A stretch of DNA of 64,000 nucleotides from Branchiostoma floridae (taxonomy: Eukaryota; Chordata; Leptocardii; Amphioxiformes; Branchiostomatidae): contig NC_049982.1 in NCBI RefSeq assembly GCF_000003815.2, positions 10,852,175 to 10,916,174 on the forward strand. Direction: 5' to 3'. The position numbers and the translations under genes were made by a program. Position 1 is the first letter of the stretch, and the number at the start of each line of letters is the position of its first letter. The notes beneath the pieces were generated by a model. The model was not told the DNA's origin. It worked only from the letters and a program-made list of their open reading frames with translations, and did no database searches. Of the stretch, positions 1 to 64,000 are shown one piece after another.

Positions 1-219
1 ATCCTCAGCCCCCCTGATGACTGGGGTCCTTACCTCAACAAGCACAGGAGGGGTGCTACCGTGGATACACAACCGACACTCCAACCCGTACAACAACAGG
101 GGCAGCCACGGCCACAGGGGCAGCCACGGCCACAGGGGCAGCCACGGCCACAGGGGCTGAGCCACGGCCACAGGGGCAGCCACGGCCACAGGGGCAGCCA
201 CGGCCACAGGGGCCGATAG
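1..219 (+). CDS. possible 3' end of an upstream gene (partial)
   Basis: Frame 1 is open from the first base of the window to a TAG at 217-219. The first 30 or so codons read like ordinary protein (it begins ILSPPDDWGPYLNKHRRG) and then run into an 18-bp minisatellite, translated first as GQPRPQ repeats and then, after a unit two bases longer than the others, as SHGHRG repeats. I do not recognise the protein. The left boundary lies outside the window, so it is unknown whether this is a terminal exon or chance open sequence. No downstream exon is needed because the frame terminates. The antisense frame is also open, as expected for a GC-rich repeat, so openness alone is weak support. Confidence 0.3.
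   Translation: MLSPPDDWGPYLNKHRRGATVDTQPTLQPVQQQGQPRPQGQPRPQGQPRPQGLSHGHRGSHGHRGSHGHRGR
97..213. repeat. 18-bp minisatellite
   Basis: About six and a half head-to-tail copies of an 18-bp GC-rich unit (caggggcagccacggcca). One unit near 160 carries two extra bases (ggggctgagcc). Because 18 is divisible by three, the array preserves a reading frame except at that unit. Confidence 0.9.
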
Positions 220-3200
220 TGGACGACACCAGGGTGTAATGTCATCATGAATCACACAATTGTTATGGTCTAAGATAAAGTCGCAGTTGATGTGTCCGTT
301 TCGCAAGTTTCCTCGGACAAAGATAAAAACTCTGACTAGGATCTTAAAGGTATAAGTTCGTTTGACTCTATTTGTCTCTGCCTTGCAGAAGTGGCGATTA
401 TATATAGGCACATTATATTCATTTACCACTAGCTTGTGACTTTCAAGGGTAATTGTTTGGAGAATTTTTAGAATCTTATTATAGACAGTCTTTGATTAAA
501 AGCTTAGCTTATAGCCTAGAACTTGAAATACCTTTTTCTGTTCAAAAATATTAAGGTATGGTTTGTGAAAATATGGACAGGTGCTGTTAAAGGAGAAAGT
601 GTGCTATTACATATAAGTATTTTGGGGATTTGAATTCTAATTATTTGCGCTGTAGATTATCCCTAGCCAATAAGTTCAATGGATCTTCTATTGTGTATAG
701 GTATCATGCATTTAGCTTGAAGGTCTTTTAAACGTACATGTACATACAAATAGAAAAGTACAAAATATAAAGAATTGGTACATAACAACAGTTAAACGCT
801 GACTACAATACTTATTGATGTACAGAAGATGTCTTAACTCCATAAGCATCAATTATATCCTGATATCAAGGGAATATGCTACTTCAAACTTTTTCCCTAA
901 AGAATGTTATTAGATATTCTGGAAAGAAGCAAAGGCAAGTGACATTGTGCTGCATGGAACTACACAACGTGCCAAGCCTCTCTTCACAAAATAGTATTGC
1001 ATCCCTCACTTAATAATAAACCATAGCCCCGTTGCGATATAGGAACCACATATCCCGGCATTTGAAAACCAGTAACGATACTTTCCGGCTCCGACGGGTA
1101 TGGATAAGGTCTACATTTCCAAACCGTGGCCCAGTCGGGCAGCTTTGGGGAACAAAAAGTATGATATAAAAGACACCAACCTACACAAGACGTTAAGAGA
1201 ATAATCATGGGCATTTGAGTCTATTTTTACCTCTACATGTCTATTTTTCGTTTCCACAAACAGCCCGGCCGGGCCCCTGTTTGGACGGTGACGATAGCTT
1301 AGGCTTAGGTCACATTTCCAAACCGGGCCCCGGCCGGGATGTTTGCGGAAACGAAAAGTAAAAGTGTTTACCAAGGAATATACACAAATTGTGCCAATGA
1401 CTAATATTGTTTACGTTTTGTGTGTTTTCTTGCCTTTTATATCACATTTTTCAATTCCGAAAGCTACCCGGCCGGGCCCCGGGTTAGGAATTGTGACCCA
1501 GGCCTTATACAGGGACCTCTAAATGGTCGACACAGAGACCGAATCTCAACACGTAGAATAAATCAGGTAGTTGTGCGGTCTTTGTTCCGGTCATCCAGTA
1601 TGGTCTAGAATTTCAGTAGATCTGTCATCTTTCAAGCAGGGCCTGTTTTGTTTTTACACGGAGAGGAGTGTGTTTCGTGTACCGGCTTTGTACAGGGCAA
1701 GCATGTGGCGTAAAGCGCTGACGAGAGGCGCCGAAAAAAGAGCATTGCCAATGGTGTAAGGCGGAACGTGTTCGGGGTGGAACGGGGGATAGGGTTAAGT
1801 GGTAAGGCGAGGGGCACCTTGTAAGCTTTGTTGTTTACAAGTGTCCGCGTATCACCTACTAGAATATTATGATTGATATGACATTTTAGAGGCACAATAC
1901 ATCTTATTCTCCACAAGAAGAGAACAACCGTTCACCAAAGTACAAAGTCTATTTTGAAAGGCAGCGTAGCTTGCAACGATTGGCTCCCATGATTACAGTG
2001 GACATGTGGCGTAAGTGACAGAACGGAGTTGTTGCCCAAGGTAAGTCTTTACGTCCGACATCTACTAAGTTTGCCGAACGTTTTGAATTTGCAATTGGTA
2101 TGGTATATCAGAACATGTTGTCTTGAATAAAGCCATATTTAGTATACATGAGTTCTAGATTGTGTGTCCCATTTCTGAAAATAGTCATAAGTTAGGCTGT
2201 CTGCAGAGTGTTGTGTTAATTGAAATGCTTCTTTCTGTTCACATGTACCTTTACTATAACTAACTACGACTATAGAGAAATCTGTTTACGAGAGTATCTT
2301 ATTCATATATTGTTTACTTTTTAATTGCAGCTCACTTACTTGCTGGCAGGGTCATCAAAAAGTTATTTTTGTGCGTTACGTAAAATTTTCTAACTGCTCG
2401 TCAAGAGATACGACGTAGGTGAGCTCGCATTTACGCTGCATGCCTATCGGCTATACGTGTAGATAAGAATGGGTTCTTGTGTTTATAAAGGTGTTCATAA
2501 TTTATTGGTGTCTGGCATGTTTGCAAATTAAGGATCTTGTATTTTCGTTCGTAAAATGATTCTGGGAGAGGATATTTGTTCGTCAATACCTCTGGTACAT
2601 GTATGCACGAATGTACATGATATGTAACTGTGTATCTAAAATGTTTCTTCTTTATCTTCCCCATTTCTTCCTGTTGTCTTTCTCTCTTTTATCCTTTTCT
2701 TTCCTTTCCCCCTTCTCATACCACAACTAGTAACATATTGGAAACAGTTACCAGAACCTATAGTCATACCCTTCATCAACATCAACAGCATCAACAACTG
2801 ACAAAGGGAACATACCACGTTTTGCCTGAATCGCAAACTGTTTCTTGAAAGAAAATGTTTTCAGAACTTTGCACTAGATCACCGAAGACATTGAACATCT
2901 ACAACTTAACGCTCTGGAAGAAAGAATCATTGTACAATTTCATTCCGTACATAACAGTTACCATCATGCTAACCAGTTCAATAATACAACAAAGTCCCAG
3001 GAACAATCTGCTGCAAAATCGTAGAAAAAAACAACATTTCGGCCTGTTGACCATCATGACCTCATTGTAGGAGATTCGCATGGCCAGCAGTGTAAAAACT
3101 TCGGCGGCCTTGTCTCGCCATGCCCCTGAGTCAGCTCATACTCCTTCACAACTCTGCAAACACAGCGAGGACAACTCTAAACTGACCGCTCTTAAACAAT

Positions 3201-3783
3201 TTTGCTTGGGGCATACTTCTGTGCGTAGGTAAGGCCGAACAAAGATATAATAGTGTACCAAATGTGATAATGCAATGGCATCAGAATGGACAAAGAACGA
3301 GACTTACAAATACTCTATGGCTTTTAACTTAAAAAAATATTCTGTTGTTGTATTAAGTGCGGAGAGTTTTCACTGATATACCCTACAAGCACGAGGGAAA
3401 ATTCAGAAACGATATAGAGACAGCTGGAACACATCAACAATTGAGTACGCATGTTGCCATACCAGACGTGTAGAGTCTGCTCGCTGTTGTTTACTGTCAT
3501 ACCAGATAAACCGCGAAGCACCTAATGTTCGGCATACTTATACGGCAGGTGTACAAACATGTGTGATGCGCAACTGCACGTTAGAGATGATTTTCTCTAA
3601 GATGATTGACAGTTCAGACAAAGAACAATGAGAGGCATGCCATGTTGTTCCCCGCGTGTGACTGTCATCTGGACAAAGTTCACATTCCCGTGACAAGTGA
3701 CGGAGATAGACCTTATAATTCTCGACCGCCACAGAGAGTGTAGTACTAAGACTAGAAACGTTTGTTTTCGTATACAGGAAGAC
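220..3783. other. intergenic region with foldback repeats
   Basis: I see no convincing gene here. Reading frames are short and lack domain signal. The region holds a cluster of GC-rich inverted repeats at 1111-1490, listed separately. The upstream promoter of the Gla/EGF gene should lie in its right-hand part, but I see no clear TATA box that I would defend. Confidence 0.5.
1111..1490. repeat. nested GC-rich foldback repeat cluster
   Basis: Four related arms of about 45 bp are seen. 1244-1286 and 1316-1359 are inverted copies of each other (around the core cccggccggg) separated by about 30 bp. A diverged arm in the second orientation lies at 1111-1158 and one in the first orientation at 1446-1490. 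The arrangement suggests a foldback or MITE-type element inserted next to another copy of itself. Confidence 0.7.
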
Positions 3784-6700
3784 ATGAGGCTCTTGAAAAC
3801 CATCCAACATTTGCTATTCAACTTCTTATTTTTGCTGATAATCCACGCGGCTTTATGGTAAGTTTGAATAGCATCCTATGTTGATGACGATATTCATATC
3901 TATACACTAAGCCCTCCGAATATATGAATATATGAATACGGAACATTTTGAGCTCTGGAGTGAGAAGATGTTTTGAGAACTTAGACTGGTATCTCACTGA
4001 AGCTGCGGCACGCTGGCGACCTCCCTGCGGTCGAGCGATCGCGATTTGACTGAGCACTGTCTTAAACGAATGAAATTCCTTGATAAGAAACAAATCTTTT
4101 TACACTTTGTGTTTCGTCGTCTTTTTAGTAATACTTGTACGTATTGCATGATATTTCCATTACGAAGTCATATCAAGGGTTTGCATGATATTTCCATTAC
4201 GAAGTCATATCAAGGGTAACTTTGAATACACAAATCAAATCTAGAACACAGCGAGCCGCCGCCGTGCCGCAGTCCAGTTAGATTGTTACCCATATGGCCA
4301 CTTCCCTTATGGTACTCGTAACACCATATAATTACTGGTAGTTGAAATATCTATAAAAGATGTGTTGAGTATGTGAATACCTATCGTCAGTGCAATTTGG
4401 ATATCACACCCACAGGATGTTTGCTACATGCTAGTGCCGTCTTTAGCGCTAAAACTATTTTGTGAACAAATGATCTTAATGCGTGATTTTATTTATACCA
4501 ATACACGGATGTTCCTCCAAAAGTTCACCAGAAAGTTATCAGACTGATGTCAATGGCGTCCCGTCGCCCTTCTGGACCGAGAAAGAAGCGAACAATTTTC
4601 TTGAGAGGTCATCGAGAAAGAAAAGGACGTTGCACGAGGAATGTTATGGTGAAGGGTGTGTATATGAGGAAGTCCGCGAGGTCACTTGGAACACGGAAAG
4701 ATCGGTAAGTCGTCCCTCCTTCAAACAATCAAGTCTTTTTTGTCTTAATCCAAATGACGCTATTTGTTACGTACAAAAGGGACAAATGGCATTTATCATT
4801 TCCAGGATACTGTAAAATCTGTAGCCCTACATCTTTTTTATTTCACATCTGAAATCAGACACATAATTTCCGTAGCTAATTTTATAACTCCAGTAAAATA
4901 CGCGTGAGCGTGAGCTTTACTCAAGTCAAGACACTGACTTCCATGCTCCCTCTCATCAAATGGAGACAATTTCTGCCTCCCTTTAAAAGACATTGATGGA
5001 TGACTAGAGACAAATGATTAATTCTCGTCCCAGCAAGAGTACCTGTACACGATGGCGTGCGACGTCTGGGGATGTACGGCTGGTTACCTGTGCGTCAGGG
5101 TGGACGCAGGGACGGCCGGGAGCGGGCCACACTGGAGGGAGTGTAACGGTACGTTTTCAACCCTATTTACATGCAATACTGATAATCATGGTAAATGTAG
5201 TACATGTAGGTTTGACTCATTCGCAAATGCGTGCTACATACAATTGCATGGAAATTACTGTTTGTTTGCCCAGGTTGAGCTTTTTGCATCAACCAATCAA
5301 CTGTATAGTCTACACAAAGTGAGAAACGCTATAAGGTACAAAGCTTAGAATGGGGAAATACGTTTGATTATATTTTCAGGACTATTCATTGTTTTGTGTA
5401 CAGATATCAACGAGTGCCTGACAAACAATGGAGGTTGTCAACACACCTGCAGCAACAATGACGGTAGCTACACGTGCAGCTGTAACACCGGGTACAGTCT
5501 GTCTGGACAGTACTCCTGCACAGGTAAACACCTATCACCCATTTTACTTTCTTATTAGCATAATTCCAACGATCAGTCGAGTTCAATTCCATAGTGGAGA
5601 AAGACCCACTTGTCAAAGTGGTGATTCAACAACATAACGGTGTGATCATGTTCGCCACACATGTAGGTCGTTGAACGATTGTGATGTCTTAGAATTTTTT
5701 TGTGACAGCAGAAAACTGTCGACGTCTGGAACAGACTCAAACGGTGGTCGCAACAGAATCAACCTCCTATAAGGATCCTGTAACCAGACAGCTGAATTTG
5801 AAATGACTTACCCAACGTGTGTCCTCAGTTAGGGATCACACGACGATTGCACAACAAATGCGACCAGGCCCTTAATTTTAGTTTTCCCCTCCCGGTAAGT
5901 CGACAAGCTTCGGGTTTACTCAAAGCACCAGGAAGAAGGAGTAGGATCATGTGTTCTTGTATTTCCCTCATGCAGATATCAACGAGTGTACGTCTGGTTC
6001 TAACGGGGGATGTGACCACATGTGCTCCAACACTGTTGGTAGCTACCGCTGCAGCTGTAACACCGGCTACTACCTGTCCGGTCAGCACAGCTGTTTGGGT
6101 AAGCAAAGTTCAAGTTGTCTAAAAACTTGCTTGATAGCGCCCCTGAAGTACAATTCAAGAGACGCACCATATTTGTACGGTTTGTTTCCAAACCCGGTAC
6201 TTGGTGTTTTCAGAGATTGCTTCGGTACTCGCAGCATTACGATATACAGAACTACCTTTCGTCGAAGGAGAGCACGTACTGTAAAGTGAACGATACATAG
6301 CGTCGCATTTGAAAACATGAAATCAAGAGTCTAGAATCGGAGCGTCAACCATTATAATTTCTGTTTGACACGTCTAGCTTGTGACAGTATAGCTGACTGC
6401 GAAGTGCGGGAGTGTACGGGTCCAGGTGACTCCACGTGCACCAGGTGTCGGTACGACCGTGGCGAAGACACCATGGGCTATCTGCTGGCTGCCGACGGCA
6501 AGTCCTGTACACGTAAGTGTTCTGTTTTTAGCTTCTACCTCTCTCCACAGGAAAATGGTGGAGATTTCCAAATTAACAGACGGAGATGCCGGAGTAGTTA
6601 GTTGGCCGAGGAGTATAGTTTGCGAATTGCCACCTAGGTCAGCGACCTGTGAAGCCTGGTAGAGGTTGTTGGTATTCTGTTGGCTTATCAGGACATCAAA

Positions 6701-9700
6701 TGTGGCCCCTGGTATTAACTCCAAAGCAAGTTTGATTATATTCTATACAGCTATCGTTTGGGTGGGAATAAAAATCTTAATGTCTGTAAGCAGACCATTT
6801 GAATTACAGCGTTGTTTAAAAAAAGTAGGATAAAGCTTTGCCATTGTCACATTTTTGTTATTGTACATGATCGTAATATTTTCCATGTTGTTAAATCAGA
6901 GTTATGCTCCTGGCGACCGGACAGTCTGTTCTGTTACCCTGGCAACTGTGGCTCCAACAACCAACCGTCGTCCTGCACATGTGCACCAGACTTCAATGAG
7001 ACAAACTGTTTGTCAAGTACGTAAGTTAAAGAATGGGTGAAATGGATATGACACAATTTCTGATTATGCTCAACACTAATGTGCTTAAACTTTTACATAC
7101 ATATTTACGCCACGTAAGGACTGTTTTCTTACTACTGCAAAATTACAATGGTTGTTCTGTTAAGTGTCATATTTAGTAAAGGTAACAATTGACCCTGCGT
7201 TCCATGCGATCTTTCAACTATTTCTTCTCTGTTTATTTTTCATTCTATCTTTGTGAAGCAAATCGATCATGCTAGGTAACTCGATAAACCCAAATTTCCA
7301 CAGTCCAAGTCCCGCCGCAGATGACCTACTGTGCAGGGCGGCTGATAGGTGCAGAAGGCGATGTTACTGAGGCACCATGTACGGATTTCACAACAGCGCC
7401 CTCTACCGTCTGGACAAACCTCCAAGTGGAAGCAACCACGGGGCAGTTAGAGGTGCCGTTAGCATGATTTTGCTACTTAGGTCTATAAACATATGACTTC
7501 TTAATATATCATCTTACCTGAAGTTTGTATTCTGTTTATCTGTCACAGGATCACTTGGAAGCCAGCCTTATTCGGTTGTGGGGATACCATGCAATCTCTA
7601 TCCGATAGACTTATATATATATAGAGAGAGAGAGACGAAGACGATAGTCGCTTTTCTGGACTCAACCCTTCAAATCATCAAATTTGTATTTTTTTTTATC
7701 TCAGGTTAATTGGGAGACATCGTTTGAAGAGCCGTTGTCGTCTGATTGGCCAGGGCCTTACTACGTAGATGACAGAAAAATAGGGATGACGGGGGCATCC
7801 ACTGACTGGTGGTTGGAAAGAGGTACTTAACAAGATTGTTTAACTTTACAATGATTCGTACCATGATAATGTATACCGATCAGTATATTAGTTTGATGTG
7901 CAGTTGTACAGATATATTAAGTCATTGTGAACCTCATGCAATATTTATAAGTATAGATAACATTATATCTGTGTGACAATTCTTTACACTTCAGGTGCAG
8001 ATGACATTCTGAACGGCTCCCTGACATGTCAATCATATGACGATGGCAGCACAAATCACGTGGTCAGTCAGGACAGCCCCGCCCTATCAACTCACAACTG
8101 CACCAGAAGTCACGTGATTTATGATACACCTCAACACGGGGACAGGTCAGAAAACCTGCGTTGACTTCTGTAGTACAATATATATAACTCCCCTTTCCCT
8201 GATGGCATGGGTTGACGGAGATGCCACATATAGCACATATTACTTGATTCCTTCAACTTAGAACGCTTTGAACTTAAGGCTACTTAAAGATCCTTAAACA
8301 TCTAAAGCTAAAACATCAACATTACCACTGTTGAAATAAACCCTTATCTCATGAGTATTAAGTATCCATATTCTAGAATGTGTAATACAAACATGTTCAC
8401 TACGCCACGACAAACTAGATGATTTCAGAACCGCCACATCAATGTCGTGTTTACCTCCTTGTAATACAGGTTGTTCTTTACGGCCAAGTCGAGAAATGGC
8501 GGATACGTGAAGATCCGGAACTATGACGGTTCCTCAGGCTACACCGTGGACCCGTCCGTGTACTACTCGGGCCAGGAGGTCTCACGTACCGCCCACTTCA
8601 CCTTCGACTTCGTCCCTCCGTACCACTGCTCTGTGGAGGGGAACTGTACGGACAACATGCTCGACAGAGGGCCAGCTATTACCAGAAATGTAGGTGGTAT
8701 CTTTTAAACAGCCCTATAATTGGCAGGCTGCAAAAGCTAGGAATTAATGAATATGGATATGAATATGAAATTTGATTGATTTTCAATCGACAAATTAAGA
8801 AAGTACTCCGAAAAGGCATACCACAGCAACGGCCGATAATGATGAACTTTGCTTTGTAATCGAACGGGCCTGTCTAAGCCCAAAGACATTATATCCTTGC
8901 TAAGCCGTGATGCTTAAATTTTGTCTCAAAGATGGTTTTGCATTGGACAGAGAAAAATTTCGTTACCGACGTGCTATATAGTAGACATACGGCGATTCCA
9001 AAGAACCATGGATTATCTAACGATCGAATCTAAAAATACATGTACAGATATAATGTTTAAATCGGCAACACACTAGTACTCTTTCACATTAAATGTTAGC
9101 TTACTATTTTCTGTTTTGTTCCAGGGTACGATTCGACTCCGTTGGTCGGGTTGGCAGGACGACGACTCCGGCATCAGGTCGTACACGTACGAGGTCGTCA
9201 GGCTTCAGCCGTGTGGAGACGGGCTGGGGATGCCGGGTCAGGAGCGGGAGTGTCAGCAGGAGAGCGCGTCACGTCCGAACCAGACCGCTGGTCTGTGCGC
9301 ACTCGGTCTGAACGGTACACAGAATGGGACAAACAGTACGAACAACACGGTGGGTCAGAATGGGACGGGTGAAGGTAACATTACGTGGGGAAACTGTACT
9401 GTGGCAGAAGTCAATAACACAGAGCCAAAGCTAAACGGTACTGGCGAGGAGAATGCTACGACAAGTGCACCGCAGGTAAATAGGCGACGGATCATCAGAG
9501 AGGCAGGAGAAGCCGAAGCTAACGGAAACAATACCTCAAACATCACAGTGCAGGGAGATAACACCAACACTACATCAGGGTCTAATGGAACGGACACAAA
9601 CGGTAGTCGCAATTCGACGGGCACAGATTCGGCTATGGACGGCCGGAATGTCACAAATGGCGGGAACGTGACTGACGTAGAGGACGGCGTAGTGTATCCA

Positions 9701-12700
9701 CTAAATGGGAGTGTTGGGGCAGACAACGAGCAGGTGGACGTCACTATCACCGAACCAGGTATGTCATAAATGTCAGCTTCTCCGATGTATGTATAATATG
9801 AGCTTGGTAATGTTGCCACGCTTATTTGTGGATCAATCGGACAGAAGTTGACGGCAACTCTGTTGTACCGTATGTTAAAGTTGGCGGACTGTGGAAACAA
9901 CGAAAAGGGCATGCAGAGAACATCAATTGGCGAAAATATATAGAGAGTTGAAATTAAGTTACATAGCAATGTATCAAGTTGCAACTTGTGTACAAACGCG
10001 CTCAGCGGCACGTCGACGCACAACGTTCTGGTCCAAAGAAATATGTTTTAACATATTTCTAACATTAAGCAATGTGGGACACAAAAAGAATCGACATATT
10101 GTCTGTTTCACCATGATCAGGTGTGTACTCTGTGACACTCACTGTGGAGGACAGCACGGCTCCGGGTGAAGGGAACGTCATCACAGCGCGACGGTTTCTG
10201 CTATTCGACGACAACAGCACGGTGGAGACAGACACATCCGGGAACTTCCCTCTCCTCGTGACGTCAGCAGCAAACGACACAGGTTGGCTGTGGCAAACGA
10301 ACTTACAAGAGGATAACAACAATGACACGAAGGTGACTACATTTAAACTTGAAGTAAAAAAAAGAGAGATAGGGGTGTTGCTATTAACTCCGGGAAGAAT
10401 GGTCATCCCCTGGAGAAGGTTTTGTGGTTGGTCATGCCCGTGCGTTCGCAGCTATAACTTACAATCCCTTTGCTGCGTTCACATAGATTGGCATGTCACC
10501 TGTTAGGTAGGACTACCCTGTGATCTTGTAAAGATATTCTTCCGTTCACCTCCCATATTCTCCTACCCAATTGCTCCTGTTATGAATCACTGCCATCAGT
10601 TCCAGCTGACATGGTCCGGCCACTTCTTCAACAAGTTACATCGTGACAACAACTTCCTCGGTGCTATCGTGCCACACCCAAATAACATCTCAGCTGAGTA
10701 TGAGGAAACGTATGGTAAGCGGAAAAATAACATTTCTTATGATACTAATACATGTATGTTTATAATGATATATAAGCAAACCTTTTCACACATTTTAAGG
10801 ATACGTATAGCCGAATACAAACTGCATGATTAAACAAATGTGGCAACACCGGCATGCAAATGTAAGCCTATCGTGATCATGACAATCACCACCAACATCC
10901 AATAGGTCAACAACTGAAATTAATTAGTTTTGATGAAGTTCCAGTATGGCAAAATCGGCCCTGAAACCTTGCCAATATGCAGTAGCAGAATATGACCAAT
11001 ATTGATCCGTAGCTTTGCGTTGTTGCCAGGGCAACCTCCGACGACCAGGTCACGTGAGGCGATCCCGCACGTGCAGGGGATCGTGCTGTTCCAGACAACC
11101 TGGGGCGTGGATCATCAGGGAGGGAGGAGTCTGACGCTTACGCCCGGGAACTGGGAGAACGTCACAGACGTCATGGTAACTTCTGTTGTAAACGTATTAA
11201 TGCCATGTACAAAGGTATTTGTTTTTCCATTTCACAATGGCATCATGATTTATTCTGATATCTGAAATACGCTGAACTCAAAAGTATAACTATAAACAAA
11301 CTATTGTTATTTACACGTACTCCAGCTTCACAGTAAGGTGTAATCATCCAATATATTTTACAGGCAGAAGGACAAGATTTCGAGATTCCGCGTGAAGACG
11401 GCAACACAGTTCGGTTCTGGGTTCGCGCCATTGACGTCATGGGGGACGTCGCCGAAGACGACGTTACCATTCACGTCGACTCGTCCCCGCCCGTTTTCGA
11501 AAACGTCACATTTTCAGTGAACTGGACTGACAAGATCGACTTCCTCAAGTGAGAGGGATACTATGAAGAATATCAATGACGTATCCTTGTATTCCACATG
11601 CTTCTGATAAACCGCCACGTCAAGTTTTGGTCTAGCCATATTTTTACCTAGTTGTTTTTCATCATTCGTCATTAGAAGTGAACGTCGCATCTGAAAGATT
11701 GTGGTGGCTTCAATTCTATGATTCAGTGTACAATGATTTTCGGGTAAATGCATGCGCAGGCTAAAAACTAATGTTGCGTCTTCCTTTGAGCATTAGAGTC
11801 ACACACATGATACATCGTGGTACGACACGGCATAAACGCGCCGTCACGGAAAAGCCATTCAAGTAAAATGCGAGAATGATCCAAATGCTAACATGATCTA
11901 AATCATTCTTTTTGCGCCAGAGTTCACATTCAAGCACGTGATCTTCACAGTGGACTTTTCGATGTGCACTGGAAACTGCAGGACACGATCAGACCTCTTC
12001 TGATACACGGAGAAGGAAGGATGGTGTTTCAAACCGCAGAAGTAAGTCAACTATCATAACAACATATAAATCATTGAATGACATAGTTCCGACAAGCAGG
12101 TCTGGGATACACGGTGCCCTGACCTGACCATGTCTTGTACATGGTTACATGGTTTAACACTCAATAAAGAGGGCCCCAATGGCCAATAAAGGCAGCTAGG
12201 CACGCAATGAAGATACCAGTTGGATTCATTGTAAAATGGAAAGGAAGGGCGTAGATCTAATATTTCTAATTGTAACATTTTTTTAAAAGACGATAGACCG
12301 TCCAACTCGCATAGGGATGGGAAGTGTATCTAAAACCACACGTGACGTACGTTATGTACAAATGTATACAGAAAATATTGCGGTCTTTACTCATAGCATC
12401 TGCTTGGGTATCAATTTCTTTGTCGAAATCCCTCATAGGAGTGTGAAGCACCCCAGTGTTACTGCATCCCCAAGGATAGCGACTGTTTCTTCTGGGAGTA
12501 CACGATCGACATCGAGGTCAGGGAGATGAACCTGTCAGTCAACCTTCTCGCCGATGGAGGGTACAACGTCACGCTGACGGTGACTAACAACGCCATGCTG
12601 CGGACCACAGACACACGACAGGTAGGAAATCCGTGTTTGAAGATTCTTGGCAGAATACTAGCCCCCGTAGCAGGCTCTCTGGGGCCCTTTTCCGTCTTTA

Positions 12701-13775
12701 TTTGGCTCACAATACACTTTTGCTGGCCTTTCTTTTTGTACTAGGTCGCTTGATTGACGGCACCCAGTACAAAAAGAAATGGACAGCAAAAGTGAACCAG
12801 AGAGCCTGCTATGGAGGCTGGCAGAATACGACTTAATTTGATGGCCTGTTATGTTGTATGTCTTGTTAAAAATTACTTGCGCGTAAGCTGAAAAATATTC
12901 TATATCACTGTTTTTTTAAAATACATGTTAAGATACGATTAAAATTATGCTTTTGCTTTACAGGTAATTGTGGACGAACTACCTGGTAAGTGAACCATCT
13001 CTATATCTCTTTGACAGTGCTTGCCTTAAGTGAAAATACTTGTTTAGAATCATGCATATTACATGGACAAACTTGTAGATTTTAATGGCTGATGATGAAA
13101 GCTCGCTTCCAGTTTTTGGTACCAGGGTAAAGCAAATTTCACCCAGGAAGTGATAATTTCTTCCTATCAATATACCTATTTGGTTTGTTGTACTGTCTTG
13201 ATCTAGGTGCTGATGGCATTACATGGTTGCTGATAGCCGGTGGGCTAATCGTGTTCGGTGTCCTGCTGATTGCAGTGTGTCTGCTGGTGGCCAAACGGGT
13301 CACCAAGCGGAAGGTGGTCCCTACTGCAGGTGAATAGCGCTGCTGTATACACAATGTCTGTGCATGAATTTATGTACAAAAGTTTGTGTTCGTGTGTGTG
13401 AATACATATCTGTCTGTGTTTGTCAATGGAAAATTGGTTTTACTTCAATGCACTTGTAAACACGTACATTTGTATTGTATGATACACAAGGTTTCTACAG
13501 TTCGGTATATAAATGATAGGTAACCAATGTTACCTCTCTTGCACACATCTCTGACATGGCAATTCTATATCAGAACAAGCTGTGAAATTAGTTGCAACAT
13601 ACATGTACTGATAATGTGCAATATTGATATTCCTTGCCCATGCCCAGTCCCTATTGACCAGAAGTACCAGCCGGCACCCACCCCTCTGCTCCACCCTACA
13701 GAGAACTTCTGCAACCCAAGCAAAGTCATCACTCCCTTCAAGGACCCAGCTGAAATGATGACCACAGTGTTATGA
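3784..13775 (+). CDS. Gla-EGF type I transmembrane protein
   Basis: Spliced model of 21 exons and about 1121 residues; exon sum 3366 nt. Residues 1-24 are a signal peptide (start MRLLKTIQ, then hydrophobic). Residues 41-56 match the vitamin K carboxylase recognition propeptide: F at -16, A -10, L -6, R -4 and R -1, with R-S-S-R as furin site. Residues 57-90 resemble a Gla domain, with the C-x4-C loop (C65, C70), Glu-rich [13 protein letters not shown] and a WNTERS stretch. Four cysteines follow, then two calcium-binding EGF modules (both start DINEC, about 124-204), two further Cys-rich modules (205-288), about 750 residues of unrecognised, possibly FN3-like ectodomain, one transmembrane helix (about 1045-1066) with a basic stop-transfer (AKRVTKRK), and a tail of about 50 residues. 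Family knowledge: Gla domains bind calcium and membranes after carboxylation. The full architecture matches no family I can name; vertebrate transmembrane Gla proteins (PRRG) lack EGF modules. Confidence 0.85.
4144..4217. repeat. 37-bp perfect tandem duplication
   Basis: Two identical abutting copies, 4144-4180 and 4181-4217, inside intron 1 of the Gla-EGF gene. Perfect identity suggests a recent duplication. Confidence 0.95.
9125..9758 (+). other. N-glycosylation-rich exon of the Gla-EGF gene
   Basis: A 634-nt exon, by far the largest of this gene (others are 22-220 nt). It begins with an FN3-like stretch ([20 protein letters not shown]), continues with a Cys pair, and then turns into a low-complexity segment of Asn, Gly, Thr and Ser with about twenty N-x-S/T sequons. 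A basic patch [11 protein letters not shown] in the middle offers R-x-x-R processing. Such a segment would form an extended glycosylated stalk; that role is inferred. Confidence 0.75.
12648..12831. repeat. foldback element in intron
   Basis: Left arm about 12648-12743 and right arm about 12764-12831 are imperfect inverted copies (the right arm reversed reads through tagcaggctctctgg and tttctttttgtac as the left arm does). It lies between the exon ending at 12621 and the mini-exon at 12964 and does not interrupt coding sequence. Confidence 0.7.
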
Positions 13776-16406
13776 TTTATCAAGAAGAATACTTGCTGTC
13801 TTTATCAGTATTATATGCTTAAGATTACTAACCCTGCAGGGATGAAATTCTACAACTTTTAAGTATGATCACGCATTTGTGAGGATCAATAATATGGAGG
13901 GATTGCACAACTATTTGTAGGAAAGCATATGGCCTCCTTCAGTCAATAGTGACCATGGTAAAATCCTAATTGATATCAGCCCTACAGTAAACTGTGGCTA
14001 AAGTCCTATACGAGAGTGACACATCTGTAAACTGACTCAGGTCTGTCGAGAGTTCTGTAGAAAAATGTACATGTAAATAATGTAAAGAGTTTTGATTTGA
14101 GATTCCAACATGTTAATAGAACAATCTACCTTCGGATTTCTTCAAAGTATATCTTCCTGAAACTTGTGGGGAAAAAAATATATGCTAGACTATTTTCTTT
14201 ATATGTCAATCAATGTATAAAAGAGTAATTGTACATGCAGTTAGAACATATACGAATAGACGGGAGGCTCAAAGATACTCATCTGTTGGGGAGAGAGAAC
14301 AGGGAAATAGAGGGAGATGCATGTTTAATGTCTGGGAGAAGAAATGGTATGAAGTAGCCTTGGTACCATCCGGAAAGTAGTTCGCTCTGATGTTTATTAT
14401 ATACTATATACGGTCGCTTCCCTGCTATTCCGTCTGGGAACCTTGACTTCTCTAACGTCTGGAATCGTCCAAATTTTGGATGAGTTAGCTGATTGGTCCC
14501 AGTTAATGAGCAAATTAAGGAATAGGTTCAAGGCCTCGTTGAACAGGCATTCCAACACCTGAAACGCCCTGTCCTCTTGTGGGTTTGACGTCATTGAACG
14601 TGCGCTCTAGAACCCATTACATCACCACCAAAAGGTTTGAATGCGCAGTTATCCAGATGGGTAGCTGAAGCGAACATAGGTGCAAACTACTGTAGGTATG
14701 AAAAGCCAACATGTATGTTGATCCCTTGCTTTCAGATAAGTTTGTTTGGAACATTGTTCGAATTCCTTGTTCCTATGTATGGGCTGGGATTCTTTTTTTA
14801 TCATGAACATAAAAAAAACACGTACAACAGAGACAAAGTTTTACCAATCAGTTCCTTGAATAGAAATCTATTTACAAACTCTTCGAAAATAGACAACAAT
14901 AACTCACAATTTAGTTTCCAAGTCAACCATTACATTGACAAATCTATTCTGCTTTGACTTCTACTAGCAAACACACACAAAATGCCTTAGCTCTCTTATG
15001 CTGTTAGTTTACCCAAGGACAAATATTACCTCCTTGGTATACAGGCCAATCTATAACCCAAGGAGATTACAATGTTGGACAGAGCTGCAATCACAACCAC
15101 ATTGAAAGTTCATTTTGAGACATGTAGAAATAATATGGGGGAAAAGCTACATCTTGACCACCTATTCTGCATCGTTATACTGTTAAAAAACATGTCTGAC
15201 AGTAATATGCGTCCTTTGACAACAAAATTGTAGATGGAAATGGCAGACGAGGCCCCATTATGAGGTGAAGTGTATGAACCAAGATGGTACATGTACAACA
15301 TGTATTTGACCCCAGATTTTAAATTTTAGACAGCAGAGACTTGAGTCATCATGAGGATTGGTCACTGTAATTCCTGATGCCATAATTGATTTCTTTTCAA
15401 TACACTGTACTAGGAACTGTTTACACTGAGTTGACTTGGTTTGACTTTGAACATCTTGAATTGTTCAGCTGGGTAAGAAATATTTTGTTTGATCTCAATG
15501 AATAACTGATTTGCTACATGGTACATGTACCAAGAAAACAAGCACTGCAAATAAAACACCATTAACAGTACAATAATAATAATAATCAATAACACACAGT
15601 AAATTTACATATGGAAAAGGACACAACATTATCTAAGAAATGTTATTTAGCATATGACACATTTAAATAATAACTAGTCCACCCTGAATTTGTATTCTGC
15701 GGGATAGATTATGTGATGAAAAGATATGTATAGTACCAACAAGCAAAGTACCAATTGAAATCCAGTGATAAAAACACTCGGTATGTGTGACAGAGGATAT
15801 AATCATGCAAATTTGGAACTCAAATTTAAAGCCACTCACAGATTGGAACAACACACTAAAAGCAACACTTGGTTCATCTACAGAGTATTATATACACATT
15901 TCCAACAACAGAATTTGCGATGCAATGTGACCAAACCATAACAACATGGTTATGCAGGTACAGAATGTTCTAATGAAGGACAGACAGGACATCTACTACC
16001 AAATCAACAGATTAAATATGCAAGAAAAAAAGTGATGCAAAACAACACATAATTGTTTTCATACATGCTAAAACAGTGGTGGTTAAAATATCTGCATGGA
16101 GTCATACCACTAAGAAACTTGCTAAAACACAGCTATTATTAATGTACAATTCTGATCATGGTATGGCACCTATCACTGTATCAGGCATCTAAACAGAAAA
16201 TCACACATAGCTTCTAATTCTTCCAAAAATGCATTATAAATATATTATACTTGATGAAATGCTTTCAGACAACAATAGAGGAAAGTAAAATAGACAAAGT
16301 TAAAGAAAGGTGATGACAAAGACACACCAATCAAACATATGAAATCATGACATTTGAACTGATAGCTGCCTACATCATTTTGAAGTTGTAAGTAGAGTGG
16401 TCCGCG
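13776..16406. other. convergent 3' region between two genes
   Basis: This interval separates the stop codon of the Gla-EGF gene (+) from that of the elongase on the opposite strand, so it holds both 3' UTRs. It is AT-rich and has no frame with coding character. A minus-strand frame at 14397-14594 looks slightly protein-like but has no start context, splice partner or recognised domain. Confidence 0.5.
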
Positions 16407-19400
16407 TTATTGCGCGTACGCGCCTGGTTGGGTGGATCGTCGTCGTAGATTGTAGCGCTTCTGTTCAGGCCTGGCAGCCGCCGGTGCCTCTGATCGTCGC
16501 CCTCGCTTCTTCTTCGCATCCTGAAGGAACAGCAAAACAAGATGTCCGAAGTGTTAAGGATGGATTCACTTCTGCAATAACTCTTCATGTCATCTACATT
16601 TACATCTACATGTCAACCTGAATCAGACAGTAAGATGACAGAGAAGAGGTGAACATTACTCTAGAATGATGTATGTGTATTTGAAAAGGAAACCTGCAGT
16701 TTCAAACACACATTAGACTACATTAGTATTTATCATGATGCATTTTTTAAAACATCTCCTGCTTCTGCTTTACACGTCAATGATAAAGCATACAAGGTAC
16801 AATTGTACCTGCTCCTAGAATGGCAGTTCCAGGTGAAAATGGTGTCAACATCAATGACAACATTTTCTGTCAATACTACTTTGCTACAACCATTACAAGA
16901 AATGCCAAAATTTTCTGACTTCTTGCACCTTCTAGACATTCTTATTTTAGAGAGGTTGTTTATTAATCTAATATTGATACAGTGGATTCCAATTATTCGT
17001 ATTACGCCTTTTTGGATAATTCGGGTAATTGGATAGAATTTCGAAATCCCAAAACATTTGCCATTCATTCTACTGTTTAGAACATCGCAGAATTGGATAA
17101 CCCACGGTCTCAAACTTCGGGTTTTTGGATAGAATTACGTCAGGTCACACAAATTAAAAATGGGAAAATATGCCCTAAAACTCACAAAATGAGTCCAAAG
17201 GTAACTAGTAAATGTATGTATAAAGGTGTAAAGCCATGTAAAGGACCGTAAGAAAGTTACATTCCACAGAAAATCTAGCCGATAGCGCTGTGCTAGCGTG
17301 CGAACATTTGGAGTTAGGCGCCATTTTGTTAGGTTGCCGCAAGGTATGATGGGCGAACGTCATGGGAACGTCAACACGCTTTTGAGTTCATATTTCCCCT
17401 TCAGACAACGTCTAAACTTGGTTTACCCTACAAAAATGTGTTTTTTCATATCCACTGTCTCATTAATTGAGCTGATTTCGGCTGCGCTGCGTAGATTTAC
17501 AACAACGCACGTAATGCAACAGGGGTGTGATTTCGCAATGACCTATCTTGCGCATTGAATGGCGGGATATCTCAACCCACGCGCCGCCATTTTAAATGTT
17601 TTGAATGTGAATTTTTTCCGTCTTCCACCGCGAAAGACGTAAATTTCAGAGTAATTTGTGGACACAAGTTGTAGACAAGAAGGTGAAGAGTTTATCACTC
17701 TCCAATATCGTTGTTTTAACTTAAAATTATGAAAGTAACGTCATATTCTCCGGCATACGAGCGGAGCCATGTTCGTCTTTGTTTTGGTATGCCGCCAAAT
17801 TGCCGACGCACGGCTGTGCGAGTCAAGCGTACTTTTCCACATGTGCATTTAGCCACTGATTTGAACTCTTTATTAGATCAAGCATCTCACAGAAATCGCA
17901 CAGTATCGGAACATATGATTAAAGTTTTGTAAACGGAGTTCCGTATCGTTAGAGTGGTAACCTCTATGAGCGTCTGTGTGTTATGTTTGCCTATTGGTTT
18001 TCAAAACTACACCCCTCCCCAACCAATGCCGCTAAAGCTGGTCATATAGCCAACTTCGGACTCTAGAATAGGCCGGATAATTGGATAAAATGCCCAGACA
18101 AATAGGCGATACAATAAAGCGGATTCCACTGTATTTACATCCCTAGTTCTACATAGTTCAGCATTGTTACACTGTGTTTAAGCAACTATAGTATATGCAC
18201 TTTGCAGCAATGCACTTGCCCATGTAAGCCTTGCATAATTTAGCAATACCTGAGAACGAAAGTCAACCATTTCTTTCAAGTTTACATGGACAAGTGCACA
18301 AAAAGCCTTCATGCGTGCCATAACCGTGAGCTCTGTGCCAGTATTAAGTCCCTGCTATGGAAAATGGGTTTGCAAGACAATGCCAAGGCATTTCTCAACC
18401 AGTACAGTGTTATCAGTTCTTGCACCGCTGTTAGAATTTGTCTACATGTAATATTGACTTTCCTGATCCTGTGTAAGAAAAATTTTTGCAGCGCACTACC
18501 TATAGCCAACCTAACATGCACCAGCGATTTGTGAAAAGTCGTGCTAAAAAGACAACCAACTACCAGTTGAATAGATGTACTTTGGTAGTTGTGGCCTTGG
18601 TCGCGTTCAGTTCTTTTTCTGTTTCCTTTTCTGTGAGCATATAGGAAAAACAAAACAAGAACAGAAAACAACACGTGATTTATGGATTGATGTAAATCAG
18701 AGAAAACAACATCACCAAAGAGAATCCTATGTACACATTAAAGGAAGTTATTTTGCATCTGATCTGGAGGAGACTTCGAACAAATTCAAGCGCAGATATT
18801 CTATGAGTCATAAAGCATACTGATACAGTGACTTGAACAAATTTAGGAAATCTGACTAAACATTCCAGATAGTTCAAATTTCAAGTTAAGAGCTACCTTC
18901 TTGGGCAATGATACATTATCATTACATGTTTTGTGGAAAGTTTAAAAGGATATGTATTGGAATTATACATGTTTTTATAGCGTGTGCTTTACTGCTTGAA
19001 ACCAGTGATGTGGAGTGTGCCACCTGAACAACAGTAAATGAACTTCAGGTCTGTTATGATCCTAAGGTAGACAGGTGTTCAAGCCCTCTTTTCCTTCCTC
19101 ATTATCATATCACTGAGGATATTAAGGCTAGTAAAACTGCTATTTGTCTGGCATGTTTTGTAAGATGAAGGGTCACTTCACTTGAAGGGCATTAAAAAAC
19201 AACTTTCTTCACTGTCAGAGTCAATAGCACAAGTACATGCGTACATGGTTCAAGGCAAAACAAAGGTGTAAGCGAAGTACTCAGTGCTACTTACCACGTA
19301 TGTCTCGTTGTAGAAGTTGCCAAAAAGCATGATGTGGGAGATTCCATACAGGATCAGCGCTGTGTTGTACTGGTTGGGGAAGCCACAAGACACGTAGATC

Positions 19401-22400
19401 GCCACAGAGGTGTGGACTACAATAGCCAGGAACTGGATCTGAAGGAAAACACAGGGTGTGAAACATTACACTGCTGTTTACACCATACTGCCCTGGCTTC
19501 CTATGCATCACATACAACAGTTGGTACTGTAATACACGAGGTAGCAAAGATTAATGTTGCTTTATATCATCTTGCTGCTGTTAAGTAAGATCACAAATCA
19601 AATTCACTTGTAATGAAATCACTCAAAATTAAAGTGCATCATTCTGGTCTACTCCCTTTTTTGGAAGACATAAAGAGACCCAGGACAAAGGAATGAGAGA
19701 ATAAATTCTAAACAGATCCATAAGTTTGTTGTAGTTGAGACCAAATTCATCTAGTAGCTTTCTTAACTTCAAAATTCTTAACTTTAAATCCTACCATGCT
19801 ACTGTAAATGCATTTAAGTTTGCGTTAGAGGGAAACTGGAGTGGTCACGGCAATTTTAAGTTCACGGTAGTGCCATACAGTGTAGTCACATACTGTAATG
19901 GATTTTTGTGGCGGTTTTAAGTTCACGGTATATAAGGCTGCCTAGCGAAAACCGTGAACATAAAACTGCTACGAACATTTCTGCATTTACAGTATCTAAG
20001 TGTTATCTAGTCCGCCACTAAGAGAGCACCTGAGAGTCTTACCAGCTGCAGGGTGGTGAGGTAACGTTTCCACCACAGGTAGGGCTGCATTCTGGGCCCC
20101 ACAGCGGCCAGCAGGTAGTATGCATACATCGCCACATGGATGAAGGAGTTCAGGGTGGCTGAGAAGTACGCTATCAGAAAAGCATTTAATGGTCAGAAGT
20201 AAAAACAATAAATATTACAGGACAAATGATTTTTCTTGATATGGTCTTGGAAAAAAAGTTGTATGAATCAGTCAAACAAAATACATGGTTGCAGGCTGAA
20301 TAAAGAGGTTCAGTAGCTTGAACTATGCGGCTCAAGTTGTCTTACTGAGGGATGACTGAGGTGCGATAGATGTCGGGTAGCTGAGGAATGGGTCCACTCT
20401 GCTACATACAAAACATTGTAGTTAGCTACAATAGTTTATTTATCAGACAGTTGATGGAAGACTGTGAAGAAACTTACATTCTCCTCCAGGGATCCAGCGC
20501 ACTCCTACGAACCACAACATTGGCATGGTGGCGTGGTGATACACGTGCAGGAAAGAGACTTGGCTGGTCTTCTTACGCAGGATGAACACCACCTAGTGTA
20601 CACATCCACACAAAATGAGTCCATGTTTTAGTGGTGACAATTTAGAACCCCTACTACAAAGGACAACGAAACTACAAACTTTTTCACCACTTTAGAGCTG
20701 CGTCTATGTGTGCATGTGTTTTGTATTGAGCACATATAGAGAATATGCCAGTGTAACTGTGTAATGTTGCACTGTTCTTATTTTGACAGTTCTTCATGGC
20801 TTGAGCAACAACAAGGCTTTCAATTCACCATTAATATTTTTAGGAATAAACAAGTTCTCTTCGACGGATCAAGAGAAAACCAAAACCTATTCAATAGGGT
20901 AAAGTCTGGCAAGAACTTCTGTTTAAACTGTTCATGCGGTACTTACTGTATCCATCAGCTCCACAAGCTTGGAGAGGAAGAACATGTAACATGCCCCAGC
21001 CAGCTGGAAAATAAACAGTTTGTCAATATTTTGCATCATTCAGCCAACTCAGTGTGACATTACCTTACAAATGGCGTTGCCCAATCTCTCTGTTTTTTTA
21101 GAGAAAATGTAGTTGAGTAAGGAGCAACTTTAAGCTACAAAAACTACTACCTTTTGGACTCTATATATACTACTCTATTCTACCTTTGATTAGTTTGAAG
21201 GTGTTATACTGTAAGTCTCTTTATTTCCGGGGTGTTTTTAGATTCGCGGTATTCGGGGAGACCTTCGTGCCGCGAATCTACTTCTCCGCGGATGTGTTTG
21301 GTGCAAATGTGCCCCCCTCCCCAAATTCACGGCCGACCTCGAGATACTAGTAAGATAAAAGCAAGGAGTGATGCAAAAACAACACACATGCGATCATGTA
21401 AACGATATCAAAATTTTATTCAAAGTATACATATGTACACGAATAATGCCTGGCTTCATTATTTAGTTACTTCTTACAAAGAACAGTAAAGGAAAATACA
21501 AAATCGGCCGCATACCGCGTGCCGAAAAAAAAAAAAAAATTTACGAGGCCACGCGCAGCATTCTCGTAACATCGGATCACTTTGAAGTTCTATTCCAGCG
21601 CCAATGTCTTCTTCCATAACTTCGGTTTACACTCAATCATATTCGTACTGAAATATAGCTGCCGATGACCACTGTTTGATTCACAGAATTCGAAAATGCA
21701 AAGCTACAAAGTTGTCTGAAACCTCTATCGCCATACTTTCCTTTGTTCTTGACGAGCTTGGCTTGGAATCAAAACACTGAGAAAAAGACCAAAAAATCAT
21801 GCCTACAGTTTCTATAAAATGTTCCCTCTATGCTCCAGTTGTCAACCAACCTGTATTTGACCTTTTTATTCCTGAATCGATGTTTGCACTTCCATAGAAA
21901 GACTCTTTTAAACAACCGAAAACTGACGCTTCTACAAGCTTGTTGTGACTCGCTTGGGATTTCCCAAGCAGCATGGGCGAACACTTTCTTTAAAGAAAAT
22001 ACAAACACTTTTTCTTGTCAAATGAATAAAGAATAAAATCACACGCTCCTTAAATATGTGTACCTTTTAATCATACAACATATGTGATAAATAGTTGTGC
22101 ATTTTTGTATGGTTAAATTAGAGCACAATTGCACTGCACGTAGCATTTTCACCCATACTATAATCGACTGTCCTGATGACCCTACATGACCTCCAAGGCG
22201 CCATCTTGCCAATCCGTGCCGCCGTCAGAACTAAACACAAACTTGCCAATTTCTCCTTGATTTCTCGCTAATTAACATTGTCTCAGCATTTTCGAGATTT
22301 TCTTGACCATACAAAAGTGAAATACTACGCAAATGATTAATATTGCCTTGCCGACTGTCGGTAAATTCGCCGAAAAAAATTGTTCAACCCACGTGTTATT

Positions 22401-23505
22401 GCGCGTAAACTTGCGCTAGCGCTAAGTACTCGGTCGCGAACTCTTTTTCCCACACATCGTCCACCGCGAATCTGAAGACAGTGCGGATTGGTCATTTGAC
22501 CAAAACCGCGGATTTTAGGCGCCGCGGATCTAAAGAGACTTACAGTATTATCATTCATAAGTAGCCTAAAACTTTGCATAAAATGTTCACACTCTGTGAC
22601 TACGGTAACTACTCCCTACCCTGGTGGCATTCTGGTCCTGACTGTAGTCCACAGGCTGGCAGACTAGGCTGAACCCGGGGTTCAGGAAGGTGGTCATCAG
22701 GAACTGCAGGGAAGCAGGATGACACAAAAGCTATAAAACACATTTCTTGAAGAATCCTAAACCCTGATACATACGTCATGTCGTACAGGTAAATTTTATC
22801 TGATCAAACTTACAAACTGTAGAATCAAATTGCCACACTGGAAAAAAAAAACAACTTCCTCGATAATAAGAAGTTAAGATCGAAGCTTATACATTAAATC
22901 TACATATCCCCATGTTATATCACATCAGCAGCAATCATGATGTGTACTGATATGTACCTCGTAAAAGATGTACCCATTCCAGACTACGAGGACACCGTTA
23001 TACAGCGCCATGAACCAGCGCAGGTCGAAAGGCTTTCTCTTGGCCATGAACTTGGGGCCCTGCCACACGAACAAGAGGTAGAGAAGCACCAGGCCATAGG
23101 TGAGCAGGGGAGAACTGATGAATGGCAAGTCTTTGGTCCTTGGGTCTGGAAATAATGCAAAAGAATTTATGAATTTTTGTCACAGCATAAATTCTTGATG
23201 GAAATACATGTACTTAATTCAATGCAGCATAAATATCAGGTCTGGTGGGAATGGTTGCCACAACAATGTTTTCAATCGATGCCTTTGTAAAACACTTATC
23301 TTGATATAAAAAATTATTTTGTATTTCCTTTAGCTTGCAGTCTGAGTACAGAAGTTGCTGTGCTATGTTTTGAGCCAGTAAAGCTTCATTATCTCTTTTC
23401 TACAGAAATATTCCTAACACCAGTAACAGTGAGAAATACCTACTCACCTGAAGTGGACTCTGCCCACTCGTGGAATGCTGTAAGTCTTTCTACTAAGGCT
23501 GCCAT
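16407..23505 (-). CDS. very-long-chain fatty acid elongase, ELOVL4-like (paralog A)
   Basis: Eight coding exons (minus strand, 5' to 3'): 23448-23505, 22958-23145, 22620-22703, 20947-21003, 20478-20592, 20043-20170, 19295-19438, 16407-16520; 295 residues. ELO enzymes are multi-pass ER membrane condensing enzymes that join malonyl-CoA to long acyl-CoA, the first step of the elongation cycle. Visible family marks: the histidine box in [15 protein letters not shown] (about residue 145), the preceding [15 protein letters not shown], the later [19 protein letters not shown], and [13 protein letters not shown]. The length is normal for the family. Start codon: GTCATCATGG, 13 nt after an acceptor, so a non-coding first exon is expected upstream. 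The C-terminus is basic (DAKKKRGRR) but ends AYAQ, without a KKxx ER-retrieval signal. ELOVL4 rather than ELOVL2/5 or 1/7 is the best subfamily guess; it needs a tree. Confidence 0.93.
16980..18131. mobile_element. non-autonomous TA-target DNA transposon (CAGTGGAATCC ends)
   Basis: A 1152-bp element flanked by TA on both sides (16978-16979 and 18132-18133). The left end reads CAGTGGATTCCAATTATT; the reversed right end reads CAGTGGAATCCGCTTTATT. Both subterminal regions contain copies of ttggataa. TA duplication and CAGT ends fit the Tc1/mariner superfamily, perhaps the pogo/Tigger branch. No transposase frame is visible. It lies in the last intron of elongase paralog A. Confidence 0.75.
18195..18220. 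repeat. short repeat shared with 28943-28968
   Basis: The string ctttgcagcaatgcacttg occurs here and at 28943-28968, in introns of the two elongase genes. Looser matches (caccagcga, gcatgcacca) follow in both places within a few hundred bases. This is probably two copies of an interspersed repeat rather than a remnant of the gene duplication. Confidence 0.5.
19802..19992. mobile_element. MITE, 191 bp, TA target
   Basis: Flanked by TA (19800-19801, 19993-19994). Both ends read CTGTAAATGCA in inverted orientation. The interior contains inverted gttcacggta / accgtgaac motifs. No coding capacity. It lies in an intron of elongase paralog A. Confidence 0.8.
21209..22545. mobile_element. non-autonomous TA-target DNA transposon, 1.3 kb
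   Basis: A 1337-bp element flanked by TA (21207-21208, 22546-22547). The two ends are perfect 15-bp inverted repeats, CTGTAAGTCTCTTTA. Next to each end lie GC-rich gattcgcgg-like subterminal motifs. It contains a poly-A run near 21525 and no long frame, so it cannot encode its own transposase. The ends resemble those of the 191-bp MITE at 19802 (CTGTAA), suggesting a common enzyme. It lies in an intron of elongase paralog A. Confidence 0.82.
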
Positions 23506-23568
23506 GATGACTTCCTGTTACACACAGAAAATCAGTTATTGACACAACAGTGGAACAAGAACACAAAA

Positions 23569-23708
23569 CCTAATCTCCAATCAGATCCAGCATGGCATAA
23601 GACATTAACATAAGCTGGGGAATTTACTCCTCTGCCAGGTAAACTCCTTCCCCTGCTTATGTTACTGTCTAAACTGTCTTATGCCACGCAGGATCTGCTT
23701 GGAGATTA
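23569..23708. repeat. foldback repeat, about 140 bp
   Basis: The left arm (about 23569-23603, with gcatggcataagaca) and the right arm (about 23675-23708, with tgtcttatgcc and ggatctgcttggagatta) are inverted copies with a few mismatches; an inner stem (cataagctgggg / cccctgcttatg) extends it. Hairpin MITE type. It lies just upstream of the first coding exon of elongase paralog A. Confidence 0.75.
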
Positions 23709-24189
23709 CACAAAACCAACTGATGACCCACTTTCTGGTACAGTAACACCATGTTGTTCTTGCCATAAATAGCAAGGCCAGTCAAGAGCCTATACATTAC
23801 AACACTTGAGAGTCGGGCAGTACAGGTACAGTCAGAGGATGACCACAACACCACCGGATTGACGGAGTGGCAGAGAGCCTGCACACCTATGGCTATGGCC
23901 TGACACAACAAGAGACACGACTATATATACTCCACCTTCCAGCGTGCTAGCGGAACTCCTATAGAGGTAGTAGGGGTTGGATAAGGTAACGAGAATACTT
24001 ATAGAAAGGAACAGTCTCAAAATGTCAACATAATTGTGCATGTACATGTATTTTATTTCAATGCAAAAACAATTTTATACTAGCGCTGTATTCCTGCTAA
24101 TAACTAAATAATCCTTGTTGCAAAATGATATAGAAATGTGCACAGTTCTTACAAGAAGACCTCTCCATCAATAAAATGAGCTTGCAGAC

Positions 24190-24542
24190 CAGGGCTTTAG
24201 CCAGCGTCCGTTTTTCCATCAATTAACGGAAATTTGCTGCGTGTGACGGAAAAATTTTAAAACCAATCCGTCAACTTTGACGGACAAAAATCTGATAAAA
24301 CCTCCTTGGTGGAAGCTACAGGTTGCTTGGGGACGCCGTCCACGGCTGTAAAAGCCACACACTGTTTGTTTTGCTATTGTTATGATTGTTGACAATGTGT
24401 GTCGGTGCCCTTTCGCATACGATAATCTCATTAAAACCCGTTTTTCAAGGTCTCAGTTCAGTCTCTCTATCTCCTGAAATAGTGTTTTCGCGACAATGGG
24501 AATTGGCTGACGGAAAAAAATGTCGCGCTGGCTAGAGCCCTG
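24190..24542. mobile_element. hAT-like non-autonomous element with 8-bp target duplication
   Basis: Terminal inverted repeats CAGGGCTTTAGCCAGCG (24190-24206) and the reversed right end CAGGGCTCTAGCCAGCG (24526-24542) match at 16 of 17 positions. They are flanked by a perfect direct duplication ttgcagac at 24182-24189 and 24543-24550. CAGGG ends plus an 8-bp duplication are diagnostic of the hAT superfamily. At 353 bp it has no room for a transposase. Confidence 0.92.
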
Positions 24543-25911
24543 TTGCAGACTGGATACATTTGTAGATCCTAGTATAACTAGCACAAGAAGAAGCACGCGT
24601 ATTTTCATACCTGTATAACTATACAAATTGTTCAGGCATTTGGGGGTGTTCATCAATAAGAGATGGGTAAAGACAGTTATTTTTCATGTCATTGACAGGT
24701 CATGAAGCATAATTAGAGGGAACATTACTAATGGTGGTATGTAAAGCAGGTACCCTTTATCTGCCATGCTGACAGATCAATGTCCCAAAAGGCCGGTCCT
24801 GGCTGCCGTGGCTGGCTATACAAAAAAATTACAGGTTTAACCATATAAGACAGCAGGTGCAAAATTTTTGCATTCCTATATTTTCGTCTGCATTCCAACA
24901 TGTTGTCGAAATGGGTGGGGCAATGCAAGGGGATCCTGTCAATTAAATCAGCATGGTTGACATGGCATGGCCATTGTTTCTTCACGCAACAAGGTTTTTG
25001 CCCAAGGGCAGACTTTCCCTCCCATACAGTCTGCAAACAAGTTGGGCCTTAAGATTCTTCAGAATATCAATACGACAACTTTGATGTTAATCAAGCTTTG
25101 TAGTTTGAAAGATATGCAAGTGACCAATTGTAAGCCAACATCATGGCTTATGTAGTTTGACACGGTTCTTTGATGATGCTTATTCATTGGGGTTTTGGGG
25201 ATCACCCTAGTCTCTTGTAGATCTCCAACTATACAAAATGGCTGTCCTCTGGGAGTTCTGGACTATCTGTTGTAATGTTACCTGAACTGTACTCAACTCA
25301 TCAAGGATATTGCCAATAGGGTTATAATTACCCGGCCTTGCATGATGTCCCGGCCCTGACATCATGCAATTCAAAACTTATATATACAGGGCCGTCCATT
25401 TATAATTGCCATGCTTATTGTCTTCACTCAAGGTAATTGGGGGAAGCCCAGGAAAAAGGACAAGCAAAGAAAGGAACAAACACAACATTCATGACAACCA
25501 AGGACAATCAACACTATCAGATAGTGAGATACACCTCTGCTGTTGGATCTAAAATCATGTCACATCAGATGGGGGTGGGGGGTGGTAACAAATTTTGTGT
25601 TTTAGTACTTTTATTACGGTGTATAATACAGGTTATTCTACATGACGCCTAACCAACGTACGGAATGGCACGACATGTAAAATTATTTTCAGTTGCTTGT
25701 TATATGGGTAAAATGTAAAATTCAACATATTCAATTTACTGTTCAAAATACCACAACATAAAATTATGGACAGTGTCAGATATCACTGGCCAACTGATAT
25801 TTTGGGGCATCTACATTATAAAAAACAGGACCAGTGAAGAGGGAAGACTCTTTCGTCTTCATGTGTGTCTCTGAACAAAAGCAAGTGAAGCAAAAATGAC
25901 TAAAAACCTAC

Positions 25912-26355
25912 CAAAAGTCACAAGCCGGTACACGAGTTCAACTTGGTGCTCAGATCGGTCCAAATTCGGGCGGGAAGAAACTCCCTCTTATTTGCATATG
26001 AAAGGAACACCGCCTGGAACCTTAGAACTTCAAATTCGTGAGACTGTCACCACGTGACAAATTAAACCAATCACAATGCGACTAACAATTTATTCTCTTC
26101 TCTGACTGATGTTAAATGGATGTTGATTGGCTATATTTGATTATGAGGTGATATCAAACACTGCCACTGATTGGCTTATACTGTAACCAATCAAAATGTT
26201 GATAAGAAAGTTAATTACCGACAGGCTGACTTGGTACACGATCGCTGGTTGGTTGTTATGAAGCACATGCAGTAACCCGGCAAATTACTACACAGCGCGC
26301 TATCGCTAGGCAGGCTGCTGCGGATTACATGTGATTTCCTCGTCATTCCTTACAG
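25912..26355. promoter_or_regulatory. candidate bidirectional promoter of the elongase pair
   Basis: Four exact CCAAT boxes lie within 125 bp: CCAAT at 26067-26071 and 26187-26191, and the reverse form ATTGG at 26126-26130 and 26170-26174. A CACGTG E-box (in gtcaccacgtgac) is at 26051-26056. Candidate 5' UTR donors face outward: TTTTG|GTAGGT on the minus strand at 25912 and TACAG|GTAGGG on the plus strand ending at 26355. Paired CCAAT boxes bind NF-Y and are typical of TATA-less divergent promoters. In lipid genes NF-Y often acts with SREBP, which can bind E-boxes. The sites are seen; the use as a promoter is inferred. Confidence 0.5.
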
Positions 26356-28357
26356 GTAGGGCTATATTTTGTTCTCGGTCATGATGAAGCTGATAACTTG
26401 ATGATAGTTTCTATCCTTGAGGTTTAACCCGACTGTTGTGGACGTCGCGACGTTGTTGGTTACGAGACCGCGAGATCATGGAAGTGCAGGGTTCCCTTCC
26501 GCTTCCTGGTGCAACACACCTGTACTGGCTAGCCGGCTGCACATGAACCCATGTAATTTTGGGCCTTCCCTTTCTTGCGGTCAGCTACCTCTTTTACCTC
26601 TTATCATATATCCAGCGGTATACACAAAAGGTGCAGTGAATTAAAACCATCAGTTCAAGTCAGGTGGGTCAATTTGCATGTCTGGGCTGAGGTGTTAAAT
26701 TATACATGATGTTGATTTGATTTTTATCACAAAGCGTCATGCTTGGTGCTGGCAAATATTCATGAGATGGAAATGAAGGATGGTAGGGGGATTGGGATAT
26801 GTGGTGAAATATTATCTTTTCAGGACTCAAAACTCAGAAAATCTGCTCACATTGACAACTTACAATTTGGCAAGCTAAAACTAAATTTATTGCATCTCAC
26901 GTGTAACGCTATGTTAGTCTTTTGTTGTTCCCTGGTGATGATAATAAAAAAATTATGTCCCTCGGTAAAATAAATAGTTTAGTTACATGTGAGCTCAAAC
27001 TGTGACATATTAATATAGATAACTGCTCAACAACGTTTTTATGAAGAACTGACAGTTTGTTCAAAGGGTGCGCCAATGTATACAGCCTATTCTGAATCTG
27101 ACACTAGACTAACATCACCCCATCTTGTGTAGAGTCCGTATTTGTTGATCCTTTGCAAAGACTAGAGATTCCCATTCCACATCTTAGATTTGTATGTGCC
27201 TTTTGGCCCCCATTTGACCCAAGGACAAGCCACTTAAATTTTAAGAGTTAAGATAAGCAGGGTCAAGTACAGACTTGTAATGTTGATTTATCCCACTGTC
27301 TTATTTGGTAGTAGCATGAAGTAAACAAACTGGAGCACATGATATGATATATAGGCTTTACCATTTAGGTCAACAAAATCATAACATGGCAGACTTTCTG
27401 AATGTTATCTGAGTGTCATGAATGTATTAATTTTAGACATTTGTTAGCTGTGAAATATTGAACACCTTTTTAATCACTTGCAAAATATGTGAGACTTTTG
27501 CTGAATACTAGTAATTGAATATGTATAATGTGTGGTAAAACTGTCTATGCCCCTTTGGAGGGTCCCTAACCATAATGAATGTGGTTGGCATTATTTAATA
27601 CATGTCATATTCTAAGCACAGTGTTTTGGAGTAAGGACTAAGGACACACCATTATAATGAGCATTGTTGTGAAGATGCTATATACTGCAAACACATTTCA
27701 GATGAGAGTACATTTTGTATGGTCTTCCAATAACTACACATTCATAAAGTTCCGCATGAAGTACTTGTTGTATATACTAGTACATGTACTTTGATTCAGG
27801 ATGAGTGTGAATGTAACTTAAACCTTGTTTGTTATTGTTGCTATGTGAAGTAACTAAATTAGCAATGCCCTTTTTCTTGAGCAGTGCTAGTACTAGTATT
27901 TCATGGGTGTGGCATTCCCTTCCATTGTGGGTCACTGTACACTAAACTGAGAAAGAAAAGAATCTAGCATGGCGGTTACGTCTTACAGAATCCATTGTGT
28001 TTGTGATTCAGGCTAATCAGGGAGAGGGTTCTTGATGTATGCACGTATAAAGTGGGCTGGTGCTCTTTGCAAGGAGTTATATATGATAACCATGTAGTTT
28101 GGTCCTGCCATGAAACCTTCACATGGCTGCCAAATGTATTATGAGGATTATAGCTTTTAAGCAAGTAAGTATAGCCTTTCTATAACACTAACAGGAAATT
28201 TCCAAGTTTTCCATTCTTTATATTTTACTAATTTTTAGAAATGATTTATTTGGAACCAAATCATTGATAACTTGCGTACATTGTTTGTTGTGATAAGTTT
28301 CCCATGCAGCTGATACTAAGTATGCGCTGACTTATCTGTTTCAGGTTTGTAGGGACC

Positions 28358-31300
28358 ATGGACCTTATAACTGACAAGATTCAGGAGGGGCTGAAGTACT
28401 ATGAGTGGTGCCTGTCTTTTTCAGGTGAGGACATACACATATAGATAATGCATACCTGGTTACATTATAGTACAATATAGCTCAGGTATATGTGTATGTA
28501 GGTGTTACGATGTCTAGTAGCAAAAGTTGGTCACATATCTTATGAATTCAAATGAGGCCCGACATGTATCACTCCCTCTTATAGCAAGTTTTGCATAAAT
28601 TTAAGCAGACTCTGATCAGGAGTTTTGGCTTGTAATAAAATGCCATAGTGTCTAATCTTACTTACTACATGAATTTCTTCACATGACAGACCCACGAGTG
28701 GCAGACTGGCCCCTGATGGACAGATGGGCCCCCACACTGTACCTGACGGCAGCTTACCTGCTGATCGTGTGGTTGGGTCCCAGGCTGATGGAGAAAAGGA
28801 AACCCGTGGAGCTGACGTGGCTGATGGTCCCGTACAACTTTGCTACCGTGCTGCTGAACCTGTACATCTGTGTGGAGGTGGGTCCTGCTGAATTACTGCT
28901 TCTCACTGCTTCATACACGTAGTGTCGGCTTTATCAACATGTACTTTGCAGCAATGCACTTGTCCTGCTGAATATTGTGTTTTATATATGCAGTATTCGC
29001 CTAGTCAACCACCAGCGAGCATGCACCAGAAGAATGCGATCCCTAGGCTATGTAGACTCTTTGCCAGCAAAGCTAAGCCAAGATGTACATGTAGTAGTGA
29101 CACAAAGTGTCCTTAGGTCTCTTGGGCTAAACCTTGCCAAATGACTTATTTAAGATTAGGGCTCTTGCCTTGGAATAAAGCCAACACCTTAATTTGGTTG
29201 AAGTTTTCATTTACTGTGTTCTGGAGTATTTACAAGCCAGTGATTCCAGGAATAGACATGATTGATAGTTTTAAAATCTTTAACTGTTTCCCTGTGTTTT
29301 ATTTCAGCTGGCCACAGCATCCTGGGCTGCAGGATACAGCTACTCCTGTCAAAGGGTCACTTACTCCAACGATGTCAATGAACTTAGAGTGAGTTCCACC
29401 ACTACTTTGATTCTTTTGTCTTCAATGCTTATTAGAATTGATAAGTTGTCACCTGTGACAATGTGATGATAGGTTAAAACAACATGTTTGTCGATGTCCT
29501 TGTAGTCAGACCTCATGTTACTCTATTTGGACGTGGTGATGATTTTTCAAGATGTTGAATCTTTTCTCTCCTTGACTGTTAAACTTCTGGAACCACTTTC
29601 ATGGAGTCAATGATGCTTCTGATCTTTGAATGGACTGAAATGTACCTTTGATGTTGGGTGTGAAATTTGTATTGATTTGCTGGTGCTTTTTTTAGGAAAT
29701 TGTCCCCAATCCACAGAAAAATAAAACATCACAGTCACTGATGACAAATGAACCATGCAAATGTTTTGTTTTGCTGAAACGCAGATAGCGAGCGCCCTGT
29801 GGTGGTACTTCATCTCCAAGCTGCTGGAGTTTGCTGACACGTTCTTCTTCATCGCGCGTAAGAAAAACAGCCAGATCTCCTTCCTGCATGTGTACCACCA
29901 CACCACCATGTTTGCTCTGTGGTGGGTTGGCATCAAGTGGGTCGCTGGCGGGCAGTGTAAGTATGATATATGATATGTACAATTGGTACAGAAGACAGGG
30001 AAAAAATGCTCAAGTTAGAGGGGGGTGCTCTGACATGGTATGCCGCCAAAGATAGCACAAATAGTTTTAATGTGTTAAAAATTCATTGATCAAAACTTCC
30101 CTTCTTCCTGGCGACTCGTGATGGAGGGACGTGAGTTCGGGATTGTGACAAAGTGTGCCATGTTAGGGCATCTTCTGTTTTTTTCAATACGTGTAAATTC
30201 TGACCTTTGATGTTGACCACCTTGGCTGACAGCTAACACAATGAAATAATAAGGTTGATAGTTGTCATGTTGTGCACTGGAGTTCTATCGACAATGACAC
30301 TTTTATTTTGATGAGACAAAGACCAAATTGCACTTTAGTGTCAGTGAACAGTGAAGACACACAGATGATGTCTTGCTCAGTAATAGGTTGTAATTTACAA
30401 TTGTTAGTTGGTGTCATTGAGGTGTTTTAAATGTGTTCACAGCCTTCTTTGGTGCCATGATGAACTCCGGTGTGCATGTGCTGATGTACACATATTATGG
30501 CCTGTCAGCGATGGGCCCACGTTTCCAGAAATATCTCTGGTGGAAGAAGTACATGACTGTCATACAGCTGGTGGGTGTCTTCTCATGTATCTGAGGAAGT
30601 CCACTTTTTCTTGGAAGACATATAACAGAAGTTCTAAAATCAGGCTATTTTGGTCAGCTTTCTGCACGAGTACAAATGTGCAGAAAGCCTGATTTTAGAA
30701 CTTCTGTCATATTAGATTTGTAAAAGACAGACTTGTCCTGCAAAGCCAGTTCCTGTAAATCAGTGCTGAATGGAATAATCATTCTGAATGAAGGAAATGT
30801 TAAGCTGAATTCCTGGTCCCTCTTTACTTAGGGATATATGACAAAGAAACACACTGGCACACACATACGCAACACAACGTGTGTATTCACTGAGCCTCTC
30901 CATTCCAGACTAGGCTGTTCCATTCGTGAGGGGGGGGGTAGGCTATTCTAATCTAAGTAAACTAACAGGAAATGCATGTTTTTGACGTACTTATATGTCA
31001 CAGTAGAGATTGTGATTCAGGACGATTGGCGATTGTCCTAGGACAGATCACGATTGGAGCCTGTTCTTGGACTGCTACTAGAATGATGTGTTTTATTTTT
31101 ACCTTTTCCAGACCCAGTTCTTCATTGCATTTGCCCACTGTGTGCAGTCCCTGTATGTGGAGTGTGACTTCCCTGGGTGGATGCACTGGGGCTTGCTGAT
31201 ATATGCCACTTCACTAATCGTCCTGTTTGGAAACTTCTATGTAAATGCTTACAAGTGAGTAAATGTCAGATAAGTTTACTTGTTAAGCGACACCACTGGG

Positions 31301-31773
31301 GCTGGTCTTAAAACAAATGTCAGAGATACCGTGAGAACTGTAAATTCAGTTACAAACAATGTACTTGGTATGTTATGTTATGCTATGTTATTATAGCATA
31401 TTGATTTGATATTACAGTGTGTCTCAGTGCACATACCCAGAACTTGATAATGATATGCAGACAGTATGTTACTGCCCGGATTCGCCATCTGGCTCATGTG
31501 ATTGCTATATGATGATCTTGTTTTACACAGAACCTTCAATCATTCTCTAAGTCAAATGTATTGTATGAAAATGTGTCCCTGGAAATGAAGCTCTAAACTG
31601 GACAAATCAACCTATTACAGCTGAGTCGAGGAGTGATGTCTAATGTTCCATATATCTTATTCCCCAGGAAACCTAAGAAGGCTGTAGGAGAGGGGAAGAC
31701 GTCAGACAAGGACAAGGCTGGGAATGGACTACAGCATAAGAATGGGTTTGTAAAAGCCAAGAAACAGCAGTAG
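28358..31773 (+). CDS. very-long-chain fatty acid elongase, ELOVL4-like (paralog B)
   Basis: Seven coding exons: 28358-28424, 28690-28877, 29308-29388, 29785-29956, 30443-30570, 31112-31254, 31668-31773; 294 residues. Same ER elongase role as its neighbour. Family marks: [10 protein letters not shown] near the N-terminus, [11 protein letters not shown], the histidine box [47 protein letters not shown], and [13 protein letters not shown]. The match to vertebrate ELOVL4 is closer than for paralog A. The C-terminus ends KAKKQQ, a canonical KKxx ER-retrieval signal. Exons 2 (188 nt) and 5 (128 nt) have exactly the lengths of the corresponding exons in paralog A. Start: GGACCATGG, just after an acceptor, with a 5' UTR exon upstream. 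An AATAAA at 32327-32332 is a possible polyadenylation signal. Confidence 0.95.
30625..30707. repeat. perfect 22-bp-arm hairpin in intron
   Basis: 30625-30646 and 30686-30707 are perfect inverted copies (22 of 22). Between them a second perfect 10-bp stem, ctttctgcac (30658-30667) and gtgcagaaag (30678-30687), nests inside. It lies 55 bp after the exon ending at 30570 in elongase paralog B. Size and form fit a hairpin MITE; a small-RNA precursor is a less likely alternative. Confidence 0.8.
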
Positions 31774-34700
31774 AATAATAGAAAAATTGTTCAGAGTGAG
31801 GTAAGCAATGATCATGAGATTGACTTAAAACATTGCACCACGTAAACAATCATGATTTGTTGTACATGTATTTAGGAATAGAGTTTTAGAATGTTAAGAA
31901 TTGGAATGTATAGGATAAGATTATACTCCCCAGTCTCAATGATGTGTGTCTGAGTTGTCTCTGCAGTATTAGCCTTTGTAGGAAATGCTGAATGATTGAG
32001 ATATAGCACTAGAGATATGCATGTTAGTGTAATTTTAGGCTTAGTGTCGGTTGGTGTTGTAAGTGGTAACAGAAATTGTATAGGTGGACACAGACAAAAA
32101 AAGGATGGTCGGTTGAAGGACCTCAAAATGGCATCAGTCTTTGCATAGAAGCTTAAGCTTGGAGCTGACCTTTTGGGGCCAAAATTGTGATGGTTTCTGA
32201 GTGGGCCCAGGCTCTGTTGTAGTGAGATCTTGGACCCAATCAGAAACCGTCAAGATCATTTCACAATGTCAAGATCTGTTTAGAAATTACAAAACAGGGT
32301 TAGATAAGCTGACAAAGCAAAGCAACAATAAATTGTTTGTGAGGTTTTATAGATGAAAAATATTTCACCTCCACTACACCCTTTTTCTGTCCGGAGAAAA
32401 TGTCAACTAAGGAGGATCACTATGGAATACTCGTTCAAATTAGTATATTGGTAGACAGAAAATAACCAACACTGCCAAACTCTGATTTTGTAAATATGAA
32501 ATGAGATGCCACAATGGATTGATTTTGAAATAAGTTTTTGCAGTGAAAGTCAATAAGCTATGTCAGTTTTTCTAGGATGTTTACTTTGATGCTTTTAGGT
32601 ATCAGTAATCAAGCAAGGCTAACTTTTGCTAATTGATTGAATAATTGTATTTTAAGCAAATCTGACTGAAAATGTGATAAGCAATACACATACATGTACA
32701 TGTAGCCTATTGTTAGATGCAGCAGATAAAACTCAAGCCAAGTGTTTTGATATCAATGAGCTTATTATAGAAAAGGCATTGTGGTAACTTTGTCATCGAT
32801 TTACTCAGTTAATTGTGAACTAGATCTTGAAGGAACTAAAAAGAGCATGGCTGATTTGGATATACAGAATCAGGACAATCTTTTTTAATCATGTGGAAGT
32901 TATTTTAAAGGTTTCAATGAGATTTTATTCTGAAAGAACCATATTAACTAACGTTAATTGTATAATGAATTATATTGCCAGTCACAGATATTTGAAATGT
33001 AGTAGTATGTAGGCAAACAACATATGTTATCTTTGGTACACCAATAAGGTTCCAAGCAGATTGTAACTTTGGTACATATTGAATCAACAGTGATTTGAGT
33101 AGCTAGAGAAATCAGGTCCACTTCTACATTCATGCATGCCAAAGCTTTCTGTGCCTTTTGTATAATTTCATGAATTTAACTTATTGCTCAGACTGTAGAC
33201 GCTATATTATTCTCTAGTATTTCTATATAAGTGTATGTATCAGTGATTGATTTTAAGCTTGTAGCTGTCTATGCAAAGGTGATGTTACTCGTCTTGATTC
33301 AGGAAAATGGGACCATCTTCCATTCAATTCTAAATATGCCGAAATGCAAGTGATAGTACAAACCAATGTTGTGTGTAACTGTTGTATCAAGGAGGTTGGT
33401 TGTATGAAGTGCTTGTTCAACGCACGAGTAATTCAACCAATTTCCTCGTGGGTAGTCAGAGTTTGGCTATTCCTTTGCCAAAGAATAATGGTTGCCAATT
33501 GCCATAGGATATGCACTGCTGTTGCCTATGTGTAAGGAACTGCCTCCATCAAGGTAGAAAGAGAGGCCAGAACATTAGGACTTTGGTAGGAACATTTTCT
33601 TGAGTGTGTTTACCTCTTTTGTACCTCTTTTTTATGGAATGGCCTAGCAGGGTTTGAGGTCAGTGCTTGTATATACACATGTATGTTCTGCAAATATTTC
33701 ATTTGAAATTGGCATTGCTGAGAATATCTCATCATATAAGGATTGTCATTTAGACAAATAATGGAGAATGATTAAAGTAAGATGAATACTCGAGCATCTT
33801 GTTTTGGACACTAAAGGTCTTTCTTGTTGGACCTTATTTGAAGGTAAAGACATGTCTGTTACTTTTTGCATTTTGTAAGGTCTAGAATATGTTAAATGTC
33901 ACAATGTAGATTGCTGTCTTACATGTATGGCAAGTGACTTCACATCCATCAAGCAGTTGTTGCTATGCCATAATGTCACTCTCCAGGTAAATGGTTTTGG
34001 CGTGTACATACACAGCAATCTGGAGGGGAACTGGCCATGCTTGTTGGAGAGCTCCAGTGGGTTTGGTGAAAGTGGGACTCATTATTAGGGTTGGAACTTG
34101 AAAATCACATAGACTGCTATAGTTTCAAGAAGATTGGTGTACTCTAGATCTTATGACATTATGATCTACATGTATAAGAAAGTCTATCAAAAAGGATCTG
34201 AGCTCGCCTGGTAAAATAGAACATATCAACACATACTACAACCTGTATTTCACAACACAGGATAAGACTTTATTTTAACATTAATTTTGTTACCTTGTTA
34301 TCCCTCAAATATGGATATCATTTTTTATTGATAACTTGGATATTCATGAACACTGTTGGACAGAGCCACTGGAATATATAAAGCTGATAGATCTCTGGAC
34401 ATACAATCCCTGTAAAAGTACAAAATTTATATCGCAAAGGCACAGAGGAAATTCATAATCTTGCATCCCAAGATTTGTACATAATTACAGGCACCTGATT
34501 TAGCACCAAGACAATCAGTTGCAACTTTCTGTTTATGTGATATACAGATGATAAAACACTGGCAGTGCTTGGTATGAGCCAAACTCCAAGTTGTAGACTC
34601 TTGCACAAAAACTGGCAGTGTTATAATTCAACATTAATAGTATACAGATATATTAATAGTTGGCAGAGTGTTTGAAAAAACAACAACAAAGCTTAAAACA

Positions 34701-35180
34701 CCCAGTCTGCTGGAAGCTATTGGTCAGAAATATTGTCCATAAAACTTACAATACTATAGCCTCCTTTGTGACGTGCATTGGTGTTTATTGCAGAGGGAGC
34801 GCTGATTCACAATTTTGAACGTTCGAACATACATTGTGTACACTGTATGGGCCAGGTTCTTACAATGTATGCTGGGAAGGTTAGTTCGACATCTGCACCT
34901 GCTAGCGGGCTAGTTTTTAGTGGAGCATTGCCGACATTAGAATCTAGCCAATAAGTTGAAATCGCAAACCAGCCCTCCCCAACAATAAATGCTAGTGCTC
35001 GTGGATGGAGACTAAATGTACGACATTATCTATAATGTAAGTAACTTGCATTTAGAACACTACAGGAGCAGCTTTTTTTTTGTCAATGATCTGCTTACAC
35101 TAGGGTACATGGAAGACTATACTATGTAATTTTCGCGTTTCTTTTTGTGGTGATAATTAAGTCGCGTTTTTAATAGTCCT
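31774..35180. other. convergent 3' region, elongase B and ETS gene
   Basis: Holds the 3' UTR of elongase B and, from the right, that of the ETS gene (minus-strand AATAAA at 34784-34789, about 390 nt past its stop). The sequence is AT-rich with no coding signal. No large repeat was recognised. Confidence 0.5.
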
Positions 35181-38100
35181 TCAGGTCTTCTTAACACTCA
35201 TGTCCAGAGGCTCCTCCTGTTCACCACTGTCTTCCTTATCCCTCTCACATTCTGGTTCCCTACCTCCTGGGGAATGCTCTGCGGGAGGGAAGAAAACGTG
35301 ATGAATTTTTGTCCTTTTTGGTGAGGGAGCCTCTGTGATCCGTACATGCACGTGTGTGTCAGCTGACTCAGGGCGATGTGGAGGCTGAAGGTATGGCTTG
35401 GTGGTGTTAGAACCTGCAGTTCCACCATTGGTGTTATTGGAAACATCGAGGCTTGCTGTGGAGTAAGGAGTTGCACCATCAACTGAAAATCTCCTTTTCT
35501 TGAAAATAGGTGGGGCGGTGGTTGCCTTTGGTATGTTGTCTGTCGTTCTGTGATACCCTCGACTGGGCACAACTGATGAAGGCATTGCCTGATGACGAAG
35601 CATCCTATTCAGTTCAATATACTGGGAATCTAAACTAGGCCTGAAGTTCCTTACATTGTTTTCATTAGCTGCTGGTGTGTCCTCTGATCTGTATGGTATC
35701 TTCACCGGTACAGTGTCTTTTTCCATCTTAGGGACAGATGTTACGTTTGCTACCTCTTGTGGCATAGAATGAGATCTCCTGAACATCTTAACGTCCAGAG
35801 CTTGGCTATAGCCAGGAGATACGGACGATGATGCTCCCTGTGAGGGCATTTGCTGACCAGATCCTTCTTCAGACTCTTTTTGCATAGAGGAGGATACGTT
35901 TTCGACACTGGTCCCGTACAACCTTTGCGTTTCTTGCTGCATGTTGCCTAAGTTGTTGTGTTGGGGTTTGGCCTCTACCTTCCCCTCGGCATCCAGATCC
36001 AGGACCCCCATCTTGTTGTGTGGCTCATTGGTGAGGGGCGGCGCGTTACGTGATGTGGCACTTGTGGACCCACTGCGATTCCGACGCCGGTTGGCACGAT
36101 CAGCGTGGATGTCCTCCAGCCCTTTCAGAAACCTGGATGAAACAAATAAAAAGCTGAACCAACTTTCAAACACATGTCAGGGCAACTGAATTGATTACAT
36201 GTATGAACTATTACAAACGGCAAACCTGATAACTTAAAGGTATTATTGATAATGCGTAACAGGTAAAAAGATATGCCAAATACAATTACTCAAGCGACAG
36301 GATACGATCTTGGAAACGGTCAGACGTTTCAGGTAGTATTCACTACCTCTAGCTTTCGTGTCACTGACGAAAGGTAGTGGATTCTACCTGAAAGTCTGAG
36401 TCTGACCTTGCACTCGCACAGTAATGTTTTAAACATTGCAGAGAGGAAGCTCTAACCTGTATGTGAGTCTCTGGGACCCTTCCTTCACCAGGATGTCCAT
36501 GCGGTAGTAGTACCTCATGGCACGAGAGAGCTTCTCGTACGTCATGTTGTCACGGTTCTTCTGCTTGCCCCACAGCCTGAGAACAAGATCACGTTTGTGA
36601 TATCACATACATAATCAGTTTCATATTTAGTTTCAGTAGTTTAACTAGTCCAGGCATATTCTGTTACTAGAAGCAGATATAGGATAGCTCTATGTAAATG
36701 GCAAAAAGTACTTTTCCCCCTTTATCAACTAACTATCTTGAAAAAGTGAAGTAGGTAGTCTTAATTACTTTCCATGCCCATTTTCTTTACACTTTCTCCC
36801 CATTATCAAGATACACAGTGAAAGATTAACATGTCCTCACCTTGCAATGGCGTTGGCATTGACGATACGGAAGACCTTTCTCGGCTTGTCGAGCCACTTG
36901 ATGGCGTGCTTGTACTTCTCCTCGTTTGCCAGGAGACGTAACAGGAACTCCCATAGCAGACGGCATTCTGGGAATGAGAGAGGACATGGTGGCTTCTGTT
37001 AGAACAGTATGTGATTTGAATTTTAGTACGTTATATTGTGGTCTGTCACAACAATTACAATAGGGTCTGCAATGACTTTTTAGATGCTTAAGCTCCATGG
37101 TATCAAATGATTGTCAGAGCTGAAAATTGTTATCATAAAAATAACTTTCTTTTCCTGAGTTCAGTTCCTGAGTTCAGTGAATAAATTGTCAATGCAGCAG
37201 ATTCGCTTTTATAAAAATGAAAAATGAACTATTGTAGAAATGAAATTCTGTAGTCTTTTTAGAATTGAAATTGAAATTAAAATGGATGATCCAGACATTT
37301 TGCATGCTCAGCTGGATTGATTGTCTGTTGGTGATGTAGTCAAGCTTAAAACAAGTTGAAAATCCTCACTTGTACCTCTGACCGGTGCCCCTGGCGGTGT
37401 GTTAGTCTGTGGTGGGGGTTTCTTCCTGTACCCTGGCCAGTAGAGCCGCGGCCTTCCCCTTCCTCGTTTCACTGGGGGTGGGGGCGGGCCCCGGGGATCG
37501 GGATGGGGCATTGGCAGGATAGGCACCAGGGATGTGGGCTGGGCTGTTGGACATCACAAAGAGAAATAGTTGACGACATGTTTGCAAGATAACAGTTACT
37601 CAGGCAACTGGGACTCAAGGAGCAGGTGCTTAAGTAACTGTTGTTTTGTCTTATCACTTGGTTGTGACATGTCTTTACTTTAATGACGTAACACCGAGTT
37701 CCTTTTTCTGATGCACTGCACAAAATTCCCCAGACCCAAATGATCACATTAGCATTTCACCAGCCACCAAACCATCCACAATTATCCTGTAAATATTACT
37801 TTAAGGTCTGCCACTGTAAGAATGGGAAAGCTAGCCTGGTATCCTGGTATCTCTGTGGAGAGGACAGAAGAGTCTTGGGAGCTATAATACAGCTGGATAC
37901 CAGGCTATGGAAAAGCAGGAACAACTATGCCATAAACAGATAAACCAGGAATTCAAAACCACAGGGCACCAGCTATAGTAACCTTCCACCCCTGCCATTT
38001 CAGAGATGGTATGACCTTGACCTTACATGTTGTGACACCTTGGAAGAGCTTAATGTCATTAGTAGGGGTGGTCAGTGTTGTGGAAGATGACTGGGAGTTG

Positions 38101-41100
38101 TGGACCCTTTCCCAGAATTCCTTACAGTATCCTTTTCTATCCCTGGTCAGCATCTGTCTCAGGATATGCTGCTGTGCGGCTTCCTCACTGGGTTTCTCTA
38201 CAATGTCAAACACATCATAGTCTCCTTGTCATCTAGTTTCTTTTTCAAATCTACTACTGATAGGTGTAAAACAGACAATAATACAACGACCTTGACCCGG
38301 CAAGCTGCGTACCTTCATTGACAGCTTGTTGGGCCGATGGCTCCACGGTGTTGGGTGTGACTGCTTCTTCACCCTGGTCTTGCCCTGCCAGACACAGCTT
38401 AGTTAGGACATGTAGGAGGGGTTTGCAATCTTACAAGTAAGAAGTTTTTTATTCTAATACTTTTTCTTTTTAACTTGTTCAAGCATTATTACATATGTTT
38501 ATTCTCTGTTAGTTCAACCACCTGATTCTGCAAATGTCAGTGCATTACAATTTAATTATGTAAATTGAAGTTTTGAGACCAAGTGTTTTGTGAGTGATAG
38601 AATTTGACCTTCATAATGTTTACTTCTGGTGTTATTCAAGTTCACACGAGCTCTTTGAATCAACAAGATAACTCACCTGTCACATCTGATGGTTCCTCCT
38701 CCCTATGTTCTGTCTTGATGATAACTGGGGAGCGCTGCTGGTGTGTGCTGTGGTCATGACCTTGCCTATTCTCTGGGGCCACCCCATAACCCTCCTCCGG
38801 GCCCTCTGGTCTCTCAACCTTGACCCGTACATCTGTCATCGCGGGTGTGTGTTCCTGGACCGGGGCACTGGGCGGGTCCTCGGGTCGACTGCTTACAGGT
38901 CTGTCCTGTGGGACGCCTCTGAGGTCGTACACCTGCTGTCCTGGTGACGGGCCGCTAGGCGGCGCTGTCGGCACGGCGAGCCTGTAGATGGGCGGCACGG
39001 GGAGCGTCCGGAGGTTTGGATCACTTGTGGAGTTGGGCGGGAAGACGGGTCTTGGGGGTTGGTCAACGGACACCGGGTGTTCCCCACTTGTAGGCACTTG
39101 TTCGGGTCCTCGGTCCCTCTCTTGCCGGGAATATTGAGGGAAAACAGGAACTGGAAGACGGTGCCTGGCAACCATCTCGTGTAGAGGTTTGCCGTCTGGT
39201 CCCAGGATCTGCGCGGGGAGCGGCAAGCGCATGTAGGGGAAGAGAGGCGGTCGCCGTGCTCTGAGCTGCTCAATGGTGCTGTGTAAGAGTGGCAGCCTGG
39301 CATCTCCACGGATTAGGTGTGGTCCCAGGGCAGTATGGCCTGGTGGGACGGCTGGGGGCATGTTTCCATCCCGAGTTTGTGTGTGACTTGGCTCCGATGC
39401 TTTGCTCGTATCGGACACAGCGGACTTCAGACCGTCGACACCGGCAGTTTCCTGTGTCTGCGTTGATTGTGCATTTGACTCTTTCTTCTCCTGATGATCG
39501 GTGGTTGACGCCTGTTGCTGTGCCCCATTCTGCGAGGAGCGCGTGACTGGCCTCTGTGCTATTGACGCAGGTGTGCTGGTAGGGGTTGTTCCCTGTTGTG
39601 CAGGCAACGCGTGCAACGGTGGTCCATGCAGCTGTTGAAGGACGGCTGCCTCCCCAACCACTGGACCGGTATGAGCGGGAGGTCGGACAAAAGAACCCCC
39701 TTGCAAATGAGCCTGAAACTGTACCTGATCGAACGGTCGGATGACCCGACCAGGCTCTGCGTACACCATGTATCTTCTCTCAGCCCTCAGACTTTCTTCG
39801 TTGATGGACCTGTCGTAGAGTTTCATTCTGCGCGCGTCCCTCTCCCTCAGCTTGGCAAGCTCTCTTTCTATCTCAGGGCATGGAATAAAGATGTTCTCTC
39901 CGACTCTGGGAGTCTTCTCTCCTGGCAAACTTGGAGGTGACATCATCCGTCCTTGAACTTCAACTCCCTCCACAGTGGGCCCGACCCTGATGACCTTGGC
40001 AGCGCGCTGATCGTGGTTGATGGGATTGGCAGTCTCCCTGACGACAGCATCTACACTCCATCTTCTCTTGGGGTGCCTCGACATCGGATCTGTCTTGTGA
40101 CCTTGGACTGAAGCTGGGTCCTGGTTTGTCGATTTTTTCTGGTCTTCTTCGCATCGGGCTGAGTTTGGCACGACGGGTGCCACCATAGGCCGCTGTATGA
40201 CCGCCTCATGGCCACTGCTACTATCTGTCAACGTTGTTTGTGACCCTGTAGTGATGACACTGGTGGGACTATCCTCGATCTTCGTGAGCTCCGGCATGGT
40301 CGGGCTTCCTGTCGTGCCAACGGGTTCGTCCTGAACTTGTAACTCTGGCGCCGACAGCACAGAGGGCAGCAGCTTGTCGTGCTGTTCTTTCAGTCTGTGA
40401 AGCTGTGCCGAGGCCGTGCGGACTATCTCTGAACTACCGGTCGGACTGCATGACGAGGTCACGAGTTTCTCGACTTCACTCGGCTTGTCCGTCTCCGTTT
40501 CCGACTTCTGGGAAGCCACAGGTTGGGTAGGGACGGGGTCCCCTGAGTCCAAGAGCCTCGTTATGGTGGCCCCCGGGGACGACACGGTGATCTGAGGGGA
40601 CGGGTTGGTGGATGGAGGGGTGGGGTAGCACATAGGGGCGTTACGGGGTTGGCTGATTGGAATGTTGTTCCTCGCTAAGTGCTCGTAGCCTGGAGGAAAT
40701 GTGGAAATGAGGAACAGTGCGTATTTTAATCACACTGACGACAAACGTATCGTAAAAGTACAAGAATACTGTATAGTATCAACGAACCACACACAAACAT
40801 TGGCCTTCTCTCAGTTTGACGTTTTTATGAAATTGTGCAATTAAGCGTAAAAGCAAAGGTACGCCATTTCCGGGTGAAAAAAACGTCAATTCCGGTCTAC
40901 CCACCTTGCAGTAAGTTGTGCAACAGGTTGTAGAGGACGTCACCGGCGAACGGGACGCGGTCGGTGAACCCTTCCTTCCCGAGCAGGCTCAGAGCCTTGC
41001 CGTTCATGCCGAACCTCTGTTCATCCACGCCGGTCAGAGAGAACTCGTCCACCGCCCAGCGAACCCAGGTCAACACGTCGGCCTTGGTCCACTGGTACGG

Positions 41101-44100
41101 GTGGATACCGGCTGGAAAAGACAGGGATAGATTCATGTCAGATTCTTACTTACATGTACGGATCTGGGGCAGGAGGGCTATTGATATTCCAAAAATAAAA
41201 ATTTCTGTCGTTCTGTCGTTAATTCTTCCGGCAGATCACGCTAAGGTCAATGACCTATTTTTCAGGTGCCCCTGGCTAGCTTTACAGGGGTATTACAGAG
41301 GACTAGCAAAATTGCATAAACCAAAGTACGAAAACTAATAGTCTAGCGAACTACTAGTAACCCAACTATGGGACTTTCTTCATATATTTAAGATTTAACA
41401 ACGAACGCGTCACCTTCACGTCGTTTCTCTTGTTTGATAAGTTGTTGAAATGAAGACCAGGAAGACTACCTGTGTGCCCTCGGGTAAAGTGTCAAATTAA
41501 GGAAAATTTGATACAGAGATGAGGGGAACACGTCAGACGAGATAGCCACTTACCCAGCGGCATGGGTTTGTTGTGTTGCCATGCAGGCATGATGATTCTG
41601 GACACGGGAGGTGACGTCACCGTGGGTCGCGTCAGCTGTGCCTGGGAACGAGGGTCGGGGTGCCTCGGGTTGTGGGGTGGGAAGGGCTGCTGTACCCCGG
41701 ATGTAGGGAACGGTTGGGAGGGGGCATCGTTGTGGGCCAGCATAGGGTGGTTAAAGCCGAGGTACTGAAGAGGCACTCCGATGTCCCGCGCTATTTCCTG
41801 TACGGAAACAAAAGGCGAATCAACGCATAACTCATGAGCGTGAAATTGATAATGCCTCATTCAAAGTGTGTAGAAATATGTCGCGATGGCGTAGCATGTT
41901 GGAAATGTGACTATCATTTCCCTGGGTGCAGTTCAGCCTTGTATACACGCTTTTGGAAGCCAGCTGCAGCTATCTGACATGATCACTCTTTGAATGAAGT
42001 CGGGTATGGATGGCCTTGGCTTTTGTCATCTATTTCCGTCGCCCAAAAACTAAGTTAAACGACAACCTATCCGAATAAGAAAAGGAGTGGAAGAGCATAT
42101 AACATCATACATGTTCAAAGAAATCTAGTCCGGTCTCTTGTACAAGTTAGATTTTTTCAGAGCCGTTGGGCACAGCCACTCACAGGTATGGGGCCGCAAA
42201 ACGTTAGACGTCGCAAAATCGTGTCGTAGCAGCAACGGCAAATGCACTACAAGTTGTTATTCCACAAAAGCGCCACAAACCACGTTTCAATCCATTTTCT
42301 GAACCCTGCATTTCCGCGTGTACCGTTACCTGAGTGTTCTATATTGTGAGCCTGTGTTTAATGTGCTCTATTTCCGGGTCAATCCCGTTAAGCGTGGCCG
42401 GGGAGGACCCTGCCCTGCCTGATGTTTACATGTCAGCCCAGCACGTGCTGGCTGGGGCGACACGGAAACAAATCTGGGAAAAAAACATTGCTGGTGTCGA
42501 TAGAGTTCAAACACACAAAGGGGGGCAAATGCGGGGAATTTAAGGGTCTTTCCCTGCATGCAGCCACACGTTTGTACAGCGCCATGCATGCACGTTGCCT
42601 TAGTTTAAGGGCGAATATTGGCATATACAGAAAGGGCCATATTGTATATAGTTAGTTATTCCGATTCGGAGGATGACAAAACATTATACATGTACAATCA
42701 GGCATATACCTATTGATTGTAATTTCATAATGACGATTATGATTTCTTATCTTGCAATCAAACACTTTGACAGCTCTGCCCCCGCGTAGGAAACACCTAT
42801 CAAATTTACGACCAGTGACTGCTCACAAACATAAGACCAATCCTTTTGTCAATTTAGCAGGTTACATTTTGAAGAACGCAGATTATTATAGTTCGAATGT
42901 TAGAACAGCATCATTCCAAGGTCAACAGCCCGGAATGTATTTCTTTCTGCTCTGAACTATCTTGTGCAATTTTATAGTCAAATTTCCTTTTTTTCGAGTT
43001 TCATACACTGGGTATGAAATTGAAGCCCCCACGATGAGACTCGGTAATGTCATCAAATGTATCGATTTGATATAAACAACTAAATGAAAAGACTAAGTGA
43101 GGTTACGAAAATCAACACGCATGAGCGACTGAGGTGATTGTTTCTAGACGGTGTCAAAGGTCGCCAGGTAACAAGTCAGTAGGTTTTAAAGAGCGAACAT
43201 CCTTCTCAACCTAACAATGCCTTGCATTTAAATCATATTTAGTTTTGCAATGCATAGCATTACTGTAATTCTTTGTTCTCTCACTCTACTTTTAATTTCA
43301 GTCTGCAAAGATGATCATTTTCTGTAGGGAAGTTATCATTCCCTGATACCACCATATCCACCTCGCCTTGACACTATGGGCTACTACAACTTGAATTATA
43401 CGAATTACTTCATAGATGTACTTAGTCATTATCACACCTACTTCCACAGAACATACTAATAAAGGTACACCAAATAAGCAACTGGAAATGATTTTTGGAA
43501 ACAGATTTTTCAGGTAGCAACCACCTTTTGTCAGTGACACTGAGCTGATCTATCGAAGAACAGGTTTCATACCCCAACTATGAATTGATATGCAAAGGAG
43601 TTGAGAACAAATTTTAAATAGTCCAGTAGGAAACAAAAGCAAGACAAAGTCAAGACAACATCCAGGAGCTAATGTTGTCTTGTAGGGGTGAAAATGCCAC
43701 TAGTTCGCTAACATATTAAAACCATTGGATCCCAATCCTGATTTTTTCATTCTGCAAAATTGCAGATTGTTTAATTTTTCTTCTGCAATCATGAAAATCC
43801 TTCTGCAAATTGCAGATTGCAGATGGGTATTTCTAACCTTAAAATTGAATTCACAGTTTTTTTTTCCTGGGAATTGCCATGCATAGTTGGGAAACAGCAT
43901 CAGCTTCATGTGATTATTGCCAGTAGCTAATTATATGTAATCCAGGGGGTACAAAACATAGAACATGTTGAACATGTGTTGACCACAGAACACGTTTTGA
44001 TATAACAACCCGGAACTCAGTGATGACACTCAAGATAAGAAAGAAAGAACCCCGTCCTACCTGTGGAATGTGAGCGCCAGAGTGCACGGAGTAGATGACG

Positions 44101-44240
44101 GGCCCAGGTGGAGGTTGCCCCGAGGACTCGTGCCCGCCGCCCGCCCCTGCCATACGGACTGTAGTGGGGAAGCGGAAGATCTGCATGAGTGCGCCATTCC
44201 CCCCGGAAGGTTTCGTCGGTTCGCTCGCAAATATCGACAT
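35181..44240 (-). CDS. ETS-family transcriptional repressor, TEL/Yan (ETV6/7) type
   Basis: Nine coding exons, about 1360 residues. The PNT (SAM-like) domain, about residues 142-210, has [19 protein letters not shown] and [14 protein letters not shown], and ends [15 protein letters not shown], strongly TEL/Yan-like; in that class PNT domains polymerise on DNA. The ETS domain, about 962-1048, has [32 protein letters not shown] and the recognition helix [13 protein letters not shown] with both invariant arginines. Between them lie about 670 Pro/Ser/Thr-rich residues from one exon, with two SUMO consensus sites (VKVE, IKTE), and an AT-hook-like [11 protein letters not shown] about 30 residues before the ETS domain. 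The C-terminus [10 protein letters not shown] fits a PxDLS-type CtBP-binding motif. All these points suggest a nuclear repressor. It is about three times as long as vertebrate ETV6. Confidence 0.92.
36321..36399. repeat. foldback repeat in ETS gene intron
   Basis: Left arm 36321-36353 (cagacgtttcaggtag and onward) and right arm 36367-36399 (ending ctacctgaaagtctg) are imperfect inverted copies. It lies between the last two coding exons. Confidence 0.75.
37831..37908. repeat. interspersed hairpin repeat, copy 1
   Basis: The ends tagcctggtatcc (37832-37844) and ggataccaggcta (37895-37907) are perfect inverted repeats. The interior gacagaagagtcttgggag...ataata matches the second copy at 50441-50500. 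It lies in an intron of the ETS gene. Confidence 0.85.
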
Positions 44241-46590
44241 CAACAATTGCAACAAAACACAGAAACTGAACAGCCTGTCCTTACTTACTTACAGATTACA
44301 CCAGATATCTATAAAACGTCGTTGCGACTTTACAGATAGACATGTAGGTGTGTACACTACACGAGGGGCGGAAAAACAACTACGTTTAATTGTTAACCTC
44401 AAATCATCTCAGGTGGGGCCGACTGTAGCCGGAAGGCCTGGCTAGGACGAGACCAACAAGAGTCTGACCACGTCAAAAGTTAAAAGTTATTGTGTGCTTA
44501 TCGATCATATGGGACTTGAAGTTTTGCATCGGAATACATAAAATGATAATTTGCTTTGTTATCTACGGGAAACAATTATCTGGCGGAGCTAGGAATCATT
44601 TTCGTTTAGCGCCGATACAGAAGACTACTGCTTGTCATGTTTGGTACATTCCAATGTTTGATGTGCGGTGTTAAGAGGTCGTGTAGAAAATGTGATAATT
44701 GCTCGTCTTTGACGTACGTCGAAAACTGACAAAAGCGTGTATGCGCAGGCGACCACTCCACCAGTTATAATGTACATTCGTCAGGGATGTAAAACTCATA
44801 TCACGAACCGATCATACGACATTTATATATACTTTACCCCGCATTTTTTTCGACGGAGTCTTCCATCGAAATTTAATAACATCTAATGGTGGTTAATGGA
44901 TATATCACTCCGCAGTACTTCGCAGCTACCAAACCATTGGAATCCCGTGGCCACATTTCCTAGAAGGGGATGTCGTCACTATTACGGAAGTGGCAAAGTT
45001 GAAGAATTGGAATAAAAATCCCAACTTCTGCGGTTAGAAAAATGTTAAGTCCAGTCATTACACAGGGTGGATATCTTAATTAACGAAAGCCGAGTCTTCG
45101 TGCAAACAGCAATGGGATAGTTACATTGAGAGAGAAATCGGAGCTTACGAATTCCCGATTCCATTTCAGAAAGAAACACAATAAAGTTATTCTTCCCAAA
45201 TATCTTGTTTCTCCTTGACCAAACTGCCGAATTGTCTTTTACGTAGGCCCTCGCCTGACACCCGTCAGTGTCGCCATGGCAACACTTCCGCCTGAGGCCA
45301 TGTGGCGGTAAATGATACCTCAGCACGCGATGGATATCCGCCACACGTCAGGCAGCCGTACGGGGAAGGAAAGGAAAAATCTTTTTCACGACCGATGACT
45401 GACGTGAACACTGTTTGTTATTTACTTCACGGAAGTATGAAAATAATAGCCGAAACCATTGTTGCACAATAGTGTAATAAATCATGATAGAAGAAGCACA
45501 TTTCAACAGATTGCTTCTCCCCCTTTGTCGTTTTCGAATTCGCCTTTATGACATTAGTCTATTCACAACCAGCGAATGGTAAACCAGCGATGTAGGAATT
45601 TAAGCACACTTTCACCAGTGTACACGTAAGATCAGAAATATTTGTATGAAAAATAGCAACTGATTGCAAGCACTGCTTTAAGACATTTTTTTTGCCACAA
45701 CAACTGAGCACGATATGGTGAAACAGCTCACAATGTCCTTGATAGGTCTTAAGGACGAGCTCTGTTTATTTTCTGCAGTAAATGAACAAATCAACAAAAA
45801 CAACTACAACAGCCGAAGTGATTTATTTCTTCACGGCATGACTGATACCTTATGGCGTGACTGATATGATAACTTTAATGATTTCTGCTGGTTAACCTGT
45901 GAACTTCTGCTCTCTGCTAACAAAGGGAGGCCATTATCTGTCCCCTTCATACTGTATCTAATAATGACGGTGCCCGAGGGAGATACAATTCAAACGCGAC
46001 GGACCGCGCTCGAGAAAAAGTACATTTACACGCGCACACATAGGTTGAAGTGAGGACAACGCGAGTGAGCCGCCGGACAGTATAGAGAGGCCTGGATGAT
46101 GATAAAATGGCCTATGGATGTAGACTCCAAACTCTAGTTACTTTGTGGGTTATAGGGGACCAAAATATCACCGAGTCTGTAGGTCTTGTCATTATCATAA
46201 TTGCTGAATACATCGCCTTGGGCAAATCAAGAGCTTTCCATAGCATAGCTGTATGTACCCCTGTTCTCGCCGGTTCATTTTGAGACAATAGTCGACTTGC
46301 ATTTGAGTTCCCCATTTACCATATCGAAACGTACATGGACGTATTCAACTACAAGATAGAAATTCATGAATACATAAATAAATCTTACGTTTTCTGATGG
46401 GAACACAGCAAATTGTCACATCACATATAACGAAGAACAGAGGTGCAATACAACTATGCTGTAAATACTGTTAATACACACTGTCAAGGTGTTCCACTAA
46501 TGCATTGTACACACTCCCGAACCTGACTGGTTACAAGCGTTCGGGTCAGTGCAACAGAGGAGACGATGTACATGTAGTCGTACAATTCAA

Positions 46591-46704
46591 TTATTCTCAA
46601 AGCAGAGGTTGGGTCGCGGACATAGTAGTGGTCGGGATTTTTACTGACTCGCTTAAATCCCGATAACAACTATCTCCGCGACCCAACCTCTGCTTGGAGA
46701 ATAA
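46591..46704. mobile_element. hairpin MITE-like element, 114 bp
   Basis: 30-bp arms at 46591-46620 and 46675-46704 match in inverted orientation at 29 of 30 positions (core gcagaggttgggtcgcgga). An inner stem (tagtggtcgggattt / aaatcccgataacaact) extends the fold. No target duplication is certain because the arms begin in AT-rich sequence (ttattctc). Confidence 0.8.
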
Positions 46705-46930
46705 AATTTAACAGCATTTAGTCTATGTCAGCTAAATATTGTCTGGCTTCTAGATTATCAGTGCGAAAGTAGAGGATACATGCTAAAGCGATGTCTACTA
46801 ATATATAGTCCGCGCATTCAGAACGACCCATGCTTATGACCATGACGTTGTGACTAGGCAGGACCATATGCGGCAGTACCAGACCATGCCGTTCTACGAC
46901 ATGCTTCCACGGTTTGTAGTCAGCTAGTAC

Positions 46931-46934
46931 CAAC

Positions 46935-46965
<31 letters not shown>

Positions 46966-47135
46966 CACACACACGCACACATACACACACACACACATAC
47001 TTACACACACACACATACACACAAACACACACACACAAACACGCACACATAAACACAAATATACGTCCACACATACGCTCGCACGCACATGCGCGCGCAA
47101 ACACGCACGTACACACGCACACACACTAACAAAAA
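46931..47135. repeat. CA microsatellite
   Basis: About 200 bp of interrupted ac/ca dinucleotides. All frames through it are open, giving false Cys/Val-rich proteins. Confidence 0.97.
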
Positions 47136-48184
47136 CACACCCACAAAGAAACGAACAAATTTCAGATTACTCTTGGACGCCAAACATGTAGCTTGGGGTT
47201 TACGCTTCAACAAAGATAGTAAACATAAGTGACCGTTCGATGGTCATGAACTGTAAAATTCTAAGAAGACTATTTTAAGCTTGAAAACACTCCCTCTACT
47301 CTGGAATGTCGTAGGTCCCACATTACCCGTTCAGAGGTGAGAGTTGTGACAAAAACCAGCACGGAAGCAGGTGCATGGGATAACAGGGAGGAACGCTTTC
47401 TGCTTTAAGGTCACTTTAGGTTATTCGATCTTGGCAAAGGAAATCGAGTGGCAAATCCAAGAAAGATTTTAGAAATAGTTAGTACTTGTCAATGGTCAAC
47501 TTAAACAGACTCCTGTGATGAATAGTGATAAAACCTACGACACCCTGCTTACTCAGCAAATACGGCAAAAAGAAAGCGGTGGCCACAAACTGTTCTTCTA
47601 TGGCGACTAGCCAGATGTGGAAAACGGGACGGCATCGTTCCAAAACGCGAAACTACGTCAAAGAGGTATCAAAGAGGGGAAAACGGCTTCATCAGCAGAT
47701 GGGAAAGCGCCTGTCCTGTTGACCAATCACAGAAGGCGACTTGACCCGTGAACACCTCTCTGCGAGGCGGGCTCAGGTGGTTCTGCCTCGACGTAAATAA
47801 CAAACCGTTCTGGGAAACACGACACCGGTCGCCATTATTACCTGGGACCACTTCCGTTCTTTCAGGGAGTCCAACGAAAACATCAACACTTTTGTCTGAG
47901 TCGTTTGGACTTGGAGAGCGACACCGAACGAACCGTGTATGGTGTCACAGTGGAGCATGTAGTCGAACTTGAAAAACACAGACCAGAAAAGTTTTGAAAT
48001 CATTCTGATTTGGACGACGTTACAACGTTAATGTTGATTGTTGCTTAATAAATCAATGGTAGGTTGAAGTTTCTAAATACACATGAATCGGGCATGATAT
48101 ACAATCGGTTCCCAGTATTCGACGAAAGCGACCTCTTCCGAAATGTGCGACTACGCCCCCCGTCTCACTCGGCCAAAACCTATT

Positions 48185-48240
48185 ACATGTAATAGTAGTT
48201 CCAACAGCTAGTACATGTAATAGTAGTTCCAACAGCTAGT
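48185..48240. repeat. 28-bp perfect tandem duplication
   Basis: Two identical abutting copies, 48185-48212 and 48213-48240. Confidence 0.93.
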
Positions 48241-48297
48241 ACAAATAATCTGCAAGGAACGTTACAGAGGTGTTGTGATTTATCACGGTGTTGGGTG

Positions 48298-48364
48298 AGA
48301 GGGGGGCGGGAGTGGGAGACAGAGAGGGTTAGGAAGGGAGAGAAAGGGAGGGAGAGAGAGATGG
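48298..48364. repeat. GA/G-rich purine tract
   Basis: About 65 bases almost entirely G and A on the + strand (gagaggg-type), able to form triplex or other non-B structure in principle. Confidence 0.8.
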
Positions 48365-50440
48365 AGAACCGACCCTGTCCTTATTAGGACAGGGTAGAAG
48401 ATATACATCTGATCTCGTAATGATGACCAGACGATTTAGGAAGAGGGAGGAAAACAGTTCAGACTTCAGTCTACGAACAATTATGACCACGTCAACTTTT
48501 TTGCTCGACTGCTACTCTGCTTCAGGATAACTGTGGTCGTGACCTGAGGTTTCTCTGAGCTGAGACTTGGAACGTATACAACTACAAGAATTGGCTCGCC
48601 TGTGGAAGAAACGGGCGGTTAAATCTCGAGTCATCCCTTCAAACCTTGAACATATGACGAGCAATCAATGCACACAATTTACAACCAAAGGCCGTTTTAA
48701 AAGGTACACTGTGTCCAGTGTTACCTGGTACTATTGCTCTACCATCCCAAGCTATTGTGATCAAAAGGGTAGTTTGAAGGCACCCTACCTCTGGGGATAG
48801 GAAGAGACGTTTGCAGCAATTCCAGACAGCTTGTGGTTCATGTAGAACTTCGGCCTGACAGGGTTTTGCTGTGTTTATGCTCTGCAGCCCGATCTGTGAC
48901 GGATCCCACAGTCTTACCGTAACCCGAGACTTTCTACCGGGATCTGCAAGTGTCACTCGAGGGGGAAGAGGGAGCATGAAGTGTTCAAGTGCTTTTCGTG
49001 CGTATTTGTTGACTGTAACGACGTAGTAACTAACAGTGAGTATGATATTTAATAGGGTGAAAATGATCCTTAAATTGTGCACAGACGATATTTTTACCAC
49101 ACAATGGTTAACGGAAATATTGCTTTTTGAATATGACCCCTCCTTAGCTAATGTGATGGTCCTTTTCTTAAAGTCAGCGTTCATATCATATTTCAGGGAG
49201 TAAACACAGGGGTTTTCGGGGGCCCGGTCTTTGTCATAAATGCAACGTACATGCGTCTAACAATTTTTCCCCCTTAACAATGGTTTACCTAGATTCAGCA
49301 TTTGTTTTAGACATCGCCACATATTCTGGAATACTACTCTTCGGCATTGAAGGCTTTCTTCGTCGGTTTCAGAAACCCTACGATGAGCCACATATCTCCT
49401 AGTTACCAGGCGGAACTGGCACTGCTCCAAAGCTAACAGTGGAAGAATGCGGCCCGCTTCCGCTTGTACTAGGCACAAGCTGCTGACCCCGCACGGGAAA
49501 CGGGAAGCACACGGGCGTCCGGAGGGCGCTTGGGCGGTCCTCATCAATACAGATACACAGTTGGACAAGAGAAAACGATTCCTCATAATGTATATCAGCA
49601 TAGATGCCCAAGAAAATATGTCTCATTTTCCTATACGTAAAACAGAATTCAGTCACTGTGGCCTACATATGGCGACATTCTACACGCCAACATAAAGTGG
49701 GGTACGGTCACGGTAGGTATTGAGGATTTGGAAAGTGGTTTGTGGGTGTATCATAATCCCACGGAGGTAACACTGAATACACAGGTGAAACTCGGGAAGT
49801 CCCCCTTTTCAACCTCCTTGCCTGAAGTAGTCTACTCGGAAAACGGACATCTTTGGGGCTGAGTCACTGTCTGTGATCACGTTCGTATTGTTTGAGTTGC
49901 TATTGACGTCTTGTTTGAAGAGGATGGACTTGACATTAAGGGGGATAAAATATTGTATTTGTCTACAGAGGCGTGACTGTGAGTCACTTAGATGTTTTGG
50001 TAAAGAGGGAGAGGTTTATATACAATACAGGCATTGTTCCCTGTAATTGGCCCGAGTAGAGCTGCGTACGTAGATATATTTTGTATCGATATACTTTCGA
50101 TCTGGTCTACTAGCATCTTGAAACTTAGACGGAATATAAGAAATTCGGATTTAGAAGAAGGACTGAGTGCGGGGTTAGTCCCGTTTCATCTTTCATCAAC
50201 CGCGACTTATATTACGTCCATGCTTGAAAGTATGATAAAGTGTGAAATATATTTTGGAGCGATGGGGAGGGGTTCTAAAGACCGGGGCTCTTTTTCTATC
50301 AAATCTGCTCATACGAGAAAACTAAGTTAGCTTTTTCTTGCGGTTCGTATTTTCTATTTTCTTTCCTCTGACTCCTTTTACAAACAGTTCCTCTCCCGGT
50401 ACATTCGTACGGGTTACTCCTTGTGATAGCGAGTAGTTAC

Positions 50441-50500
50441 GGTATTTGCGGAGAAGACAGAAGAGACTCGGGAGCCATAATACGGCTGGATACCAGGCTA
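50441..50500. repeat. interspersed hairpin repeat, copy 2 (truncated)
   Basis: Matches 37851-37907 in order (gacagaagag, gggag, ataata, ggctggataccaggcta) with scattered differences; the left end (tagcctggtatcc) is degraded to ggtatttgcgg. Confidence 0.75.
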
Positions 50501-52317
50501 CTTTAGTAAGCGAGCCGTTCTGGGATGACGAAGTGTACTAAGATGACTTGAACGTGCCTGCCACCACCAGGGATCAATCACAGTCGCCTGGAGTTGGCGA
50601 GCACGCAAGCTACATCCGCTTTCCGCACCCGTTAGGTCCGCGACGGGCCCGGTAATGGCAAACAGACGTTTCTGACGATTCGAAAATACCGTAACCTCAA
50701 CTATGATATACACGAGTAAACGTCACGAGGTATCATCAGAAATATTCATGACGTATACAAGAAATATCCTGAAATTATTGTAATTTACACAGTTACGTAG
50801 AATGCCGATGTAACTTTATTGCTTTAATTGTATTGAAAGGAAATCGAACATTTGCTTGAATATACGTGTATGCAATGTATGCATATGCATTTCTCCCATT
50901 TGTGGGCGTAGGAAAAAGGCCGGGGATGTGATAATTTAAGGCCAGACCCTGGGAACAGGCATACCTCATTTGGCTTGCAGATTGCAGATATGATAAATCA
51001 GGTTGTGCTATGACGAGGCCAAGGCGTCTGAACTACTCATGAATTTACTTAAGTTTCTAAGATGTGACAAACGTCGACAATATCATGCTAATGATGGCGA
51101 ACAGGTAATGGAATTGACCTTGGCGAGATCCCTGTTGCCGTGCGGAACTTCAACTTCGTTCTATGGAATAGAAGAAGCCTGTGGCTTGCAACTAGTGTAA
51201 GGGAACTTCTTGCGGACGAAACAGGAAGTGCAACTACCATTGCAAGATATTTTATTAGTATCAGCAGATTAGAAAGGGGAAGCTGGTTTACAGGGATGAT
51301 GTATCAATATTTACGAAGTACGTGTTAAGACTGTGTGACTTGGTGATATACGTTCGTGGTAGTTTTTTGTACAAAATTCTAAATGCAATCGTCAGCGTCT
51401 CCTTTTCATTCTATATTTTCTACAGGGACAGAAATCTGTTTTCAAAATGTTTTCTTGCCCCAAATAAAGCTCTATTTGAAGCCATAGCGAAGCACCATCC
51501 ACATAAGCCACAAGATAATCGGTAAAATGTCTAAGTGAAAATATAGATGAAACTTACTACTGGTAGTAACTCGCCAAAGTCATTTTTATATGACTAAGGC
51601 TAGGATTGTTGCAACTAATGATAAAACATATTACCCGGGTCTTGAAAAACCAACTGATCTTCTCTGATCTTTTCGTGACAGTTTTATATAGAGGCATCCA
51701 ATTCAAATAGCGTTACCACCTTTCTGTATTTACATTTCACTTTATGAGGCCAACCTGAGTTGGTACCGCACGGCAAAGTATCTTGAACCCAAATCGACCT
51801 ACGTCATGGCTTGAAGGCAAAGCTTTTGTTATGATATGACGAATCAGTTGGGTTCAGAGACACGCGCCTAAGCCGTCTTTGTCCGTGATGTCACCTGTAC
51901 AGGTGTGGCGTGGGTACACAGAAGGGGCGACAGGGGAATGGTACAGTATGGCGCAGCAAGGATGTCGCTAAAATGCGACAATAAACATGTTAACAGCCAA
52001 CAAGCCTCCGGCTGCGTCACATAAGTGAACAGGTATTAGCAAGGTTATCAAGTTATACATCGTAACATCACTCCTGCAGATACACTGCGTAATATACACC
52101 TGCACAATCCATATACATGTATGCCAGAAAGTTAAAGATTAAAAGCAATAACAATGTGTCAACAAGACGTAATTTTTGTGACTTTCACAACAACACTAAC
52201 GGTTAGCACGTTTCCTGTCAGGTGTACAATCATCGAGTCAAGTTTTCACCACACATAACACCACGCACAGAACGTCAATGGATGGCAACTACCTACTGTA
52301 ATGTCGGAATAGTCATA

Positions 52318-52353
52318 CAGTATATATATATATACGTATATATATATATACAG
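52318..52353. repeat. TA palindrome
   Basis: A tatata...tacgta...tatata tract that is self-complementary about its centre, bordered by acagtat-like sequence on both sides. Confidence 0.85.
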
Positions 52354-52699
52354 TATAAATCATAATATTGTTAGCATGTGGCAGCGGGCTTTGTGAGTCA
52401 TGGCATGACATGGGTTTGGCTGAATGCAGAAGCGACTTCTCGGTCGTCAGTCTCGGTTAAATGGAACCGTTGGTAATATAGCGGCCTAAAAGGCCAACTG
52501 GGCAGAAGATTTCGGACCAACTCTCTATATATATAATGCTTGCCGGCAGAGAAAAAAGGCTGGCAACAGACTATGTGAGAATGTATGTTATAAAATGAAT
52601 AAATTTCTTAGATGAGACTTAGAGCTGCCGGGAGAGGAAGATCTTAGAGTAAGTGCTTACCTCCAAAGAAGTGTCTAAAAAGCCTGCACAATACAAGCA

Positions 52700-52714
52700 C
52701 CCCCCCCCCCCCCC
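52700..52714. repeat. poly-C tract
   Basis: A run of about 15 cytosines. Confidence 0.9.
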
Positions 52715-52905
52715 TTCAAGCCTGTCCTTGAGCCTTACGTCAGCACCATCAGGGGTTATTGGCTCGTTCAAGGGTCACGCCTGGCCGCACCGTGATGGAG
52801 GCTCGTTGTGCAGGTAAATATTTTTACCTGCTGCGACAAAACACCTGCCCAGGACGGAGTAAAGTCCCGGGTCACGGATTCACGTGTGACGACATGTGGT
52901 AAACA

Positions 52906-52922
52906 AGGTCAGGTAAAGGTCA
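52906..52922 (+). promoter_or_regulatory. perfect DR5 nuclear-receptor site
   Basis: AGGTCA at 52906-52911, spacer GGTAA, AGGTCA at 52917-52922. Two perfect half-sites with a 5-bp gap form the classical retinoic acid receptor/RXR element. It lies about 8.7 kb upstream of the ETS start codon and about 3.9 kb beyond the 3' end of the kringle gene. A chance match is possible; use is inferred. Confidence 0.45.
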
Positions 52923-53091
52923 ACAACGACAACACTTCAACAACAAGATGTCATGAACAGGACCACGGTACGGGCTTCTGGTCTGGAGAGGAGACATTTT
53001 AAAGATAACATTTTGTAAGGATATGACTTAATCACAATGGACCCCTGAATCTAAACTATTAACGTCTTTAAGCCCCCTTTACATAAATTGT

Positions 53092-53191
53092 NNNNNNNNN
53101 NNNNNNNNNNNNNNNNNNNNNNNNNNNNNNNNNNNNNNNNNNNNNNNNNNNNNNNNNNNNNNNNNNNNNNNNNNNNNNNNNNNNNNNNNNN
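53092..53191. other. assembly gap, 100 N
   Basis: Exactly 100 undetermined bases, the usual placeholder for a gap of unknown size. Order and distance across it are therefore not proven by this sequence. Confidence 1.
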
Positions 53192-53533
53192 GCAACGTTT
53201 TCACTCAATGACCTCTCATACCTATCGACAAATAACGAGATTTTCAGAAAAAAATCGCAATGCCCGTTATTCTGACCACTTATCTCATTCAACCTCTGCA
53301 TCCCACCTACAGTGGCCATTATTTCAGTAACGCACAGCAAGAATTTTTGCTTGCGAAGAAAAATATTTTATACTGACTCTGGAATTACAGGTACAAGCTA
53401 AATCAAACTCCAGAGATCACGTTGAAAGTGATCAACGTTACCATATATCATGCGGTGGGGAGTGGGGTTTATGCACGAGAACGGTCGTTCTGACGCCTCT
53501 CGAGTGTCAGCCTACCATTCCTCTTTCACCTGT

Positions 53534-53758
53534 TTAAAAGACAATACTTAGAACCTGGGCCATGTTTGTTAACACACGAAGTCCGTTTGCGTCCCTGATA
53601 CCCATCTTTTTGACGTATGTACCTTCGGGGTAAATCCCTAAGCGAGAGGCTATCTGTTGTCGGACTCCGTATGAAGCACAACAACAGAGCCCCAAGTTTG
53701 GCATATCTGCCATGCCTCTGATAAAGTTCACAGTCGCGTACCGTGACGAGGCACGACA
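53534..53758 (-). CDS. candidate orphan exon
   Basis: A minus-strand frame of 74 codons follows a fair acceptor (cacacgtcttcag) and reads like protein (NFIRGMADMPNLGL and GIYPEGTYVKKMGIRDANG), ending with TAA at 53534-53536. No partner exon or family was recognised. A weak donor (CCCAG|GTTCTA) inside it could make it an internal exon. Confidence 0.25.
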   Translation of the reverse strand, partial: CRASSRYATVNFIRGMADMPNLGLCCCASYGVRQQIASRLGIYPEGTYVKKMGIRDANGLRVLTNMAQVLSIVF

Positions 53759-54027
53759 CTGAAGACGTGTGCCCAGTCAGCGTGTCTGAGGAAAGAATGC
53801 TGTGACACAACAGCGTCTCTACACGACCGTAAAGATAACACCTTATTATCTGTCATACGTTACGTGAGTCACACTCGAGAAAACTGGAAACTTTCTTGAT
53901 GAGTCTAATGTTCCATGTCTTCCTTGAACTGTCGCCTTTTTTGCTCCATCTTGAGGTCTTATGATAATTGCAACGTTATCATTATCATATTACTAGGAAA
54001 GACCGGACTGCATATGTACGCAACCAG

Positions 54028-54097
54028 GTACACACATACACACGCGCATGCACACAAACACACACACACACGCGCGCGCACACACACACATACACAC
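54028..54097. repeat. CA/CG microsatellite
   Basis: About 70 bp of ac/ca repeats with an interior cgcgcgcg block. Confidence 0.95.
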
Positions 54098-56797
54098 AGT
54101 ATAAACGCCTAGTCAACTGTATAGCTAGTTCCTCTATAGCAGATTACCTGTTTGAAAACGAATTCAAACATGTCATGTCAGTATAGTTTTAACTTTTCCT
54201 TCTCAGCAATACTGCGCGTTATTCCATTGGTGATAAATCGCCCTCTGTTGACATATTTACCAGGCTATTATACGGAGAAGTGCTGAACGTGATTCCGTCT
54301 TTAGTGCGAAGGTATATTGTTGTAGCCGACCACAATGGCATGATTTACGAAGCAGTAATATATCACTATTGTCCCATTCAGTGCCTTCTGGACGAACGTC
54401 AATTTTCGGCAGATTGACAAATATACTAGTATTGGAATGGGCGTAATGACGTCATGACAGATAGCAGACCACGGAAAAGTTACGTACTACCGTGACGAAC
54501 ATGTGTTGAGCACAATCCTGACTGAGAATGTCTTTGGTGCGTGAAATAGTCGGTCTCTTCTATGACATAGCTTTCTGACTTACACATGACCGAAATGTCA
54601 TGTTTATTTTGTAAACTGGGGGATATTTGGGTCACGGGGTGTCTTTCCTGATATTAAACTCTGCCTACGGACAAAAACTTTAACCTGACCTCGACCGGAA
54701 AAGTGTACCTTTTACGAGACTTCAGAAAAAGTATACAGAAAACGTATTTGGAACTAAATCAAACTGTCACTTATCCAGCCCGTTTCTACATAAGTGATAG
54801 ATAGGAAGATAATTGTCGTATACATCCGCATTCACCAGCCATAATGTTACTTCCCGTTCTGCTATTTCATACTACGGTGGAAGAGGAACAATACTATATG
54901 ATCAATGCACAGCAAAACTGTACAGATAGTGTAGCCATCAACATTGAAAAAAACAATATCACTTTTGTTTAGAAAGTTGCCCATCGTCATATTGAGTGAA
55001 ACCACACGTTTGCGTCTTCACATCGCTCTGTGGAAGCTTTGTTTACATGAGATGTTTAAACCATTTCCTACTTACCACAAAATGATAAGCCATACTGTGC
55101 TTGTTGCATTGACAACAAAGAAAAACTAGTATGAAGAAAAACAATGCATCAGACCTCTTATCACACAAAAGAGCACACTCAGTGACTCATTACTAACTGC
55201 GCAGGTACTAGTATAATACTACAAGGGAAAACACGCCCCTCTGATGCTAGCGCTATCATCTCTGCTGCATCTTTTTGTGAAAGACACGTCACGTCGACTT
55301 GTGTAAACTGTTAACGTTACAGGAAAAGTTTGTTGCTGTGAAGTTTTGTAAGCTCTGTTAGCATGTTGGACGGTACCGTCCTGTGACTTACCCCGAAGTG
55401 CCGACTAACTATGCAAACAACTTACTTAGCGACCGTTCAATAGCAAAAATGTCCCACGCTACCTGGTCGCTGGAAGGGGAAAACCCCTCTCTCAGGTGGC
55501 ATCGGCAGGGGAGGCACCGGGAAGTCAGGTCTCCACCTGGCCGGCGGCAGCTGCGGCCACCTGAGTCCCGGGTAATTCTGCATGTCTTCTGGTTACTGGA
55601 GACACGGGGGAGTCTTCATGGGCACAGTTTTCTGGGAAGGCTTGAAAGTCGCCTCTTTCTGGGAACTGAGAGCGACAGAACGTTCACACTTCCCCTTCCT
55701 CACACAACCTCACTCAAACAACACGTCCCACTCTCGCGACCATATTTGTCCATAATGCTAACCTCTGTAAAGGTCTAGAGTATTGTAGTCTCCAGGTAGG
55801 CCGGCTTAGTGGGTTTTCAACCAGTACTCAACAAGTGCTTGTTTCGTCGCCTTCATGTAGAGCAACAGGTGCAAGGGCGGAAGGGATACTGACCAATCGC
55901 AGAACTCTTCCGCTTCCGCGCTGGTCACGTGATAGCTGACGTGAGCAGCAAACGTACAGAATTTGTTGTACAAATGATTTTTATTACATAAGGATGCAGA
56001 CGTTAGCTTGACCTACATGTCATGCGCTTAACGTAAAGCAGGATTTCATAATCTTTGGTCTTGTTGAAACGCAAACAGGAGGTTGAAAAAACGGGGCATG
56101 GCCCCCATTTTACCTTGTGATATTTTCCTGTTTATGCCCCAATGACGAATAATAGAATTATGGAGTGTGTTACAGAATAAAAGATAAGAGGTTGCAAGCA
56201 TACGCGTATGTATGAATGCCATGAATGACAACACCACCTTCAAAGTAATTTGAAGACAAACCACATAGGACTCCTTTGTTCTTAGCATTATTACTTCATC
56301 TTTATTTGCTTGCAATTTCGTGTTTGTCGTATATATGACGCACTATTTTGCTTTTACAAAACAACATTACCAGACATATCATAGGCGAATATAAAAACAT
56401 CATCAAGCCTTGTGGGTGGGAGGATTTTCTACAGCGATACTTGTAACTCGTTTCCGCACCACAAGGGCTCACTGTTTGCTCGTTGCTGTGCTCAAACATT
56501 GCCAAGTCGTAACAAATATTGAACTTTGGACACGCCTTAGAAACAACATTGTAATGCCTGGTGAAAGGGGAATTCAACTGTAAGGAAGGGAGGGGCTACC
56601 GGGAGGGGCTATTGCGCCGGGATCCAGACAAAAGTTGTTATCAGAAGGGAGGCACAAAGCCCGATGTTTGCGGCCAAAGAGAATTACAGAATTAGAATTA
56701 ATACTTCAAAAATACACATACACTAACATAACATAAGGCGTTCATTTTTTACACATCGTTTTTGGACTGGTTATATCATGTTATGATGTCATTTCAG

Positions 56798-58584
56798 TTA
56801 CAGGCCTGCGTTCTTTTTAGCTCTGTAGTCCACGCAGGAGAGACAGGAACAGTATTCAGAGCCCTCGCCACACCAGCCGAACAGCGAGCAACACGGACGG
56901 TTGTTGTTGGGATTGCATTCGCCAGGAGTCCCTTCTGGGGTAGGAAAGTCTTCACCGCATCGGCCATCGCCTCGCCACTTCTCCACGATTACTAAAAGGG
57001 AACAAAATCAAAAACTGTAGCCAGATTAAAGATGATTAAACATCGTTGTTCAAAACAACACTGTTTTTGTTCTTCACGTTTTTTTCGTTCTCGTTTATCG
57101 CCCCTACTTTTTGCACCACCACCGGTCACACTACCGTGCACCTACCTGGTCGGGATACCCAGATGAGGGTAATTACCAGTATTTATATAGATAGATTGTG
57201 CAACAAAATCAGCAAAAAGCAGCAACAAAGAGACAGAAAAAGAATAGAAGAGGGTAGATAAATTTAGATGAAATAAAACAAAACAAAACAATACCAAAGG
57301 GACAGGCGGGGTCGACGCAGTACTCCGAGCGGGTGCTAGGGTGCGTTGTGTAGCACCACAAACCGGGCTCTAACCCGTGTGGGTTGCGGCAGTAGTTCTC
57401 CACCAACTCAGGGTAATCCTCTGGTCGGTAATAACGATCGTGTGGAAAGTCGACGTCCCACCTCTGACAGGTTTTCCCACTTGAGGTGACGGAAATGTTC
57501 CCGCGGTAGTCAGAGCCACCAGGCTTTACCCCACAGCCTAGGGTAAAGGCTAAAATTTTAATCATCTGCAAGCAGATTTTTCGGTTGGCAAGATATGGCC
57601 ATGCATGTGCCGAAACAATATCCATGGACAACCGATAGTGTTCGGCTCATGGATCTTCCCTGGGCAACGGAATGATCTGCTTGGAGACTTATCCTTTCAC
57701 GGGCTATTGTTCTATTTCAATCAGCAAAATTTGACAGACCAGAAAATTTTGTCATCTTTGGAGTGATGTTTGTTAGCGATGTAGATTATCTGGATTCTTT
57801 GTTTAACGTACATGGAGCATATAGTGCACACAAACGGACAGGCAGGTTGCTTTTTGCCGTGCGTGTTATTATATCAAAAATACGGAAATGCAATTTACAG
57901 AAAGAAAAAGACAAATATGAACCTGTCTTATACTGGCCTTTGACGGGAGGATCAGTCGTTGTCTGTAGGGCGTTTTGATCCCAGTAGGCGGCGCTGGGAA
58001 ACTGTGACCTGCCGACAAACGCGTAGACGTATGCTTTTGTGGTCTGTTTTGTCTTACTTTGCCCGCCTGTAGGACTTTGACCTGAAAGGCAATAGCGCAA
58101 TTGGGTTAGACAGAAAAACATATATCAAGAGTGATGTTAAAACATAAAGTGCACGTGACCTTCCTCATTGAATGTATGTCCGAAATGTAAGCCTTCTCCT
58201 ACTTAAATGTCGTACTTGACTGCTAATGTCCGACTCCCGGTGCATCGTCTTTCATTTTGATTCTTGGTATATTCTGTACATGTGCGGAAACTGTCTAAAA
58301 CGTTCAAACCGTTTTTAAATCATGTATTCAACTGCTTGTGTATCTATCATATAACGCATCACAGGCACACAGGGGAATTAGTTTATCTACTATACTGAAT
58401 CTGTGAAATAGATGCTTCTGAATCTTTCATTCTATGAGACAAAGATGTCTTGATATACATGTTTTAGATATAAACAAGAACCATTACCTGCAATGAAGCT
58501 AACAGTGGTGAGTATGATGCAGAGCCAGAGGAAAATCCTTCCTTTCACTCCCATCACTGTTACAGTGACCAGTCTGCTCCCCAT
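56798..58584 (-). CDS. secreted kringle plus hevein-like protein
   Basis: Four coding exons in transcript order: 58488-58584, 57923-58081, 57295-57537, 56798-56991; 230 residues, every intron phase 1. Residues 1-32 form a signal peptide (core IFLWLCIILTTVSFIA). Residues 33-85 are a Gly/Thr/Ser-rich linker with no recognised domain. Residues 86-165 are a kringle with six cysteines: DYRGNISVTSSGKTCQRW, NYCRNPHG, WCYT, EYCVDPAC. Its usual P before WCY is L, and the usual W in the RWEYC region is S. Residues 170-215 hold eight cysteines in a hevein-like order (GECNPNN, RPCCSLFGWCG, YCSCLSCVDYR), as in type 1 chitin-binding modules. Kringles bind proteins and hevein modules bind chitin; an extracellular binding role is inferred. 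No protease domain is present. Confidence 0.88.
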
Positions 58585-61500
58585 TCTTGGAATGGATGAA
58601 ATAAAAAAAAATTGAAATAAAAATACAGTCTTTCTGTGGACAGGAAATTTGTCTGCCGTCGGAAAATATTCCTTTTGCCGATTTTAAATTTCGGCGAAGT
58701 CAAAGACTTGAAAGTACTGTGGTAGCGATTCGAACATCAAAACCAACATTTTCACTAGGGCATGATCATGCTTTCATGCCAGTCTTTCTACAGCGTTGTA
58801 AGCGCGTAGCCGGATTTACATTAAGCCCAAGAAGTAGTCGGGACGTATACAATTTGAGTTGATGTACAATCAGAAAACAGCACACAAAAGCCCAAAAGCA
58901 AAGCCCAGTCCGTAAGCCTGAAACTACCAAACGGGCGGTTGAGATTACTCCACAAGAAAACATACACAAGATGACAATGGTTTTGAGAGCAATTCTAAGA
59001 TCACAGTTCTCCCTAGAGGGCGCTTCAAAGCCGTCCATGGAAAAGCATGCATGGTGTGTCAGCAGACAGCAATCAGCACCAAGGACAGGAATGCATCAAT
59101 GGGAAAGATGAGTCTTTAATTTCTAACCATTTCAGCTTTTGGTCGTAAGTCATATATAATAAATACCACAACGGAGAAACTGTTGCATACTGACTACTTC
59201 ATGATCATCTTTGATTCCAAACCATAAGCTGTACGATGTAAACCAGTCTTTTGCTATGGGATGATTATTGACTCAGACATGTCTGTGCTCTACATTTTTT
59301 AAAGCCTGCTTTGCCATTTTCCTTCTCAGTTGTCACAAAACTGGAACAGAACATTGACAAGTTTCGTGTTTCTTTACCCCATTGTTATCATGCCCACCCT
59401 CTCAGTAAATTACACATATTTATGGCGGAATAATTAATGGCCTGTTACAATGTACATGCTGTAAAATATGCACTTTTAAGACCATGACGTCACGTTTGGT
59501 ATCTTAAACACAGATTCAAGGAGGGTGGTCCTAATACCTGTAGAGTTTGAATTTGTTGAGTGTTCTTTGTTGCCTGACGGTTGATTGTTTGAGACAGTAC
59601 GGTGGAAACTGAATGCTACAGTGAATGTCATTGGTATGGTCCGGTGTCTTTCGACTGGGCATTGGAGCTCAAGTGGAACTAGTCGCTAGTTCAACTCACT
59701 TATATGTAACTCTGGTTATACCAAGGAGGTTTTCGACCTTCTTGGTTATACTACTTTATAATGCTAAATCAGAAATTATGTTCTTTCATTGAGTATATTT
59801 TTCTAAATCGTAGTTAAGTATGACAATATTCCCCTGGTTCGATGTCTTGGGTGCAATACTTGCGTGGTGTCTAGCCAAGAAAGCGGTCATCTTACGGGCC
59901 TATTGACATGGAGCCTGTGACATGTGGTATTTCCCAAAACACAACATTTTCAACAAGCTCTGACAATGTTGATTTTATTTCTTTATGGTGCCACTGTGCC
60001 AACACACATTCGGACTGTTGACCCGTTTTATAAGTTGTTAACAGATAACAGTCCTCTCCTGTTGTAACCTATTCTCAGGCCTCTTTTTCGAAATATTCTT
60101 CTAGCGCACTTGTCTATACAGCACATCTGCAGACATGTACATGTAAAAGGAAAGAGACAAGGGAAAGTAGCGAAAGGCAGTAGTAGAGGAAAATGATTCG
60201 GCCCAAAGCACGCCCACCCTCTGTACCCCGCAGTGCAAGTGATGCGGCACTATCAGCACCATCTAGCAGCAGGTGTGTAAATTACAGGTCTTGGATGGCG
60301 TAATAGCCGTTAAGTGTGGTGTAAGTGGTCGGTATTAAGGGGATCTGGAGCGCTTTGAAGTTGTCTGGAGTGTTTTCGTGGTCTTCCGAGGACGGGAAAG
60401 TGTTTGAACAAGCGGGGAGGGAGGGGGGTTCAGCCGTCCTCAGATAGGTGCTAAGACGGGAACGACCTACTTCTTTCCTCAATGTTGGAATCCTTCTGTC
60501 CTTTCATTCTATTCTTTCATTCTATTGTTCATTATACTCTATTTTCAAAGTCTGCAAGCTCTTTGACACACTAATGTTTTTGTTTTTTTCCAAAATAAAG
60601 TGGCATCAGATGATATCCTCTACGGACGACTCCACATTCTCAGCTTGCAATTGATTTGAGGAAATTTTGTCCCGGCAGAATGAGAACATTAGCAATTTAG
60701 TTCAAGGTGATATCAAACTCCAGGAATGCTATACTAGAAATAAAGATAGAAGAAAAAAGAGGGATAGAAAGAACGAGTAACTATACGCAAATAACATGTT
60801 ATCTGTAGTGCTGTCGACTGTAGACAATGAGGGACACTAGAACGATGGAGGCGCATCCAAGTCTGCAGCTAAGGAGCTATCTAAAGAATGCTTGTCTTCT
60901 TAAGGCCCTTGTTATTACGTCTTAGACATGCCCAGGCACGTTGACTGTCACTGGGAACAAGAAAGGCTCACGTTCTTCGAATGCCTTCCTTGCCGCTGGA
61001 ATGCATCCTGTCTTTCTAGGGTCAGAGAGACAATGTGTATGTCAAACATTGTCCCGCTTTACACACGCGTTTTTAAGTCGACTTGGGGTCTACTCAGCGG
61101 CTCCAATAATTCCACTCCAAGTCGATTCAAAGCCAACGACAAGTCGACGCAACAACTTGGGCCATTTTTCATGTAGTTTTTGTGCTCATCTTCCATCCAT
61201 AGAATTGAGTTTTGTAGTCATGAAATCGGCATAACTCACAATAAACGTGTTGAGAATGTGCATGCCTTCTGTCAGTGAAATGCTGACACATGTGCTGTGA
61301 GGTTGGGATTTGTGGGCTATTGAAGAGAAGCCAGGTATTTTGGGACACTGAATGATTACGTCTCTGTGCTTTTCCACTATCGCGTTCACGTTTCAACATG
61401 TAAGACGTGACTGGGCCTGTTTTTTATTTGACATTTTTAAGCTGAATGGTATTGTCAGCTGTCCCGAAGTCTCTCTCCAGATAAGCTCCCACAATCATAT

Positions 61501-64000
61501 TTTTGACAGGTGTGCTAAGAACACACACTACACCTGTCGATAATCCACAATCTAAACAAACGTCCTCAACAGGTCTTAACTTTCTTTATCTGTTTACATC
61601 ATTTACATGATGTAAACATAGCGTATGTAATTAGTAGTACGCCGACAAAATTCTAGTCTTTTGTGACCTTGAAGTGTCATTTTTTCATAATTGCCACCAT
61701 TTTGTTTGAACTCATGTGTGCCTCCATTTTCCCCACTGTGTCCGTAAACATGGCCGACATGCCGTACCTTTTGGACCCTTTTGTCGAGCACTGCCCGTGT
61801 CTCCGACTTCCGCTCGGGCTGTAGAAAGACACGTTCTTGTCAAAATAATCAGCATAATGCCTTCAAATGAGGCAGGGTGTCGCCATAGCAACTTAAAGAT
61901 GTTTACGATGTCTGGCTTCTACCACGATAAAGACTACCAGGAGTGGTCATTTGACGTTTTGGAAGCTTGAGGATAACTCAGAAGGAAGGAAATTGATTTT
62001 CGAGCCCTAAAAGTTCATCAGATTGCGACGGTGGTGACTCGTACCCGTACATACCCCTGCGTTGATGAATGGAACATTCGCAAAGGACCTAGGCAAAACG
62101 TCCTTGTCACCTGTACCAAGGGGTCTCGAATCGTCTCTTCTTCGCGTGTTGTTTTCACCATGAAAAAGTTGTTTGATATATTCAGTTTTTACAAGGCAGT
62201 GCGGTGATTGTATGCATCTCTATGCCTGCACGTGATTACAGGTATGTATCATTCAAATTTATAGTTGTTAAGCCTTGTAGTCGCAACATTTACGTTGACC
62301 AACTAATACTAAAAGGGATGGGAAAGAATGATGCTCTAGCTGCTGATTTTGCCGCTTGAACAAATGATACTGCTTTTCTGGATATTATAGCAATTTGACC
62401 TATTAATTTTCTTTCGGTAATTTTCTGTGTAAAAGAAATCTGGAGTAAATTGTTGCCCTAAAACCGTTGATTGGTCGAGGCACCTGTTCGTTCAAAGGTA
62501 ACTTTACTTCTGAAGAATTCGTTGGCGAATAGTTCAAAGTCGTGGATGATTACTCATATTGCTTTCCCACCATTGTAACGGCCAGGTAGTTTACACAGAC
62601 GGCGTCTCCTTGTCATAACTTTGACAAAATTTTGAACTTGAACGTCCGTCTTGTTGTCACCTCTGTACTGGTATATGATGTAGTGGGAGAAAATATATTT
62701 TGTGCAAGGGTAGAAAATATCACTTGTCATGGTCATGAAGAAATTGCTCGTAGGAACTGACGATGGTCACAGTGCCGAAAGAAAGGTATGTAAAAGAAAG
62801 TTTCAGACGAAACTCTTGTCATAACAAGCAATCTGTTGAAACATGTTGCTAGCGACGCGCAAACGCCGTACCAAAACACTTTTAGTAGCGACTGTTCGCT
62901 ATGTTTGGTTTAGATTCACTTGTACATACATAAATCAATCTACAACACTCAAAACGCCCCGTAAAGGTCCTAAGGCTATGTAATGGACTCATTAAGCTGA
63001 TCTTGATCGGTTGCAATGTTCCAAGTATATTTTTCACCTTCACAAGCTTTCTGAGGCGCACAATGGCTTGAGAACAAGTGGCGACAACCATGGAATAGCA
63101 GGCATACCCTGCCCAGGCCAGGCGACTCCTTCTGTTGACTCTAACGTCAATGTCTTCTTTGTTCAGGAGAAAGAGCACAGTTGGCACGGTTCTTTGTGTA
63201 AAACCCACTCGGTAGTGGACGGGCCCTTAAAACGCTGACAGATTTGCAAGCCTGTACATGTGTCAAGTTTGTGGCGTTTTCACTGTTCCAGTACCTGTCA
63301 GGGTAGTGGGGATCTATTATAGATATATTATACCTTTTTCAGTTGCATTCTATCGTTAACTGATATATGTGTTGAAGAATTTTAGTGAGAGAATACATAA
63401 TGTTCATGTTCATGTTCACATAGCAATCTTTCAATTATTTTTTGGATACATAGCACGAAGTGAAAAATTGTTTGGATAAACTACATGTAATTGGCAGGCA
63501 AGTCGGAAGAAGGGAAGGAGCACCATGCTAGAGCATGTAGGCACGTATTTGTGAGGACGCATATACATGTCCCCTCCTCTAAGAAATCTTTCCGTGGTAA
63601 CGGCTAATACAAGGTGCAATTTTGCAGACAGGCCGCCAGGTGGCCGACACTCTGGTGAATCACTTGAAGTGGCTTTTCGCTAGCGCTGCAGGCCACGGTT
63701 CGTGGATCTAGAGTCCGAAAACACTCCAGATACCCTTCCTCACGTGGATCAAAGACGCCGCTCTGTGGTCGACCAGTTACTCAAGAACTTGTTCGAGAAC
63801 GGTCGGCACCTTGAGGACCCTGTCAAGACGCTGTATCTTTCTTTGAGAGGTCACGTATTCGTCTCCCACACCTGCACGGGACAGCCGGCATCTCGGTAAC
63901 TGGATGGACACCTTTAAGGCGTATTTAAGGTATTTCTACATCAAATTTCAGCTTGATTCAGCAAATTCATCAGTGCGATTCGTACTGCGTGTAACAAATG
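58585..64000. other. gene-poor right flank
   Basis: Contains the promoter side of the kringle gene at its left end and a weak exon candidate at 63692-63899. A 24-codon frame with good start context at 61750-61824 is noted but not called. No transposon ends or arrays were recognised. Confidence 0.45.
63692..63899 (+). CDS. candidate orphan exon near the right edge
   Basis: After a possible acceptor (cttttcgctagcgctgcag) a frame of about 68 codons reads like protein, including RRRSVVDQLLKNLFENGRHL and VKTLYLSLRGH, with balanced codon use, ending TAA at 63897-63899. A donor TCTCG|GTAACT overlaps the stop, so it may be an internal exon ending at 63895. The partner exons and family are unknown, and the gene may extend past the window. 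Confidence 0.28.

Follow-up and report, generated by a model that had tools for sequence, protein, structure and literature searches.

The window, by which we mean the whole 64-kb stretch of DNA analysed, carries on its forward strand a 21-exon gene at 3784-13775. Rebuilding the 21-exon model with agreeing phases that the first-pass annotation had proposed, we obtained a protein of 1123 aa with GT-AG borders at all introns, no internal stops and a reading frame intact over 20/20 introns. Exons are richer in GC than introns (0.539 vs 0.383), and the two alternative frames of the spliced model contain 40 and 53 stops. The donor and acceptor scores exceeded those of every one of 20,000 random GT/AG sets, a comparison biased in the model's favour because its splice sites were chosen to preserve frame; the acceptor of exon 2 has the joint lowest score among the 20 acceptors. 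The gene comprises the following features:

3784..3857, +, exon 1: signal peptide of 25 residues; intron phase 2
4524..4704, +, exon 2: encodes the propeptide plus a Gla core that lacks the keel; intron phase 0
4570..4617, +, carboxylase-recognition propeptide of 16 residues, with the consensus residues F-16, A-10 and L-6
4615..4626, +, RKKR furin-type site, both R invariant in a nine-sequence alignment
4627..4704, +, Gla core of 26 residues, without omega loop
5034..5148, +, exon 3: completes the Gla domain (QEYLY segment) and carries the four-Cys SGPHWR.C linker; intron phase 1
5404..5523, +, exon 4: calcium-binding EGF 1 (DINEC), phase 1-1
5976..6098, +, exon 5: calcium-binding EGF 2 (DINEC), phase 1-1
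6378..6512, +, exon 6: module with six Cys, phase 1-1, unmatched in Pfam
6900..7016, +, exon 7: second module with six Cys, phase 1-1, likewise unmatched in Pfam
7304-7452, 7705-7822, 7995-8145 and 8470-8689, +, exons 8-11: ectodomain, with relatives at ten other loci
9125..9758, +, exon 12: opens a PKD-like domain, which carries a long Asn-rich insert; 21/35 sequons
10121-10332, 10600-10714, 11030-11175, 11364-11548, 11921-12041 and 12439-12621, +, exons 13-18: remaining ectodomain, with a second PKD/Ig-like stretch
12964..12985, +, exon 19: micro-exon of 22 nt
13207..13329, +, exon 20: transmembrane helix
13648..13775, +, exon 21: cytoplasmic tail, free of L/PPxY motifs and ending in TTVL, then the stop

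With the Pfam Gla model (PF00594), the N-terminal 123 aa scored 21.7 bits (E 2.4e-4) and the full-length protein 17.0 bits (E 6.7e-3), neither reaching the curated cut-off of 27 bits. Although the Gla-like segment proposed earlier thus stays under the Pfam cut-off, it outscores every other ORF of the window: with a second HMM, built from ten human precursors, the exon-2 ORF ranked 1/1361 among window ORFs (23.5 bits, runner-up 3.9), and the Gla peptide reached 25.4 bits vs 12.5 for the top of 20,000 shuffles. A PDB search at E up to 10 returned 30 matches, of which 28 are named vitamin K-dependent factors (best E 5.9e-4); the other two are an entry labelled just 'Activation peptide' and an antibody chain. 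The sequence departs from PROSITE PS00011, with G at [ERK] and YL at the final aromatic pair, and matches a relaxed form. Seven of the 12 canonical Glu positions are retained (17, 21, 26, 27, 30, 36 and 40), and the core, the C-x4-C loop, the Glu positions and the intron position all agree with Gla homology. An AF2 model of exon 2 alone is of poor quality (pLDDT 68.8) and has strands in place of the usual Gla-domain helices.

A six-frame scan of the window finds F-x5-A-x3-L-x-R-x2-R, the propeptide pattern, a single time, at exon 2. Carboxylase-recognition propeptides follow the consensus F-16, A-10, L-6 (PMC5578492). The five landmark residues claimed for this propeptide are all there, but their spacing is right only if cleavage follows RSSR; the family-conserved basic site, RKKR, lies 3 residues further on and puts F/A/L at -19/-13/-9. 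Exon 2 runs directly from the propeptide into KKRTLHEEC, leaving the Gla domain ~8 residues short at its N-terminus relative to factor X. Judged by its sequence, the domain seems to lack the N-terminal omega loop ("keel"), the membrane-inserting part of Gla domains (PMC9019515, PMC8911121).

The remainder of the protein largely bears out the first-pass annotation. Both of the DINEC-type EGF modules it described were detected by three models (E 1.4e-12 to 8.3e-9), with EGF_CA over its cut-off in two stretches (36 bits vs 27), and exons 6 and 7 add two six-Cys modules that it had not listed. The EGF pair has LDL receptor, CD97 (ADGRE5) and thrombomodulin among its strongest PDB matches, ahead of the clotting factors. 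The long glycosylated ectodomain is reflected in 35 sequons (predicted sites), 21 of them in exon 12, and a single transmembrane helix at residues ~1046-1068 is followed, as proposed, by a short tail ending in TTVL. An FN3 ectodomain, for which a search had been suggested, was rejected: there is no Pfam FN3 match, and parts of the ectodomain are instead PKD-like. PKD_4 scored 20.6 bits on the whole protein and rose to 30.2 bits (cut-off 27) only once the Asn-rich stretch was deleted from the query, while exons 13-18 (10121..12621) include a second PKD/Ig-like stretch. The ectodomain had no PDB relatives at E up to 1, and one piece of it none at E up to 10; NCBIfam gave no match to the first 298 aa. 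Pfam scans also support the view of a membrane-anchored Gla-EGF protein without the usual partner domains, with no match to a trypsin-like protease domain in the 1123 aa, none to a kinase domain and none to laminin-G, for which the ectodomain had no PDB match either.

While the 64-kb window contains no convincing paralogue of the gene, the same genome holds eight further propeptide-Gla exons, six of them clear and two weak (C8 and C249, E 0.006 and 0.014, with loops C-x6-C and C-x3-C). The eight have P-F-x2-E-x2-A-x2-F and the two basic-site Arg in common, and all keep both loop Cys, in C-x4-C spacing in 6/8; weak matches at C174, C4:28.18 and C143 were excluded from the nine-sequence alignment. 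A canonical Gla exon on C13 scores 48.7 bits with Pfam Gla, and the Gla exons read, 10 of 10, share one end point, in phase 0. The genome Pfam search reports only this C13 exon, and nine more, including the window's, were read by homology, which suggests that in this genome Gla genes are under-counted by standard domain models.

At C15:17.46 Mb, one paralogue repeats the window gene's order of Gla exon, linker, short DINEC module and the two six-Cys exons; it may be truncated, as its ectodomain breaks off inside exon 9. Two C15 paralogues are preceded by candidate signal exons that have an 80-nt (phase 2) donor, and ectodomain-related exons occur at ten further loci. About 18 kb separate the Gla pair at C15:17.178 from the ectodomain exons at C15:17.155. 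Carboxylase-family exons are present at C6:9.84 Mb and VKOR-family matches on C11. Rough dN/dS values for window exons 2-3 against two paralogues are 0.42 and 0.44, and those among recent copies are 0.76-0.89. Glu 26 and 30, which are calcium ligands in canonical Gla domains, are missing in several paralogues, and these losses, together with the dN/dS among recent copies, suggest that the Gla module may be relaxing. The claim of an unfamiliar architecture holds as regards the missing protease, laminin-G and kinase matches, but the window gene is not a lone case; among the matches listed, a literature search whose coverage excludes most subscription papers returned no description of this architecture in lancelet.

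To place the gene among known systems, we compared its layout with that of several protein families. Taking exon 1 of F9 to be 88 nt, the intron phases are 1,0,1,1,1 in F9 vs 2,0,1,1,1 in the window gene. PMC8911121 gives 87-88 nt for that exon (by division, Table 3) and describes the factor IX exons as signal / propeptide+Gla / end of Gla+stack / EGF / EGF; as in the window gene, propeptide and Gla domain share one exon, the Gla end falls in the next and each EGF then has its own. The order of signal, propeptide, Gla, EGF and EGF is common to factors IX, X and VII, protein C and the window gene. Unlike the clotting factors, the window protein is membrane-anchored, has no protease and no omega loop, has a four-Cys linker and EGFs closer to the LDLR type, and differs in its first intron phase. 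As far as the first five exons go, the layout is that of factor IX, but a direct line to the clotting-factor module set, on whose origin a bearing had been suggested, is not established. Tandem calcium-binding EGFs on a membrane protein also occur in LDL receptor, CD97 and thrombomodulin, which are not known to have a Gla domain. Ascidian Gla proteins, reportedly described by Kulman in 2006, and the Gla-RTK of Halocynthia resemble the window protein in domain type as membrane Gla proteins of an invertebrate chordate. PRRG proteins are not known to have an EGF. PRRG1-4 (TMG) likewise bear a Gla domain on a single-pass membrane protein, and are short, with L/PPxY motifs in their tails (PMC5578492), whereas the window protein has 1123 aa, EGFs, a large ectodomain and no L/PPxY. 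GAS6 and protein S resemble it in having Gla, a spacer (thumb loop) and then four small Cys modules (PMC4221892); unlike them, the window protein has a transmembrane anchor and no laminin-G match, and 2/4 of its modules are recognised EGFs.

The window gene thus combines a propeptide, a Gla core without omega loop, two calcium-binding EGFs and a transmembrane helix, in a genome with a related gene family and with carboxylase- and VKOR-family genes. On balance we lean towards a single gene encoding a type I membrane protein, whose divergent vitamin K-dependent Gla N-terminus would act as a calcium-dependent protein contact or structural cap. After removal of the signal peptide, the carboxylase would dock on the F-A-L propeptide and carboxylate some Glu around the Cys loop, and furin would cleave after RKKR. 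With calcium present, the short Gla core would pack onto the Cys linker and EGF rod, which the heavily glycosylated ectodomain would hold outward. With the phosphatidylserine-inserting loop absent and a membrane anchor already built into the protein, the core would most likely provide that contact or cap in a receptor for surface recognition or adhesion. The TTVL tail could bind a PDZ scaffold, a role based on three residues.

A vestigial Gla domain, with propeptide and Cys loop persisting as a folded cap, few or no Glu carboxylated and no calcium bound there, appears unlikely. It would account for the sub-threshold Pfam score and for the poor conservation of Glu: in the nine sequences only positions 17 and 27 are invariant, Glu 26 is replaced by W, H or D in 6/9, and the cores at C15:17.178 and C15:17.46 have four Glu apiece. 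However, the window copy retains its 7/12 canonical positions, the genome has members of the carboxylase and VKOR families, and the docking motif keeps its F and A, which a structural cap would not need, in 9/9 sequences. We regard as less probable again that the domain bridges membranes as in GAS6, protein S and PRRG, binding phosphatidylserine on another membrane, the general function of Gla domains according to PMC5578492 and PMC9019515. In the best PDB alignments, which are to factor X, EANNFLE falls opposite the mature keel ANSFLEE and not opposite the propeptide, such that EANNFLE could substitute for the keel if RSSR/RKKR were left uncut or the protein cut differently, and a C19 paralogue has a hydrophobic SLWGLLF at that place. 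Yet the two Arg of the basic cut site stand immediately past the EANNFL stretch in 9/9 sequences, the interval from signal peptide to EANNFL contains no basic site, and the canonical C13 exon has EANSFL inside its propeptide, followed by RSRR and a separate, longer N-terminus.

We consider it very improbable that exons 1-3 form a short Gla gene beside a separate EGF-ectodomain-transmembrane gene, even though the ectodomain paralogues at C14:8.53 and C4:24.67 Mb have no Gla/EGF exon in the upstream 5.4 and 4.3 kb. Intron 3 is 255 bases long with phase 1 agreeing on both sides; AATAAA/ATTAAA is absent from 3784 up to 6767, which argues against a separate short gene; and the repeated exon order in the C15:17.46 Mb paralogue favours one gene. 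That the resemblance is due to chance, with no Gla domain present, is scarcely credible: the sub-threshold Pfam score and the unmatched PROSITE pattern would fit it, but the PDB matches, the propeptide pattern, the ORF and shuffle rankings, the paralogous exons with their alignment, and the intron position common to the window gene and the canonical C13 Gla exon all speak against it.

Extending the single-gene reading to the family, we tentatively propose, at somewhat less than even likelihood, that cephalochordates expanded keel-less, Pfam-missed Gla modules that kept the docking site, lost lipid insertion and serve as exchangeable N-terminal caps (Gla-linker-EGF-EGF in the window gene) of a multi-gene receptor family. 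If so, Gla chemistry would have served cell-surface protein recognition in a chordate that lacks a clotting cascade of the vertebrate type. The Gla domains of clotting proteins are explained as lipid anchors; a membrane-anchored family with the docking site and without the lipid loop would separate those two roles, and would make testable what Gla modification did before clotting. Elsewhere in the window, a Pfam scan of 20 other items (a subset of the open frames) yielded a kringle as the sole match above cut-off.

The gene of the window, listed below, could be rebuilt exactly as the first-pass annotation had modelled it (3372 coding bases including the stop, 1123 amino acids, GT-AG boundaries at all introns and a continuous frame), and the observation made on it is sound. 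An in-frame stop lies upstream of the start codon, at 3691, the joined exons contain 40 and 53 stops in the two alternative frames, and GC content is 53.9% in exons versus 38.3% in introns. Donors and acceptors of the 20 introns score far above the local background, in a comparison biased towards the model by the choice of sites that preserve frame; the exon 2 acceptor is among the two lowest-scoring. From its sequence, the best description of the protein is that of a membrane-anchored receptor whose Gla domain lacks the keel (the N-terminal omega loop of canonical Gla domains) and that belongs to a family; the main rival reading takes its Gla domain to be vestigial.

3784-13775 (+): 21-exon gene; exon 2, propeptide and Gla core; exon 3, four-Cys linker; exons 4-5, DINEC EGFs; exons 6-7, six-Cys modules; exons 8-18, ectodomain; exon 20, transmembrane helix; exon 21, tail

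The proposed Gla domain falls short of the Pfam Gla cut-off of 27 bits, reaching 21.7 bits over the N-terminal 123 residues (E 2.4e-4; profile positions 8-36 of 41) and 17.0 bits on the complete protein, while its homology to Gla domains is borne out by PDB matches, a custom HMM and the propeptide. Using phmmer against PDB (E <=10), we obtained 30 matches, comprising 28 named vitamin K-dependent factors, one 'Activation peptide' and one antibody chain, with a best E of 5.9e-4. With an HMM built from ten human precursors, the exon 2 frame ranked first among the 1361 window ORFs of at least 30 aa (23.5 bits vs 3.9 for the runner-up), and the real peptide scored 25.4 bits vs a maximum of 12.5 among 20,000 shuffles. 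The carboxylase propeptide claimed earlier is present, the pattern F-x5-A-x3-L-x-R-x2-R occurring once over all six frames of the window. By factor IX numbering, Glu 17, 21, 26, 27, 30, 36 and 40 are kept, and 7, 8, 15, 20 and 33 are missing.

Compared with factor X, which reads VTR followed by ANSFLEEMKKGHLEREC, the Gla start of the window protein is eight residues shorter, the missing residues being those of the omega loop, and nothing in the exon 2 DNA stands in their place. According to PMC9019515 and PMC8911121, this loop is what enters or binds the phospholipid membrane. In the top PDB alignments, ANSFLEE of mature factor X is set against EANNFLE of the window protein, suggesting that this segment could itself be the keel rather than propeptide. 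However, the basic site comes after EANNFL, with none between it and the signal peptide, and the Gla exon on contig C13 of the same genome carries both EANSFLARPRSRR and, after it, a separate GNDEGIFAEAPWISDNLEREC; for these reasons we prefer to read EANNFL as propeptide.

Searching the assembly (513,431,437 bases, 431 contigs, with the window at C4:10852175-10916174), Pfam Gla reported a single exon above cut-off, on C13, and did not report that of the window. A search with exons 2-3 found 19 matches (E <=10), the window gene itself accounting for two, and eight paralogous Gla-type exons were read; weak matches on C174, C4:28.18 and C143 were left out of the alignment.

C15, at 17.178, 17.1815, 17.1875, 17.195 and 17.462 Mb: five Gla-type exons, E 1.5e-12 to 5.9e-4
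C19:4083122-4085660 (+): Gla-type exon (E 0.011) in which hydrophobic SLWGLLF precedes the Cys loop; a linker exon (E 6.9e-10), a single EGF and a Thr-rich open frame follow in that order
C8: weaker Gla-type exon (E 0.006), weak linker
C249: weaker Gla-type exon (E 0.014), no linker found
C13:19.88 Mb (-): Gla exon, then many EGF-like exons (a Gla-multi-EGF gene)

A canonical keel was seen in none of the nine members (eight paralogues and the window), C19 having SLWGLLF at that place. Their alignment, which leaves out C13, is invariant at propeptide P, F, E, A and F, two cut-site Arg, L, Glu 17, both loop Cys and Glu 27; Glu 21 is retained in 8/9, Glu 30 in 6/9 and Glu 26 in 3/9 (otherwise W, H or D). 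The Cys loop is C-x4-C in seven, including the window (C8, C-x6-C; C249, C-x3-C). Propeptide consensus places F at -16, A at -10 and L at -6 (PMC5578492). The family cut site is R-x-K-R in 7/9 (C8, R-Q-A-R; one C15 copy, R-Q-V-K-R), and from its position the docking landmarks therefore lie at a greater distance from the cut than those of vertebrate proteins. All ten Gla exons, C13 included, can end at the identical point in a phase 0 GT donor, and of nine upstream regions put through a crude scan, two contained candidate signal exons (80-nt, phase 2 donor). Rough NG86 dN/dS over exons 2+3, with one paralogue read three codons beyond its donor and another ending one codon early, was 0.42 and 0.44 for the window against two paralogues, 0.42 and 0.46 for two older C15 pairs, and 0.76 and 0.89 (few sites) for recent pairs, which suggests mild constraint, relaxed in recent copies. 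Carboxylase-family matches (PF05090, now named HTTM) were obtained at C6:9.84 Mb as well as on C11, and VKOR-family matches on C11; several of these contain stops, as expected where matches span introns.

If F9 exon 1 is taken as 88 nt, F9 intron phases run 1,0,1,1,1, whereas those of the window gene run 2,0,1,1,1. Over its first five exons the gene has the order of factor IX, which PMC8911121 gives as signal, propeptide plus Gla, Gla end plus hydrophobic stack, and single EGFs in exons 4 and 5, but exon 3 is enlarged (115 bases vs ~25, calculated by division from Table 3 of that paper). The EGF pair best matches CD97, LDLR and thrombomodulin in PDB, with protein C at 4.4e-6, and exons 6 and 7 encode two further six-Cys modules (phase 1-1) with no Pfam match. 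In line with the annotated glycosylation, the protein has 35 N-glycosylation sequons, of which 21 fall in exon 12; FN3, which had been put forward for checking, gave no Pfam match on the spliced protein. PKD_4 scored 20.6 bits on the complete protein and passed its cut-off of 27, at 30.2 bits, only after an Asn-rich stretch was deleted from the query, and a second PKD/Ig-like stretch (residues 1001-1036) adjoins the membrane. The single transmembrane helix is likewise recovered, predicted at about residues 1046-1068, and the tail, which lacks an L/PPxY motif, ends in TTVL, which fits a class I PDZ ligand.

That exons 1-21 form a single gene is supported by a paralogue at C15:17.46, since it repeats the exon order on another contig: within ~4 kb its Gla and linker exons are followed by a short DINEC module, the two six-Cys exons and, last, the beginning of exon 9, with no later exon matched over the following 13 kb. 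No AATAAA or ATTAAA signal occurs between 3784 and 6767 of the window. The 39 matches to exons 8-12 (E <=1) trace to the window, to ten additional loci and to a single weak one. At two of the ten, C14:8.53 and C4:24.67, the recognisable start is the exon-6 module and no Gla or EGF exons were found upstream (5.4 and 4.3 kb), and seven others had no Gla match to the exons 2-3 query (E <=10), so N-terminal modules appear, on these sequences, to have been exchanged or lost within the family. Other Cys-rich open frames lie upstream of the C4:24.67 copy. At a third of these loci, C15:17.155, a Gla pair lies ~18 kb upstream. At the C19 locus, a few kb of following sequence, scanned crudely, showed no transmembrane helix. 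We found no description of such an architecture in lancelet in the open-access literature searched; ascidian Gla proteins were reportedly treated by Kulman in 2006, a study cited in PMC2527998.

Further features were noted at related loci and elsewhere in the window.

C15 ~17.162-17.164 Mb (-): thrombospondin-repeat-like frames, by eye, between the Gla exon pair and the ectodomain exons; they may be part of that gene
C4:26960400-26960537 (-): close copy of the window gene's last exon and preceding intron sequence, TTVL end included, with no other window-gene exon matched there; either a recent partial duplication or a misplaced haplotype
Window 19196-19585 (+): open frame whose ZP1/ZP4 Ig-like match is weak (E 0.0018, under cut-off)
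Window 58584-56798 (-): small predicted secreted protein, its gene model read by eye, with signal peptide, kringle (57212-57646, -; Pfam E 7.5e-20) and, at the C-terminus, a hevein-like segment (Chitin_bind_1, E 1.4e-4, under cut-off)
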